Shown here: one piece after another, positions 1 through 64,000 of the stretch | How positions within the stretch are numbered: position 1 is the stretch's first letter | How the letters are laid out: every line of letters begins with the position of its first letter | From: Hirudo medicinalis | Lineage: Eukaryota; Annelida; Clitellata; Hirudinida; Hirudinidae | Length of the DNA stretch: 64,000 bases | Direction: 5' to 3' | Assembly: GCA_011800805.1 (NCBI GenBank) | Contig: MPNW01000101.1 | Span: 426,114 to 490,113 of the forward strand | The notes under the pieces: generated by a model | What the model saw: only the letters and a program-made list of their open reading frames with translations | Told to the model about the DNA's origin: nothing | The model's database searches: none | Translations under genes and position numbers: made by a program

Positions 1-529
1 TGACTTGTTTGTCTTGTAGACCTGACATTGATCGAAAAGTCTCAAATCAATATAATCTCAATCAATTTGTCATTAAATCTGTCTTCAATTTCCTTGATGA
101 CACTTTCACAATACCTCTTCATACCCGTTAATATATTTTTTTTTACTTTCATTACTAAGAATTTCATTCATAACTTGGCAGATGATTTTGAAACTGTCAT
201 TTCTGATTTCACGCAAAATTTTTAATGATTCAAAATTTCCCCCTTCTTTGTATATACGCTTACATGTTATAAAAATGGATTTTAAGCTTCTGAATATAGC
301 ATTCACTATTATAAGATTCATGAAAAATAGGCTAGCAGAAATTTCATATCCTTACCGTCAAACGTGATTTTAAATGGTTTATGAAATCCACAGCGCTAGC
401 AAAAAGACATTATGTGGCGGAACATACAAATACTTTTTATATCGCTAACTGGCTCGACATTCCAAAATAAAAAAAAATTAAGTTTTCAAATTAGGCATCG
501 TTACTCTATGAATTTATTTGAAGTTGAGT
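1..529. other. Intergenic, no gene seen
   Basis: AT-rich sequence. Short open frames occur on both strands, but none has splice context, codon bias or a recognisable motif. I see nothing supportable here. Confidence 0.5.
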
Positions 530-840
530 TGGGGGGGGCGTTGGTTTAGCTCAGGGGGTATGCCTGAAAGAAACCCTGAGCCCAAGAGACCAATGATGGC
601 TGAAAAAACAATTCCTTCTAAATGGAGATTTCACTACATACTATCACAACTTTCCATTTATCTCCAGCTTTCTCTATCCAATTCAAAAACTAAGTGGCTG
701 TGGTCTCCTATGACTATGGGGTTTCTTCGAATTAACATATGAAAGTACATTTTCTTTTCTCAGGGAGTCGATGGGTCACCGCCTGGGTATAAGGTGTAAG
801 CGAAAGAAATGACTCTCAATCACAATCTCAATCTCAAGTA
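530..840 (+). repeat. Possible tRNA-derived SINE-like repeat
   Basis: The left end (about 540-560) resembles a tRNA D-arm with a TGGTTTAGCTCAG core. The right end finishes in a short repeated tail of the CTCAATCTCAAT type (about 818-838), as SINE 3' ends often do. I do not see a clear B box, and I found no second copy in this window. The call is therefore weak and rests on the A-box-like start plus the simple-repeat tail. Confidence 0.25.
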
Positions 841-1941
841 AGCCCTCGATCACTTCCTATCTGCTTTACTGATACTCCTCAATTAAGTGCTTATATTTGA
901 AGTACACATCATCTTTGAGGTTACATCTTGTCATAACGTCGATTGGTCCATTGAGCATTTCTTTCTAATATTTAGATTTTACGGCTCTTAGATGGATGTA
1001 ATCAAATGAGTGCCTAGATGTGCTGCCAATTGAATTTAACTTCCAGAATAATGCAGGGACGTCATTTCAGTGTTTTCCACAAAATGGCATCCCAAATGAC
1101 GTCATTGGAATAATGTCTCTGCTAAGTTTTCTATTAAGGACCTTCTCAGCCAAAGAAATCAAAACAGAAGATGAAGAAAAGTATGAGACAGTCAAAATGA
1201 TCTAGCACGTATGGACCATTGGACCCTGCCGTGTTAAAGAAGCCATCTACTCTCCATACCAGCCTTACTTATTCAGCACCTTTTCCTTCTTGCGTTTGTG
1301 AAGAGAATTGCTGGGATGAAGAGTTGGGAGGGTTCATCTCTAATCGAATTCGTGGTCTAAAAGAAAATAGAATACCAGTACAAGTACATGCAATGTGTAA
1401 TGATTGACTACTTCAGGTACTCAATGTCTAGATAAAGCTCCGGTTTCGATTAAAAGCACCAAGGTTCCACTCAAAGAACCCGCGAGCGTGCATTTACATT
1501 TTAAAATATCAAACCTTTTGGGTTCAACTTTTTTTTAAATTCCACATAGTTTTCGTAGTCTTCTTATGCCTGATGCTTCTGCATAGTGTTAAATCAAAGA
1601 CCGGCTAGCCTTATCCAAATTAGATTAAGGCAATTATATTCTCATAATTCTGCATCAAGAAGTTTGGTTCCAAAGCATCTTTTTAATAAGGTCGATTGTG
1701 TTTATCAAATAATGAAAATTTAATAACTTATTCAGTGAGCCGTATGATTTTCGGTTTGTTTGTTGATCCAGCAGTGAAATGGCAGGTCGCTTCTCTTGCT
1801 GAGGTGTGTCGCATAATGCATCGTTTTGCCTCTTAAATAATGCATTGAAAACATGTCAGGCAGTGCATTCAGTGGATGACGATTTATTCGATTTGCAGCT
1901 TTCTCGACACCATTTAGTGGTTCCCGGAGTAGTGAGGAGGC
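841..1941. other. Intergenic region upstream of the JARID2-like gene
   Basis: No coding exon is supportable. The segment should contain the 5' UTR and promoter of the downstream gene, but I see no convincing TATA box or other positioned element. Short frames around 1020-1400 lack any family motif. Confidence 0.4.
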
Positions 1942-4900
1942 ATGGCCGGGAGGCTTACAAACTCACGTCGCAAGAAAGATGAAAAATCTGGAAATGGACC
2001 ACAACTGCGGCAGACGAAACTCGTTTTAAGAGTTACAGCTAAACGGCTCACTTATACTGCCAAAAACACAAATTTGCGTAAGTTCGGAGAGCAAACGTCC
2101 ATCCTTCAAAATGTAAATTTGTCTGAGACCATCTGCTTTAAGTGCCCAGAAGTTAGTAGTACACAGAAAGTGGATGCTATTGCAAGCGATAAGGATATTC
2201 CTTCTACTACTCAATGCAAGGACACAATTTCACCCGACAGACTCGTTTCCAGACCGAGAAGAAATGTTTTTCAAAAAAAGGTGAAAATGTTTTTATTAAT
2301 GAATCTTCTCTTGCATTTTCTCTTGGAGTTTATCGAGCATTAACTGAATATTAAGTGATCTGAGAAGAAGAACATTCTTTTCAAACTCAACTTTATTTTG
2401 CTTGAATGAGCAATTTAACCTTTATTTTAAGAATGAAAGATGGTTTTCATTTTAGACTGAGGCATGTGGACTTTCTTGGAAAGAGGAAACAGAACTTAAA
2501 AAAGCTTTATATGCTTCGCTGCAAAGGAAGAAAGTCAAGTCTGATTCAAGTAATAGCTACTCCAATGTTGGAACTTCAAGGTCTGATGCTAATATGTCAG
2601 ATGATTTTTATGCTAAAAGTACACCATGTGGTGAGTACTAGGTTAAATAATTTTGTTAAATAATTTTTGAGTGACATTGAATTAATTCTTCTGTATTGTT
2701 TTTATGTGTATGTGTTTTTAGGATGCACCTAGGATGATTATTATATTATATCACACTGTCTCTGGTCTTCAAGAACATATGTTTTCCTCTTTGAAATGGT
2801 TTTTATCAAGTGCCACACGCTTCATCTAGGAATTGAAAGAAAAATAGCATTAATATGAAACAATATTAGACTAAAGAAAATATTGAAATTATCATATGTG
2901 TAGCTGCTACTTTTGTTTATTTAGTTGTTGAAGTGCTTAAAATTCTCAAAAATGTTTAAAGATTTGCTGAATATGATGTTTAAGACCCATAATTTTGTTC
3001 AAGGATACCTATTTCCGTTAATACGCTTCGTGTTTGTTCATTTAAAAACTGTGCCATGAATTAATTATTGAGTCATATTATTAGCTTACTTAGGTCAATA
3101 TGAATATCATTTAGTTACCACGTATTCATTTCATTTTTGGTGTGGTTGCTTGTGAGCCATTGTAGGAGATTGGTTGTAGGAGATATGCAGTTAGGATATC
3201 TTATCATATTTCTGAATATGGGCATTTGTTTTTGGCATTTGAATCTTTGGAGAATAAAAGTGATTGAAACCTACTTTTGAAGGTATCAATCATCAAACAC
3301 TTGAAATGTTATCTCCTCAAGCATCGAGGTTGGAGGGCAAAAAGATCTCGGACGCTCGTGTCGTGCATTTCAACAGAAGTCGAAGCAGGCAACATTCACG
3401 CATTTGTGTTAATTACAGAATTTGTTAAGTTAAATTGGGTAACCTTTTTTGTTTCAGTGGCTTGTACAGAGCTCAAAGAAAGTTTGCATGCGGTTCTAAA
3501 CCTGGAGGTGGTTCTTTGGCAAACAGGAGAAGATTTCTGAAGAAAGTTAATTGTTCGTTACGAGATAACTTGCAGAATGTTCCCTATACTGAAGATTTCA
3601 TAGATTATCTGTGCCTCAGAGGTGATTCTGGATTAATTGAAGTTGCTGAATTTTTTTCTGATATCTTTGGATCTGAAAACAGGTACTTCATTCATGCCTG
3701 AAAGCTTGAAAATATTCGATAAGATTCTCTGCACGAACGTCAAAACCCACGCGGAGACTCCTTCGACGAGCAGTTCTTCCGATCCCCCCACGGTTCGCGG
3801 AGGTGCCGGGAAAGCTGGCGACGTTCGCAGGAAATACGACGCAACGGAGACGAGGGTATTGCTCGAAGGGAGCTTTTCATTCGATAACCGCGCTCCATTC
3901 ATTGTCTTTGTTCGTCTAGAAATCTGGTCTTAAAAACAAAGATCATACAAACACCGACAAATTCTCCAAAGTCGACTGCGAGGAGTTGCCTCCTCGAGAG
4001 AAGCAGAGGCCTCTGACAAGATCGTTCACCAAATCGGAAATACCCGACGGAAAAGTTTCCGGCGAAACGTCGTGCGCCGCGTTCCCCGGCGATCGCTCCG
4101 AGGCGGATTCGTCGGAGAGCCGAGAATCAGATGATGATGACGATGTCGATGATGACGACGATAATGATGGTGATGAGAGTGAGGGACTGTCTGAGGTATT
4201 ATCCTGTTTTGTGAAGGATGACTTCCCTCTTTTTTATAATGGGGATTCTATTATAAACCATGGTGATGATGATTGTGATGATGATGATGATGATGGCGAG
4301 TCCGGTTGGATTCCTGTCGGCAGGGAATTCTCTCGGGAAAGATCTGATGATCCTCTGTGCAACTCAGACGACAAACTCGATCCTGCGGAGGGTCGTTGCA
4401 CCGAGCAGTGTGCGGATGTCGCCTTAGATGGTCGGGGTCGTGAAGAGGGGACCCCTTTTGGTGAGAGTGATGATGATGATGATGATGATGAAGAGGATGA
4501 CGCGGGGGATTTATTTTGTTTAGAACTCATGGGCAAGAATGCTTGTGTTAAGGATGATTCGTGCATTTACGAGATGCAGTGCGATTCCAACAACAACGAA
4601 ATCGGAACTTGTTTCGGAGCTGTGAACAAATGTGTTGGAACTGATGCTGCTGACTTTTTGCCCAATTCCAGCTTTGAGACCGGCCCGGCATTTCAAAATC
4701 ACTTTCCGATCGGTAGAGTCCTTCCTCGTAACGATGTGGCTTCTAATTTTGATGTCGGAGGCTCGTCATCTTTGAATGATCTGGGAGGTTGCATGCTATC
4801 GATACCCCACGGTCTTCCAGTAGTCCAGTCCCCCTTCAAATGCATAGTCCCTGCAAGAGATAAAGTCGTTCGAGATAGCCAGGTTCTGCTGGCCAATATT

Positions 4901-6415
4901 CCCATGGTCGGCATGACTTCGTTGTCTTCTGTGCTCATGATTCCGCCAGTTCAAAACGTGAACTTCATCCAGTTTGCCTCTTCGCCTTCTGTCTTTGCGT
5001 CGTGGCAGGGCAGCGGCGGCAGTTGTCACGCGTGCAGACATGAAGGACCTTCTGTTCTGACTCCTGCAAAGATGTTTGGTTCATCCCCGGTCGAATTTTC
5101 TCCTAGAGACTTGTCTGTTGATGGCTGTCACAGCTTGAGAAAAATTGCTCCCAAGATATCTACAGAAAGATTTAACAGATCTTTAGAGTTTAGTCTGCCT
5201 TGCCAATCCTGCATGCCCATGAACTCGTATGAGAAACAAAACGTACAACTGATTGATGGAGCACAGCCTTGTGTTTCCGATGTGAGTTTGCAGATGATGT
5301 GTAGTGCATGGTGATGGTCGTGCAGCATCCTTAACTTTTGCGTTCTCAAGCCTGATTCTGTTTTTAGTCTACCTGAGAATAATGTTTTACATTTCAAAGA
5401 TAATTTCTCTTTATTCTGTACTCATTAAGTTAAGTCACTTAAGTGTCATACTAGGTAAATTTGATAGATTATGTTGCATGTTACCACATTAATGTTTTAG
5501 CTTAATTTATTTCACAGTTGCATTTGATAATTTGGATTTATTTCTGTTTCAGTTGTATTTGGAACAAAACGATAATATAATTAGGAGTTTCTTCAGGAAG
5601 CAGAGACGGAAGGCATGCAGGAAAAGTAAATAATGGCTGAAATTGTAATTTTAAATTCAAATTTTTAGGTTAAGCCAATCAAAGCATTTTCTTTGGTGTA
5701 CGAGTTGGCTCGTATACCGAAGGAACGTAAGTTGCAATTGTAATGATACTGGCTTACAATACTGCCAGTCTTTCGAGTAGGCGATGTACACGAATAGTGA
5801 AGTACTGGTGGGGCTATGTATTTGTGATGCTTTATGTGTTGGATTATTCTTGTTTTATAAGCCACGATATTTTTAGGAGCGACTGAAGAATATTCTTCAC
5901 GCACTGTCGACGTCTCGGAGAGTGCCGAAGATTCCTTTCGGAAAGACGCGGGCGAGGCTCGACTCCAAGAACCAGTTTCCACCATAAGTCTCAGGTCTGG
6001 AAAAGTTGTTAGTGTTGAAGACCAGGGAAAAATTCATCCAAAAATCACTTTGGAAAAATGCGTGACTTCCGAATCGTCGAGTCCCACCGACCGTCGGAGA
6101 ACCGAGGACGTTGTTGACGACGGAGTTGTCGACAGAAGTGCGTCGAAGAAGAACTCGTCGAAGAAATTCCGACGTTTCGGTCGCCACGAGGGGCTCGGGA
6201 ACAAGAGGAGAAAACGAAGGCCTAGCGTGGAACCGACCGACAAGAGTTGGATCAGGAGCGGGTTGAAGAGGTGCAACGAACTTTCTGCCGACGGAAAACC
6301 GAGCAGACCCACGACGAGGTCGAGGACGCTGGCATCCATGGAGGACGAATTGACAAGAGCTAAGATGGAGTTCGATGTTGATGATGAAGAGGATTATGTT
6401 GACAATGACTTGTGA
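1942..6415 (+). CDS. JARID2: JARID2-like PRC2 accessory protein, N-terminal region only
   Basis: Hand-built exons are 1942-2280, 2456-2630, 3283-3328 (least certain), 3458-3621, 3683-3855, 3920-5281, 5553-5625 and 5877-6415. All phases agree and give about 956 residues ending in TGA. Three motifs match JARID2 in order. The first is RPRRNVFQKK followed by LSWKEETELKKALYASL, the N-terminal segment linked to ubiquitin-H2A binding. The second is AQRKFA with Lys near residue 195, matching the human K116 site that PRC2 methylates and EED reads. The third is TEDFIDYLCLRG running into TSFMPESLKIF, matching the SUZ12-contact segment. A long Asp-rich, low-complexity part follows, then a basic Arg/Lys-rich C-terminus. 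No JmjN, ARID, JmjC or zinc finger is visible before the stop or in the 3.8 kb after it. I infer a nuclear PRC2 cofactor. Identity is strong; completeness is the open question. Confidence 0.8.
4124..4500 (+). repeat. Coding GAT/GAC trinucleotide tracts (poly-Asp) in the JARID2-like exon
   Basis: Three clusters of GAT/GAC codons (about 4130-4175, 4262-4296 and 4466-4502) encode Asp/Glu-rich runs in the large sixth exon. They read in the gene's frame. The same triplet is a common noncoding microsatellite elsewhere in this window, so slippage-driven expansion is the likely origin. Confidence 0.7.
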
Positions 6416-7522
6416 ACATTTTGGTTATTATTTGCAGATGATTTTGGGGTGTATTATTTGTTTATTTATGAAACTTAACTTCATCAACCAATGATTAAGT
6501 GACTATAATAGTTGTTATTATTTGCAAAAGTGTTCAGAAACCTTTTCATCCTAGTTTTGATTAGTTTCATATCTTTGCAACTAACAATCTTGTTTGAAAG
6601 CCTGCATCTAGCATGCTATTTGAAGTTGTTTCTTGAAGCCTTTGTCTTTGTGATTTTGGAAATATATGATGACATGCAAGTTCATTTTTAATGTTGTTGT
6701 TACAATTTATTGATCGCATTAGTTTTCGTGCCAAATGGATAGGATTTGTATTGAGTTTGAAATTATTTTCATTGATTGGTTTCAATCACTACAAGTCTGG
6801 TATTGTGGGGATACAATCATTTTTTATGTGGGCAGAATGTTTTTTGCAGCTTGGTTTTGACAGGAATTCAACAGCAAAGAGAGAGGATATCTGGGTACCC
6901 TAACATGGATATTCTAAGGGTGGTGGGTGTCAACCCCCCAATGTTTGGCTGGTGAGAAGCAAACGAGGAGGGCATCTCATCGTCAAGAAGAGTTTGAGGG
7001 AGGGTTGCTTTTGCTGAAAAAGCTGAATTGATACCCCTGAAATAGCTGCTGTTCTCATTTTCAAAGGAAGAAAAATAAGTTTGAGGACCACCAGTATAAG
7101 GATATGTTCTCACCAGAGGTGCTCGAGGTGGGTGGTTTTCGAAGGCTTATCAGCTTAGAACCTGAAAAAATGGAATAAGTGAGCATCACAGCGTTAAAAT
7201 AACCCTAGAATCAGTAATATTCAACGTTAATTTCAACCAATGAGATGGAAGTGTCAGTATTCTTTCAGCTTTTAAAAGGGAGTCGTGTTGTGAAGGTTTA
7301 TCTGCTTTTCTAGTCTCAGGAGACATTCTCTTGTTTTCAGCAGTTGACATAAGTTGGAAGCCTTAAAAAGATTGTCTAAATAAGTGGTTATTGGTTACAC
7401 TTTCACAGACTTGACATCGGATAAAATTAATTATTTTTAATTATATTTAATTCTCCGCATCGCCGGATTTACCCAGGTGCAGCCTGGTGCAATTGTTTGC
7501 ATTTATCCTTGCAACTATAAGA

Positions 7523-7553
<31 letters not shown>

Positions 7554-8868
7554 AATAATAATATAAATATGAAAAGATTATTGTAATACTCTAACAATAT
7601 AATAATAATATAAATATGATAATATTATTGTAGTATTTTTTAATTCTTTACTTCAACGTAATGTCGCGCTAAAAATGACATCCAGGAAATGATTTAGAAA
7701 TGCATGGCGACATCAAAGGAATTATTAAATACATCGAAATCTGGTTGTCCTTAAACATAAATTTCAATTTATACAAAGTTATACAAATATAATTTTTCGA
7801 GTACATTTATTATTTAAGCTATTTAGTAATTAAATTTTCAAAATGCGATGAAACGGATATTTACTTAATGTATTTATTAAATTTATAATTTGAAGAATAT
7901 TCTAAGTTGCTAACGAAGCATCACAAGGCCAAGGTTTTTATGTTGGGCCGGAAATGATTTATTTCGTCACTCGTTAGTTAGTTAGATCATTACAAAGGAT
8001 CGATGCAGAGTTTCATTAGAGTGGCTTAAGTTTAACAGAACTTCAAGACCAAACCAAGTCATTATTTCTTCATATTTATCACGATTTACAGTTTTAAGTT
8101 ACAAAAATCGGTTAATAATCAAAAGAATCGTTATTTAAATATTAATTGAAATAAACATTACAGATAACTTTTACGAATTCAAACACGAAAAAGCTGTAAA
8201 CCAAAGGGAGGTGGCCATCTTGAACATTGATGCCATCTAAATGATTTTTCACGGAACTTTGAAATTCGTAACCAAATTCGTCACGGGTCATAATATTGGA
8301 ATTGTTCGAATAGTGAATGAAAAGCATGTTCCCACGCGTGAATTGACAGAAAAACAAGGATTGGAAAGTGACAGGAAGTAAAACGTCCTTGTTTTGGGCT
8401 TCATTTGCATAAATTTTCAAATTGAATACATAATGAATGGTGGATATTAATTCAAGCGTTTCATTCCAAAACAAAAGTTGTATGTTCGAATGCTTCAAAT
8501 AATGATAAGTTGATAAGTTCAACTCGAAATCTGAAATATTCGGAAAGTTATCTTAAACAAATTGTCAGGGTCAAACTCCTCAGTTTTGAAACTCTGCAGA
8601 CTTCCAGCCTCACTTAACGGAGTTAATGAATCATTTGCATTTGCGCCAGAATTTGGTGCATCATGTCTTCTCTTACAATGTAAAACAGAAATACGCGTGT
8701 GTGTGTAGCTGTAACAAGAACACCTCCCAAACTGTGAACAGTAGCGATAAGTAATCCTTCTCTATGCCATTCCTAGGTCAACTATTTTCAGTTTTACAAC
8801 TTTCACCTTTTTCTAAATCTCAGACGAGCTTTAAACTCGAGAACTACTTAAAGCGAGGAGCGTTGTCA
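6416..8868. other. Gene-poor spacer with AAT microsatellite
   Basis: This follows the JARID2-like stop codon. No JmjN, ARID or JmjC coding exon is recognisable on either strand. An (AAT)n-like tract lies at about 7528-7620. One 126-codon open frame on the minus strand (8142-8522) is annotated separately. The rest is AT-rich and I see nothing else in it. Confidence 0.5.
8142..8522 (-). other. Unassigned open reading frame, 126 codons
   Basis: A continuous frame of unusual length for such AT-rich DNA. The product would be rich in aromatic and hydrophobic residues. I recognise no family, signal peptide or domain, and I see no clear neighbouring exons. It could be a decayed gene or element fragment, or chance. 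Confidence 0.15.
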
Positions 8869-8995
8869 TCCCGCGTGGTCTAATGTTTAAGACTTCGCTC
8901 TCACGATGGCAGCACGAGTTCGAATCCGGTTGCGGGAGCGCCGTCCTAATCACCCAGTTCTTTGAGGGAAATAACTAGCTGAAGGACGTATAATA
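8869..8995 (+). repeat. tRNA-derived SINE (tRNA-Glu-like head)
   Basis: Positions 8869-8937 can be drawn as a near-complete tRNA cloverleaf. TCCCGCG pairs with TGCGGGA as the acceptor stem. TGGTCTAATGTTTAAG looks like an A box and GAGTTCGAATCC is a near-perfect B box. The 5' TCCC start and the TGGTCTAATG arm are most like tRNA-Glu. The sequence runs on without a tRNA end into about 50 bp of unrelated body and an ATAATAAT tail, as expected of a SINE rather than a functional tRNA gene. The length (about 69 bp) and mismatched anticodon arm also argue against a working tRNA. Confidence 0.6.
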
Positions 8996-9808
8996 ATAAT
9001 ATTATAAATAACTATAATATATTAATATAATAATAAATTATAATATATACAATAAGATTGTTATATAACTGTTGTTGTGAATTTAAATGTAATTGTTATT
9101 TTTTTATTTATTATTATTAACTAATAAAATCGAAACAACGCAGTGAAGTTTGTTTCTGGATCTCCTTAAATTAATCTTTTGATTTCTTGATATCGCACAA
9201 TAACTGCACAATAGATGATGCTTGAGAACTTTAAGTGTTTGCTGTTGTTGTGTTATTTTATTGTTGTCAAAATATTGTTATTATTTGTGATATTATTATG
9301 TTTTATTATTATTATTATTATTCTTGACGTTTTTCACCATATTCATTACAAATGAAATAATTCTAATGATTTAAAGTATTTGAAACCTTAAATCGACAAT
9401 TTTAAATGAAAGTTATGTTCCGACATATCACTTATCAATAACAATTTGCGTCGGCCAGCATACGAATCCATGTTGATAAACAAAAAATCAAGACAGTCTA
9501 TTTATATAGGCCAACCATGGTTCTTCTTTGATGCCTATATTTAGAAACATTACATTTATTTTTGCTTCGTAATTGGCTAAACTCATGTGACATGTTCGAG
9601 TCTTTCATCGGAGTTCCTCTTGACTATGACGTCATTCGTTTCTTAAACGCTGATTGGTTCTTGGAAATATTTTATGAATTTAATTTCGAGTTTGAGTTTT
9701 CCAAGTTCTTGAAAAATGAATAATTATTACATTCAGAATTATAAAATAACAATTTAATGATAATATTATATTTATGGAATTGTGATCGCAATTAATTTTA
9801 AGAAGACG
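8996..9808. other. AT-rich spacer with ATT/AAT microsatellites
   Basis: Repeated ATT/AAT tracts occur, for example at 9300-9325. I see no coding exon or RNA gene here. Confidence 0.45.
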
Positions 9809-10024
9809 TTATAAGTAAATATTACTGGGATTATTCCCAGTATATATATATATATATAAATTNCTTCTATTCATCACTAGGGTGGTGTCATCCATGAACG
9901 CCTTCAACGAAGGCATGTACAAACCCTTACCTAAATGCGCCTCTGGAACATTAGACCCAACTGCGTTGAGTAGAAGTTGCATCGCTAGTATGAAAAGGGA
10001 GGGGGATATCGCGCACCCCATCAA
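9809..10024 (-). mobile_element. Non-LTR-type reverse transcriptase fragment
   Basis: The minus-strand frame encodes a GCAISPSLF block followed about 30 residues later by FMDDTTLV. These fit the loop before, and the catalytic (F/Y)xDD core of, a retroelement reverse transcriptase. Only this palm fragment remains: no endonuclease, thumb or RNase H is visible, and an ambiguous base (N at 9863) interrupts the 3' side. The left edge is a TA dinucleotide tract. It is a dead copy lying just upstream of the first SUCO exon found. The exact clade cannot be set from this fragment. Confidence 0.7.
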
Positions 10025-10096
10025 GGAGTTTGGGCCGAAACGTTCGGTGACGGGGGCACTCCTCTGACGATTCCCTGTCGGTACGCTCCGTGGTAG
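10022..10096 (-). repeat. Repeat segment shared in inverted orientation with 42752-42826
   Basis: This stretch flanks the upstream side of the reverse transcriptase fragment. Its reverse complement matches the plus strand at 42752-42826 with only scattered differences (shared blocks such as CGACAGGGAATC and CCCAAACTCCTT). Similarity stops abruptly at one end, next to the RT motif. Confidence 0.7.
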
Positions 10097-10221
10097 GAGT
10101 TTCTCATTACATTATATCAATGAAGTTGTTTAGTAATATGTGCTACTCTCAGAGGCCTTTATTGAAATGTGAAATATTCTTGAGAGATTTTTCAAGCACA
10201 AAACTGTGTTCTTCACAACAG

Positions 10222-13200
10222 GTTCACAGTAGAACTGTGTGAGTCCATACAGGTGCAGTCAGTGGAACTCGGGAACATGGAATTCTTTTCCTCGCTCCCA
10301 CAGTCGTTTGACATTCACGTCAGCGAAAGGTTAGTTCGTCGAGCCGTCGCGAGCGCGTTGCTGTGCGGCATTGTCGTTTACTTCTGTTTAAACGAACCCT
10401 TTTGTGGCCGGCAGATCCGTTGGCCGTGTTAACGATTATTGATTTTTTATCGTTTTATAATCTCATGATATCATTGGTTATCTAGGTTTCCAGTGAAAGA
10501 GTGGATCAATGTCGGGACTTTCCTGGCGAAGAATGAGCGAACCATCCAAAGTTTTCCTGTTGAAATGAGCCTCACCTACGTCAAGTACATCAGGGTTGAT
10601 GTCCTCTCCCACTATGGCAGCGAACACTTCTGTCCCCTCAGCATTCTCAGGTTATCATTTATGAACTTTCAAACAACGTTTTTAAAGTGTTTTTAATTAT
10701 CTTATCTGCATAGTTAACTGTTTAGTTTAACTTTTGTGTTTTTCATTGTTTTTTGATGATTAGATTTGTTTACTTTGCCTTCAAATTTATATTTACTTTG
10801 TCAGTTAAAAAATTTCTTCATTCAGAATAATTTTGGTGTATGAAATCTTCTCAGGGTTTTTGGAGTGTCATTGGACGACGATGACGAGGTTGAGGTCAGC
10901 CAGGACGAGACGGATTACTCGGACATCATCGACGTAGTCCCTGTCGATTTGGGCAGTCGGAAGGCCAGCAACCTATTTTCCAAAGCCACAGGTCGATGCC
11001 CCTGCTGTTTTGTGCTGCTGATATTTTTACTGTGTCACTTTTGCCAGACTTTCAATTATTGCTCTTATTGTAGCCAACATTTTAATTATAGAATCTTCTT
11101 TATTAATAATTAACCATTGTTCTTATCATTGTTGTTATTGAGTTTCTTGTTATTTACAGACACAGTAATAAGCATCATGAAGACAGTCCTGCCCTCTTCT
11201 GGTAGCCAATCACAGGACATCACCAATGGCACAGACAACCAATTTCAAGCTATGAATACAAAGCACAGGTACTTAATACTAATATTTTTGTACTAATATT
11301 TTGTGACTCTAAATTGTTTGATGATTGTTTCAAGAATTTTTGCATTTTCACTTTGAACTATTTTTAATTAGCTTATAATTATTCATCTTTTGTTATTCAA
11401 CTATTATTGTGAATGGTAATTCTTTCAGCAATGCTGCTACTGAAGACAGGCTCAAAATTCCTTTAAAAGGTAGGTTTACAACATCCTGGCCCACCATGTC
11501 TGGTTGTTAAGTTTCCTGTCTTTAAGGCCAAGGCTTGGTCGCCAACCAAAACACAATTGTGCATCGGGATGTTATTGAACTGTCATTTGCTTTTATTTGT
11601 ACAATTCATCTCTGTGCAAATTTCATTCACGCTGAGAAGATTTGTAAGAAGGATTGTGATTTTTTAAATAATCTTTGTCTATGAATATCCAATTATGCTC
11701 TCAACGTTTATTTTCTGTTTGCAGCACTAGAAATTATTAATATTTCCATTGATTTTCAGAGGACAATCTGGACAGATGCCTTATTGATTTTGAATCTGTG
11801 CCCCAACACCACCCCAGAAGAAATTCACTTTACACCGATCCATTCTGCAGTTACTACAGACTTCTCATTGATAGGCCATTTCTGGCAATCTGTCCTAAAC
11901 TCGTGGACAAATATTCCACTGCTGTGCTTAAAAATGCTTCAACAAAAGAGGACAAGGGCTCCAAACCTTCATTCACCAACAAAGACAATGTTTTTGAATT
12001 AAATACAAATGAGGATCGAGATGGTAATGCCAATGTTCAGACATTGAATAAAGTGTCATCAACTCTAAATGATAAATCTGCTTTGAGTGAAGCAGATGAT
12101 AAGACCTCCAATCAACAATTAGAAGAAGCTGCTAAACTGGCTTCAGAGACTGGCATTGATAAATCAATTGTTTGCAATGAATCACTTGTTAAAGAGAATA
12201 CTCTTGGAGATAACACTGGAGGTTTTTCTGAAGAAAATTCCAGAAGTCATGATTTGGATGGCTCAAAAAAGCTAGCAAGCAATGCATCCAATGCCTCGAA
12301 GAAAGGGGAATCGATCGTTCAGTCCGACGTAAATGGTGAAGGTGGAGATGTGTCAGTCAATCAAAAAAAGGAAGTTTCTAATGAAGGGACTGCTGCTCCA
12401 AGATTGGAACCTCTGAAGGATTACGAATTTGATGCCTCAAACCTCGATGATGTCACTTATCAGAAGCTGTCATCCAAAGGAAAGGAGTCCGTTTTTGCCA
12501 AGCTGAAAAATCGAATCAAAAACCTTGAAATCAATCTAAACCTCACAAACAGGTTCAAGAAGCTTTTGCTATCAATTTTGCAACAGTTATTTGCACTAGA
12601 ACCAAATAAATTATGCTAATGGTTCATGTGAGTCACAATTTATTTAAATGCAGATACTTGGAGGAGTTGAGCCAAAGATATAAAAAGCAGACAGAAGAGA
12701 TGTACACCTCCCTCAACAAGACTATCTCAAAACTCATCAACACTGCCAAGTCTGCAGAAGAAAGGGTCAGTTGATTGAAAGTTAGATTTTGAATAATTGA
12801 CCGAACTTTTTTTGTCGTTGCCAGGATCTGAGGCAACAGGACAAGATTCAAAGTCTTGAAGTCAGATTTTCCAACCTCACAACTGTGTTCTCTTCACTTC
12901 ATAGGGCCCTTCAAAATGTACATTCGCAGGTGATGCTACTGTGTCTTATAATGACATACACTGGGCCATTACAATAACAAATGGAATATAATATAAACAA
13001 CTTCAAGGAATTAAAATTTTCAGTAGTGAAAATATTAATGGTAGGTCCTGGAGAGACATCTGATGATGATGGCAGTGGAGTTTGCACTGTTTTTTGCCCT
13101 CCTGACCTATTTCCATGGTAACAGAGGACAGCCTATGGATCTCCAATCCAGGAGATCTTCAGCCCCAGCCATCCCAGGAAAGGTTGTGACATCCGATCCA

Positions 13201-15076
13201 TCAAAGATAACCTCAAAAAGCCAGGGAGATGCAGGGACTCTCACAGACATGCAGGATGAGGAGGCTTCAGGTAAGTTTGGGGTGGAGCTACAACCTTTTA
13301 AATATTCTTTTGCACCTCATTTGAGCAGAGGTGAACATTGTTATGTTGTTGTTATGTGATGTTAGGTTTGATCAGTCAACATTTACTATGTGCACAGATA
13401 GATCATTTTATCATTGTAATCAGGCAATGATTTTGGGCCTTAATTCCGCTATGAATTGTCATATCTTTTGTAGAATTACCAAAGCAACTGGAAGTAACCA
13501 AGATCAACGATGGTGGTGCTGATGGCAGTCTGAATAACTTGACTTCAAGTCCTCCTGTTGACAATGGAGTTGTAAAAGGTGGGATTTGAAAACTCCATTG
13601 TGACTTTTGATTTCTCATTTGAATGTTTCTTAAGCCAGCTTGGAAATTCATTTATTTTTCTTCAGTCGGATCTTATTTTTTCTTAGGAGGTTTGAATTTT
13701 CCCCTCTCTGGTCCATCTCTTGTCAAGGTAAGTTACTCACAATAAATTAATTATGTAATTATAATATTAATTAGGTTATTAAAAAGATGATCAGTGGATT
13801 GACATTCTTGTTCAAATTCATGAACTGTGCTCCAAAAGTAGATGAAATGATTGAAAATTATGGAGATGTTTGATGTTTGACTGATTGGTTGCTTAGCAGC
13901 ATAATGACAACCAATCTCAATGGTGAGTTAAAGTGTTGGTGGGTTGCATAACTTTGGTGTTGTTAGGGAATGCTAAATATTATTGGAGTTCAGAGTTCAG
14001 AGTAGTTATTTGAAGCATTATTCAAGATACGTGTAAAATCTTAAACTAAGTTATTTTGATCTAGGTTTTAATCGAGGGTTATGTATTTTCCATTAAACTA
14101 TTTGTTATTGACGTGATTTTAGTGGCGCATAGTTTCTTACTAGGAGTTTGTTTCAACATTCATTATACTTGTTTTTGATTCACTTTGTGACTTGTTTTGT
14201 GAAATCCAACAACTCACCTTTTCAATCACAGAATTTTGAATTAATCAAATTATTTTTAAATTGATCTTCTTTTAAATGTTCAATGATCTTTCTTTTGATT
14301 GATTTCTCTGACATTTTCACCATTTAATTTGATAAATCTTTCAAAAGTTGAGTTTCAAAGTTATAGGTTGAACTTATTCAGAATCATTTTGATGAGCATG
14401 TTAACATTTGATTAGTTCTTGATCATTAACATTTCAGTTTCAAAATGATTTGAAGATTATTTTCATGCAGATTGAGAATGGTATCTGTAACCTCCAGAGG
14501 TCTTCTCCAAAAGATGGGACTTGTGCACAAACCATCGATTCAATCAATGACAAACTGGTTTTTGTAGCCAGTGAAAAATTGTTGCATCACAACAGAAAGA
14601 CAGCTAATGAAGATATTGTTTCAGATACACCTTCTTCCATTCAGCACAAAACAAATTGCAAACTCCACAGCAGACCTCATGATACAAACTCATGCAATAT
14701 GCACTGTGATAGAATTTTTAAGGACTATAGTGGTGTTGACATTAATTGTTCTAGTCAAGTTGACAGTCCATTTCCAAATGGTAATTTCAGGAAGGAAGAG
14801 TTTGAAAACCCAAAATCAAAGTCGATCGATGTTGAAAGAGAAATTTCTTCATCTCAAGTTTTAATGGAAACATATCCGATGCATCTTAAAAGGAGAGCAA
14901 AGAGAAGAACTTATTGTTTTCCATCTGACAAGGGTCTCAGATGGACTCGAAATTTTTCCAATTATTTAGGATCCAGAACGACAAATGAGCTGGTGCGCCA
15001 TTACTTCCCTAGGGATTCGGTGGTCATCCGCATCGGCTTCAAACCTCGAATTTCTTCTTCCGGTTCTGATGCTTAA
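10222..15076 (+). CDS. SUCO: SUCO/SLP1-like SUN-domain membrane protein (5' end missing)
   Basis: Exons are 10222-10329, 10486-10650, 10855-10991, 11160-11268, 11429-11469, 11760-12552, 12654-12765, 12825-12929, 13045-13270, 13474-13578, 13687-13727 and 14471-15076; all phases agree (about 849 codons). The first two exons encode the C-terminal half of a SUCO-type SUN domain: [30 protein letters not shown] and [12 protein letters not shown]. After a long Ser-rich linker comes [18 protein letters not shown] and a coiled coil ([15 protein letters not shown]), a hydrophobic segment ([14 protein letters not shown], near 13063-13119) and a basic C-terminus (RRAKRR). This order matches the vertebrate SUN-domain ossification factor and yeast Slp1, an ER/nuclear-envelope protein implicated in membrane-protein folding. 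The signal peptide and first half of the SUN domain were not found upstream. Confidence 0.88.
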
Positions 15077-16093
15077 TTCTGTATTTGTTGCGATGTTGTG
15101 TCGATTATGCATAATGATTTTGAAGTTTGAAGTGGTCTTTGTAATAACAACAATAATACGACCTACCTAGCTTCTCGTTGTTAATCTTGTGATTTGGGGG
15201 AATGCTAGTTTTAGCCTGTCACTTTTTAAATCACTTGTATGCTCTTTTATAGTTTTTGTCCTTGATCTGATATTCGAACTAACTCATATTAAGTGGGAGG
15301 GTATCTATACTATTATTTTCATTGGTTACAATAAAGGCTATCTATTTATAAAGGCTATATATTGTAAATATTATCACTGCTAAGGAAAGTTTCAGCAGAT
15401 GTGAGTATTATCGAGAATGTTGTGATTCTTCTACTGCAGTGATATCATCATGTGATATGAATGTGTAAATACAGTGGAAGCAGCCGATTTTTGTTTTTCA
15501 TTTTGCTTGAATATCCTTTGGAGTGTCAGATTTTAGAAATATTTATTTTTTTTATATATTTATTTAGTTTACATCTGATAAAAGTCAGGCCAGGGTATAG
15601 CATAAGCTATGAGATGAAACTTCGAACGCAAGGCCGATCGAACTTGGATCCGCGGAAATGGTGTTGGGGAGCGTGTGCCCGTGGGGCCGTATGTTAACCT
15701 ATTTTAAAATGATTTGTTTCATGCAAGCGAGCGCTTTATTTAATTTTAGGTAGGGTTAGATTGTTTGTATAATTACAGCCTTATACATCGCTATGATTAT
15801 AATAAGAATTTGTCGACGTATTTACTTTATTTATTGGATGCATTTCACTCGATTTTATTAATTACAATGACAATTTAAAAATTAAACATCTTTTATCCGA
15901 TTTAATATTAATGTATGTTGTAATTTGTTTAACTTTTATGCGATCAGGTCATATGATCGTGTTTTTGTTTTGTTCCCGTTACATTTATCATTGTTGTTTG
16001 TAGGATTGCTAGTTTCGATGTGCTTCACCGAGCCGTGCATTTATTACTTTTCATAGAAAATTTTAGCTTGATATTTTTTTTTATATTGTAAAA
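15077..16093. other. SUCO 3' flank and VPS33A promoter region
   Basis: An AATAAAG near 15330 could serve as the SUCO polyadenylation signal. A GC-richer patch at about 15625-15690 stands out from the AT-rich surroundings but has no recognisable content. The VPS33A 5' UTR and promoter must lie near 16000-16093. No other gene is seen. Confidence 0.4.
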
Positions 16094-19000
16094 ATGTCCG
16101 ATGGTAAAATAAATACCTCACTTATTACAAATGCATATAGAGATGAGTTCTTGGATTATTTAACTTCCGTGCAGGATGATAAGGTTCGTAAATTGGTTTA
16201 TTAAACTACGCTAACATACAATTAAATGATATAATTAAAATGTTTGGATAGTGATTTATAAATGTATGACATGTATGTGGCATGCTTATAAGTGCATGTT
16301 GATTTAATGCTAATCATAAATCTTTCACAAAGCAATAGAGATTGTTACTAAATTTGTGATTGATTTGTGACAGGTGGTTTGGACTTTAATTTTGGTTCTT
16401 TATTTTTTTAAGCTTTGGTAATGAAACATATTGTAACTGCTTTAAAGAGTTGTGATCTGAAATCAATTTTGCAAATTTACATTTGAAATTTGTTTGTAGA
16501 CTATTGTTTGGGATGAACCACTAACTCAATCTTTCAACATGTTCACCAATACTTCATCCATTAAGGTGAGGCTATTTATAGGCAACATTGGTAATAATAT
16601 CATAGCAAAACGATAATTTCTAAACATATTATTAATTTGATAAATGGCAGCAGCAATTTCAGTGGTGACAAAGTAATATGTAATACAATTGGTTGGAAAT
16701 GTCAACAGAGCACAGGTGTAGAGGGCATGGTGTACTTGGACACAGAGAGGCCATCTTGCAAGACCCCAAACTTCATCTTCATAGTCAGACCTCAGTTATT
16801 TGTCATGGAGAAGGTGGCTTCATTTATCCTGAGAATCAAAAAGTGAAATTAACTTTATTGTCGATTGGCATAAAAAATCATTAATTTGTAGTTATGCCTA
16901 AGTATTACAAAATATTATTTATATTTGTATCTAGCGATCTGTAATGATCGAGTTTTGATAAATATATTCGTTAGTGCATGTTTAATTTGCCATTTACTTT
17001 TGTGCTATTTAACCAACCTACATCAACATCAACTCTTTTTATGTCCTTTAACATGTTCTTCCTTCCACAAATGTGATTAGGAAGCCATTAGTTGGAGGAA
17101 TAATCATTAATGAATATTCAAGATGTCATTTTTCAGGGAGGAGAAACCATTTGAGGTGGAAAAAAAGAAATTTCACATCTTGTTTGTTCCAAGGAGGAGT
17201 CTTATGTGCGAGAAGAGGTTAAAGGTAGTGGTTGTCATTTTATTCATGAGATCATTAAAACCCATTAAAACCATTACCATTTTCAGGATCTTGAGGTCCT
17301 AGCACACATCAAGTCCATTGACGAACTGCCACTCGACCTCTTCCCTCTTGATAATGATCTCCTCACTATGGACCTGGAGAACTCGTTCAAGGTATAACAT
17401 TTAATGAGTGTGATGAATTTTGCAATAAAAGTAATTGGTTTATTCACAGAAACTTGTTAAAATTGTTGGCATTAAAATTAATTTCCATGTGAATGGTTTT
17501 AGGAGTGCTTCCTGGACAACAATCCTTCTTGTTTATACAACATTGCCAAGTCTTTGACCTTCCTGCAGTCCCTCTATGGTGTCATCCCCAATCTTGTCGG
17601 AAAGGGAGATATGGCTAATGTGAGGGAAGGTTTGCTATTAATATTAAATAATTAGATGATAATGAATAAACCAAAACAATAAACATACAATAATATGTCT
17701 CCTGCAGTGCAGTGGTTGTAGATTTATTTACTTACATTTAATTTGTGCTCCTAAAACAAGGTGCGTCTTATACACGGGGAAATACGGTATTTAAGACAAT
17801 GTTGCTACTTAACTAACATCAACATCATGGTAACAAATTGCAAGTTCAGTATTATCAACCCTCCAATTGATAATCCAGAGAGTCATCGATATCATGCTGA
17901 GGATGAAGAAGGAGATGGAACCCCACGAGCCCAACATACCTCCTCGGATTGATAACCTTCTCCTCCTGGACAGAATGGTCGATCCAGTGACTCCACTGAT
18001 GACACAACTGACCTATGAGGGGCTCATTGATGAATTGTTTGGCGTCTCCAAGGGTAGTACTGCAATGTGACTTGAAATTTTGATCCAAAGTGACAATTTA
18101 TTATTATTATTATTTTTAATATTATTAAATTTTAAAGTTATTTTATTGCTTTTACATACTGATAATTGATCAGTAAACTGTCGTAACTTCTATCTCAAAC
18201 ATCTTCCATTGCCACAACAAAAGGTTCAGTTAGTCTTCCTGCCAGCAAATTCACTTCTGAACAGCAAACCTCAGAAGGCAGCACAAACCCTTTTGAATCA
18301 TCATCTTCGGAGATGAAAAAGATTCCACTGAATTCATCAGAGCAGCTCTTTGCCGACCTGAGGGACAGAAACTTCAATGCGGTCGGGTCATTCCTTTCTC
18401 AGAGGGTCAAACTGCTTAGAGTCGAGACTGATGTAAGGCTCTTGGATGTGTTTTATGTGCATTCATCAATATTTTTCCTCAGATATTTACTTTTTTATGT
18501 CAATTCTTTATTCTAGGATGGTTGCTTTTGTGCTGTTACAACCATTACTCACATGGATGATGTTTGTTTATCTTTATTATCATCCTTTTTGCAGGAAAGA
18601 CATGCAGCTAAGTCAGTGGGAGAGATCAAAAAGTTTGTCTCGAAACTTCCTCACATTCAGGCTGCTTCTGCTGCCCTCAACATACGTTGGTATTAGTTAA
18701 TCTCATTGAGTTAGTAATGCAAATAATTTTAAAAAAATACATTGCTATTGAAACAGACACAACAATTGCACAGATGATTAAGGACATTGTGTCAGAGGAT
18801 GATTTCAGAGATTGGATCCTGGAGCAACATGGTGAGTTGGGGCCTTAATGATTGATTAATGACTGCCTGCATCGAGTAACAGTCTGATTCAACCATTTGC
18901 AATTCATTAATTTTTTGTAGAATACCTGGAAGGAAAGGATATTGACAAGAGCAGGAGTCTCATTGAAGATGCAATCTTGAATAACGAGCCTTTTGTGAAA

Positions 19001-20924
19001 GTGCTGTTTCATGATGTCACCAGTTATTACGATGACAATATATTTCATTTGTTGTCGAGCACATTGTCGCAGTTATAATAAGTCATGAGAATATTAATTG
19101 GCAATTATTATCAACAATTAATTGCTTTTTGGATGAACATTAGTATGTTATAAATTGTCTTAGTTATTAGAATTTTCCCATCACCATCAGGTCTTGAGAA
19201 TGATATGCCTGCAATGCATCTGCAATGATGGCTTTAAGCCAAAGCTGATGGAATTTTACTTAAGAGAACTCATACAGGTGAAGTATTGTTGATTAAAACA
19301 AATTGATGTTGCTAATGATTACCTTCATCTTTTCCATCATTCCAGAACTACGGCTACCACCACATTGCCACCTTGAGCAACCTCGAAAAGGTGGGAATTC
19401 TAAGGACTCAGGATCAGACAAAGACCTTTGCCACAATTGCAAAAGCCTTCAAATTGCTCGTCAGGGGCACCAATGAGTCGGTGAGTCCATCCTGCTTTTT
19501 GGATGAACATCAGCATGTTATTAATATCACACATCATTATTGATAACACCTACCATCATTATAACCTGAGTTGATGTTGTCATCATATTAATTTTAATAT
19601 CAACCTCCTATAAATTGTACTTTCCCTCTGTTTAAGCTCTTAAATGCTTGTTAATTTCTTATTTCTAACCCATTCTCTTCATGGTTTTGTTTATCCTTTC
19701 AATTAATCTTTTGGCTGGCTCTCCTAGTGGGATGCAAATCTCTTTGGACATTGTCATTACTTTTGCATTTCAGTTATCTTTGTGTTTTAGTCTTCTTTGC
19801 TTATGTTTGATATTCATAAAATAAAAAATTCAAATCAATTATTTTAATGTTATTTATTATTAACAATATTGAATTATGGAATAATATTATAATTGAATAT
19901 TGAAAGTTAGCATCAATGTTATTGTCATTATTCTTGACTTCAGCTTAGCCTAACCAAAATTCTAAGGCTGATGTTTATTCATTATTACATTAATTAAATT
20001 ATTAAGAATATTAGTATTGAAATGGTATACATCAGTAAAAACCTTAGAACCATGCAAATCGAACTTGGTTTAGTAATGGCAATTAATCACTTGAATCAGA
20101 GACCTGAGGACGTTTCGTACGTGTACAGCATTTATGCTCCGCTGAGTGTGAGGCTCACTCAACTCTATAACAAGCTCAACTGGAGATCAATCACTGACTC
20201 TGTCAATGACATTCTGCCTGGAAAGATGAGGGCTGAGATTCAACCTGTACCAGCCTGGCTTCAGAAAAGAGGTAGTTATAGTTTGTCTAATCTGTGCAAT
20301 GAATGTGGTAGAAGCATTATCAAGATCAATACCTTCAGATGAAACTGAGGATCAAGGAAGACCAGGAGGTCAGGGTCATAAAGTCACTCTTGTTTTCTTC
20401 ATTGGCGGAGTGACGTTTGCAGAAGTTTCAGCTTTCAGGTTCCTCTCGCATCTTGACGACGGTATGCAAAAGCTATTATTGTGAACATTGTGCATCTGTG
20501 AATCCCCATTTCACTCAAAGCATTTGTTCATTCTATTAACATTTTGCTTATTATTATTATTATTATTATTATTATTTGTAGCTAAAACATCCACTTTTTT
20601 AATAGTTGATGAGTACCCCAAACCAGTTTTAATTGAGAATCAATGTTTTGTAGCTGTTATGGTGCCCTCTTAAACCTTTTACTTGCTGCTCTCTGAGGTT
20701 GTAATCATGCGTAATTACTGATTTAAACTTTACCAGGGTTTTTGAGGGTTGAGGGTGATGCAGTTCAACTGCACATGGACACTCAAAATTCAAGAGTATC
20801 TTTCATCTTTTCAGGTACCACTTCTTACGTCATCGCCACAACCAACATGATCAACGGCAACACATGGCTCGAGTCCATTTCGGAGAACCTAAAGAAAGAA
20901 TCTCTGAATCCATTCTTAGACTAA
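16094..20924 (+). CDS. VPS33A: VPS33A, Sec1/Munc18 subunit of HOPS/CORVET
   Basis: There are 16 exons: 16094-16183, 16500-16565, 16709-16842, 17137-17224, 17287-17391, 17503-17619, 17879-18053, 18224-18432, 18595-18685, 18757-18831, 18921-19000, 19191-19277, 19346-19480, 20100-20271, 20339-20461 and 20815-20924. All phases agree and give 618 residues (human protein about 596). Diagnostic blocks in order are [122 protein letters not shown] and [17 protein letters not shown]. The family binds SNARE complexes and tethers late endosomes and lysosomes through HOPS. The LPH-QAA and TYEGLIDE blocks favour VPS33A over VPS33B. The gene looks intact, with no truncation. Confidence 0.95.
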
Positions 20925-23773
20925 AACGTTTCATTCCCAAAAATGTTGTTATGCGTGCCGTTTCTCGGTCGGCGTAATGCTTTATATTCCAGAGTTGGTG
21001 CTTCACTCGTGTAATGCAAATGTAATGCAGGGAAGATTGACTCATAAACCACTGATAGGTATGTATCATGCAACTGCTTTTAAAGGCGGTTGAGACATTG
21101 GCTCAAAGCGTAGCTACTTTCCTAACCATTCATTAACTCAACTGTTATCGAGGCCAGGGAGGTTTATTAACTTAACTTCAACATTTGTTTGACGTGTCGG
21201 GCCAAACTTGAAAGAAAATCCCATCTGCAATGCTATATACAGAAAGCCGAAATGATTCCAGTGTGCGCGAAAATTTGGAATTTGAGATGAAAAATCGATG
21301 GACTGGAACCGAACGCTTCTAGGCCGTTGGATAAACAGTAACTATTCGATAGATGAAAGAATCCACGTAATCGACCGAACAATGTAAGGCAACCAAAATT
21401 TAGCAGCTTTTCGATGTGATTTTGGGGTCCTTGATGAAATGCATTGCCAACACATGGTAAAGCAATTTTTTGCCATTATTATGATGGGTCATTAGATTTT
21501 ACATCTATGATTGCATATAAGTTTGCTACTCGATTGACAAGGGCGACTCACAGGTGAAAGAGCTTTCATCAAACCAAAGAAAGTCAAATTATATTTAACA
21601 AAGTTTAGGAAAATCGGATCACGTCTTCACAAGCCTGTCATTGTTTAAATAAGTTATTACTTAGTTGAGTAAAAAAAAAGCCAAAAAATATGAGCAGCAC
21701 TCTGCATGTCGTGCGGTCACAGTGCTCGAGGAAAGACTCAAAATGTAGATGAAAGTACAGAATTTTGAAAGTACCAATCTACTACTGAGCAGGTTCAACC
21801 TCTTCCCGAACTCCTGCCAAGAACACAGAGAAGTAAAATAAAGAAAAGGAAGCATTTTGAAATATTACATAAACGTTCGGCAATCAACGAACCTGTATTA
21901 ACTGATGACCACCAATACGAATCAGTTAGTGCAGGCTGCAAAACAAGAACGTCTGAAGAGACAAATAAAAAGATGGCAAAGATATCATCTGCCCTTCGTA
22001 ATGATGGCCGTCGATTCAATCGTCAGAAAACACGAGAAAGTGGTCGGCATAATTTAAGATAGTGAGCAATGAACGTGCCTCGGCTATGACCGAAATAACG
22101 ACGAAGCAAAGTCGAGCAAGCAAGCAAGCACTCACGTCGGGTCATGCACGCACCTCAGAGAGCTGAACTTAAATAATGAATTCAATCCTACGAAAAAATA
22201 AATCAATGCATCTCGCCCGACCTGGTGTGACTGGCAATTATTATGCACTCAGTATGGGGCGTCCGTGGCGAGGACGCAGACGTCACAGAATTAACGAAGG
22301 GGCGGGCAAGACTGGAAACGACATATTTCGACAATTCAAGTTTTCAATGGAACTGGAGCCCAATATGTCAGCGTCAATGTTCTTAGTGGATTAACCAAGA
22401 GACTAATTGAACTAAATCTACTTTAATCTTTAATAAATAAAGAAAGGTGCCGATCGAAAGATCTCCGAGGACAGAACCGACCCACTTTCCAGGGTAAACG
22501 TTAGAAATTAAGAAAGCCGAATTGGATGGATTCTTGGGGTGATCATGCAAATGTATGTGGACAACAAATTGAAGGGATTTTTGAAAGTTTGACAACCATA
22601 TACAAGAAAGTCTATTGCTAAAGCTTTTGCAAAATATGTAAATCGTGAGTCAGAGGTGGCTGGTTATTGTGAGAATAATGAATAACGACAATAGCAAGCA
22701 TGCCAACTCCATCATTAAAGCAGAGGTCTTACAGACTTGAATCAAAACGAAGAATCTGTACAGCACAAGCTATAAAAATATAATTAGTAGCGCTAGAACG
22801 TAAAATATAGGTAAATAATTATTGTTAGAGGTAATAACACACAACAAAGTCTTCATAATAATTACAGTGTTAATAACGTTTCGAAACGAATACTTATGAC
22901 GGCACAAGACCGGACGAGTCAGGGACTCGACGTGTAATTACAATTAAATTTATATTTAAGATAATTAAGTATAATTATAAATTGCATAATTAAAATAACA
23001 ACATACATAATTACAGAGAGAAATATCCATAAAAAGCCATGTGCTTAATGGTTAATAATGGCTATTGCCAATGAAAGAGCAAAGCTGCTACGTTACATCG
23101 CCATGTCAAACAAGTTGAAGACTAATAACAAAGATGATTTCATCGAAGATGATGACCTTATTTTAGCCTAAGAAGATTTCATGGTTTCACAAACTGCTAA
23201 ATCAAAAGTTCAAATAATAATGACACCATCACCAATTGCAGAAATAATATTAATAATAATAAATAATAATAATGCCATAATAGCAGTCACAACAGCAATG
23301 AAAGCAATCCAACCCATGGAATGACAAATCCACAACGTTTGAGATAGCACCTTAAATCCTAAAACCACTGTGATGACGACAACTATGAGGCAATAACAAC
23401 AACCCACAAGGACATTGCAAGACCAATTTTGAAAATCATAAAAATAAAGCAGGTAAATAGAAAGTTTAGGATGAAATTACTTTGCATATCTTTAGATGAT
23501 TAATTAACACAAAATGAACGAACATAATCGTTGTTGCAGCCATGAGGCAAAAACCCATGGTTAAAAATAAATAAAAAATAAAATGCTAAAATTAGATCGG
23601 GGTCGAGCGATACTGCGGGCGCACGAAAATAGCCGCGGGGGTAGGACGTGCAGGGGAACCCGGCCAGGTGAAAAGGCTCACGAAAGAGAAACCAGTAACA
23701 CCTTAAACCTAAACATTTTCCAAGTTGTCCACACAAAACTCAAGATGGAAAGTGATGACAGACCTTCACTCAC
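20925..23773. other. Spacer downstream of VPS33A
   Basis: No confident gene. AAT microsatellite lies near 23245-23275. A small plausible plus-strand frame at 23058-23171 is listed separately. A GC-rich patch at about 23600-23690 contrasts with the surroundings but has no identified content. Hydrophobic minus-strand frames near 23210-23407 may be chance or a further exon of the adjacent minus-strand gene. Confidence 0.4.
23058..23171 (+). other. Small open frame with acidic C-terminus, 37 residues
   Basis: ATG at 23058, TAA ending 23171. The product runs from a basic helix-like stretch (ANERAKLLRYIAMSNKLK) to an acidic end (DDFIEDDDLILA). The composition looks protein-like rather than random, but no upstream exon, motif or family is recognised. 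It could be an orphan exon or chance. Confidence 0.2.
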
Positions 23774-26043
23774 TGTATACCACAACATTAGTAGGATCTG
23801 CAATTTGAAAAGTAATAACGTCAAAATCGCATTAATAATAATAGTAATAATAATAATATGTTAACGTGACTAGCATAATGTATGCAACAGAAATCAAATG
23901 AGGTACTGACTAAAAGTAAGTTCAGTAAATAAAGAGATGCAATTGTCTACAAAAGCAATCATGATGGTGGAGTGATATGATGTGACACGATATGATAGTG
24001 TCGACGACTCACTGTTCTTTGATTCTTTCAGACACTCTTCAAAACCTGAAAATGTGTAGAATGATGTCAAAATCACTCAGTCAATTTCATCAAGAATAAC
24101 ACAACAAATGAACCTGCATAGAGGAACATCTGAGCTTTACAGAGGTCAAACAAATTTCTCTGGACTGAAGAAGTAAACCTCCCATTGAACAAATTTTTGT
24201 GTGGCAACAAGGAATTTCCAATTGTGGGCAACAATAAGCTCGAGTCGATGCATTGAGTTGAAGGTTTTGACTCAATTTCCATGTTCTTCTGCAGTCGGTC
24301 GACTGGAACGGCCGGAGCCACGATGGGCATGGGAGAGACCTTGACCACCTGCCTGCCAGTCGAGTAGTGATTTGAAAGTGGAGACGGCCGGCTATTCGGA
24401 ATCGGATGGGCGACGGAAACGAATCCAGGAAAAAACTGATGAGAAGAAGGGTCCTCGGCAGAATCCAATTCGGTAGAGAAATGCAGATTGCTTCCATCGG
24501 ACGAGTTTTGTGGAGATGTGTTCTGTGCTTCAACATTTGCTTGCTCCTTGGTGACCTTGGTCGATTCTTTAATCTCAAACTCTTCAGGTTCAGATATTGC
24601 CAAGTCAAATTTCTTGGACTGGCCTGGGGGTATCGTTGGGTCAAATATAAAAACAAGGTCAGTAACGTTTGGGTTTTTCCGACCATCAAGAAATACCACT
24701 GGTTCCTTGCAGAGAGGGTTGGCCTTGAGCCAGAGGGAGCCTGTCAAGTCTGGGGGACTCTGGAAAGAATCCGAGGAAAGTCTGGAAATATGGTAATCAG
24801 AAGAATTGATAGATATGTCCTCTTTGCTGGTTTGAATGTTATCAAACTCTGTGCGTAGGACTGAATTTTGTGATGAATCAGAAAGTGAAGTGAGTTCTTT
24901 TATTTGTTGAGGCTCTTGACCCTTAAAAAAATCTACTGAATCCATCATAGAATCACTGACTTCCTGGCATGTTAACTGAAGAGAGTTCCTCCTTTGCATA
25001 TCGGAAGAGTGCTTCTTCTGTCTAAGTTTGGCAGCAATGTCCGCATAAGAAAATGCAAAACCTTTAGAAGATTCTTCTGAATTCTTGGGACCTGAACTGC
25101 CTGTAGAGTTCCTCCTCCCAGAACTGCTGGAGAGCTCTGGGAATTGTGAAGGGTCAAACTGACTTTCTGATTTTTGAATGGAGTCAATGGAAATTTCTTT
25201 TTTCTCTGTAAATGGAGTTCTGGAAAAGGGTGGGACTTTCACCAAAATGTTATTGTTATCATCAGGCTTCAGAGAGGAAGATTCACAAGTTAAAAAATTC
25301 TTGGGGCTATGACCAGGAAAGCCATCTTTAAGGTTAGTCCTGAAGCTTGCCTGTCTTCCATTGAAAATCAAGGGTTTGCCAGTTAGCCTGCTTTGTTGCT
25401 CCATCATCCAATTATATACTTCAGAGCTGGTTGAGAATGGGACCTCAAAAGTTGGAGCAATCTTGATGGATTGCTTAAGTTTCTTCTTCTTTTGCACTGT
25501 TATGAACTCCTTCTGCATGGTTGGCGAATGGAGAGGCGTCTTTTCAATCTCAGACTTATAAAAGTCAGGGTTAAGGGTGGCTTGTGGAATGTCATCGGGC
25601 GGTGAAGCCGTCCTGAAGGAGGAGGTGGAAGAAGATGTCGCCAAGGAAGCCACTTCCACCACCATGGTTACAGCATCATCAAATTCCTGACTCTTTTTTG
25701 GAATAAGATCCGTCACGTTGGCGTAGGACGAATGCACTCCCTCCTGTTCGGCGCCGTCGGAGGTCCCGTCGGCATTGACGGTGCCCGAGCACTTGACTCT
25801 GTTCGTCCGTGCATCGTCCTTCTTCAAAGATTTGTTGAGAGACTGGGCAGATACTCTGTGCAACTTTGTGTCATCAATGAAAGCCATGATCTCATCCAAA
25901 GGCAACTTTCCCATGTATTCAGGTATGTCCTCTGATCTGTACTCGCAAGCCTTCCTCATCATGTGCTTCTTCTTAATATCTCGCCTCTGCATTCTTTTGT
26001 TTACTTCTGTTCTGTCGTTGGGCTGCCAAATGCATTGTAACAT
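23774..26043 (-). CDS. Uncharacterised Ser-rich protein, large exon plus small 3' exons
   Basis: One large exon (24114-26043, about 643 codons) starts at ATG 26043 and is followed by small exons at 24013-24045 and 23774-23797. Both have GTGAGT donors and matching phases, and the coding sequence probably continues beyond the last one. The protein starts with a basic, helix-prone region (RRDIKKKHMMRKACEY, then DEIMAFIDDTK). A long Ser-rich disordered part follows, with EFITVQKKKKLKQ, SQFPELSSSSGRR and FSYADIAAKLRQKK as its most structured-looking motifs. Near the end, LWLKANPLCKEPVVFLDG looks conserved. I do not recognise the family. The C-terminal exons (FEECLKESKN, NPTNVVVY) argue that the apparent stop at 24073 is only intron read-through. 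An in-frame open stretch upstream of ATG 26043 leaves the start uncertain. Confidence 0.65.
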
Positions 26044-26260
26044 CGTCGTGGATAACGTTATCGGTTTTGCCGTCGTAGTTAAAATTGGCTCACCATTGCT
26101 AAAATGCTAATGTATTTCATTATTTCATATTAGCTTAACTTTAATAACGTTTAATTATAGAACGCGTGCCGATAGGACGTCTCACGGTCCGAGCCTCTTA
26201 CCCTTTTCCTCCGCCATCTAAACATTATTCTAGGAGCATTCTGAGGTCGTACCCCATTAC

Positions 26261-27532
26261 TTAGCAACATAATAATATTAAACATCTCCCTACGTGTCCG
26301 TTAGGCTTGATGGAGCAGATGAGGTTGGTGAGGCAATTTGATGAAACAGTAGACATGAATGGAGAATTGAGAGTGGTCTGAACCTTCAGTGAACTATCCA
26401 CTGGCACAAGCTCCTCCCCCTCTGGAAGGCAAATTATGTTATCATAAATTAATAAGCAGAAATCAAGTGTAAAGAATAAGAATACTTGTAAACGTGATGA
26501 TAATCATTAACGGCATAATTTGCCTCTTCGAACAATGATTTAAACAGGTGGTAAGAGATTGACACGATGAATGATTGAAGAAATTGTTTTCAAATGTTTA
26601 AATGGATTCTTTGCACAGCAATTATCATTCTTATACTTATTATTAACCTGTCGATGAAATGTTAAAGTTCTGAATCGATCTGGAACGCAATTCTCCCAGA
26701 CCGTCGGCTCTGCAAGAGGACTCCTAGAAAACAAATGAGTAAGCGCATAAAACATTTGAAAGCTTGCAAATTAGTGGGGCACATTTACTACAAATGTGAT
26801 TTCAAATGAGAAGCGTCCGTTTGAATGTTATTAATAATCACATTGCAGCCAGGATAAGATTTTTTTAGCTTTCACTATCGAATTAATAGCAACAATTTGA
26901 TTAATCATTATTTCAAAAATTAATTTGAATTTCTTGAAATATCAAATGCAAATGCAATAACATACCATGGACATCACTTGACTGGCAGGGATGGCCTTTG
27001 GAAAGAAGGCAACTGTCTCTCCAGCATTGGCAGGAAGCCTTTGGGTAGGCCTGGAAGAATGATCATGAGGGGTGGTGACATATTTACAGGTGGAGTCCTC
27101 TATGACTACTTGTTGAAGTTCATCGTCGTCATACAGCTGGACATGGTAACTTGTAGAAGAAGTGCCTGATCTCAGCAGACTCTCTTCTACCATCAGCCCA
27201 TTATGGATTCCTCCTTGGTTAATGTAATCGTGGGTGCTGTTTTCACTGGCATAAGGGTCTTCTATCCTCCCAGAAAAGTTGTTGGCATACTTCCTGCCCT
27301 GACAGCCAGACAGCTGGTCAGAGCTGCTAAAGGTCTTCATCTCAAAACATGTTTGAGACTTCAGTTTGTGTCTAGAATCAGATGAATCAAAATAGTCAAA
27401 GACCATTTCCTCCTTAGAGCTTGTGCAGCTCTTGAGAGAAGGGAGTCCATCAAATGAAGTTGGAGAGATGGTGTTTTGGACGTTGTTGGCTTTGTCGGGA
27501 TCTTCCGGTGTCGCTTTCATTTTGTTCGACAT
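26261..27532 (-). CDS. Uncharacterised protein, three exons
   Basis: Exons are 26966-27532 (start ATG 27532), 26648-26723 and 26261-26421, stop TAA at 26261; phases agree and give about 267 residues. The first exon is Ser/Asp-rich and contains EEMVFDYFDSSDS, a DDDELQQVVIEDS acidic patch and RPTQRLPANAGETVAFFPKA. The last exon encodes EGEELVPVDSSLKVQTTL. No known domain is recognised. The unit lies about 220 bp upstream of, and on the same strand as, the next coding unit (23774-26043). A GTAGGG at the end of the third exon could be a donor joining the two into one gene, but the only in-phase acceptor (near 26105) has a poor pyrimidine tract. Confidence 0.55.
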
Positions 27533-28547
27533 GCTCAAATTTCAGCAAATCTAGCGAATTATTAAGAATATCAATTAAGAATATATATAACCCTAACCCT
27601 GGTTAGTGAGTAGCTATCATGAGCTAGCCACTGGCAAATATTTGATCTATCTGCTCATTGCCAACACATTATCAACAGCTTGATCCATGAGACTAATCAA
27701 ATGCAATTAAACAAATGGATATGCTGTGACTCATCATCACACCACATTTCATTGGTTGCCTGCCTTTTCTAGCACTATTCTCTAGTACTATTCCAATTAT
27801 TATCACCCCAATGCAACATGTTGCACTTATCCTTAATCAATGCAGTGAGGATAAATGAAAATTAGCTACCTCACCAAATGCTTACAATGGCCAATCAAGT
27901 TCAGAACAATCTTAAGTTTAATCTTAATCACTAAATATCAACTCATAAAATAAAAATAATTCAGTATGGATTTCAATCAACAATGTCATTATAACTATTG
28001 CCTATGTATATACATATGTAAATGATGAGTGCACTATGCTCAAGTATACACGGAATTCATGCAAATCCAAAAGATGGGCATAAAAATGTTACTTACGAAT
28101 GCAAGTTACATTGATTTACAAATTAAAGGAAGGTTGTATTATTTTATGTATTAAAGTTTAAAAGCATGTTTGGGGGATAAGTATGTTTTTATTTGTGATG
28201 GGACTGAAGAATGATGAGCACTTTTGAAAGAACTAAGAATTCAAACTAGGCTAAAACCATTATTTTAGCGAGGCTATTTTTGATAATTATACTTAAATAA
28301 AAAAGGAGAAATCGCAGTAATCAAAGATTTAACAGCTTTCATAAAGTGGAAAACTGAAATGATCTGAGCTTCAAGTCATTAAAAGCACATTAATAAGGAA
28401 AAAACTGTGAGACTCAAGTAGAAACCAGAAATCCTATTTATTAATTACTCAAATATCTCATATGTTTACAGAATCTTCAAAATGAGAATTATTAATCCTT
28501 GAAATTAACACTCTATAGGTAATAATAATAATAGCCACAACAACAAC

Positions 28548-28584
<37 letters not shown>

Positions 28585-30746
28585 GCAATAATAATAGTCG
28601 TTAGATAATGTGGCACCATATGAGTAGCATCGTGGGCACCTTGTGAGCCATTGTCCTGGCTTTAAGGATGATGTCCTTCGACAAAAGTCTCCAGGTGTTA
28701 TTTAAAGAACTCAAGGTATGGTTGGGTCCTTATGAAGAGTAGCTCATTCCAGATATCAGAGGATGCTTATGAGAAACCTCTGTTGACAAGGGATGACTGG
28801 GCGGTCTAGGTGAATGATGGGAGATGAACAAAGTCGATCAGGTGTGAGGCTACAGGCACTCAAGGCTCATGAGGTTGGGATTGAAGAGGACAAGCTTAGC
28901 AAGATTATTTTGGAATGAATCAAAGAGTCATATGCCATAAAGAAGAGTTGCAGTAGTTGTAGACGAGAAAGAACTAGACTATGTGTGAGGGCAGAAGTTG
29001 TATCTGTCAGAGAGAAAGTGGACAGATAAGCTATATTGCCTATACTGTCTTAAGAGATGACTGCTGGCTCCAACTTTAGAGGTGGGCTAGGACTAATGTT
29101 GAATTGCTGACAGCTTCAAAAAAGATGTCTGTTTTAACATTACGAAATTGGTATGAAATAAACTCTATGACTGCAGCAATAAATAAATCTTTCAAATAGA
29201 CACAAAATTATAGCACAAAATTACAGGAAAAATGTAAGAACTAATCTCAATGACACAACAAATCAATTGACTAACATAAAATAACATGAAAGTATTTTAA
29301 AAAAGAACCAAGAGAATAACATGTCATTTATCATGACTTTAGACTGCATTCCTTATCATCCACATTCCAGCCAAAACACCTCCCACAGGAAATGCATGTC
29401 ACAAATGCAAATGCACAGCCATAATCCATGCCAACATTTTGACAGATGATAATGATGGCAAATTGTAGAAAATTCCATCTGAGATTATCTTTGTTTAACT
29501 AAAATGACATGGATAAATAGCATAACATTTTGCTGTATTTAAATATGCAGTAAAATCAGTACAATCTTTTATAAACCTTCCTATTTAAATCAATTTTTGT
29601 AACTGTACAATAGTTACTATATAACAATATTAATAGTTTATTTTATAACTCAACCATGGATGAACATGAATGAGGAACTTTAAAAAAATTTTAATAAATC
29701 ATAATGCCCCGAATAATTCTATAAATCCCCATTTACAATTAAAATTCTAGATGTAACAGAACTTACCTCAGAAAAAATAAACAGCAAACAGGCTCTAAGT
29801 GGACGAACCCTTTTGTTCTTGTCAAGACAATTGTATAATTTAATTCTACGAAAACGAGGCTACAATTCACGAAATACAATGTCCACTAAAAAATCGCTAG
29901 AATCTCTAAAGCTAGAAACTTCGCATATCTAAAATTGTTTAATAGCTTCGCTTAAGTTTGCGTCCCCTATTATACTCATGGCATAGTTTACTAAACGTCT
30001 GACTGCAAGGCGCAATAACTGACTAAGCCATCTACAGATGTGTAGTAAGGGAATGGGAGGGCTAAAGATACAGAAAACCGCTTCCCGCCGAATCAAGTGC
30101 TCCAATACTTTGCCACGACTTGATATTCGGCACCAAAAGTCAAAAGAAGCAAATCTTAAGTAAAAGTGTTATTATCAACAATTCCCAAAGCCTAATTGTG
30201 ACATAATGTGCAATGCGGCCCACCATTACACATCACATCGATCTCCATGTTGGCGCACCAAAGACACCTCATACTTTGTTGTCTTTTTGTTGACTCACCG
30301 TCAGGTCTTGAGCATTTTCTAATCAACCAAAAATAACCATAAGTAATATTAATTTATTTCATTTTAATGTCATACTGGTGAAAAATTTACTTACTTGAAT
30401 CGCAGTCCCCAGCCGAAACGGTCAACATATAACACCGTTGTACCACCGCAGTTTTTGCGTAAACACTATTAGCACTTGATGAGAAAATAGTTAATTCTAA
30501 ATTTGAAACTTTTTGCAATTGTATTTAAATCAAAACAAATGGAAATTTATCACAAAAATTGGGTTGTTGTCCAGTTCCTGCTTCCCTAACTCAAAACACA
30601 AACTTATGTCAAAATAGCATGAATTGCGCATTCAAGAAGAGGTAACGGTTATAAAGTGTCGTTTGCTATCTTCAGGCATGGGTGCACTGTACTGGTGGCG
30701 CAAAAGTCAAATTTTTGAAAACGCTCAATGGATTATGACATTTTTA
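27533..30746. other. Upstream region of the minus-strand gene; possible untranslated exons; microsatellite
   Basis: No coding exon is supportable. On the minus strand, strong donor-like GTAAGT strings occur at about 28095, 29765 and 30390, and a CTAG acceptor-like site lies just before ATG 27532. These are compatible with spliced 5' untranslated exons of that gene. An (AAT)n/(AAC)n tract lies at about 28518-28600. Confidence 0.3.
28518..28600. repeat. AAT/AAC microsatellite
   Basis: An almost uninterrupted run of AAT with a few AAC/CAG variants. Noncoding. Confidence 0.85.
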
Positions 30747-33700
30747 TTAAGTGATATCACCCAAATCACTATGGGGCAAAGAGATGCTTTTTAGCGAATT
30801 TTCAATCTGGAGTTTGTTATAATGATTGACAGGATCACAACTATCAAAAGTTTGATTTTGTAAAATAGCATTGGTCAAAACTGCAAACTCAATTGGTAAA
30901 TTGGTAGGGATGGTTGAATAGTTAGAAGAAGAAATGGTTTCTTGTGCAATGAAATCATTAATGGGTTTCAACATTGTGCTTTGGAGAGACTTGGAACTTT
31001 GAACTCCAAAGACTGCAATAATAAAAACTCCAAAGATGTGAACATTTTAATTGGCTATGTAGTTGCGACTGCATGCTTACCAGACGAGGCTGAAATGTTT
31101 CCAAACGATGGGTGGGAATCTCTTAAAGTGATACATTTGATGACTTTGAATTCCTGTAACTGAAATGAGACAAGTAATAAGTAAATAAGAAAATATATTC
31201 CTTCAAAATTGAACATGTTACATTTATATATGAAATTAGATAACCTCTTGATTGAGATGGTGAATGATCTTGAGAAGCTCCTCTGCATATTCAGAACATA
31301 AGCATTTCATATTTGCTTTACAGAAACAGCTGCAATCAACAAGTCTCCCATAAACCTAAAATGTACAAGAAATCATGTATAATATTTATATTACAAATTA
31401 ATTCATAATTAATTTCTTTAATTACTCAGAAATAACACTTATAACTCAATTATTAATAAATTAAATCAATAATTATATTAATTAATTAATTCAAGCATTT
31501 AATCTCAAACTCATAATCAAATATTGTTCACAAGTCATATTCACATTTAACCTTTAGAATAATCATGATCAGTGAAAACAAGTCACCTGCTTCAGGTTTT
31601 GGTCATTATTGAGACCATGATGAGACACAAAAGGTTTTGAGTCTTTTCCTGCAGCAAATAATGCAGCTTGGTAGCATAAATTAAATATTTTGCATGGATT
31701 GAAAGCAGTCAAACGGGAGGCTTAATATATTACAAGTCTAAACTAATTTTTTGTCTAACATATTAAATAATAATATGTTGGAATTGGAATCAATCTAATA
31801 ATAAAGCCTTCACCACATAAGATCAAACTCCAATTACTCATGCAGCCATTGCTGAAGTCATTAAATTTTCAACCATGGATTTGATATTAACCAGGTTTTA
31901 CTAACTTATTATATTAACTTATTTGAAAATAATACATGCAATTAACCAGAAGAATTTTTAAAAGAAATTGTTCAGCCTTTTCTCCAAATGATTGATAATT
32001 TCATCAATCAGTAACAAAATCAACTAAGTAATACAAATTAATATATGATTGGTGTAGCAGTATATTTATTCATTAATTCACAAAAAAGCTAACCATGGTT
32101 TAAATCCTTGTGAGTATTCATTTCCTGAATTGCCATTTTAAGGCACTTGTTCTCAGCTTCCAAACTTGAGAAAATCAAAATCAGCCAATGATGAAATACA
32201 AACTACAATAACAATACATGTGATTACTAGTGTTACACTTTATTGCTCCATTCAGATTAAATCAGTTTTGAACCAATATGGTTATCTAGCACTGGTAAAT
32301 ATAATATTATTATACGTGTCATCACCATGTTATCATTCATTTGATGAAGTGCACTAAGTGTTTTTAGTGTTCCTTATTTCTGAGAATCAAGGCACTCCTG
32401 AATTGCATAAGGTGCATAAATTAATTGCATAAATTAACTAGTCACTAATTAATCCTTTATTGACAGTCAGTAACTTCTGATCAATGTTACTGACAACAAG
32501 TCGAAGAGTGGCAAGACATCCAAATATTAAATCAATAATATCTCAAATAGCTAACTGATCAATTCTGGCCAGCAAAATCTCCCTACTTTCTGAAGTAACT
32601 TGCCTTTCTCTTTCCATGGTGAACTGAAGACTGTTGAAATCCTTTAGGATAATTACATGAAGATTATTACAGTGCAAGACTCAAAGGAGTTCCTGCATGA
32701 ATAAAAAACAACAGTTGTGCTGTGTCAAGTTCGCAACCCAGCAGCTCTACACAAATGATTTAAACACCTCTGAAAATACAAAATAAGTGGTTATTCATTT
32801 TTAATCAATAGAATTATTATAATTTTATTAAAATCATATCACTTTTATCAGAGTTCCATGTATCCATTTTATTTTGTTTTCAAGCTGCTCATTTTCAATG
32901 CAGGAATATTTAAGCTGCAATGAAATTGCTACTATTGATATTAATCAACCAAATGGGCTCAACCAAATGTGGCTCAACCAAATGGGCTCAACCAAATGTG
33001 GCTCAACCAAATGGGCTCAACCAAATGTGGCTCAACCAAATGTGGCTCAACCAAATGTGGCTCAACCAAGGGGGTTGGCTTGACATTTGATTCTTTTTTA
33101 ATCACAAAATTCAATCAGAATGTGAGCAAGTTTTGAAGAAAGAAGGCAATTTTTTTTAAATTATTTAATTAGCGTAATCCTAATTCAGTGTAACATCAAT
33201 AACATCTCAAACAATATATTGATTAAATAATTATTTTTTAAAATATTGTTAGGCTCTCATCAAGCAGACATTAACAATGAATATTTTCATTAACAGTCAC
33301 ATGAAGTAGAAACATGTGATATTCCATTTATAAATTCTTTTCTAAAAAGTTTACAGGAAAGATTTTCAAAACACAAATTCATTCTGATGGGCTTCTAAAG
33401 TTTATTACCAACTGATCCAAGTCAGCTTACAGATCATCAAGTTCTGGAAAACTTTAATTCTTTGGTTTTGTTCTACCAAAATTATTTAAGTGCTGCTCTT
33501 ATTGAACTCATTGTTGATCTTAGACTTTACAGAAGACTTGCAAGATTTGAAAAGGATCAATTACCAAAACACGTAGTAAATGCTTTACAATGTTGTAAAG
33601 ATGACACGATTAGCCTCACTGCCCGTGTCCACTGTAGAGAATGAAAGACCTTCTACATTACGTCGTTTAAAAACCTATTTGAGAAGTTGTACATCCGAGA

Positions 33701-35139
33701 TCACATTAAATGGTTTAACTCTTCTCATCTGTAATTGTATAGAAACTTGGCACCAACACTGAAATCATTTCTAAATAAAATGGCTGGAAAACAAAGAAAA
33801 TTGGACATTAATTTATAACTACACCCAATCTAAAGTGCTGTGTTGACATATTGGAAACTGTTTAAAATTTTGAAATAAATTACAAATTAGTTTGTTTAGC
33901 AGACAAATTATGAAAAATGGCTCATTTAAATTTAAAGAATTGGCATATAACCTTATAAAAATCACTGAAAAGATAAAAACCTAGAAAAATGGCATTCAAA
34001 AATCAAAGCCCGAAAAAAATTTCTGGATGTGCCACTGGGCTCAACAACTCAAAAATAATTCACAACCAAAAAATGATTTGTCATCAAATTACTTCAATTT
34101 TAATGAAGAACAAAATGTTAGCTCTTATTTTTTCTTTTTTTTTATTAAATTTGGCGTGCAGGTTGGCCGAATGGGTTGCGTTCCTGCATATGGCGGTAAT
34201 GGCAACAGTCGTAATGTGTCATGTTCGAAACCCAGCCTGCACTGCCGCAAGCGCCCTTGGGAAGGAGCGCTGTATAAATGGTTGACAAGGAGCGCCTCTG
34301 ATGCTATGCATATGGCGCTATATAAATGAAGTACATTTACATTTACATTTACAAATTTAAGGGTCCGGCAAAACTGACTCTTGTCAGTTTATTTATTACA
34401 AAAAAATTGCATCACTTTATACAAGATTAAAAAAAAATCATAAATATAAACTTAATCCTATCTTAAACCAAAGGTTGGTAAAGGCCTATGTCATGACTAG
34501 CATTTTAGAACCTGCTGTTGAAGAATCTTGATCGCTTGCTGTTTTGAGAAAAGCTGCTTCCTCATGGAATCCAGTTCATAGCTGAGTGATTCAATCTCCT
34601 TTACATTCAAGTCAATATAAATAAAAAAGTATTCAACAAATACTATTATAAAATTGACTTGTTCAACAAAACTATCACAAATGTATCTGGTGACAATCAA
34701 ATGCACATCTAAGAACTACACAAGACCTGATCATAAGAATATTCTCTTTTTCCAAATAAACTGCCTGTCCTTTTCCTAAGAAAGTGGCCTGCCCAGAAAA
34801 TTCAGATTTCATAAAAGGTAAACGACATTCAAAAAATTTTGTTACCAAGCCAGCATACAATTTTAATAAATAAAGTAACCTCATCGAGTTAATTTAATGC
34901 TTACTGCCATCTAGAAGGGCCGAAACAAGGCTAGACTTTTTATCGGTATCTGCCTGAGATTTAACATTAGCTACGCGACAAAAAGCATTTTTTTCATTGT
35001 CAGCATCTATTTCTTTCAAATATTTAGAAGGTTGCAGATAAGAGTTACTGATGTCATCTGGCGTAATAAGCGATCCAGGCTTTAGGCCAAATCCGAGGCC
35101 CAAATCGACATCATCCATACCTTCAACCGTGCGAGACAT
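30747..35139 (-). CDS. Coiled-coil protein of unknown family, about 13 exons
   Basis: Start ATG at 35139. Exons in transcript order: 34905-35139, 34727-34788, 34512-34598, 32843-32914, 32753-32769, 32671-32692, 32556-32641, 32094-32164, 31587-31648, 31245-31355, 31081-31159 and 30747-31012. All phases agree. The protein begins with an acidic/Gly segment (DVDLGLGFGLKPG) and continues into a coiled coil (ELDSMRKQLFSKQQAIKILQQQ, written here in two parts: ELDSMRKQLFSKQ and QAIKILQQQ). More heptad-like stretches follow (ENEQLENKIKWI, LEAENKCLKMAIQEM), then a Cys-rich patch (VDCSCFCKANMKCLCSEY) and EELLKIIHHLNQE. It ends in a Ser/Thr-rich tail. Two exons are only 17 and 22 nt and rest on phase alone. 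A 1.6-kb intron holds a dead hAT copy and a SINE. I cannot name the family; a centrosomal or ciliary role would be a guess. Confidence 0.6.
32944..33078. repeat. 14/15-bp minisatellite (CAACCAAATG core)
   Basis: About nine copies of a CTCAACCAAATG-type unit alternate between a 14-bp (GGG) and a 15-bp (GTGG) form. The array lies in the intron of the coiled-coil gene just upstream of exon 32843-32914. The reading frame through it is not meaningful. Confidence 0.9.
33400..33765 (+). pseudogene. hAT-family transposase C-terminal remnant
   Basis: Two overlapping plus-strand frames (33462-33644 and 33580-33762) together encode the dimerisation end of a hAT transposase. The first holds the block around KHVVNALQCCKDD. 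A frame change then leads to LASLPVSTVENERPSTLRRL and KTYLRSCTSEITLNGLTLL. The STLRRLKTYLRS-RLNGLALL signature is typical of hAT and ZMYM1-like transposases. The expected AERSFS is degraded to VENERPS, and the frame is broken, so the copy is dead. It sits in the large intron of the minus-strand coiled-coil gene, in opposite orientation. No terminal inverted repeats were identified. Confidence 0.8.
34151..34352 (+). repeat. tRNA-derived SINE, plus-strand copy
   Basis: An A-box-like TTGGCCGAATGGGTTGC (about 34173-34189) and B-box-like TGTTCGAAACCC (34224-34235) lie in the first 90 bp, as in a tRNA promoter. A body of about 90 bp and an (ATTTAC)n tail at 34333-34352 follow. The first 75 bp or so closely match the reverse complement of 63290-63388, which defines a family with at least two copies here. 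Confidence 0.75.
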
Positions 35140-35540
35140 TACGACGAAACTTTCTTAAAGTATAGAGATAAGCCAGTGAGTTTGTTAAATCGTAAATGTA
35201 AACAGATGCCTGTAATCAAGGTAAGATAACGATACGTGACAGTTTTCACTTGCCTCCTCAAAATGTTTAAATTATTTAGTTGTAACTAACTAAAATTTTC
35301 ATAAAAAATTATATGGGGAGCAAATTTTCTTATATGGATTGGGTTGAAATAAAGCATGACAAAGCTTACAGTTTATTAATTACTTTGTGATAAGCTCAAT
35401 AATTAAAATAAAACAACTTTAAATAATGTCCTATTAGTTTAACCGTCACTCGTGCTTGTTGATATTCGGTTTTAGTTCATAAAGAATTGGTTCTGTTTAC
35501 GTTATATCATTCTGATTGGAATTACGGTTAGCTGAGGACT
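35140..35540. promoter_or_regulatory. Putative bidirectional promoter
   Basis: The 400-bp gap separates two divergent start codons: the coiled-coil gene (ATG 35139, minus) and the C2H2 gene (ATG 35541, plus). No clear TATA box is positioned for either gene. Shared promoter use is inferred from spacing only. Confidence 0.4.
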
Positions 35541-38128
35541 ATGAGTCGAGCTGTAAGTTTGATGAAGGTATTCTTTCAGAATATGCTGCTTAAAAGATTA
35601 TGTTAACCGCATGTTTAGGCAATGCTATATGTGAGGGATCATTTCATGTTATTCTGTAGTTAAAAGAAATCAAATATTAAATATTGTATGAATAGGCAAT
35701 AGATTATTAGATGCATTTCGAATCTGAATATTAACAATGACTTGATTTTGTAAGCAAAGTTCGTTTATTTAGTTTGTTGTTTCCAGGCAAAGCTGAATAA
35801 TATGAATGTCGAAGAATCCGACAAAATAAATGTCCTTTTACGAGACACTGTACTATTACTCTGTCGCAATGGCTTCAATTTTGAACTAGGCATCAAAGTT
35901 CAAGGATTGGTTGCAATAACCCTTGACAACAAGGATGTTTATTTGGTTAAGTTTGATGAATATGCATGCAGAGCTCCAGCAAATCCCTCAGAAACTGATC
36001 TCCAAGGAGAGATTCCATGTGAGGTGAATATTCTTCCTGGTGTGCTCATAAGCATTGACTTGCAGTCATCCTCATATTAAATTTGATTTGGACAGGCGAC
36101 ACACGATCATCAAGTTTCAAGGAAATGTGGGAGAGGTCGGAAAAATAGACTTCGAGAATGTGTGGCAGCTAGAGTGAGGACTGGAGCAGAAGTTATTGAA
36201 GAAATCGAACAGGGTCAAAACTTTGTAGGAGAAATGGGTAAAGCTGATGATCCACTCCGAGACATTCCACAAAATTGCAACCTGAGCCAGTCGCTCGTTC
36301 ACAAGGAAGGTTCCACAGTTGATGTGGAAGACTCTTCGACCGTCTCTATCAAAGAAGAATCAGAACACATCCAGTTTGATATGTCAACCTTTCATGAGAG
36401 TCATGACACTGGCAATCTCGATGTAAGTGTTTTAACCACTGGCTAATGGTCTGTGGGAAGAAGCGATTATATTATTTGAATAATAATAATGATTGCTGGA
36501 CATTATGATTATATTGTGGATACAATTTCTTGATTTTTAACATGCAACAATGTATCTCAAAGATATCTGGGCATGATATTAAAATATTAACTGATTTTAA
36601 AAGTTTGAAAATAATTAAGTGGTTGTTTAATTATTCTGTTGATGATACATGTTTTCAACATCATTTTGGAGAGTAAATGGTATTTCTGCTCTTACATTGA
36701 GCGATTTGAAAGCAGAGTAAATATTCATGCATATTAAGTCCGTTCATCATCCGAACAAGCTAGTCATGCAATTACAAATTTCTCATCACTAGTTGTATTA
36801 CTGTCACTTTTCAATGTTAATTATTTTACTAATAATTCTGTCAAAATTTTTCTGCTTACTAAGTGATATTTTTAGCTAAGGGGTCACCTTCCAGTTTTTG
36901 GGGGTGGAATGGGGACAGGAGATGGCAGCCTAGGGAATGAGGTCCTCTGGTCACTACCACTAGCAAATGTTTCAGGTTTGGATGGTATTTAAATTAATTG
37001 TAATCAAATACACCTTTTTTATTTAAAAAATTGTAAAATTGGTGTAAAATTAGATCATTGTGCGATTTAAGTTATTATGTTTAAAATGTTGTTTAACTCA
37101 GAAATCTTATTTTAATCTGATCGGGAGTTGTTAGCATGATGGTAACAATTTGATGTTTATTTGAGGATATGTATGATAAGTTGATGAAGTAATTATAATT
37201 TGTTCGACTCAGGTCGGGGGCGAAGGGCTAGGAGGTCGGGTCAAAAGATGTACTCGTGCGAGCACCCAGGCTGTGGATTGTCCTTCTACAGGAGTTATAC
37301 CCTCTACAGACACCAAAGACTCAAACATGGCCAGAGATTGGTTCCACCTGCCCACCAGCAAAACAAGATTAACCATTTCAGGTGAAATTGATTTTAGATT
37401 CTATTGCTGATAGGATGTTGCACCAATTTACTTTTATTTGTTTTTAACCATCTTTTTTGCATTACTAACAGAAATATTGTTATCGTCGATGTTAGTAATT
37501 GGGCATTTTAATTTATCGAAGAGTCTGTATTTACTTGCGGTGCTGTCGATTACGTTCCACGCAGATGTCCAGTGCAAGGTTGCGGACAAGTGTTCATGAG
37601 GGCCTCCGTTCTTGAGAAACATACAAAGGAAGTTCATCAGTGAGTAATGGTGACTTTGTTACTGGAGAAATCTATTATTTCTTTCACATTTCTTCAACTT
37701 TTTTGTTCGTGTGGGTATGAGCTTCAGATAAATAAATTAAAAGCTTTACTTTATTTTTTACTTTAGCTTTTTTAGTCCTTGTTGGAAAATTTCTGGAAGA
37801 CTTGTAAATCAAAAAAAGGCAAAAAAAATACAAATCCATAATAATAATAATAATAATAATAATAGTTCATTTATATGGTGTATGCCGTATGCATAAACCT
37901 GGTTTGAACCTGCTTGGAAAGACCTACAACTCCACCATTCAACTTAGCTTTTCCATTTTCATTATTTAACTGTTTTGTTGCAAATGATGTCTTAACCTGC
38001 ATGTTCACAGGCACGAGTACAATCATCTGATTGGGCCAGAAAGCTTCCTGGGCAAGAATGAGCTCGAAAGGTTTGACGGGAGCGATCTCCTCTTTGACGG
38101 CATGGAGTACGGACTGCTGTCCAGGTAG
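35541..38128 (+). CDS. Two-finger C2H2 zinc-finger protein
   Basis: Exons are 35541-35552, 35787-36023, 36096-36422, 36876-36975, 37213-37381, 37565-37639 and 38011-38128. Phases agree and give 345 residues ending in TAG. The first coding exon holds only four codons. The second encodes a compact domain-like block (VLLRDTVLLLCRNGFNFE, then VQGLVAITLDNKDVYLV) that I do not recognise. Next come a basic AT-hook-like patch (KCGRGRKNR) and an acidic Ser-rich linker. Two C2H2 fingers follow: C-x4-C-x12-H-x4-H in the fifth exon (CEHPGCG...HQRLKH) and the same pattern in the sixth (CPVQGCG...HTKEVH). A short acidic tail ends the protein. It is likely a nuclear DNA-binding regulator, but no orthologue name can be given. 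Confidence 0.78.
37838..37864. repeat. AAT microsatellite in an intron
   Basis: About nine AAT units in the last intron of the C2H2 gene. Confidence 0.85.
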
Positions 38129-39234
38129 CGGATTTAAACCTGGATTTCGATGCCAAACAGTCTGGGATGTGATTTTACTATTTAAAAGACTTCATTTGTC
38201 CTTGAGATTGTTTAGGATTTTTGTAAAGTGATTTATTATTTTTGAGACTTTCTTCCAATCAAAGCTGGTTTGTCCAATTTTGAATATCGCAAAAACTTTG
38301 TCCCATTGTAAACACCTAATATGAAAAACCAACTCATTAACATTTTTGTTGTGAGACAGAATTTATTATGTGTAGCATTGTGATTTTTCTTGTTTAGAGG
38401 TTTGCTTTAATATCCAGTTTGGGATGAACTAGGGTTTTCCCCATCCAGTTTATAGGTTCACTTTTAGGAGGTTCTTTCTCAATTATTTTAAATTTTAAGA
38501 AAACAATAAATGCAATTAATTTGTTTAAATTAAGTAATTAATTTCATCACCTAATGTCTTTAACATCGTAAGATTGTTATTATGATATGATCGTTAAACG
38601 TGCTAGAGCGTGTCGTCGTCTCCGTTGAAGATTCCACGTATATGTTTATTATTGAAGCAATCTTCCATGTTTTTAACAAGATCAACAATTTAATGCAATT
38701 TTGCATTTGTCCAACTTCACAGAATTTAAGTACTTTTAACGTTGTACTTGTTATGTTTTAACAGATGTTTTGAATGATATCTTGTCTCATTTTCAATGCT
38801 TCTTGATTTTTTTTTATGGTCTTTGTTTGGAATTAAATTTTATAGTTTTTGAGCATTTTTCAATTTGAAAAAATAACCTGGTTTCAGGCTTAAGTTAATA
38901 TGATGATCTTAGTAGTAATTTATTGGTAGCAAATTTAAGTATTCAACTAAATATAATTTATGTAGTGAGTTGCAACATAATTTATGCAGTTTCATGACAT
39001 CTTTAGCAGAGTATATTGCAGGAGCATCTGGAAGCTTATAAGTTTGTTTTCTTTAATATGGGAATGAAGTTTAACCGATGTTATTGTTATTGTAGCTTGC
39101 ATTAATTGTTGAAATACGCCATCATATATTTGTACTCTGTTATTATGAGGTCGCTTACTCATATTTCACTAATAAATATATTCACAGCATCTCGCATGTT
39201 TCAGAAAAATGAATGTTAATGATCAAATGTTACT
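38129..39234. other. Convergent 3' flanks, no gene seen
   Basis: The C2H2 gene (plus) and the next minus-strand coding unit end towards each other here. The sequence is AT-rich, with several AATAAA-like strings, and I see no further coding sequence. Confidence 0.45.
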
Positions 39235-39928
39235 TTAAAGGTTCTGTTTAAATGGGTATCGGTGATGTGGAAAAGGTGAGCAGGATTGGTTAGAAACGGA
39301 GGGAACTACTCCAGGTATGCTGGTGTAAATATCGGTGGCTTTCAGCAAGCTGACGAGGCTTTCGCCAGGAGAGTTGTCGGTGCTTGAAAACATTTTATTT
39401 CTGGAGGAACTACCCAATGAGGAGACCTGACAATTGATTTCATTCCGCTGATTTGAGTCACTTGTGCTGATGATGGTGTGGATTTGTGGTTGGCGATTTG
39501 GGGTTTGGTTTTGTCCCTTGTTGCTTGTGACTGCGAATTGTTCTGAGATTTTTGGAGATAAAGCAGAAGTTGGTGGAATTTGTTCATGGCTTTGCTTCGT
39601 GAACTTTCTTTAACGTAATAATAATTAAATATGATCATATTCAAGTCAATAAATATGATAATCAATAATTTTCAAAATTCGAATTCCGACTATAGTTTAA
39701 CATTTGCATTACCGCTTATGTCTTCTGATTAATTATGTGTTTGAACAGAAGCGCCTTAAAATTTTATTTTAAAGAAAAAAAATACAAACTTCTTCTCAGG
39801 AATGATGCTATCAGCTTGGTGATCATCTGAAGCTGAAGAATGCTCAAGATCAGAAATTTCTTTCTCTGACTTAGAAATTCTTCTCTTCTTCGAAAGTTGA
39901 ATGTCTGAGTTGGTTCTCATTTTGATAC
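39235..39928 (-). CDS. C-terminal exons of a Ser/Gln-rich regulator-like protein
   Basis: Two exons join in phase: 39786-39928 and 39235-39603 (stop TAA). The first encodes a basic patch (SKKRRISKSEKE) and an acidic one (DLEHSSASDDHQAD). The second encodes a Gln/Asn/Ser-rich disordered tail (for example RQPQIHTIISTSD and ESLVSLLKATDIY). The composition suggests the end of a transcriptional regulator, but no domain is recognised. The upstream phase (1) does not match the next exon found upstream (41733-41933, phase 0). At least one exon, perhaps the DNA-binding domain, is therefore unaccounted for between 39929 and 41732. Confidence 0.5.
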
Positions 39929-41732
39929 CTATGGTTACAATGCTTGTAATGTAATATGAATGTCAACAACATTTACGTAATGATATAAACTAGGTAGGGA
40001 TTAATTACTTTCGAAAAACGCATGAGATAACGATACGATACGATTTTTTTATATTACATTTATTATTAGTGTTGGTAGGAGAAGCTCATGATATATGATC
40101 TTTGTAATATCTATGATACTGATCACGGAAATGATTTCTTAATGTCTTTATTGATCGTAATTCATCCTTGCAGGAAATGGGTCAAAAGATTAAAACCGAA
40201 CTTAAGTTTGGACAGGAAGGGATGAGTAACTTTGACCCCAAAAGGGGATGAATTTAGACCCGATGATGAGGAAATCTGAGGCTGATCAATATGAGTTACT
40301 TAGACGTTAAAGGTTATTTTCAAAAATACATTTTTGGAACATTAGTGATAATGTACATTAATCTTTGGTGTAATGTACTTTGGTGTTTGGAAGTGATATT
40401 GAGAGGATATGAACTACAAAGTGGATTCATTGATGCAACAAATTATAACTCATTAAGTTCAGCAGTGATGATTGGCAAGGTGCATTGCGGAGTAAGTCAT
40501 TGAAATATTTTGGTTAGAAGGAATAATTAGATGCGAAAGTCAATAAAAAGGGTTGATAAAAATAGATGGAAATTAATTGAACGTTAGCCAAGTTTTTGAA
40601 ACTGGCGAACAAAGCTAAGTCAATATCAGATAAATCAGTTCACTATTAAAATGTTAATTCAAAGGATGGACGAATGAAAAATGAGTTGCGGAATAAAAAT
40701 TCGCGAACAAACAGTGAATCGCTTATTTAATGAAAGACACGTCTTTAGATTGATCTAGTTAGTGGAAAGATTGATGGATGGAACGAGTTAGGAGGTTATT
40801 TAATTACTGCTAAAGATAATGATTGATAGGCTAGATTGATTGACCTACCAACTGATTGATTAGGAATTTCTTCCTTCCTTTCTTCCCTGGTAGTTGATTG
40901 AATCTTTCTCTGCTGTTCCAAGTGGATCTCCCAGGCTATGCGAACGTGGGCTACAGACCATCGACTATGTTTCTAAGGAAATTCATTAAATCATTAATTT
41001 GTTTGATAACTCAACCACTTTTCTCTCGAGCCAAACCGTCATTCAAACGTTTTCAATCCTACGATTGACAACCATCAAGCAACATTTGGTCGACATCAAC
41101 CCACCCTAAGAGCGGTATTCAGACTTTCTTTCTTCTGGTTAGTAGTCAGGAGATGACTGAGAGGATTGTAAAACGGATTCACACTAGTAGCTGAGAAATT
41201 CTGCATAATGTCAAAATTAAAATATTATGTAAATAACTTATAATTATTAACATTAACATATAATAATTAAAGGATGTTCCCGTCTGCGTAAGACAACTTT
41301 TAATGGATTAATATGTCTCCCAACATCTCATGTTGAGACTCTTTAACCAAAACATAAAGTTATATTAATATTTAGGACTTGCTCAATACGAATGCATGCT
41401 CAAAAATAAGCCACTATTTTTGTCGATTATCTCTCGCAATGCATATATTTTATCAACTTATTTACAGTGCTATAATTAATGTTTGAGTTCTTTGGTCTTG
41501 TGGCCTGCACAAGCAGACATTTGTCTGTCGAAATTTTTCAGTTCTTAATCCTAACACTAACTATAATAACAATATTTACGTTACTAACATTAACAATTTA
41601 AAAAATAATAATGCTTTTATATGATAAAATGATATCATTGTCACTTTTATAGCTATATTTATATTACTAATAATAATCATTTTAAAAATTACAATAATTT
41701 AATAATTACAATAGTTTAATAATGATAACCAC
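39929..41732. other. Probable intron, no exon recognised
   Basis: The phase mismatch of the flanking minus-strand exons predicts a missing exon here, but I could not identify one. No repeat or RNA gene is seen. Confidence 0.3.
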
Positions 41733-43396
41733 CTTAACTTGAAAGGATCCCATGAAATCCTTTGGTGCGTGACTCATGGACGCCGGTGCTAGAACCGGAA
41801 GCTGAGAAGTCGTCACATGACTGGCCAAGTAAGAAGAAAAATTGGAACAGCTTCCTGTCTGGAACAGGGAGTTGAGTTGCTTCTGTCCCTGGAGGCTTGA
41901 GAGTTTCGTCGAAGCTGGAAAAGGATTGTGCACCTGGAAAGAAGAGCGACTACCTGAGTATGAAGTCATGCAGGCAGATGAGATGATGAATGGTTTAAAT
42001 AACGCTTATTTCTTGATTGAATTTCAATCATTGAAATAGAATTTTGGTAGAGTTTATTCTTTCTTTAATTCGCATCATAAGCAATCATTTATCAAAAATC
42101 ATTTTCAAATAAAATTTCAATTCACTCTTTATCACTTGAAATGAGAATTCCATTTCAATGAAATTCCCTTTTAAATTTGTGTCGTCGTTATCTTTGTCAC
42201 CAATGATCTTACACCGTCACATGATCAGAAATTTATGATTCACGTCACTTTAAAAAGTCAGCGGAGTTTAACTTAAAACTAAAAAATAATGGCTCCGTGA
42301 TTCCCCAGCGGATTCAAAGGTCTGAAAGTGCCTCGGATTGAGAGAGGTTTTACGATGTCAGCCGTGAGAGTAGCATTGGTTACGGGAATGATCTGAGCTT
42401 CGTAGAGGTGCATTTTTGAAATGGAGAGGGTTAATCCAAGCAGGATTGGCATCTATGAGATCAGGCGGCTAACAAATGTTAAGGAAACGTGCCAAGAACG
42501 GAGTTCAGGTCAGTCTCACCAAAACGTAAAATATCAATTTGTTACGAACAGAAAATCTTTAAAGATTATCTATTACTTACCTCTAATGATTCTAATGATG
42601 ATTCTAATTGTAGTCTAAATGGTGCGTATATATCATACATATTTTATTGTGATATCTTTATTTCTCCTTTCGAATAATTAAAATAATTATAATTATAATA
42701 ATAATAAATATGTTATTATGTTGTGCAACAATTATTTAAGTACTAAGTATCATGGAGCGCACCGACAGGGAATCATCAGAGTACCCCTGTCACCGAATCC
42801 TGTTTCGCCCAAACTCCTTATGTTCACAAGGTGTGGGCCACACCCGTTGATCAGGCGGGTGTCCTGACTATTACCCTGCTTAAACCATCTACAGTATATC
42901 ACCCATTATATGGTTATCGACTAAAGACTCACGGCGGCCTTTGCACATCGATAGCGTATAATGCAAACTGAGCGTTATAATTTCTTCGAAGCGGTCGACT
43001 TCACTTTGAAAATTACGCTCACCGGCAGCGCGCTTTTATTGCAATAAACACTTATTCGAGTTTCACGTCATTTTGCGAGTATGCGCGCCATCTCTTCAAC
43101 GACCAAACCGCATTTTCTCCTTTCTTGAACACTTACGGCCTCTCATCTCCCAAATCCAGCACGATGCCGCCTCCGACATTTTTGTCATAGCCTTAGTTCT
43201 TTCCCGGATATATTTCCCGGTTCTTTTCCAACATTGTGTAACAATTATTTAACAATATCATAAATATAATAAGTATACAATAACGTAATAATAATTTCTA
43301 TTATTATTAATTATTATTGTATGCATGAAACAATCAGACTGTATCAGACTTAACAATGTGATTATAATATGTGATAATAATAATATGTGATATGTG

Positions 43397-43431
<35 letters not shown>

Positions 43432-46394
43432 TAGATTCATTTATAATGGAAACTGACAAAGAAGGTTATTTATAACCTTATATTGAACAAACTTCAATAT
43501 ATTGAATATATTTCTGTGGTGCAGAAAATATTTCAACATCCGACATGAGATCGCATGAGATTCCAGGAGATTACAAAGGCTCAGTGGAAATAATCCCTCA
43601 ATCCACTGCTTATCGACCATTGATCGTTTCAGAGGATGTGCCGCTGCTAGCCAATCAAATCACGTCATTAACTGATGTTGTTATCCGGCGGTTGCTGAAG
43701 AACTAAGAAGTGATACTTCTGATTGGGACTTCACATCACTTTTCACTTCAAGCGGGCATTTCGAGTGATCACATAATAAATAACGTATAACTTTGCATAA
43801 CGTATTAATAAAATACCAGCACATTCATCGCCATCATTCTATTTTTTCGTTTTTAATAAATTTCGAAATTAAAATAAACTCCACCCGCGAGGATCCGAAA
43901 AAGTTGGGCGCCTCATAAATAATGCCTCGACTTAGGAAGCAGTATTGATCCCTCAAGTCGAAATGCTTCTTGATAATGGCATGTAGATGGGCAGATGATG
44001 TTGATGATTATGATGATGGTGGTGATTATTACGTAATTATTATTGAAGTTTTATGAGGACAAAGATGGTGGTAATGATGACCTTGATGGCGGTGATGATA
44101 TGGCACATAAAGTAGAAGAAATTAATAACGCAAATGTCTCCCAACAGGACAAGGTACACATACGCACCATTTTGTATATTCCACCTTTGACCCCGAGTAG
44201 GACTCGAGGTCGTGTTACAATGACGTATTGCCCAACCCGTGGAGATACCAAGAGGGTCGTCCATTAATTACGTCAACAAATTTAAATTAATTTTTGACCT
44301 CCTCTTTATCAACAACTGTCAAACTTTTAAAGACCTCCTATCAAAATTATGTCAAAAACTGACATTCCCCAATATTTCAATATTTTAAAACCCTAAAAAT
44401 TACTTGGGCACTTGCCCCCCTCACAGCGGCCCTGCTTGTGCAGCAACATAGAGGTTACAGATTTTGCAAATCCGTTCAAGCCAAGCATTGACAACAGAAC
44501 TGAAGGACTGACAGTAATATTACAAATCCACCTGTTAAAATTTAGATTTTTTATCACAAAAAATAACACTGTTGACGTCAATTAATCTTAAACTCCTCCT
44601 CCCTCTCGTCAATAATTGTCAAACTTTTTCAAACCCTTATTTTGTTGACATAATTTATGGATGGCCCCACACCTTGCTTTAATAAGCTCTCAAATTTTTT
44701 TTTCATTTATAATTTTGGCAGCTGCATTTGGATTAATATTTGATACTTTGTATTTTCTTGCTTCTACTTTTCAAATGATGTCTTTTTATAGACTAATCTT
44801 GTTATTATTAATCTCGGATAAAAACAAGACCTTAAGGCAGACAGATTTGTCCTTTACAAGTAATCAAATTTTAAAAAGTGTTTTTTTACAGATAAATTGT
44901 GATTAGGGCAGATTGGCGAGAGAACAGTCAAGCAAATGGACAAGAATTGGTTTCAAATGCAAAATACGTTAAATGCTGAATAAGATGAGATTATTTGAAC
45001 GAATGTAAGATCATCATGCATCACCAGACAACAATCATTAAGACCATCACCGCCTTTAACCACCGACTGCACCATCTTCATCGAGTGAGGGGACGGTATC
45101 AGTATAAATTAGATGGCCTAATAGCAGCAATTTCTTTGGCCATGTGTCACGCGTCACGCTGAATTAAGCACGTGGTCTTCCGCCATTTTGTGTCCGAAAC
45201 ATGTCACTCGTGTTGCTATGGAAAGGGAGAGACGGAAATGAGAAGGGGTACTCTCCTAATTTAGTGACCTACTTTTCACAGGATATATAGAGATTTAGCA
45301 AGTAATCGCTTATTGTACTCTTTTACACTAGGATGCAACGATATTCAAAGATGTTTATCAGCCTCCCTCATGATTCGCATTCGGGAACATAAAGCTTTTA
45401 TGTCTTCTACGCCCAGGGACTTAAAAGTTCAAAGGTCGAGAGGTCGACCTATTATAACCTTTCGAACGACGTTACGGATATAAAGTTTCACTGGAAATTG
45501 TACTATCATCCTATCCCGCCCGCTAAACAAAGGAGTCATCCAATTGTAGAGATGATTATTACCAAGTCCGAAGACAGATTATTTGTGATCATGAGCAATT
45601 AAAGTGTTGATAAATATCCCTGTTCAATTAACTTTTCACCATTTCCACCGGCTTTCCATACATTCGGAACTGGAATGACGGTCAACAAACAGGTAGTGAG
45701 GATCTCTGAACACAAAGGGAGGACATTTTTCAAAATTATGCTTCAATACAAATGTTTCTCAGATGTTTCATTCGATGGAAATACGCATAAAAAATTAATT
45801 TCCATGCATTTTGTTCAATAAATCTAAATTTGTAGAATGGTGCGAAAATAAATTTCTAAAAATTAACTTTTTTTTATGAAATATTTAGAAAAGGATTGAC
45901 CAAATTGTGATTAATATTAATTTTTTTTAAACGTATGATACAATGTTGTCCTGCCTCGATTAATAAGTGCCTCGCACGATATTATGAACTCCACTTCCTG
46001 AGTTCAAGCCTCAGCAATGACTCAAATATTTTCGGAGTTCATGCGGAGTACTGTTTCTTGATATTAAGCCACATGATGGAATTACTTCCACTTCATGATG
46101 ACTGCCTCAGTACTGAAAATGATGCCCTTATAAATATGAATCGTCTAATCTCGATGAAATTTTTGTTTATATTGGTAATAACAATTGCTTACCAGTGCGG
46201 AGGTGGCTGGGAGGGACACCACTGGGTTGCCCAGGAAAGGGGAGAATAGGGAGTAGTGGTCTCTGCCTGGGAAGAAATGGGTGGCCAGGGGTGTTGGCAT
46301 GGTGGGTCCGTGGGCACCCCTATCACTGGAGGCGCCATGAGTCTCTCTTGGAGGTAACGAAGGCTGAGCTCTTGGTGGGCCATGACCAGAAATT
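41733..46394 (-). CDS. N-terminal/middle exons of a Ser/Pro-rich regulator-like protein
   Basis: Exons 46193-46394 and 41733-41933 join in phase 0 across a 4.2-kb intron. The first encodes a Pro/His/Gly-rich segment (PTMPTPLATHFFPGRDHYSL, then FLGNPVVSLPA). The second encodes NPFPASTKLSSLQGQKQL and SHVTTSQLPVLAP. The composition resembles transcription-factor activation regions. I infer that they belong with exons 39235-39928 as one minus-strand gene, but no DNA-binding domain has been found and the link rests on strand, spacing and composition only. Confidence 0.45.
42752..42826 (+). repeat. Inverted copy of the RT-flanking repeat (10022-10096)
   Basis: The plus strand here matches the minus strand at 10022-10096 over about 75 bp with scattered differences. 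Similarity ends sharply at the CCCAAACTCCTT block, next to which the other copy carries the reverse transcriptase motif. It probably marks another fragment of the same retroelement family. Confidence 0.7.
42827..46192. other. Long intron/repeat-rich region
   Basis: If the flanking exons belong together, this is intronic. It contains an AAT tract at about 43398-43432. A phrase around 44404-44430 (CACTTGCCCCCC type) recurs in related form near 49630-49665. No coding exon is supportable. Confidence 0.35.
43398..43432. repeat. AAT microsatellite
   Basis: A run of about eleven AAT units, noncoding. Confidence 0.85.
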
Positions 46395-46579
46395 CTGCCA
46401 TGATTGAATGGTTGAATAAATACTAATATAAATGACTTATTAATTTTTAAATTTCACCATTTTCCTTTCTATTTTAATAATGTACTATTTCAGGTTTTTA
46501 CCTAATCTTTTAATAACAATATCATCTTCTATTAAATGAGTCACAATCAAGGTGAAAACAAATGTTTTGTTCAACATAC

Positions 46580-46652
46580 TTGTTGGATCTTGACCTTCAA
46601 CATAGGGTGAAAAGGAGAGAGATGACGACGATGAAGTGAGAGGAGTGAACAT
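46580..46652 (-). other. Candidate first coding exon of the regulator-like gene
   Basis: ATG at 46652 opens a short Ser/Thr-rich frame (MFTPLTSSSSSLSFSPY) ending at a strong GTATGT donor. It resembles a transcription-factor N-terminus. Its end phase (1) does not fit the frame I prefer for exon 46193-46394 (needs phase 2), so either an extra small exon exists or the two are unrelated. Confidence 0.3.
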
Positions 46653-47880
46653 CCTGGCAATTTATGGTCAGATCGTTCAGTATGGCTTCCGGAAGTAGAA
46701 TAGGAGAACAGAACAAGTGACAATAATTCTTAAAATAGTTTGTTCATTTTTCTTTGTTTTGTCTGCATGAATAACGGCATTATTATTGTTAATAAGTTAT
46801 TATTGTTATGAAGTTGAGGAAGACATAGCAACAGTATGACAGAATATCATAAATATCTGTAGCAATAAAAACAACAATAAAACAAGAATAATAATAATAA
46901 TAAACTCGAGAATGATTGAATGCACATTGGAGTGCATAATACTCGAGTCAGAAGCACCACTCCGATCGACGAGCAATCCTACATTTCTTCCATCCATCCT
47001 GTCGCTCTTACCACACGGACTGCAACGGTTCATGTTGCTACTACGAGAGCTTCGACATATGTTTACTTTTTATCACCTACCCAACCTTCATCATGATCCA
47101 TGTTACCATACCATTGCCTTGACAACACTAAATCGGCATGAGATGGTGACGATGATGATAGATAGTGGAGTTGATGATGATGATGGAAGCAAAGATGATG
47201 AAGACGGCGATGATTAGGAGATGAGGAGCATCGCGGGAGCTCTGTTAAGTACTTGAAGGAGTGTCGTCCAATACAAGTAGTTTCAAGTGGGAGTCGCAAA
47301 ATGAAAGTCTCCAAGCGCTCTCTTCAGAGGTGATGATGAAGACAACGAAGATGATGACCCAATCTATTATAACTGGAGAAGCAACAGTGGTCATGAAAGG
47401 GATGGTAGTAAAAATTGAAATGGCAGAAATAAGATGCAGGTGGTACTGATAACGGTTTCCTTAAGTCCTGGATTGGAAAAGACTGACGCTTATTTATTTT
47501 ACTTATCCGTCATAATCCTTCTCATAAGATGAAGGATTTCAAGAAAAGACTCTTTGTCCCTGGCCGACGTAAGCCGGCGTCGGTCGTTGCCATGGCGGCT
47601 GTAGATATTGTAGTTGTCACCTCTAGCGAGGCGCACTCGAAAGACACTCGGGGCATTATTTTCGCTCCCCACTCCAGTCGGAAGAGCCACACTTATTTCC
47701 AGGCGCCTCTCCACAAGTGCCCTTCAAAAGAACCCACTCACTCACATGCCGTCGGTCTTAGTCGTCATCGTCCTTCTGTCGGCGGATGACGTCATCAGCG
47801 TCATCGAAAGTCGTTGAATTGGTTCCCAGAAACGTGGTTCCTTAACTGCATGTCTCTTGGATTCAGTGGCAGGTGTAATG
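46653..47880. other. No supportable gene
   Basis: Moderately sized frames exist on both strands (for example 46912-47217 and 47529-47789). They are low-complexity or overlap each other, and they show no family motif or splice structure. Confidence 0.4.
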
Positions 47881-48090
47881 AATGTGATTATGATAATAAC
47901 AATCACATAGAATGTGATTATGATAATAACAATCACATAGAATGTGCTTATGATAATAACAATCACATAGAATGTGATTATGATAATAACAATCACATAG
48001 AATGTGATTATGATAATAACAATCACATGGAATGTGATTATGATAATAACAATCACATGGAATGTGATTATGATAACATCACTCACGCAG
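47881..48090. repeat. Tandem array of seven 30-bp hairpin units
   Basis: Seven head-to-tail copies of a 30-bp unit. Six are nearly identical and the last is degraded. Each unit contains TGTGATT and its inverse AATCACA separated by 11 nt, so every unit can fold into a small hairpin. The unit length is a multiple of three and both strands stay open through it. The plus-strand product would be a ten-residue Asp/Asn/His repeat; the minus-strand product would be Val/Ile-rich. There are no spacers, so it is not CRISPR-like. No evidence shows that it is expressed. Confidence 0.92.
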
Positions 48091-48428
48091 AAAGGCATAA
48101 TGGTTACATGATGGCTTGTCGTCACAATCGATAAAACATAATAACGCAAAAACACTTAAATTTGACAATCATAGTTTCTTTTCATCCACAAATACAAAAA
48201 AATAAGTCGATTTCAATTTCAACAATTTTTGGCAATTAAAAAATTCTTTCGATAATCCCTCAAAATAAAAGATAAAAATAAAAGATACGAATAAAATGAA
48301 TGCTCTTAAACTAATAATTACTAATGCTAACCTGTCGAAATATTTCTTCCGATCGAAAACTGCTAATGACGAGTTTCTTAATTTGTTAAAATTCAATTTT
48401 TGAATTTCCCGTCTTCAAATGAATCGTC

Positions 48429-48495
48429 CATGAATGAATGAATGAATGAATGAATGAATGAATGAATGAGTGAATAATGAATGAATGAATGAATA
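48429..48495. repeat. AATG microsatellite
   Basis: Tetranucleotide run with one interruption near 48470. Confidence 0.9.
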
Positions 48496-49957
48496 CTCTA
48501 GAAAGTGTGATATTCTAATCTTTTATTGCAATAATTGACCTATCTACGGTTGGATCTACGACCGTTTGGCTTTAAAACCGAAGAAGGGATGTTTTGCCGC
48601 TTATAAGCGAGCTCGTCTGCGTTCGTAACGCACACGAGCGAGTAAATCATGCTTTAAATATTCTCATAAACCACTGCGGTTATTATATTTTAAAGTGTTT
48701 AACAATCATCTTAACACTTACATAACATCAAATTACAATTGATAGCTAATAATTAAGCTAATAGCTGTTATTATTTAATTAATAAATATTTACTAATAAT
48801 TTACTAATTTACTAATTAATTAATATTTACTAATTAAGTAATTGATTAATATCCACTAAATAATTAATAATTAATAATTATTTAATTGATTATTAATTAT
48901 TTAAATAATTTTAGTAATATTCTAACTATATTTAATATTACTTGCATTTAAGGCATACATTGGAAGCCATTCACTTAACGTGATTGACTATTAAAAGTTA
49001 CACTCCATTCGGATAATTACGAGGTTTGTATCCCGATATCTTCATTGATGTATAATTAGGCTTCACTTTATAGAATTAGTCGGCCAGCTCGACAGATGTC
49101 CAAACAGAATAAGGTCGAAGTTTGAGTTGGATCGGGGTCAAAGGTCACTGTGTCGTGTCGGTTGAGAACAGAAACGCCGTGACGAATTGGTGTGTTGATG
49201 AATAAATAAAAACCGTGAAATCTTTTGAATCCTTCGATGATTCTGCACCATTCTTTGTTCAATCTCTCTGTACATTCACTCATCCACAATTCACTCTGGT
49301 TTTGTCTTTAAATGTTATTCTTTCACCTTTCTAACAGATCACTTTCTACAGTTAAATCCGGGGTTTCCACGGCACTGAAGATTAAATAAGGCTCCGGTTT
49401 CGGTTTGCACAAAAGATTCAGAAGAACAAAAAGGTGTGGGGTTTCCTTCCAAGAGGTTTAAAAATAGAAACATTGTGTGGTCTTAGAAAATGAAGCAACG
49501 ATAATTGTAACGTGATCTTTGTTATTAATAAATAAATCTAATGCATGGAGTTAATGATTGTAGAAATGAAATTTGGTAGGTTGATATTTAATAATTGAGA
49601 AACCTAGTCATTACCAGGTTAGGGCTGGGGGCAGGGGGCAAGTGCCCAGGGGACCGCCCGGGTTTTAAAACCTTTGAAACGAGAAGAGTACTAAGAATTT
49701 CAGAAGAATGTAAAGGAATGAATGAATGAATAACAGTTGAATGTCAGCTATTTAGACAAACCATTAAATTATACTTAACAAAGCTATCAAACGAAAATAA
49801 TCGATCTTTATTGATGGAATAATTGATTGAAGAACGAATGAAGGAAGAAAAAACACGAACCGAGAAGACACGAGATGTGGCTGATTACCAGTGCTGACCG
49901 CGTAATTGCAGGATATTGGAAGAACCTGCCTTTCTCTATTCCACGTTGGTAGGTCAT
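48496..49957. other. AT-rich spacer, no gene seen
   Basis: TAATTA-rich stretches around 48770-48900. A CAAGTGCCC phrase at about 49635-49660 resembles 44404-44430 and 56455-56470 in wording and may mark a degraded repeat family. No coding sequence is supportable. Confidence 0.4.
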
Positions 49958-49971
49958 AATAATAATAATAA

Positions 49972-50002
<31 letters not shown>

Positions 50003-50030
50003 AATAACAATGATGATGATGATGATGATG

Positions 50031-50064
<34 letters not shown>

Positions 50065-50090
50065 CAATAATAATGATAATAATAAAGATA

Positions 50091-50171
<81 letters not shown>

Positions 50172-50258
50172 GAATAATGCTCTCAAAAAATTGGCTAAAT
50201 AAAACNTAATAATAATAATAATAATGGTAACAATAACAATAATAATAACAACAACAAC

Positions 50259-50292
<34 letters not shown>

Positions 50293-50405
50293 GTAACAAT
50301 AACAATAATAATAACAACAACAATAATAATAATAATAATAATAATGGTAACAATAACAATAATAATAAATGAATAAGGCTCTCAAAAAATTGGCTAAATA
50401 AAACA
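49958..50405. repeat. Compound AAT/AAC array with duplicated flank and an assembly N
   Basis: Long AAT tracts (49958-50168 and 50207-50368) include three near-identical AATGGTAACAATAAC-type blocks. The 3' flank (ATGCTCTCAAAAAATTGGC and following, about 50172-50204) recurs at about 50370-50404. A single N at 50206 sits exactly at the first copy. Open frames here encode only homopolymers and are not genes. Confidence 0.9.
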
Positions 50406-51762
50406 AATACAACATTATCAAAATACACCATTGTAATGCAATTAGTATTTAATTAAATATTATATAATAACTTTAACGAGATTTATATAAAATCATTTCA
50501 ATCTTATTTAATGACGGTTAATAAAGATTGGTATATTTTGTTTTCTAGCAAGGGTCTGGCTTTTGTAACCCGGAATTTTGAATTTATCAGATAGAATAAT
50601 TCATAAATTAATCATTAATAAAATAAATAATAAGTAACATTTAATTAACAACTGCATTTATTTGTAAAAAAATAACGTGCTAATAAAAAACAACCGAATA
50701 TTGCAGTGATGAAGTACAATCAACAGAAATAGCAAGAATGACGTGTTACATTTAAATTCAATTATTTATCGAGCCGAATTTCCAAGGCTCAACGAATGAA
50801 TGATGGAAAAGATGAAGGAAAGCGGTCCATGGATCTGCTAATAAAGAGTAAAACGTCAGCCGAGACGTCGACAAATAAAGCTTAATGCATTCATGCGCCG
50901 CGGAAACGAACCAAAGACGCTAAATAGACTTCGTGAGAAGACACTAAATAGACGGAAATGGTCTATAAACGGTTCTTGTCATTCATGTCTCGGACTTATT
51001 CAGACATTTTTACCTTTCACTGAAAGTCGTAAAGTTCCACGACTGAAAAGAATCTCAAAAATGGTTTTTTGCTCCGGAATTCTCAATAGCTCCCAATCCA
51101 ACAAATTCTCTGCTTTACCAGAAATACCAGCTATATTTTACTGAAAATTTTGTGAAATAACAAATGATAAATCCTGTTCCAAGATCGGAAATTCGTGAAA
51201 TTACAAAATAAACATTTTATGGAACGTTTCGCTAGCGCGTGGGTGACTTTAAAATAAGCCCACTATCGATTTCACAATAATTTTTCTGCATTTTTTAACC
51301 CTCGACGGAGCAAAAGGAACCTACCGCAAACCTTGGATCGTCTCAAAATGGTTTGATTACATTGAAATTCTCACCTTTCGAAGCATTGAAAAGAATAACA
51401 TTCGCATATCCCCCTGCCGACGAAAGTCGGATTCAAGACAATGTAATACTGAACAACGCAACTCCACGCGTCCTCGCGCAATTGGTTTCCAGGTGTGTCG
51501 GCGTCACCTAAGGTGGTTTTAATGAATGCTACGTTCCATGGCATACACTTTTATGAAATCGACTAGATTCCTAGCGAATAATTAACTAGATCAATTCACA
51601 AGCCATCAACTGTGAGCAAAGCACTCAAGAATAGAGTAATAACAGAAATGCCTTTTAATAAATCCATTACTTTTTCTGAATTTGTTCTAAATAAAAGGTC
51701 TAAATCTACTTAAATTCTTTTCACTCGATACATTAAACCAATTAAACCAGTGAGATTATTTA
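50406..51762. other. Spacer downstream of INO80B, no gene seen
   Basis: AT-rich. An 83-codon frame at 50893-51144 has no recognisable motif and no exon context. I see nothing else. Confidence 0.4.
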
Positions 51763-53097
51763 TCAAACAGTCGCTAAGTGGACCGACGTGGTTTGCGACG
51801 ATTCAAGCATGTTTTTTCTGTAACACTCCAAACTGCACAGAGGTGTATTCGTTTTGGGGCAGGAATATTTTTTGTCGTTGGAACAACCTTCGACGCCGCA
51901 TTTAATTGTTGGTTTGGCCCTGTAAAAGCATTTTAACATAGGTTACATGCACGTGACATAGATCCAGGCATACTGTACGTACTCTGTAACGACTCTCCCT
52001 TTCATTGGAAATTCAAATCCTGCTGGAACCAATATATGAATGCCTTTGTAGGTGTTCAAGTACCTGTAACAAGGAGCATGGTCCAAGTTGTCTTTCAATG
52101 GAAGATTCTGAAGAAAGAAATTAAATTAGTAACAGATCAATGGACCACCAGGGTTATGATAATAAAACACTAATTATGCATACCTAGCTATTTGCAATGT
52201 TTTACAAATAATTTGCCAATAAGATACATCAATAAAAACTCTTGAAAATACAATTAATGGATTCATATCAACATTATAACATTTTAAATTGCCTGTACCT
52301 TGCATGTTTTGAGCCTGCTGTCTTGCTTCTTGAGTAACCTATCGAGGGTTTCTTTCTTGAATAGAAGTTGTTTTCATTGTCAGTGAGTTGTTACCAGTTG
52401 GTTATAATGTATCACCCCCAACACCCACCTTATCTCTTTATAAGGTATCACCCCCAACACCCACCTTATCTCTTTATAAGGTATCACCCCAACACCCACC
52501 TTATCTCTTTCTGTTTTTTCAACCTCCAATTGTTTTCTTCTGAGAGCCTTCTTCTTCCTCTTCATTAGCTGTTCTTCTGTCATTTCTGCCGGTTGAACTG
52601 CAATAACAATTGTATAGACATATAATTGCCCAACATTGGCAAGAATAAGAATTAATGCAATCAAAGATTAGAAAATTTATTGAAATAATTTATTGAAATT
52701 TTCTAACTCGATGACAGCTCTAACAGTTCCTCGATTTTCTCTCCATATAAGAGGGCCCTCTGCAGTTCCAAGAGGTTAATTATAGGATGAATGCTCGTCA
52801 ATAAAGCTAGTCTAACAATTTTCACAAAATGTCTTAAAGTAAATAGATAAAGTATGTCTGAATAATTCTGAAGTGTGGAATTCATAAGTGTATTTACATA
52901 GCCATAAGCATCAAGCACACCTAGACCATTCAAATATCATCGCCTTCCAGGGGCGCTTCGGGTAATCTGGGTTGCAATGACAACATATTAATATAACAAT
53001 TGTTGCTTTTTACCATTGCTCAAAGGAACACAATTCTCTGAGCTAACTTGAATGCCAGGCTAATAATAAATAACAACAATTTGATTTGTCACATGAC

Positions 53098-53133
<36 letters not shown>

Positions 53134-54401
53134 GTTGAACAAGAATTAACCTGGCGAGTAGTAAGAGCCACATTCGACCTTTCGGAATCCTTGACTTCCC
53201 CATTTTCATTCAACTGTCCTGATTCCAAAGCATCCAGCCACTTTTTCTCATCATCAGACAAATCATCTCTATGCTCAATCTTGTCGTTATCTTCATCATC
53301 GTCTTCATCATCATCGTTGTTGTTGTTGTTGTAAAGCCCTTCCCCCCATTCTGTGTCCTTTGTTCTTTGGACTCTTTTGTTAATATCATATTCATCTTCT
53401 TCATCCCTTTCTTCCTTTTCTCCAACATCATCATCATCGTCGTCGTCGTCGTCATCATCATCATCATCACCATCATCATTGTACTGTTCCTGATTGTTGA
53501 CAACCTCCTCAAAGTAACCGGCATCTGGCTCAAAATGTTCCTCTTCCAACTGGTCTATGACAAACTCTTCATTTACAACTTCTGCAAAGACATGGGCAAC
53601 AACAAGATTAAATATTTATTGCATAAATTTATGTAACTAAAATTATAATATGTGTATGTAAAATATATTATAAATGTTATATTAAAAACATCTTTTTTAT
53701 CACATAAATCAGATTATCCTTATTTTATTTTTCCATCATTTTAATGTTTTAAATTTTAAAGTTTTGTTCAAAAAGTATTAAATGTGATGGCTGAAATATT
53801 TCTTCTAATGTCTTTTTCACTTTATGTTTTGGACTTGCTCAATTTCTTGAGATGAAATAGTTTTGCTTAATTACTTAGTGATAAGCTGTGTCAAGCTAAT
53901 TAAGCAAGAATAGGCAGAAGTTATATTATGACATTTAACTAAAGCTTACTTTAGTATACAAGACATAGTTACATATTATTTTTGTTTATTAAAGTAATAC
54001 TGTTCATAATACCTTCTTCTATAGAACAATGGGCCCCTTCACATAGCACATCATCTTCTTTCTCTTCGATCAAAGGTGCTCTGCGTGTTTGTAATATTTT
54101 TAATATTTCTCGACAAAAAGCTTTGAAAACTCTTTTCTAATTATGATGATTAGAATGGATAGCAATGATGTTACTAATTATTCAAATGATTTATGATGTG
54201 CTCTTTAATTAAAACAAATCACTTAAAACTTATAGGAACCAATGCTGAGTTAGTCAAGGCAAACCTTTTCTTCATCAATCTCTGGCTTCCAATTCTTATC
54301 TTCAACTTCATAGGTGTTACATCCTCATTAATAGAACCGTCAGAGTCTTCGCATTTTCTTTTTCTACCACGTCCTCTACCTCTTGATCCACCTTGCAACA
54401 T
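51763..54401 (-). CDS. INO80B: INO80 complex subunit B (PAPA-1/zf-HIT)
   Basis: Exons in transcript order: 54265-54401, 54013-54080, 53151-53581, 52708-52759, 52500-52597, 52299-52355, 51983-52107 and 51763-51919. All phases agree and give 374 residues (human protein about 356). The order of motifs is that of INO80B. A basic start leads to MKLKIRIGSQ, then an acidic region with a run of about 15 Asp. DDEKKWLDALESGQLNENGE and TTRQRALL (PAPA-1 region) follow, then the basic helix TEEQLMKRKKKALRRKQLE and TLDRLLKKQ. The protein ends in a HIT zinc finger with its Cys pattern: KCGVEGCSNDKKYSCPKT followed by PLCSLECYR. It is a nuclear component of the INO80 chromatin remodeller. The start is the first in-frame Met before MKLKI. 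It is divergent from the CFAP73/CCDC42-type gene. Confidence 0.95.
52409..52510 (-). repeat. 36-bp minisatellite triplicating the INO80B exon 5 splice donor
   Basis: Three head-to-tail copies of a 36-bp unit (the third one base shorter) cover the end of INO80B exon 5 and the start of its intron. Each copy contains the donor context AAGAGATAAGGTGGGTG on the minus strand. Three nearly identical splice donors therefore lie about 35-36 nt apart. Use of the second or third would add 35 or 71 nt, neither a multiple of three, so only the first keeps the frame into exon 6. Confidence 0.85.
53101..53133. repeat. AATC microsatellite in an INO80B intron
   Basis: About eight AATC units about 20 bp from the donor of exon 53151-53581. 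Confidence 0.9.
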
Positions 54402-54848
54402 CAAATTCAAATTTTTATTAAAAATCGAAAATAATCAAAATATAATTTGAGAACTGATGTTTCTAACAATGCGTGACACAAGTACATACAACCGTTATGA
54501 CATGATAAATAATATGTTTTTATTTCCAAAACAATTTAATGAACCTTGAAGCTTCATTTTACACTTGCCCATATTAGTAGTGACCGAATAACTAATTCTA
54601 GAGTTTTGTTTACTGTTGATGTCGCAGTGCAAGGTTGAAAAGTTAATTTAATTTTAGCAATTTACAAGTCGGTTTAGTTTAAGACTATTGAGATCTCAAA
54701 TTGAAATATAATGCGTATACTTAAATATTTCAATTTAAAAATTAAAATCAAATTTTAAAAAATCGCATACGAAACGTTTCCTAGCAACCATGTGACAGCC
54801 ACTCATTCTAGTTGACATAGCTTCTCCATGGATATCTAAATCTATGCA
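54402..54848. promoter_or_regulatory. Putative bidirectional promoter INO80B / CFAP73-CCDC42 gene
   Basis: A 447-bp gap separates two divergent start codons (54401 minus, 54849 plus). No TATA box or other positioned element is evident. Shared regulation is inferred from arrangement alone. Confidence 0.45.
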
Positions 54849-57378
54849 ATGGATATTGAACTAGGAGAACACTTAAGTTTGCAACTAAATAAAAAGAGGT
54901 AAGGTTCACGTTATCCTAAGTATTACATTAAAATGTCTCCATAACCTTTAGAGAACACTGATGAGTTCAACCTGTTTATGACCCACTTTTATACATTTAT
55001 ATTTTCACAAATAACAAAGAAAAGAGTTACAATCAAGAATCAGAGGTTTGTCGTCGGCCTCAAAAATTCTCGAAATGAAGCAGCAGCTATCAGGGATTAA
55101 TGATGAACTGGAAGCCAGAAGGGAGGTTACACGCTTTGTCCCAGAACTTGATTATATAATATTCGGGCATTTTAAGTAATGAATTTATAAATGAATGTAA
55201 ACTCTGGTGCAGGAGGCTGCATATAAAGTCGAAAATCTGAACCAAAGAAAAGCACTTGTCGGTGAAGGAAGAAAGAAGTTAAAGGAATCACTAAAAAAAT
55301 TTGACAAATTTGTCAAGGTTAATCAGTCAAGCCCGAAAATGTTTAGATTAAAAGTTAAATACTTAACAAATTTTTACTTGTTAAATATGGTCCCTCCACA
55401 TAATTTATGTTATGCACTGCAGATTAAGTGCTTAAAAATATTAATTCCTGTAAATAGGGAGCTGATTAAAAAAATATTATTTACATTATGATAATATTAC
55501 TAAACATATTATTGTATAATAATAATTCATGTATAATATGTGATAATCTAGATTATTATTGGCGTGTATTTGCCAGGACAACGACATAAAAAAACATAAA
55601 GCCCAGACAATGGCTGCTAATGATAATGAAATAAAAAAGAATAAAGAAAAGGAGTTGCAAATGTCAGTTTCAAATATTTATTTTTAAAAATTTATTGTTA
55701 TTTTCCTTTTTATCAATTTGTGTGCATCTTTGCGATACTTTTAGGATTGTAAATAATAAACAACAAGTGCCTTGAGTGTGTTTAGTGCAACAAGTTGGCA
55801 AATTTTTGTTAACTGCCAGCAATTATCACCACCATTTTGTGTTCAGTTCTAAAAATTCACATTCACATAAGTAATGAATACATAATTTTTTTTAATTGAA
55901 ATTTTAGTCTTAAAGAGGAGAAAACGTTGTCTGTACTTCTGAAAAACAAATTTCAGAAAGATGTTGCAAAGTATTCAAAATTTCAAAAATTTTTGAAGGA
56001 AGTAGTTGATGCATCTGATGAATTTTATGAGACTCGGGACATTTTGATGAGGCATGAAAGCATGGTGGCATCAAGACAGGTGCTTGCTACCATTATTAAT
56101 TCACTAGATCAGTTTTTTTTTAAATATTAATTTTTAAATGAATGTTTTCCAACAAGTAATGTGTTTCAAAATTAAGAGTAATGCTTTGGCTCTTTGTAAA
56201 TTATCTAAGCAGTGGTTAAATATGTAAGATTGTAAGATATCTAAGATTGTTGAAGATTCCATTAACATATTAAGTACCACCAATACTGATTATGCATCTT
56301 CAGTGCATTTTACTTTCGAAGAATGATTTAAATCAGTAAATTTGATTTAATATTGCCGCAGTTTTCAAAATGTTGTCATTAAGGCCAGGGATGTCATGTC
56401 AGCTTTTTCCAGGGGGAGCAAACCCTTGCTCAACCGGATGAGATGACAGGAGGGGAGGCAAATGCCCCTAAAATGACGTCTCTGATTAAAACATGTTCAC
56501 TTTTGTTAGAAGAAGGCTTTATATTTATTTTAATAAAGTGAAATTTAAATGCAATTTGCAGAAAACGTTGAGCACCCAACAAGACAACCAAGACAAACTC
56601 GCAAAATTAAAAAGTTCTCTGATAAATTTCGTAAAGGTTATTTAAAAGTTTTTTTATATCATCACAATAATAATTATGTTGAAGTACAGGACCAAATATC
56701 ACATGTCTAGACATTTTCATTACTTAGTTTTCATTTATTTAGTACTTTAGTTTACACTACAGTCTTTAGGTTGCAACTCTGTAATAGACTTACAGGTTAC
56801 AGGAATCAGGTTACTGATCGTTGTTATTGCTCAGGAATTATTGTTATTGTTATGCTCAGGAAAAAAAAGATGAAATATTGGTGCTCAACAACGAATTCTC
56901 GGATATCAAAGCCAAATATGATGCTATTCACGACAACCTGACATCAAGACAAATCTACTTCGATGAGGTTCATTTGAAAAGAGAAGAACAAAGTCTTCAT
57001 GTTGGTCAAATAAAATTGTGAGAATTTGAAAATTTTGTCATTAAGCACGTTATTGAAGACTGTTGGAAGCTAACGTAGAAATTACTCTAGAGTTTCAGAC
57101 TGTTAAAGGCGCTATGTAGAGATGCTAAATTAAACTGTGTTAAATTGCTGAACTTTCGTAACATTAAATTGCAAAAAGCTATTTCAATTAACATGATATC
57201 ATTTTATTTAATTTGTCCTTAAAAAATTTAATTTTTTTATTTTGTCCGACAACGAACTTGTTATTGAAGGTCGATACAGAATGCGTACGACAGTGTTGTC
57301 CGACATTCAAACAAAAACGCACCTTCACGTGCAACCAGGGATGACGATGTCGAAGATGAATTGCGAAAAGTGAATTAA
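54849..57378 (+). CDS. CFAP73/CCDC42-family (DUF4200) ciliary coiled-coil protein
   Basis: Exons are 54849-54898, 55020-55125, 55213-55317, 55577-55662, 55908-56079, 56562-56636, 56860-57017 and 57270-57378. All phases agree and give 286 residues, close to CFAP73 and CCDC42. The protein is almost wholly coiled coil. Its DUF4200 signature is RKKLKESLKKFDKFVKDND followed by repeated Lys/Glu helices, FQKFLKEVVDAS and DILMRHESMVASRQ. The last exons carry HVGQIKL then SIQNAYDSVVRH, matching the GRIKMATLNLFQ region of CCDC42. An in-frame stop right after the seventh exon (57021) would give a shorter product, but splicing to 57270 restores the family C-terminus. The family acts in axonemal dynein regulation and sperm flagella. 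CFAP73 and CCDC42 cannot be told apart here. Confidence 0.85.
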
Positions 57379-58063
57379 TTTTTAAATTACAACGTCATCA
57401 TTATTTTCAATTGCGTAATATTTACGGCTACTATTTTTAATTATTACAACTTACATGTTTGAATCACACAGGTACAATATTATTGCGAGGATCTTCTCAA
57501 CATCATCGAGGAAAATGCTTAAATACGAAGAATGATTATTGTCATAGTATACGAAAGTATCTTTAAAGATTGAAAATATAAAAAAAAAAAGCTTTGTAAA
57601 TTGCATCATCACGATCGTCTGGATGTCGTACAATGTCGAATAATCATTTGCGTCGACAATCATCGCCAAACGCTTACTTTTGCAGCACCACCATTTCTTT
57701 GATAAATCATAATTTACACATAATTGTCACAGATGCTAATTTGCATGTAGTTTTAAAGTAGTTTTAAACCCTGAGATGGACTTTGAAGTTTTCTTTGGGT
57801 GTAGAGGGATCATTGTCATTCAAATCAAGTCCATTGGTGTGGCGAGATGTCTTAACGACCATGATAATTATGGCTGTGGTCTACTGATTTGAAGACGGAG
57901 GTATATAAGAACCATGATTTTTCCTACAAACTTTTCAGCTTTGACAAATTGTTAAATGGATGTGATATCAAGAATTACGAAGTTCTCACAAGATAGTAGA
58001 TTGAACCAAATTTGAAATTAAAATTGAAATAGAATTAAATCTTTTAGAAAATTCTAATAGAAA
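57379..58063. other. Spacer, no gene seen
   Basis: AT-rich 3' flank of the preceding gene. Nothing recognisable before the LINE remnant. Confidence 0.4.
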
Positions 58064-58270
58064 AGCTGCTCTCTGCCTCATATTTTCACGGGTTGACTCC
58101 TTCAATTCGCTTTTTCATCAACTCTCCTCTGCTTCTGCTTCCTTCAAAAAACTGCAGAGGATTCAACATAAAGCAGCTCGTCTACTTATTAATCTCGTGA
58201 TTAGTTTTTGAAATCCCTTCTCTGTCTTCCAGTTCGAGACAGGATCGCGGTGTTGTTATTGTCTTCGTCG
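58064..58270 (+). mobile_element. LINE reverse transcriptase C-terminal remnant
   Basis: One frame encodes FSRVDSFNSLFHQL followed by KKLQRIQHKAARLLI. After a frame change comes LKSLLCLPVRDRIAVLLL. This is the pattern SRLDYCNSLL...LQRVQNAAARLI...LHWLPVRxRI, found just after the RT domain in many CR1/Jockey-like non-LTR elements. A stop codon and a frame change make it a dead fragment about 200 bp long. Confidence 0.8.
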
Positions 58271-58504
58271 TCATCACCGTAATTATTATTATGGAACACA
58301 TGTAATGATGTTTATGTGATGACACATTGCCCTCGCATTACAAAGTAATCACGTGATAAATTAAATAATTTTAAGCATGCGAAGGTGTGCATTGATTAAA
58401 TCAGACAATTTATCTCGAAATAGTCCAAGTATTAAGTATTTAAAGCCATCATTTCATATAATCTGTTTATCATCGCTTTAATGATCAAAGCTTACTCGGA
58501 AGGC

Positions 58505-58505
<1 letters not shown>

Positions 58506-58535
<30 letters not shown>

Positions 58536-58552
58536 AACAATAATAATATACT

Positions 58553-58585
<33 letters not shown>

Positions 58586-58605
58586 AATAATAATAATAAT
58601 AATAG
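58506..58605. repeat. CAA/AAT compound microsatellite
   Basis: Two (CAA)n runs (about 58506-58536 and 58554-58582) grade into (AAT)n. Noncoding. Confidence 0.9.
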
Positions 58606-59359
58606 TAATAAAAATTGCTATAACAACCATAATAATAATGACAATAATCCAATTTAAGGTAGTAATAACAATGTAATGAGTCATAAAATAATACTGAATG
58701 ACTTCTGTAAAAAAATGATGTTTTGCTGTTTATAAACCACTCCCTAGCACCAGGGTTTAATAACTGGTATCCGCATTTATGATGTTGCGTCTTATCGTCC
58801 CCACTTTTAAGTCATCGTTGTCTTCCAAAACCTTCCCACTGTGCAAGCGATAGATAGACTACGAAAACTCACATTAACCCAACGTGTCACCACTCCAGTC
58901 GTTAGTGGACCACCCACGAAGAGTCGATGATCGTTCTGCGTGTGGTCTTAAAGGATGGAATCTCTGATTGAGTGACTATGATGGTGATGTTGATATTAAT
59001 GACGACAGAAACCATGGTAAGCTACGTACCATATATTAATCCAAGAAGATGAATCTTTACAATTATACCAGACAAATACATTGAATAAAACAAATCACTA
59101 TTGTTATACGATCAATAACGACAACAACAATATAATGATGATAATAATGATAGCAATAATTAGAAAGTCAGGATGATAATGATGTTGTTGATGATGATGA
59201 AGATGATGATGATGATGATGACGGCTATGTACCAGGTGTATCTGGACGTCTTTCACCAGAGGCAGTGACCTTCACATTGACAGTTAAAGTGAAGGTCAAA
59301 AGAATGTTTAATCATCATCGCAACCTGTATTATCACCATCGTTGTTATTGTCGTCCTCG

Positions 59360-59398
<39 letters not shown>

Positions 59399-60676
59399 CA
59401 GCGCGTCAACTCAAGGATCATGTCCCGTGAGCAGACGCTGATCTTCCATTTCCGGAACAATATGGCGCTCGAGATGGCATGAAGTCAAACAAAAGATTTT
59501 GAGATTTTTTTTAAAAGGATTGAAATTTTTAAAAATATTTTGAAATGTCAAATTGTTTCTAATTAATACTTGTTTAAACAACGACAAATTGTTTAAAATA
59601 TGACAAATTATACAATTATTTATGTTATACAAATAAATTTGGATAACAGTCTACTCTGGTTGAGCCATTAATATAATATAATTACTTAATAAATTAAAAA
59701 TAATTGATTAATTACAATAGAATTAATGACGAGCATAACAACATCTTTTACAATATGATTTTATCACTAATTGCTATTAATATGTTTGCAGGCACAGAAA
59801 GTTCTAATTTTTTAACGAATTGCTAATATGAAAATCTTAGTTTTGATAAATATTTGTGATCATGAGCGTCAAGATAGACATCATCACCTTTATTTTTCCA
59901 TTCACCGACACAATCATCGTAGTCGTCATCGCCTCCAGGTTCTAACCTGGAGCAGTGAATGCATCAATCAACTATTCCATGCCTGAGGACGGTTAAGATT
60001 ATATGAGGGAGTCAGTCATGCGCAACCGTATACTACCACACGTGATTAGAGCCATGATGATGACGATGACGATGATGATAAAAAAATTTTTTTCAATGAG
60101 AATGATTTGAGTTTAAACTAGAGACGTCGATTTTCTTATTTGTTTAAATTTAATGAATCCTGAAATAATTAAAGACATATTAAATTTGCATTAAAATTTA
60201 AGTAAATTGAAGAATTATTTTAAAAACTAATTTACGATAGAAAATTATTTAGAATTTATCGAATTTTTCCATCAAAATGACATAATGTTGCAATGCTGTT
60301 TAATAGTATTGGTTATTATGTAAGTGTGCAAGTAAAAGATTAATAAGTTCAGACAGTTTAAATGCACAATTTAAATGTGACAATTTGAATGATATTGTCA
60401 TTTGTGTCAACCCCCCTTTTGATAGGCTATTTCGCACGAGCCATATCCGTACAACTACTATGAAAAGCATTTCAAGTGAAGTAATTTTTGCATTACTGAA
60501 AATATAAAAATCATAATAGACGCTAAATTAAAATAAATACATCAAAATACAACAAAATATAATCGTCAGTAATTTCTAGCATCTCAATTATCATTTCGTA
60601 AGGACTCACATTAAATCGACTCTCCATCCAATTGGAGATCGCTTTTCTTAAGATTGACCATCAGTCAACCAATGAA
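58606..60676. other. Repeat-rich upstream region of the LHX1/5-like gene
   Basis: GAT runs at about 59175-59222, (CAT)n at about 59355-59397 and GAT at 60055-60080. No coding exon is recognised. The region may hold regulatory DNA for the homeobox gene, but none can be named by eye. Confidence 0.4.
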
Positions 60677-60737
60677 ATGCAAATCATTACGGGGATCGCC
60701 ACGAAAACTCCGCCCACCGTAGATTAAAATTATAAAA
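60677..60737 (+). promoter_or_regulatory. Octamer and TATA-box promoter of the LHX1/5-like gene
   Basis: TATAAAA at 60731-60737 lies about 150 bp upstream of the start codon, so transcription would start near 60762. An exact octamer motif ATGCAAAT (POU-factor site) lies at 60677-60684, and a CCAAT box lies just upstream at about 60669. The spacing is that of a classic core promoter. Function is inferred. Confidence 0.5.
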
Positions 60738-60886
60738 ACCCGTTTCGCTTTCCAACAGTTCTGATTTCAAAGGAGTATTTTGGACCGAAATAGTTTATTT
60801 TGCTTTCAATTTTAGCGAAAAAGAAATTCAAAGATTGCATAAATTATTAATTTTATTGTTTTTGTAATTAATTACCATCTCAAAAT

Positions 60887-62736
60887 ATGATTGTTACGAC
60901 ATGCTGTGAGTGCAGAAACATCATCAGGGACGAATACATCTTTAAAGTTCTCGACAGAAATTGGCATGCCTCTTGTCTCAGATGTTGCCTCTGCAAGTCG
61001 GTGCTCAGGGATAGATGTTACGCTAAAGATGAGCAGGTGTATTGTAAAGATGACTTTTACAGGTGACTGAATGTTCCATGTGATTTGTAATTGATTGCTG
61101 AATTTTAAACATTGTCCAATCGAAGTTTAAAGCATGTTAATGTTTATTTTGAAAATGAAATATTTGGTAATAATGTAATAATGAGGAAAGCAAAGGTGAC
61201 TGAAATTAAAAACATCTTTATTGATTATCGTGGTTTTTAAACTACTTGTAATATAGGGAATTGAATATTTCCTATTGGTTGTAATTTTCATCGTTATGAA
61301 ATCATCATCACCATCATCAAAAACCTTAAAACACCGTTAAATTTCACCCAACAGAACATTAATGGTAGTGTGTGCAGGTTGTGGCCTCAAAATAGAACCC
61401 AAAGACTTTGTGAGGAAAGCGAGACATAGCATTTACCACGTTAACTGCTTTTCCTGCGCCATTTGTCGAAAACTCCTCAACACTGGAGAAGAATTGTATC
61501 CGTTGGAAAATGGAAAAATCATCTGCAAAAAGGATGCCATTGCAAAGGAGAGAAACATTCACAATCCTGGTGAGTAATAGAATGTAATCTGCAAGCGAGA
61601 TGTGACTAAAATGAATAAATGACTGTAGGAATAGATGTATTTATGCAGTATTATGAAGTATTTATAATATATATTTCACGTACAAATATTTCTTATGATT
61701 TCTTGGAATGACATTTACCTCAACTCGAATAATCGGGACCTGAAGAATTTTACAAAAGTTGATTCATTCACTTTGCACGCCACTCTTTATGATGTCACAT
61801 TGTGCTTGATGACGTTAGCATGTGATTCGGAGTCAGTCAGGCGTAGTATGAGGGCTGTTTCATTACATCGTAGAAATATGAATTAGATTTAAAGTTCCTC
61901 ATTTCAAGGTGGATTCAATGGATTGCGTTAATGTTGAGTGATGTAATCGGCATCAGCCTTACGATTCAATTTACTCCTGAAATTGAGACTATTTGTTGAT
62001 GATCGACAAAAATTCTACAACAGAAAAATTATAAACTTTATTCATGATTTGTAATCGTACTCATGTAATATTTAATATAATTGTATATTTATAATTATAA
62101 AATAGTGGATTATATCAAGCTAAATATTAATTTATATATTTTGAAGGCGTTGATAAACATAGTTTTGAGGCACATAATTCGGCTTTAATCCGTGAAGTCG
62201 AAGCTAAAAGCTTCAAGAAGATCAGTTTGACTGGTTCCAGAGATGACCTGACGGAATCGCAGGTTAAAAACAAAGAACATCCAGCTGTTGAGTCCACTTT
62301 TGACCCTCTGGATGAAAAACACAAATCGTCAAAATTTGACGCAAATCTCAACGAAAATTCTCTGGAAGAACTTTTCCAGATGAACAACAGCGACGGATCA
62401 ACGGGTTCAAACACAGACTTTGACGGTCCTTCGCAAGTTGCAAAACCTGCCTGTCACTCCGCAAACCTATCCCCCGAATCCGCCGATTCCAGTGACGAAG
62501 ACAAGGACAATAACAACGACAAAACGACCGACGATGCCAACAAGGACGAAATCGAAAGCGAAACAGGCGGGATAATGCAAAACGGAGTAGGTGCTAAGAG
62601 GAGAGGACCAAGGACCACCATCAAAGCCAAACAACTGGAAACTCTGAAGAGTGCTTTTGCTGCCACTCCAAAGCCAACCAGGCACATCAGGGAACAACTT
62701 GCTCAAGACACCGGATTAAACATGAGAGTCATTCAG
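60887..62736 (+). CDS. LHX1/5: LIM-homeobox transcription factor, LHX1/5 (Lim1/lin-11) class, 3' incomplete
   Basis: Exons are 60887-61062, 61355-61569 and 62147-62736; phases agree. Exon 1 encodes LIM domain 1 ([27 protein letters not shown]). Exon 2 encodes LIM domain 2 ([36 protein letters not shown]). Exon 3 has an acidic Ser-rich linker and then the homeodomain start [17 protein letters not shown], followed by [20 protein letters not shown]. This is close to vertebrate LHX1/LHX5 and contains the class-specific [13 protein letters not shown]. Exon 3 stops after NMRVIQ at a GT donor, the usual place for an intron before WFQNRR. That last homeobox exon was not found in the remaining 1.26 kb, so the gene continues off the right edge. 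It is a nuclear developmental regulator, mainly of neurons. Confidence 0.95.
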
Positions 62737-63195
62737 GTTTGATGCATTTTTGTATAATATTTGTATTTGTTGCCAATAAAGTTAAAATTTCATTTAAAAA
62801 AATCTGAATTGATAAAATTTAACATGAAAAACTTTTCATGAAATCTCAAGACATAAAATCTTGCTAGAATGCAATGCGACATTCCTACTGCTTCTTTTGT
62901 GGTTCTTAATAACGTTGATGGTGACAACAAGAGGATTCCTTTCAATAATCCCTCGATCAAGAATATTTATCAATAACAGTAATAACCAGTAACGTGATGA
63001 CGATTATGATTTTGCGTTTTTTATTAAAAAAAAAATAATCTGATTTTTTTTTATAATAATAGCAAGTAATGTTATCGTATTCATGGTGACTGACTTACAA
63101 GCCAGGCCGCAATAAATCTTGAGAGTTGTAGGCAAATGTGCTCTACAAATGTAACGATAACAATAACAAGCGATATAATTAGTTAGTAATTAGAA
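62737..63195. other. Intron of the LHX1/5-like gene
   Basis: Begins at the GT donor. No WFQNRR-encoding exon is seen. AT-rich with poly-A and poly-T runs. Confidence 0.6.
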
Positions 63196-63388
63196 GGTAA
63201 TTGTGTTTGTATTTAGCCGATCTTTGGAGTGTCTTATGTGTCCGAATTGGTTGTGGAAGCACTACAATTTGCCGACCTTTTATGTGACGCCCCTTGGCCG
63301 GGTTGGGAACACGACACATTACGACTGTCGCCCGTAGCGCCGCGTGCAGGAACGCAACCAATTGAACCAACCCTGCACGCCAAGTGCA
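63196..63388 (-). repeat. tRNA-derived SINE, minus-strand copy
   Basis: The reverse complement starts with GGCGTGCAGG, has a TTGGTTCAATTGGTTGCGTT A-box region and continues through GGCGACAGTCGTAATGTGTC to a degraded B box (GTTCCCAACCC). It matches 34151-34250 over about 75 bp and then diverges. It sits in the intron of the LHX1/5-like gene in antisense orientation. Confidence 0.75.
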
Positions 63389-63395
63389 TTACGTG

Positions 63396-63842
63396 CATTA
63401 TATATTTTAACTGTTCTAATCTACAACGTGGTTCGTTGCAAGCTACGAAACCATCAGAAACTCTTCATCCATAGTCGAGAACGTCATGATGATCATGATC
63501 ATGATGACGATGTCGATGATGATGACAAAGATGATGAGACAGGTGAGAGATGTAGGCCGGATGTGTTTCTTACCTATGTTTGGAATATCAATTAACTGAA
63601 GGGCACCTGTGCATTGAGTGAATCACATGAACTCCCGCTCGTGATGATAATTGTGATGACAACTGTTATGTTGCTGTATTCATCATCTATTTTGTGATGA
63701 CATTGTTGTGTTGCTGTATTCATCATCTATTTTTCTTCGTCTCCCTGTTTCATCGAAGCAAAAAACCTACCTCAGCATATGCCGATTTCAGAGGTTATTT
63801 TGAGTCGAACGATCTGTCCTATTATTAATATTGTATTATATT
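63396..63842. other. Intronic sequence with a short direct duplication
   Basis: A block ending TTGCTGTATTCATCATCTAT occurs twice, at about 63672-63691 and 63711-63730, in a roughly 39-bp direct repeat. GAT-rich tracts occur near 63486-63540. No exon is seen. Confidence 0.5.
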
Positions 63843-63972
63843 ATTATTGTTATTATATTTATCATCATCATCATCACCATCATCACCATCACCACCATCA
63901 TCGTCGTCGTCATCATCATCATGATCATCATCATCGTCGTCGTCGTCATCATCATGATCATCATCGTCAGTA
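63843..63972. repeat. CAT/TCG compound microsatellite
   Basis: A long run of ATC/CAT with TCG and ACC variants reaches almost to the window edge. The frame through it encodes His/Arg homopolymers and is not a gene. Confidence 0.9.
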
Positions 63973-64000
63973 TCATTAACTGGGCTCAAGTACTGGGCAG

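Follow-up and report, generated by a model that had tools for sequence, protein, structure and literature searches.

A JARID2-derived gene of Hirudo medicinalis that ends before the Jumonji half, and a second JARID2 gene that carries it

JARID2 is recognised here by an N-terminal RPxRN segment with a ubiquitin-interaction motif (UIM), a PRC2-methylated, EED-read heptapeptide (AQRKFAQ), the motif TEDF..(F/Y)LC(L/F)RG, and JmjN, ARID, JmjC and C5HC2 zinc-finger domains in the same gene. A locus of Hirudo medicinalis in which the N-terminal motifs are followed by a stop codon raises the question of whether the N-terminal half forms a gene of its own and, if so, where the Jumonji half is. The window analysed is a stretch of 64,000 nucleotides (contig C101, 426114-490113) from an assembly of 133 Mb in 1557 contigs, and the gene in question (gene A) lies at window positions 1942-6415.

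The N-terminal motifs and the gene that carries them

From reading frames and splice sites gene A is predicted to encode a protein of ~958 aa in eight exons. Eight spliced models, which differ by small boundary choices, have 953-959 codons including the stop and all end at 6415. The features, in window coordinates, are as follows.

1942..2280, + strand: exon 1, with the start codon and the SRPRRNVFQKK segment (translation; human JARID2 4-43 aligns to exons 1 and 2 together)
2456..2634, + strand: exon 2, GLSWKEETELKKALYASL at the UIM position (as defined in PMC5133711); JARID2 profile E 1.7e-10; 3' end uncertain, 2630 or 2634
3458..3621, + strand: exon 3, RAQRKFACGS (EED-read lysine peptide) and YTEDFIDYLCLR (SUZ12 motif), reading GLYRAQRKFACGSKPGG ... 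YTEDFIDYLCLR and then a splice donor; JARID2 profile E 1.6e-11
3683..3855, + strand: exon 4, G-TSFMPESLKIF, completing the SUZ12-motif region, then tail without recognised homology; the PDB alignment extends to query residue 240
3920..5281, + strand: exon 5, acidic runs in a long tail that lies inside a 464-aa open frame
5553..5615, + strand: exon 6, predicted from splice-site signals and frame only
5669..5726, + strand: exon 7, predicted on the same basis
5877..6415, + strand: exon 8, a basic stretch and then the acidic end VDDEEDYVDNDL, with stop TGA at 6413-6415
6416..10278, no strand: sequence following the stop, in which the JARID2 C-half gives no signal; one N, at 9863

The initial annotation placed three JARID2 motifs in order at this locus, and the searches bear this out. 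All seven PDB matches of the gene A protein at E<=10 are named Protein Jumonji/JARID2, and its first 285 residues align in order to human JARID2 4-43 and 81-177; the best match (6wkr, E 7.9e-10) includes RPRRN...KKALYASL and RAQRKFA...TEDFIDYLCLRG in that order. A JARID2 profile, built from 43 of 46 gene A homologues and run without filters, matches the window at model positions 38-76 (E 1.7e-10) and 126-185 (E 1.6e-11), with a weak match at model 13-34 (E 1.2). The 46 homologues are database proteins of comparable length found at E<=0.01, the best three coming from a centipede, a millipede and a sea spider; the searches covered proteins of ~527-1676 aa and 212-675 aa, longer JARID2 proteins lying outside both ranges. 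JmjC, JmjN and ARID Pfam domains are present in 45 of these homologues of similar length, whereas a Pfam search of the gene A protein returns no domain, in agreement with the annotated stop at 6415 without JmjN, ARID, JmjC or C5HC2.

The motifs were further compared with a set of 50 JARID2 proteins (the 46 homologues and four shorter relatives), many of which are isoforms or close relatives. AQRKFA is found in all 50 and AQRKFAQ in 42, [KR]TEDFL in all 50, and the UIM stretch, as a regular expression, in 45. In PMC4352895 the seven residues of the heptapeptide are described, in the passage cited, as identical in all homologues analysed there; gene A has AQRKFAC, six of the seven. By sequence it also has the N-terminal RPxRN and UIM (ubiquitin binding being putative). 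The third motif is present as YTEDFIDYLCLRG, and we take it, following the initial annotation, to be the SUZ12 contact. JmjN, ARID, JmjC and the C5HC2 zinc finger are absent from the gene, so that it is JARID2-derived but not a complete JARID2, and the combination of PHD finger and KDM5-type JmjC that would mark KDM5 is absent from the window. By its sequence gene A encodes the RPRRN/UIM segment, the RAQRKFA peptide, the TEDF motif and a tail without recognised homology, followed by a stop. The idea that it ends at a conserved linker motif was dropped, the literal pattern [RKS]RPxTR occurring in just 3 of the 46 homologues.

The exons were originally described as phase-consistent. Spliced models do run through to 6415, although exon 2 joins exon 3 in frame only via a weak donor after 2634. 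Use of GTGAGT at 2631, which looks the better donor, would put the two exons out of frame, and a small exon may thus be missing between them. No frame as long as the 464-aa frame of exon 5 arose in 1000 dinucleotide shuffles (maximum 279 aa), and this long exon is not a product of chance; the 184-aa and 135-aa frames of the gene were matched in length in 1 and 2 of 1000 shuffles, respectively. A synonymous-codon score, from a small training set of 733 codons, speaks against coding for gene A (-41.6 bits) and for exon 5 (-27.2) and is positive for exon 8 (+14.0).

Downstream sequence and other Jumonji loci

The stop is followed by 3.4 kb of ungapped sequence. Next on this strand, starting at ~10.3-10.5 kb, comes a gene that encodes a Sad1/UNC domain (E 1.3e-15). 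The profile search for a JARID2 C-half on C101 covered 114 kb (396114-510113, with 510114-551418 outside). Apart from the two N-terminal motifs it gave nothing below E 0.45 in 396114-490113 and no match at E<=1 in 490114-510113, which contains 1336 N. Genome-wide Pfam searches for JmjC, ARID, JmjN and C5HC2 gave no match on C101. The initial annotation's finding of no C-half in the following 3.8 kb extends over the whole interval searched by profile, and motifs, stop and the absence of C-half signal from these 114 kb together support a gene that encodes the N-half only.

A longer gene A, in which a donor before the exon 8 stop leads to distant C-half exons and the N-only form is no more than an isoform, is nevertheless to be considered, as N-only JARID2 products are already known as predictions elsewhere (isoform X2 of Patella vulgata, with 319 aa, and two comparable proteins derived from transcripts, with 476-477 aa). 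The Patella vulgata isoform has the same three motifs and no domains; these products differ from gene A in being predicted isoforms or transcript ORFs whose status as separate genes is only putative. We regard a longer gene A as unlikely, since the same profile that gives no C-half signal in C101 396114-510113 detects a strongly diverged C-half elsewhere in the genome, and the genome-wide searches for the four Pfam domains gave no match on C101.

Among the matches listed by the genome-wide Pfam searches (20 JmjC, 11 ARID, 7 JmjN and 4 C5HC2) the seven JmjN loci comprise four KDM5-like and three KDM4-like loci, and there is therefore no normal JARID2 among them. As candidates for the missing half, C306, C17 and C269 were rejected with KDM5A as best match, and C190, C357 and C331 with KDM4 as best match. 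C428 was likewise rejected as weakly KDM5-like (Os05g0196500 best at 2.3e-10, KDM5A at 3.4e-9), with no JARID2 among the 23 matches listed. The JmjC contigs C517, C113, C27 and C634 and the contigs with ARID only were judged by eye, by tblastn and in part by profile.

A second JARID2 gene on contig C28

When the domain loci among the matches listed were compared with JARID2 proteins by tblastn, a locus on contig C28 was singled out. It contains a second, strongly diverged JARID2 gene (gene B; ~76.7-81.6 kb, minus strand) with ARID, JmjC and zinc-finger regions, which answers the question of whether the C-half exists elsewhere as a gene; the earlier suggestion of a plain loss of the 3' half does not hold genome-wide. 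Along gene B the JARID2 profile gives a collinear series of matches between 81.4 and 76.7 kb that spans model positions 688-1205, in pieces at model 688-712, 711-740, 739-781, 782-824, 834-866, 866-888, 937-969, 970-1006, 1006-1069, 1056-1102, 1108-1167 and 1166-1205. The best piece has E 4.9e-21, and those at 711-740, 834-866, 1056-1102 and 1166-1205 are weak (E 0.02-0.2).

Sixteen exons, each with an open frame, were assigned to gene B, their ends picked by eye at AG/GT signals. Joined, they give Pfam matches to JmjC (1.8e-22) and ARID (1.5e-8), and the best PDB match of the joined C-half is human JARID2 (1.5e-68, 235 bits), far above KDM5A (3.6e-20, 75 bits); the ARID and JmjC are thus of JARID2 rather than KDM5 type. 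There is no Pfam match to JmjN, and a JmjN-like sequence is seen by eye in the exon at 81614-81460. Of the 15 junctions 11 are in phase and 4 are not (an alternative donor would bring one more into phase, leaving three), so that the parts of gene B are incomplete and it may be decaying to a pseudogene.

A database search with gene B gave no match at E<=1e-10 in the 7994 candidates scored. In a tree of 18 C-halves gene B has an end branch of 2.76 changes per column, where the median is 0.44. Its best two of 17 are the two myriapods, but with a branch of this length the tree neither places gene B reliably nor dates the duplication. Although its JmjC was listed in the genome-wide searches, its ARID was not, and since a diverged copy can escape in this way a third JARID2 could be present elsewhere in the genome.

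Upstream of these domains gene B has an exon (82867-82458) that resembles window exon 3, recognised by eye, the JARID2 profile having no match there at E<=10. It contains FHTKFRAVRKFPSKSG, an acidic stretch and FFTEDFINFLCYR, with a splice donor directly after, at the same place as in the window, where the donor follows CLR. The EED heptapeptide is degraded to AVRKFPS (four of seven residues of AQRKFAQ) and the SUZ12 motif is changed to TEDFINFLCYR. Genes A and B have in common an aromatic residue before TEDF, where the 50 other JARID2 proteins all have K or R, and TEDFI, where all 50 have TEDFL. No UIM was matched by the profile in the gene B region (C28 76583-87744); a doubtful UIM remnant is seen by eye upstream of 82867. 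As judged from these sequences gene B is the ARID-JmjC-zinc-finger half with an exon 3 counterpart degraded at the EED peptide, and appears to be a paralogue of gene A, not a bare C-half.

The retained exon bears on how the two genes arose. Gene fission, one of the origins first proposed, is only partly right. In its favour, the window matches the profile at model 13-185 and C28 at 688-1205, which makes the two nearly complementary. Had a single ancestral gene simply been split, with transfer of its 3' half to C28 and no duplication of the whole gene, however, C28 would not be expected to carry an equivalent of window exon 3 whose donor sits at the corresponding position, unless a partial duplication at the breakpoint mimicked it, and we consider such a simple fission quite improbable. 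An assembly error that dropped or misplaced the true 3' half is similarly at odds with the C28 exon, which shows that the C-half on C28 is more than the 3' half of gene A put in the wrong place, and with the ungapped sequence after the gene A stop; the assembly is a draft in 1557 contigs, with a 12-kb run of N in C269 and the one N at 9863, and an error of this kind seems highly improbable to us. Because gene B keeps both the exon 3 counterpart and the shared residues, we prefer duplication followed by complementary loss: with moderate confidence, gene A is one of a pair of JARID2 paralogues between which the parts have been divided. JARID2 would have been duplicated in this lineage, after which gene A would have lost its 3' half and the N-terminal motifs of gene B would have decayed.

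A candidate stand-alone PRC2 cofactor

Within this history of duplication and complementary loss, the motifs retained by gene A are those that act on PRC2 in published mammalian JARID2 work, and protein A is therefore likely, by analogy, to be a stand-alone PRC2 cofactor. In the parts of these reports cited here, H3K27me3 deposition in an ES-cell assay was fully restored by N-terminal fragments of mouse Jarid2, whether or not they included JmjN, and most of the recognition of ubiquitylated H2A went when the UIM was deleted (PMC5133711), while human Jarid2 109-450 stimulated PRC2 in vitro and methylated K116 of JARID2 bound EED and stimulated PRC2 (PMC4352895). Protein A would dock on SUZ12 via the TEDF segment, and PRC2 would methylate it at the RKFA lysine; once methylated, this residue would enter the EED aromatic cage, leading to allosteric activation of EZH, and the UIM would steer the complex to ubiquitylated H2A. 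No step proposed for protein A would need JmjN, ARID or JmjC. The task left to gene B would be that of the Jumonji half, with PRC2 activated weakly or not at all; the function of the JARID2 Jumonji domain is stated to be unknown in the relevant passage of a 2022 review (PMC8864842). The VEFS box of SUZ12, the only PRC2 core subunit searched for, is encoded on C2.

Gene A could alternatively be a competitor that occupies SUZ12 and EED without activating PRC2, or a functionless decaying copy, as its tail without recognised homology and negative codon score might suggest. Its open frame of ~958 codons and PRC2-facing motifs that are better kept than in gene B argue against this, and we hold it to be distinctly improbable.

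Compared with JARID2/Jumonji, the PRC2.2 subunit, gene A has the UIM position, the AQRKFA peptide and the TEDF..LCLRG motif in the same order but lacks JmjN, ARID, JmjC and the zinc finger, the ARID/JmjC half lying in a second gene. Separation of the PRC2-binding part from the Jumonji part is also described for Delta-N-JARID2, a cleaved human form that, in contrast, is generated by proteolysis of one protein and keeps the C-half only; its tagged N-terminal part is described as undetected in HaCaT lysates (excerpts of PMC6356158). The Jarid2 1-530 and 109-450 fragments, which according to the excerpts cited act on PRC2 or on H2AK119u1 nucleosomes (PMC5133711, PMC4352895), likewise have PRC2-facing motifs without the Jumonji half, but they are engineered whereas gene A is genomic, and 109-450 also lacks the UIM. 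PALI1 and EPOP are PRC2 cofactors outside the core, as gene A is predicted to be; EPOP is mostly unstructured and PALI1 has a PRC2-methylated, EED-bound site (portions of PMC8864842), but both are vertebrate or mammal proteins of other origin. Among the open-access papers listed in literature searches, no title or abstract opening describes an N-half-only or gene-level split JARID2, and one paper, PMC6356158, describes the C-half-only cleaved form.

Tentatively, then, evolution may have split JARID2 into a PRC2-recruiting and -activating gene and a separate Jumonji gene, expressed and selected independently. If true, this evolutionary division would demonstrate a selected role of the C-half other than PRC2 activation. 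A species with the halves in separate genes would be one in which each half could be removed alone, and it would show the N-half as a stand-alone PRC2 cofactor.

Surroundings of the two JARID2 genes

The JARID2 N-half gene (gene A) is followed immediately downstream by a Sad1/UNC-domain gene, which we take to be probably SUCO-like, and a single N, at position 9863, falls inside an open frame lying between the two genes and may be the trace of an assembly join. The 18-residue beginning of a homeodomain exon near the window end is reminiscent of LIM-homeobox Lhx1/5.

9809-10111 (-), open frame that by eye looks like part of a reverse transcriptase
10279-10990 (+), Sad1/UNC-domain gene, Pfam domain match
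62131-62739 (+), homeodomain exon, Pfam 5.3e-11

The second, diverged JARID2 gene (gene B, contig C28, minus strand) is arranged head to head with long open frames, whose resemblances were judged by eye.

L050 4481-5997 = contig C28 84225-85741 (+), WD-repeat-like and SOCS-box-like sequence

Jumonji gene complement

Seven JmjN loci turned up in genome-wide Pfam searches of the 133-Mb genome; on typing, four proved KDM5-like, one of them weakly, and the other three KDM4-like. This is a bigger Jumonji gene complement than we would expect.

JmjN loci by contig
C306 31.7-37 kb, KDM5-like
C17 86.4-79.9 kb, KDM5-like
C269 68.2-63.3 kb, KDM5-like
C428 14-17.4 kb, weakly KDM5-like
C190, C357 and C331, KDM4-like (three loci)

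Candidate N-only JARID2 proteins in other animals

Two similar, transcript-derived JARID2 proteins from the protein database (P0049 and P0050; 476-477 aa) both contain the three PRC2-linked motifs, and each reaches a basic C-terminus, alike in both, ahead of any domain. They are candidates for either a conserved N-only JARID2 isoform or a retained intron.
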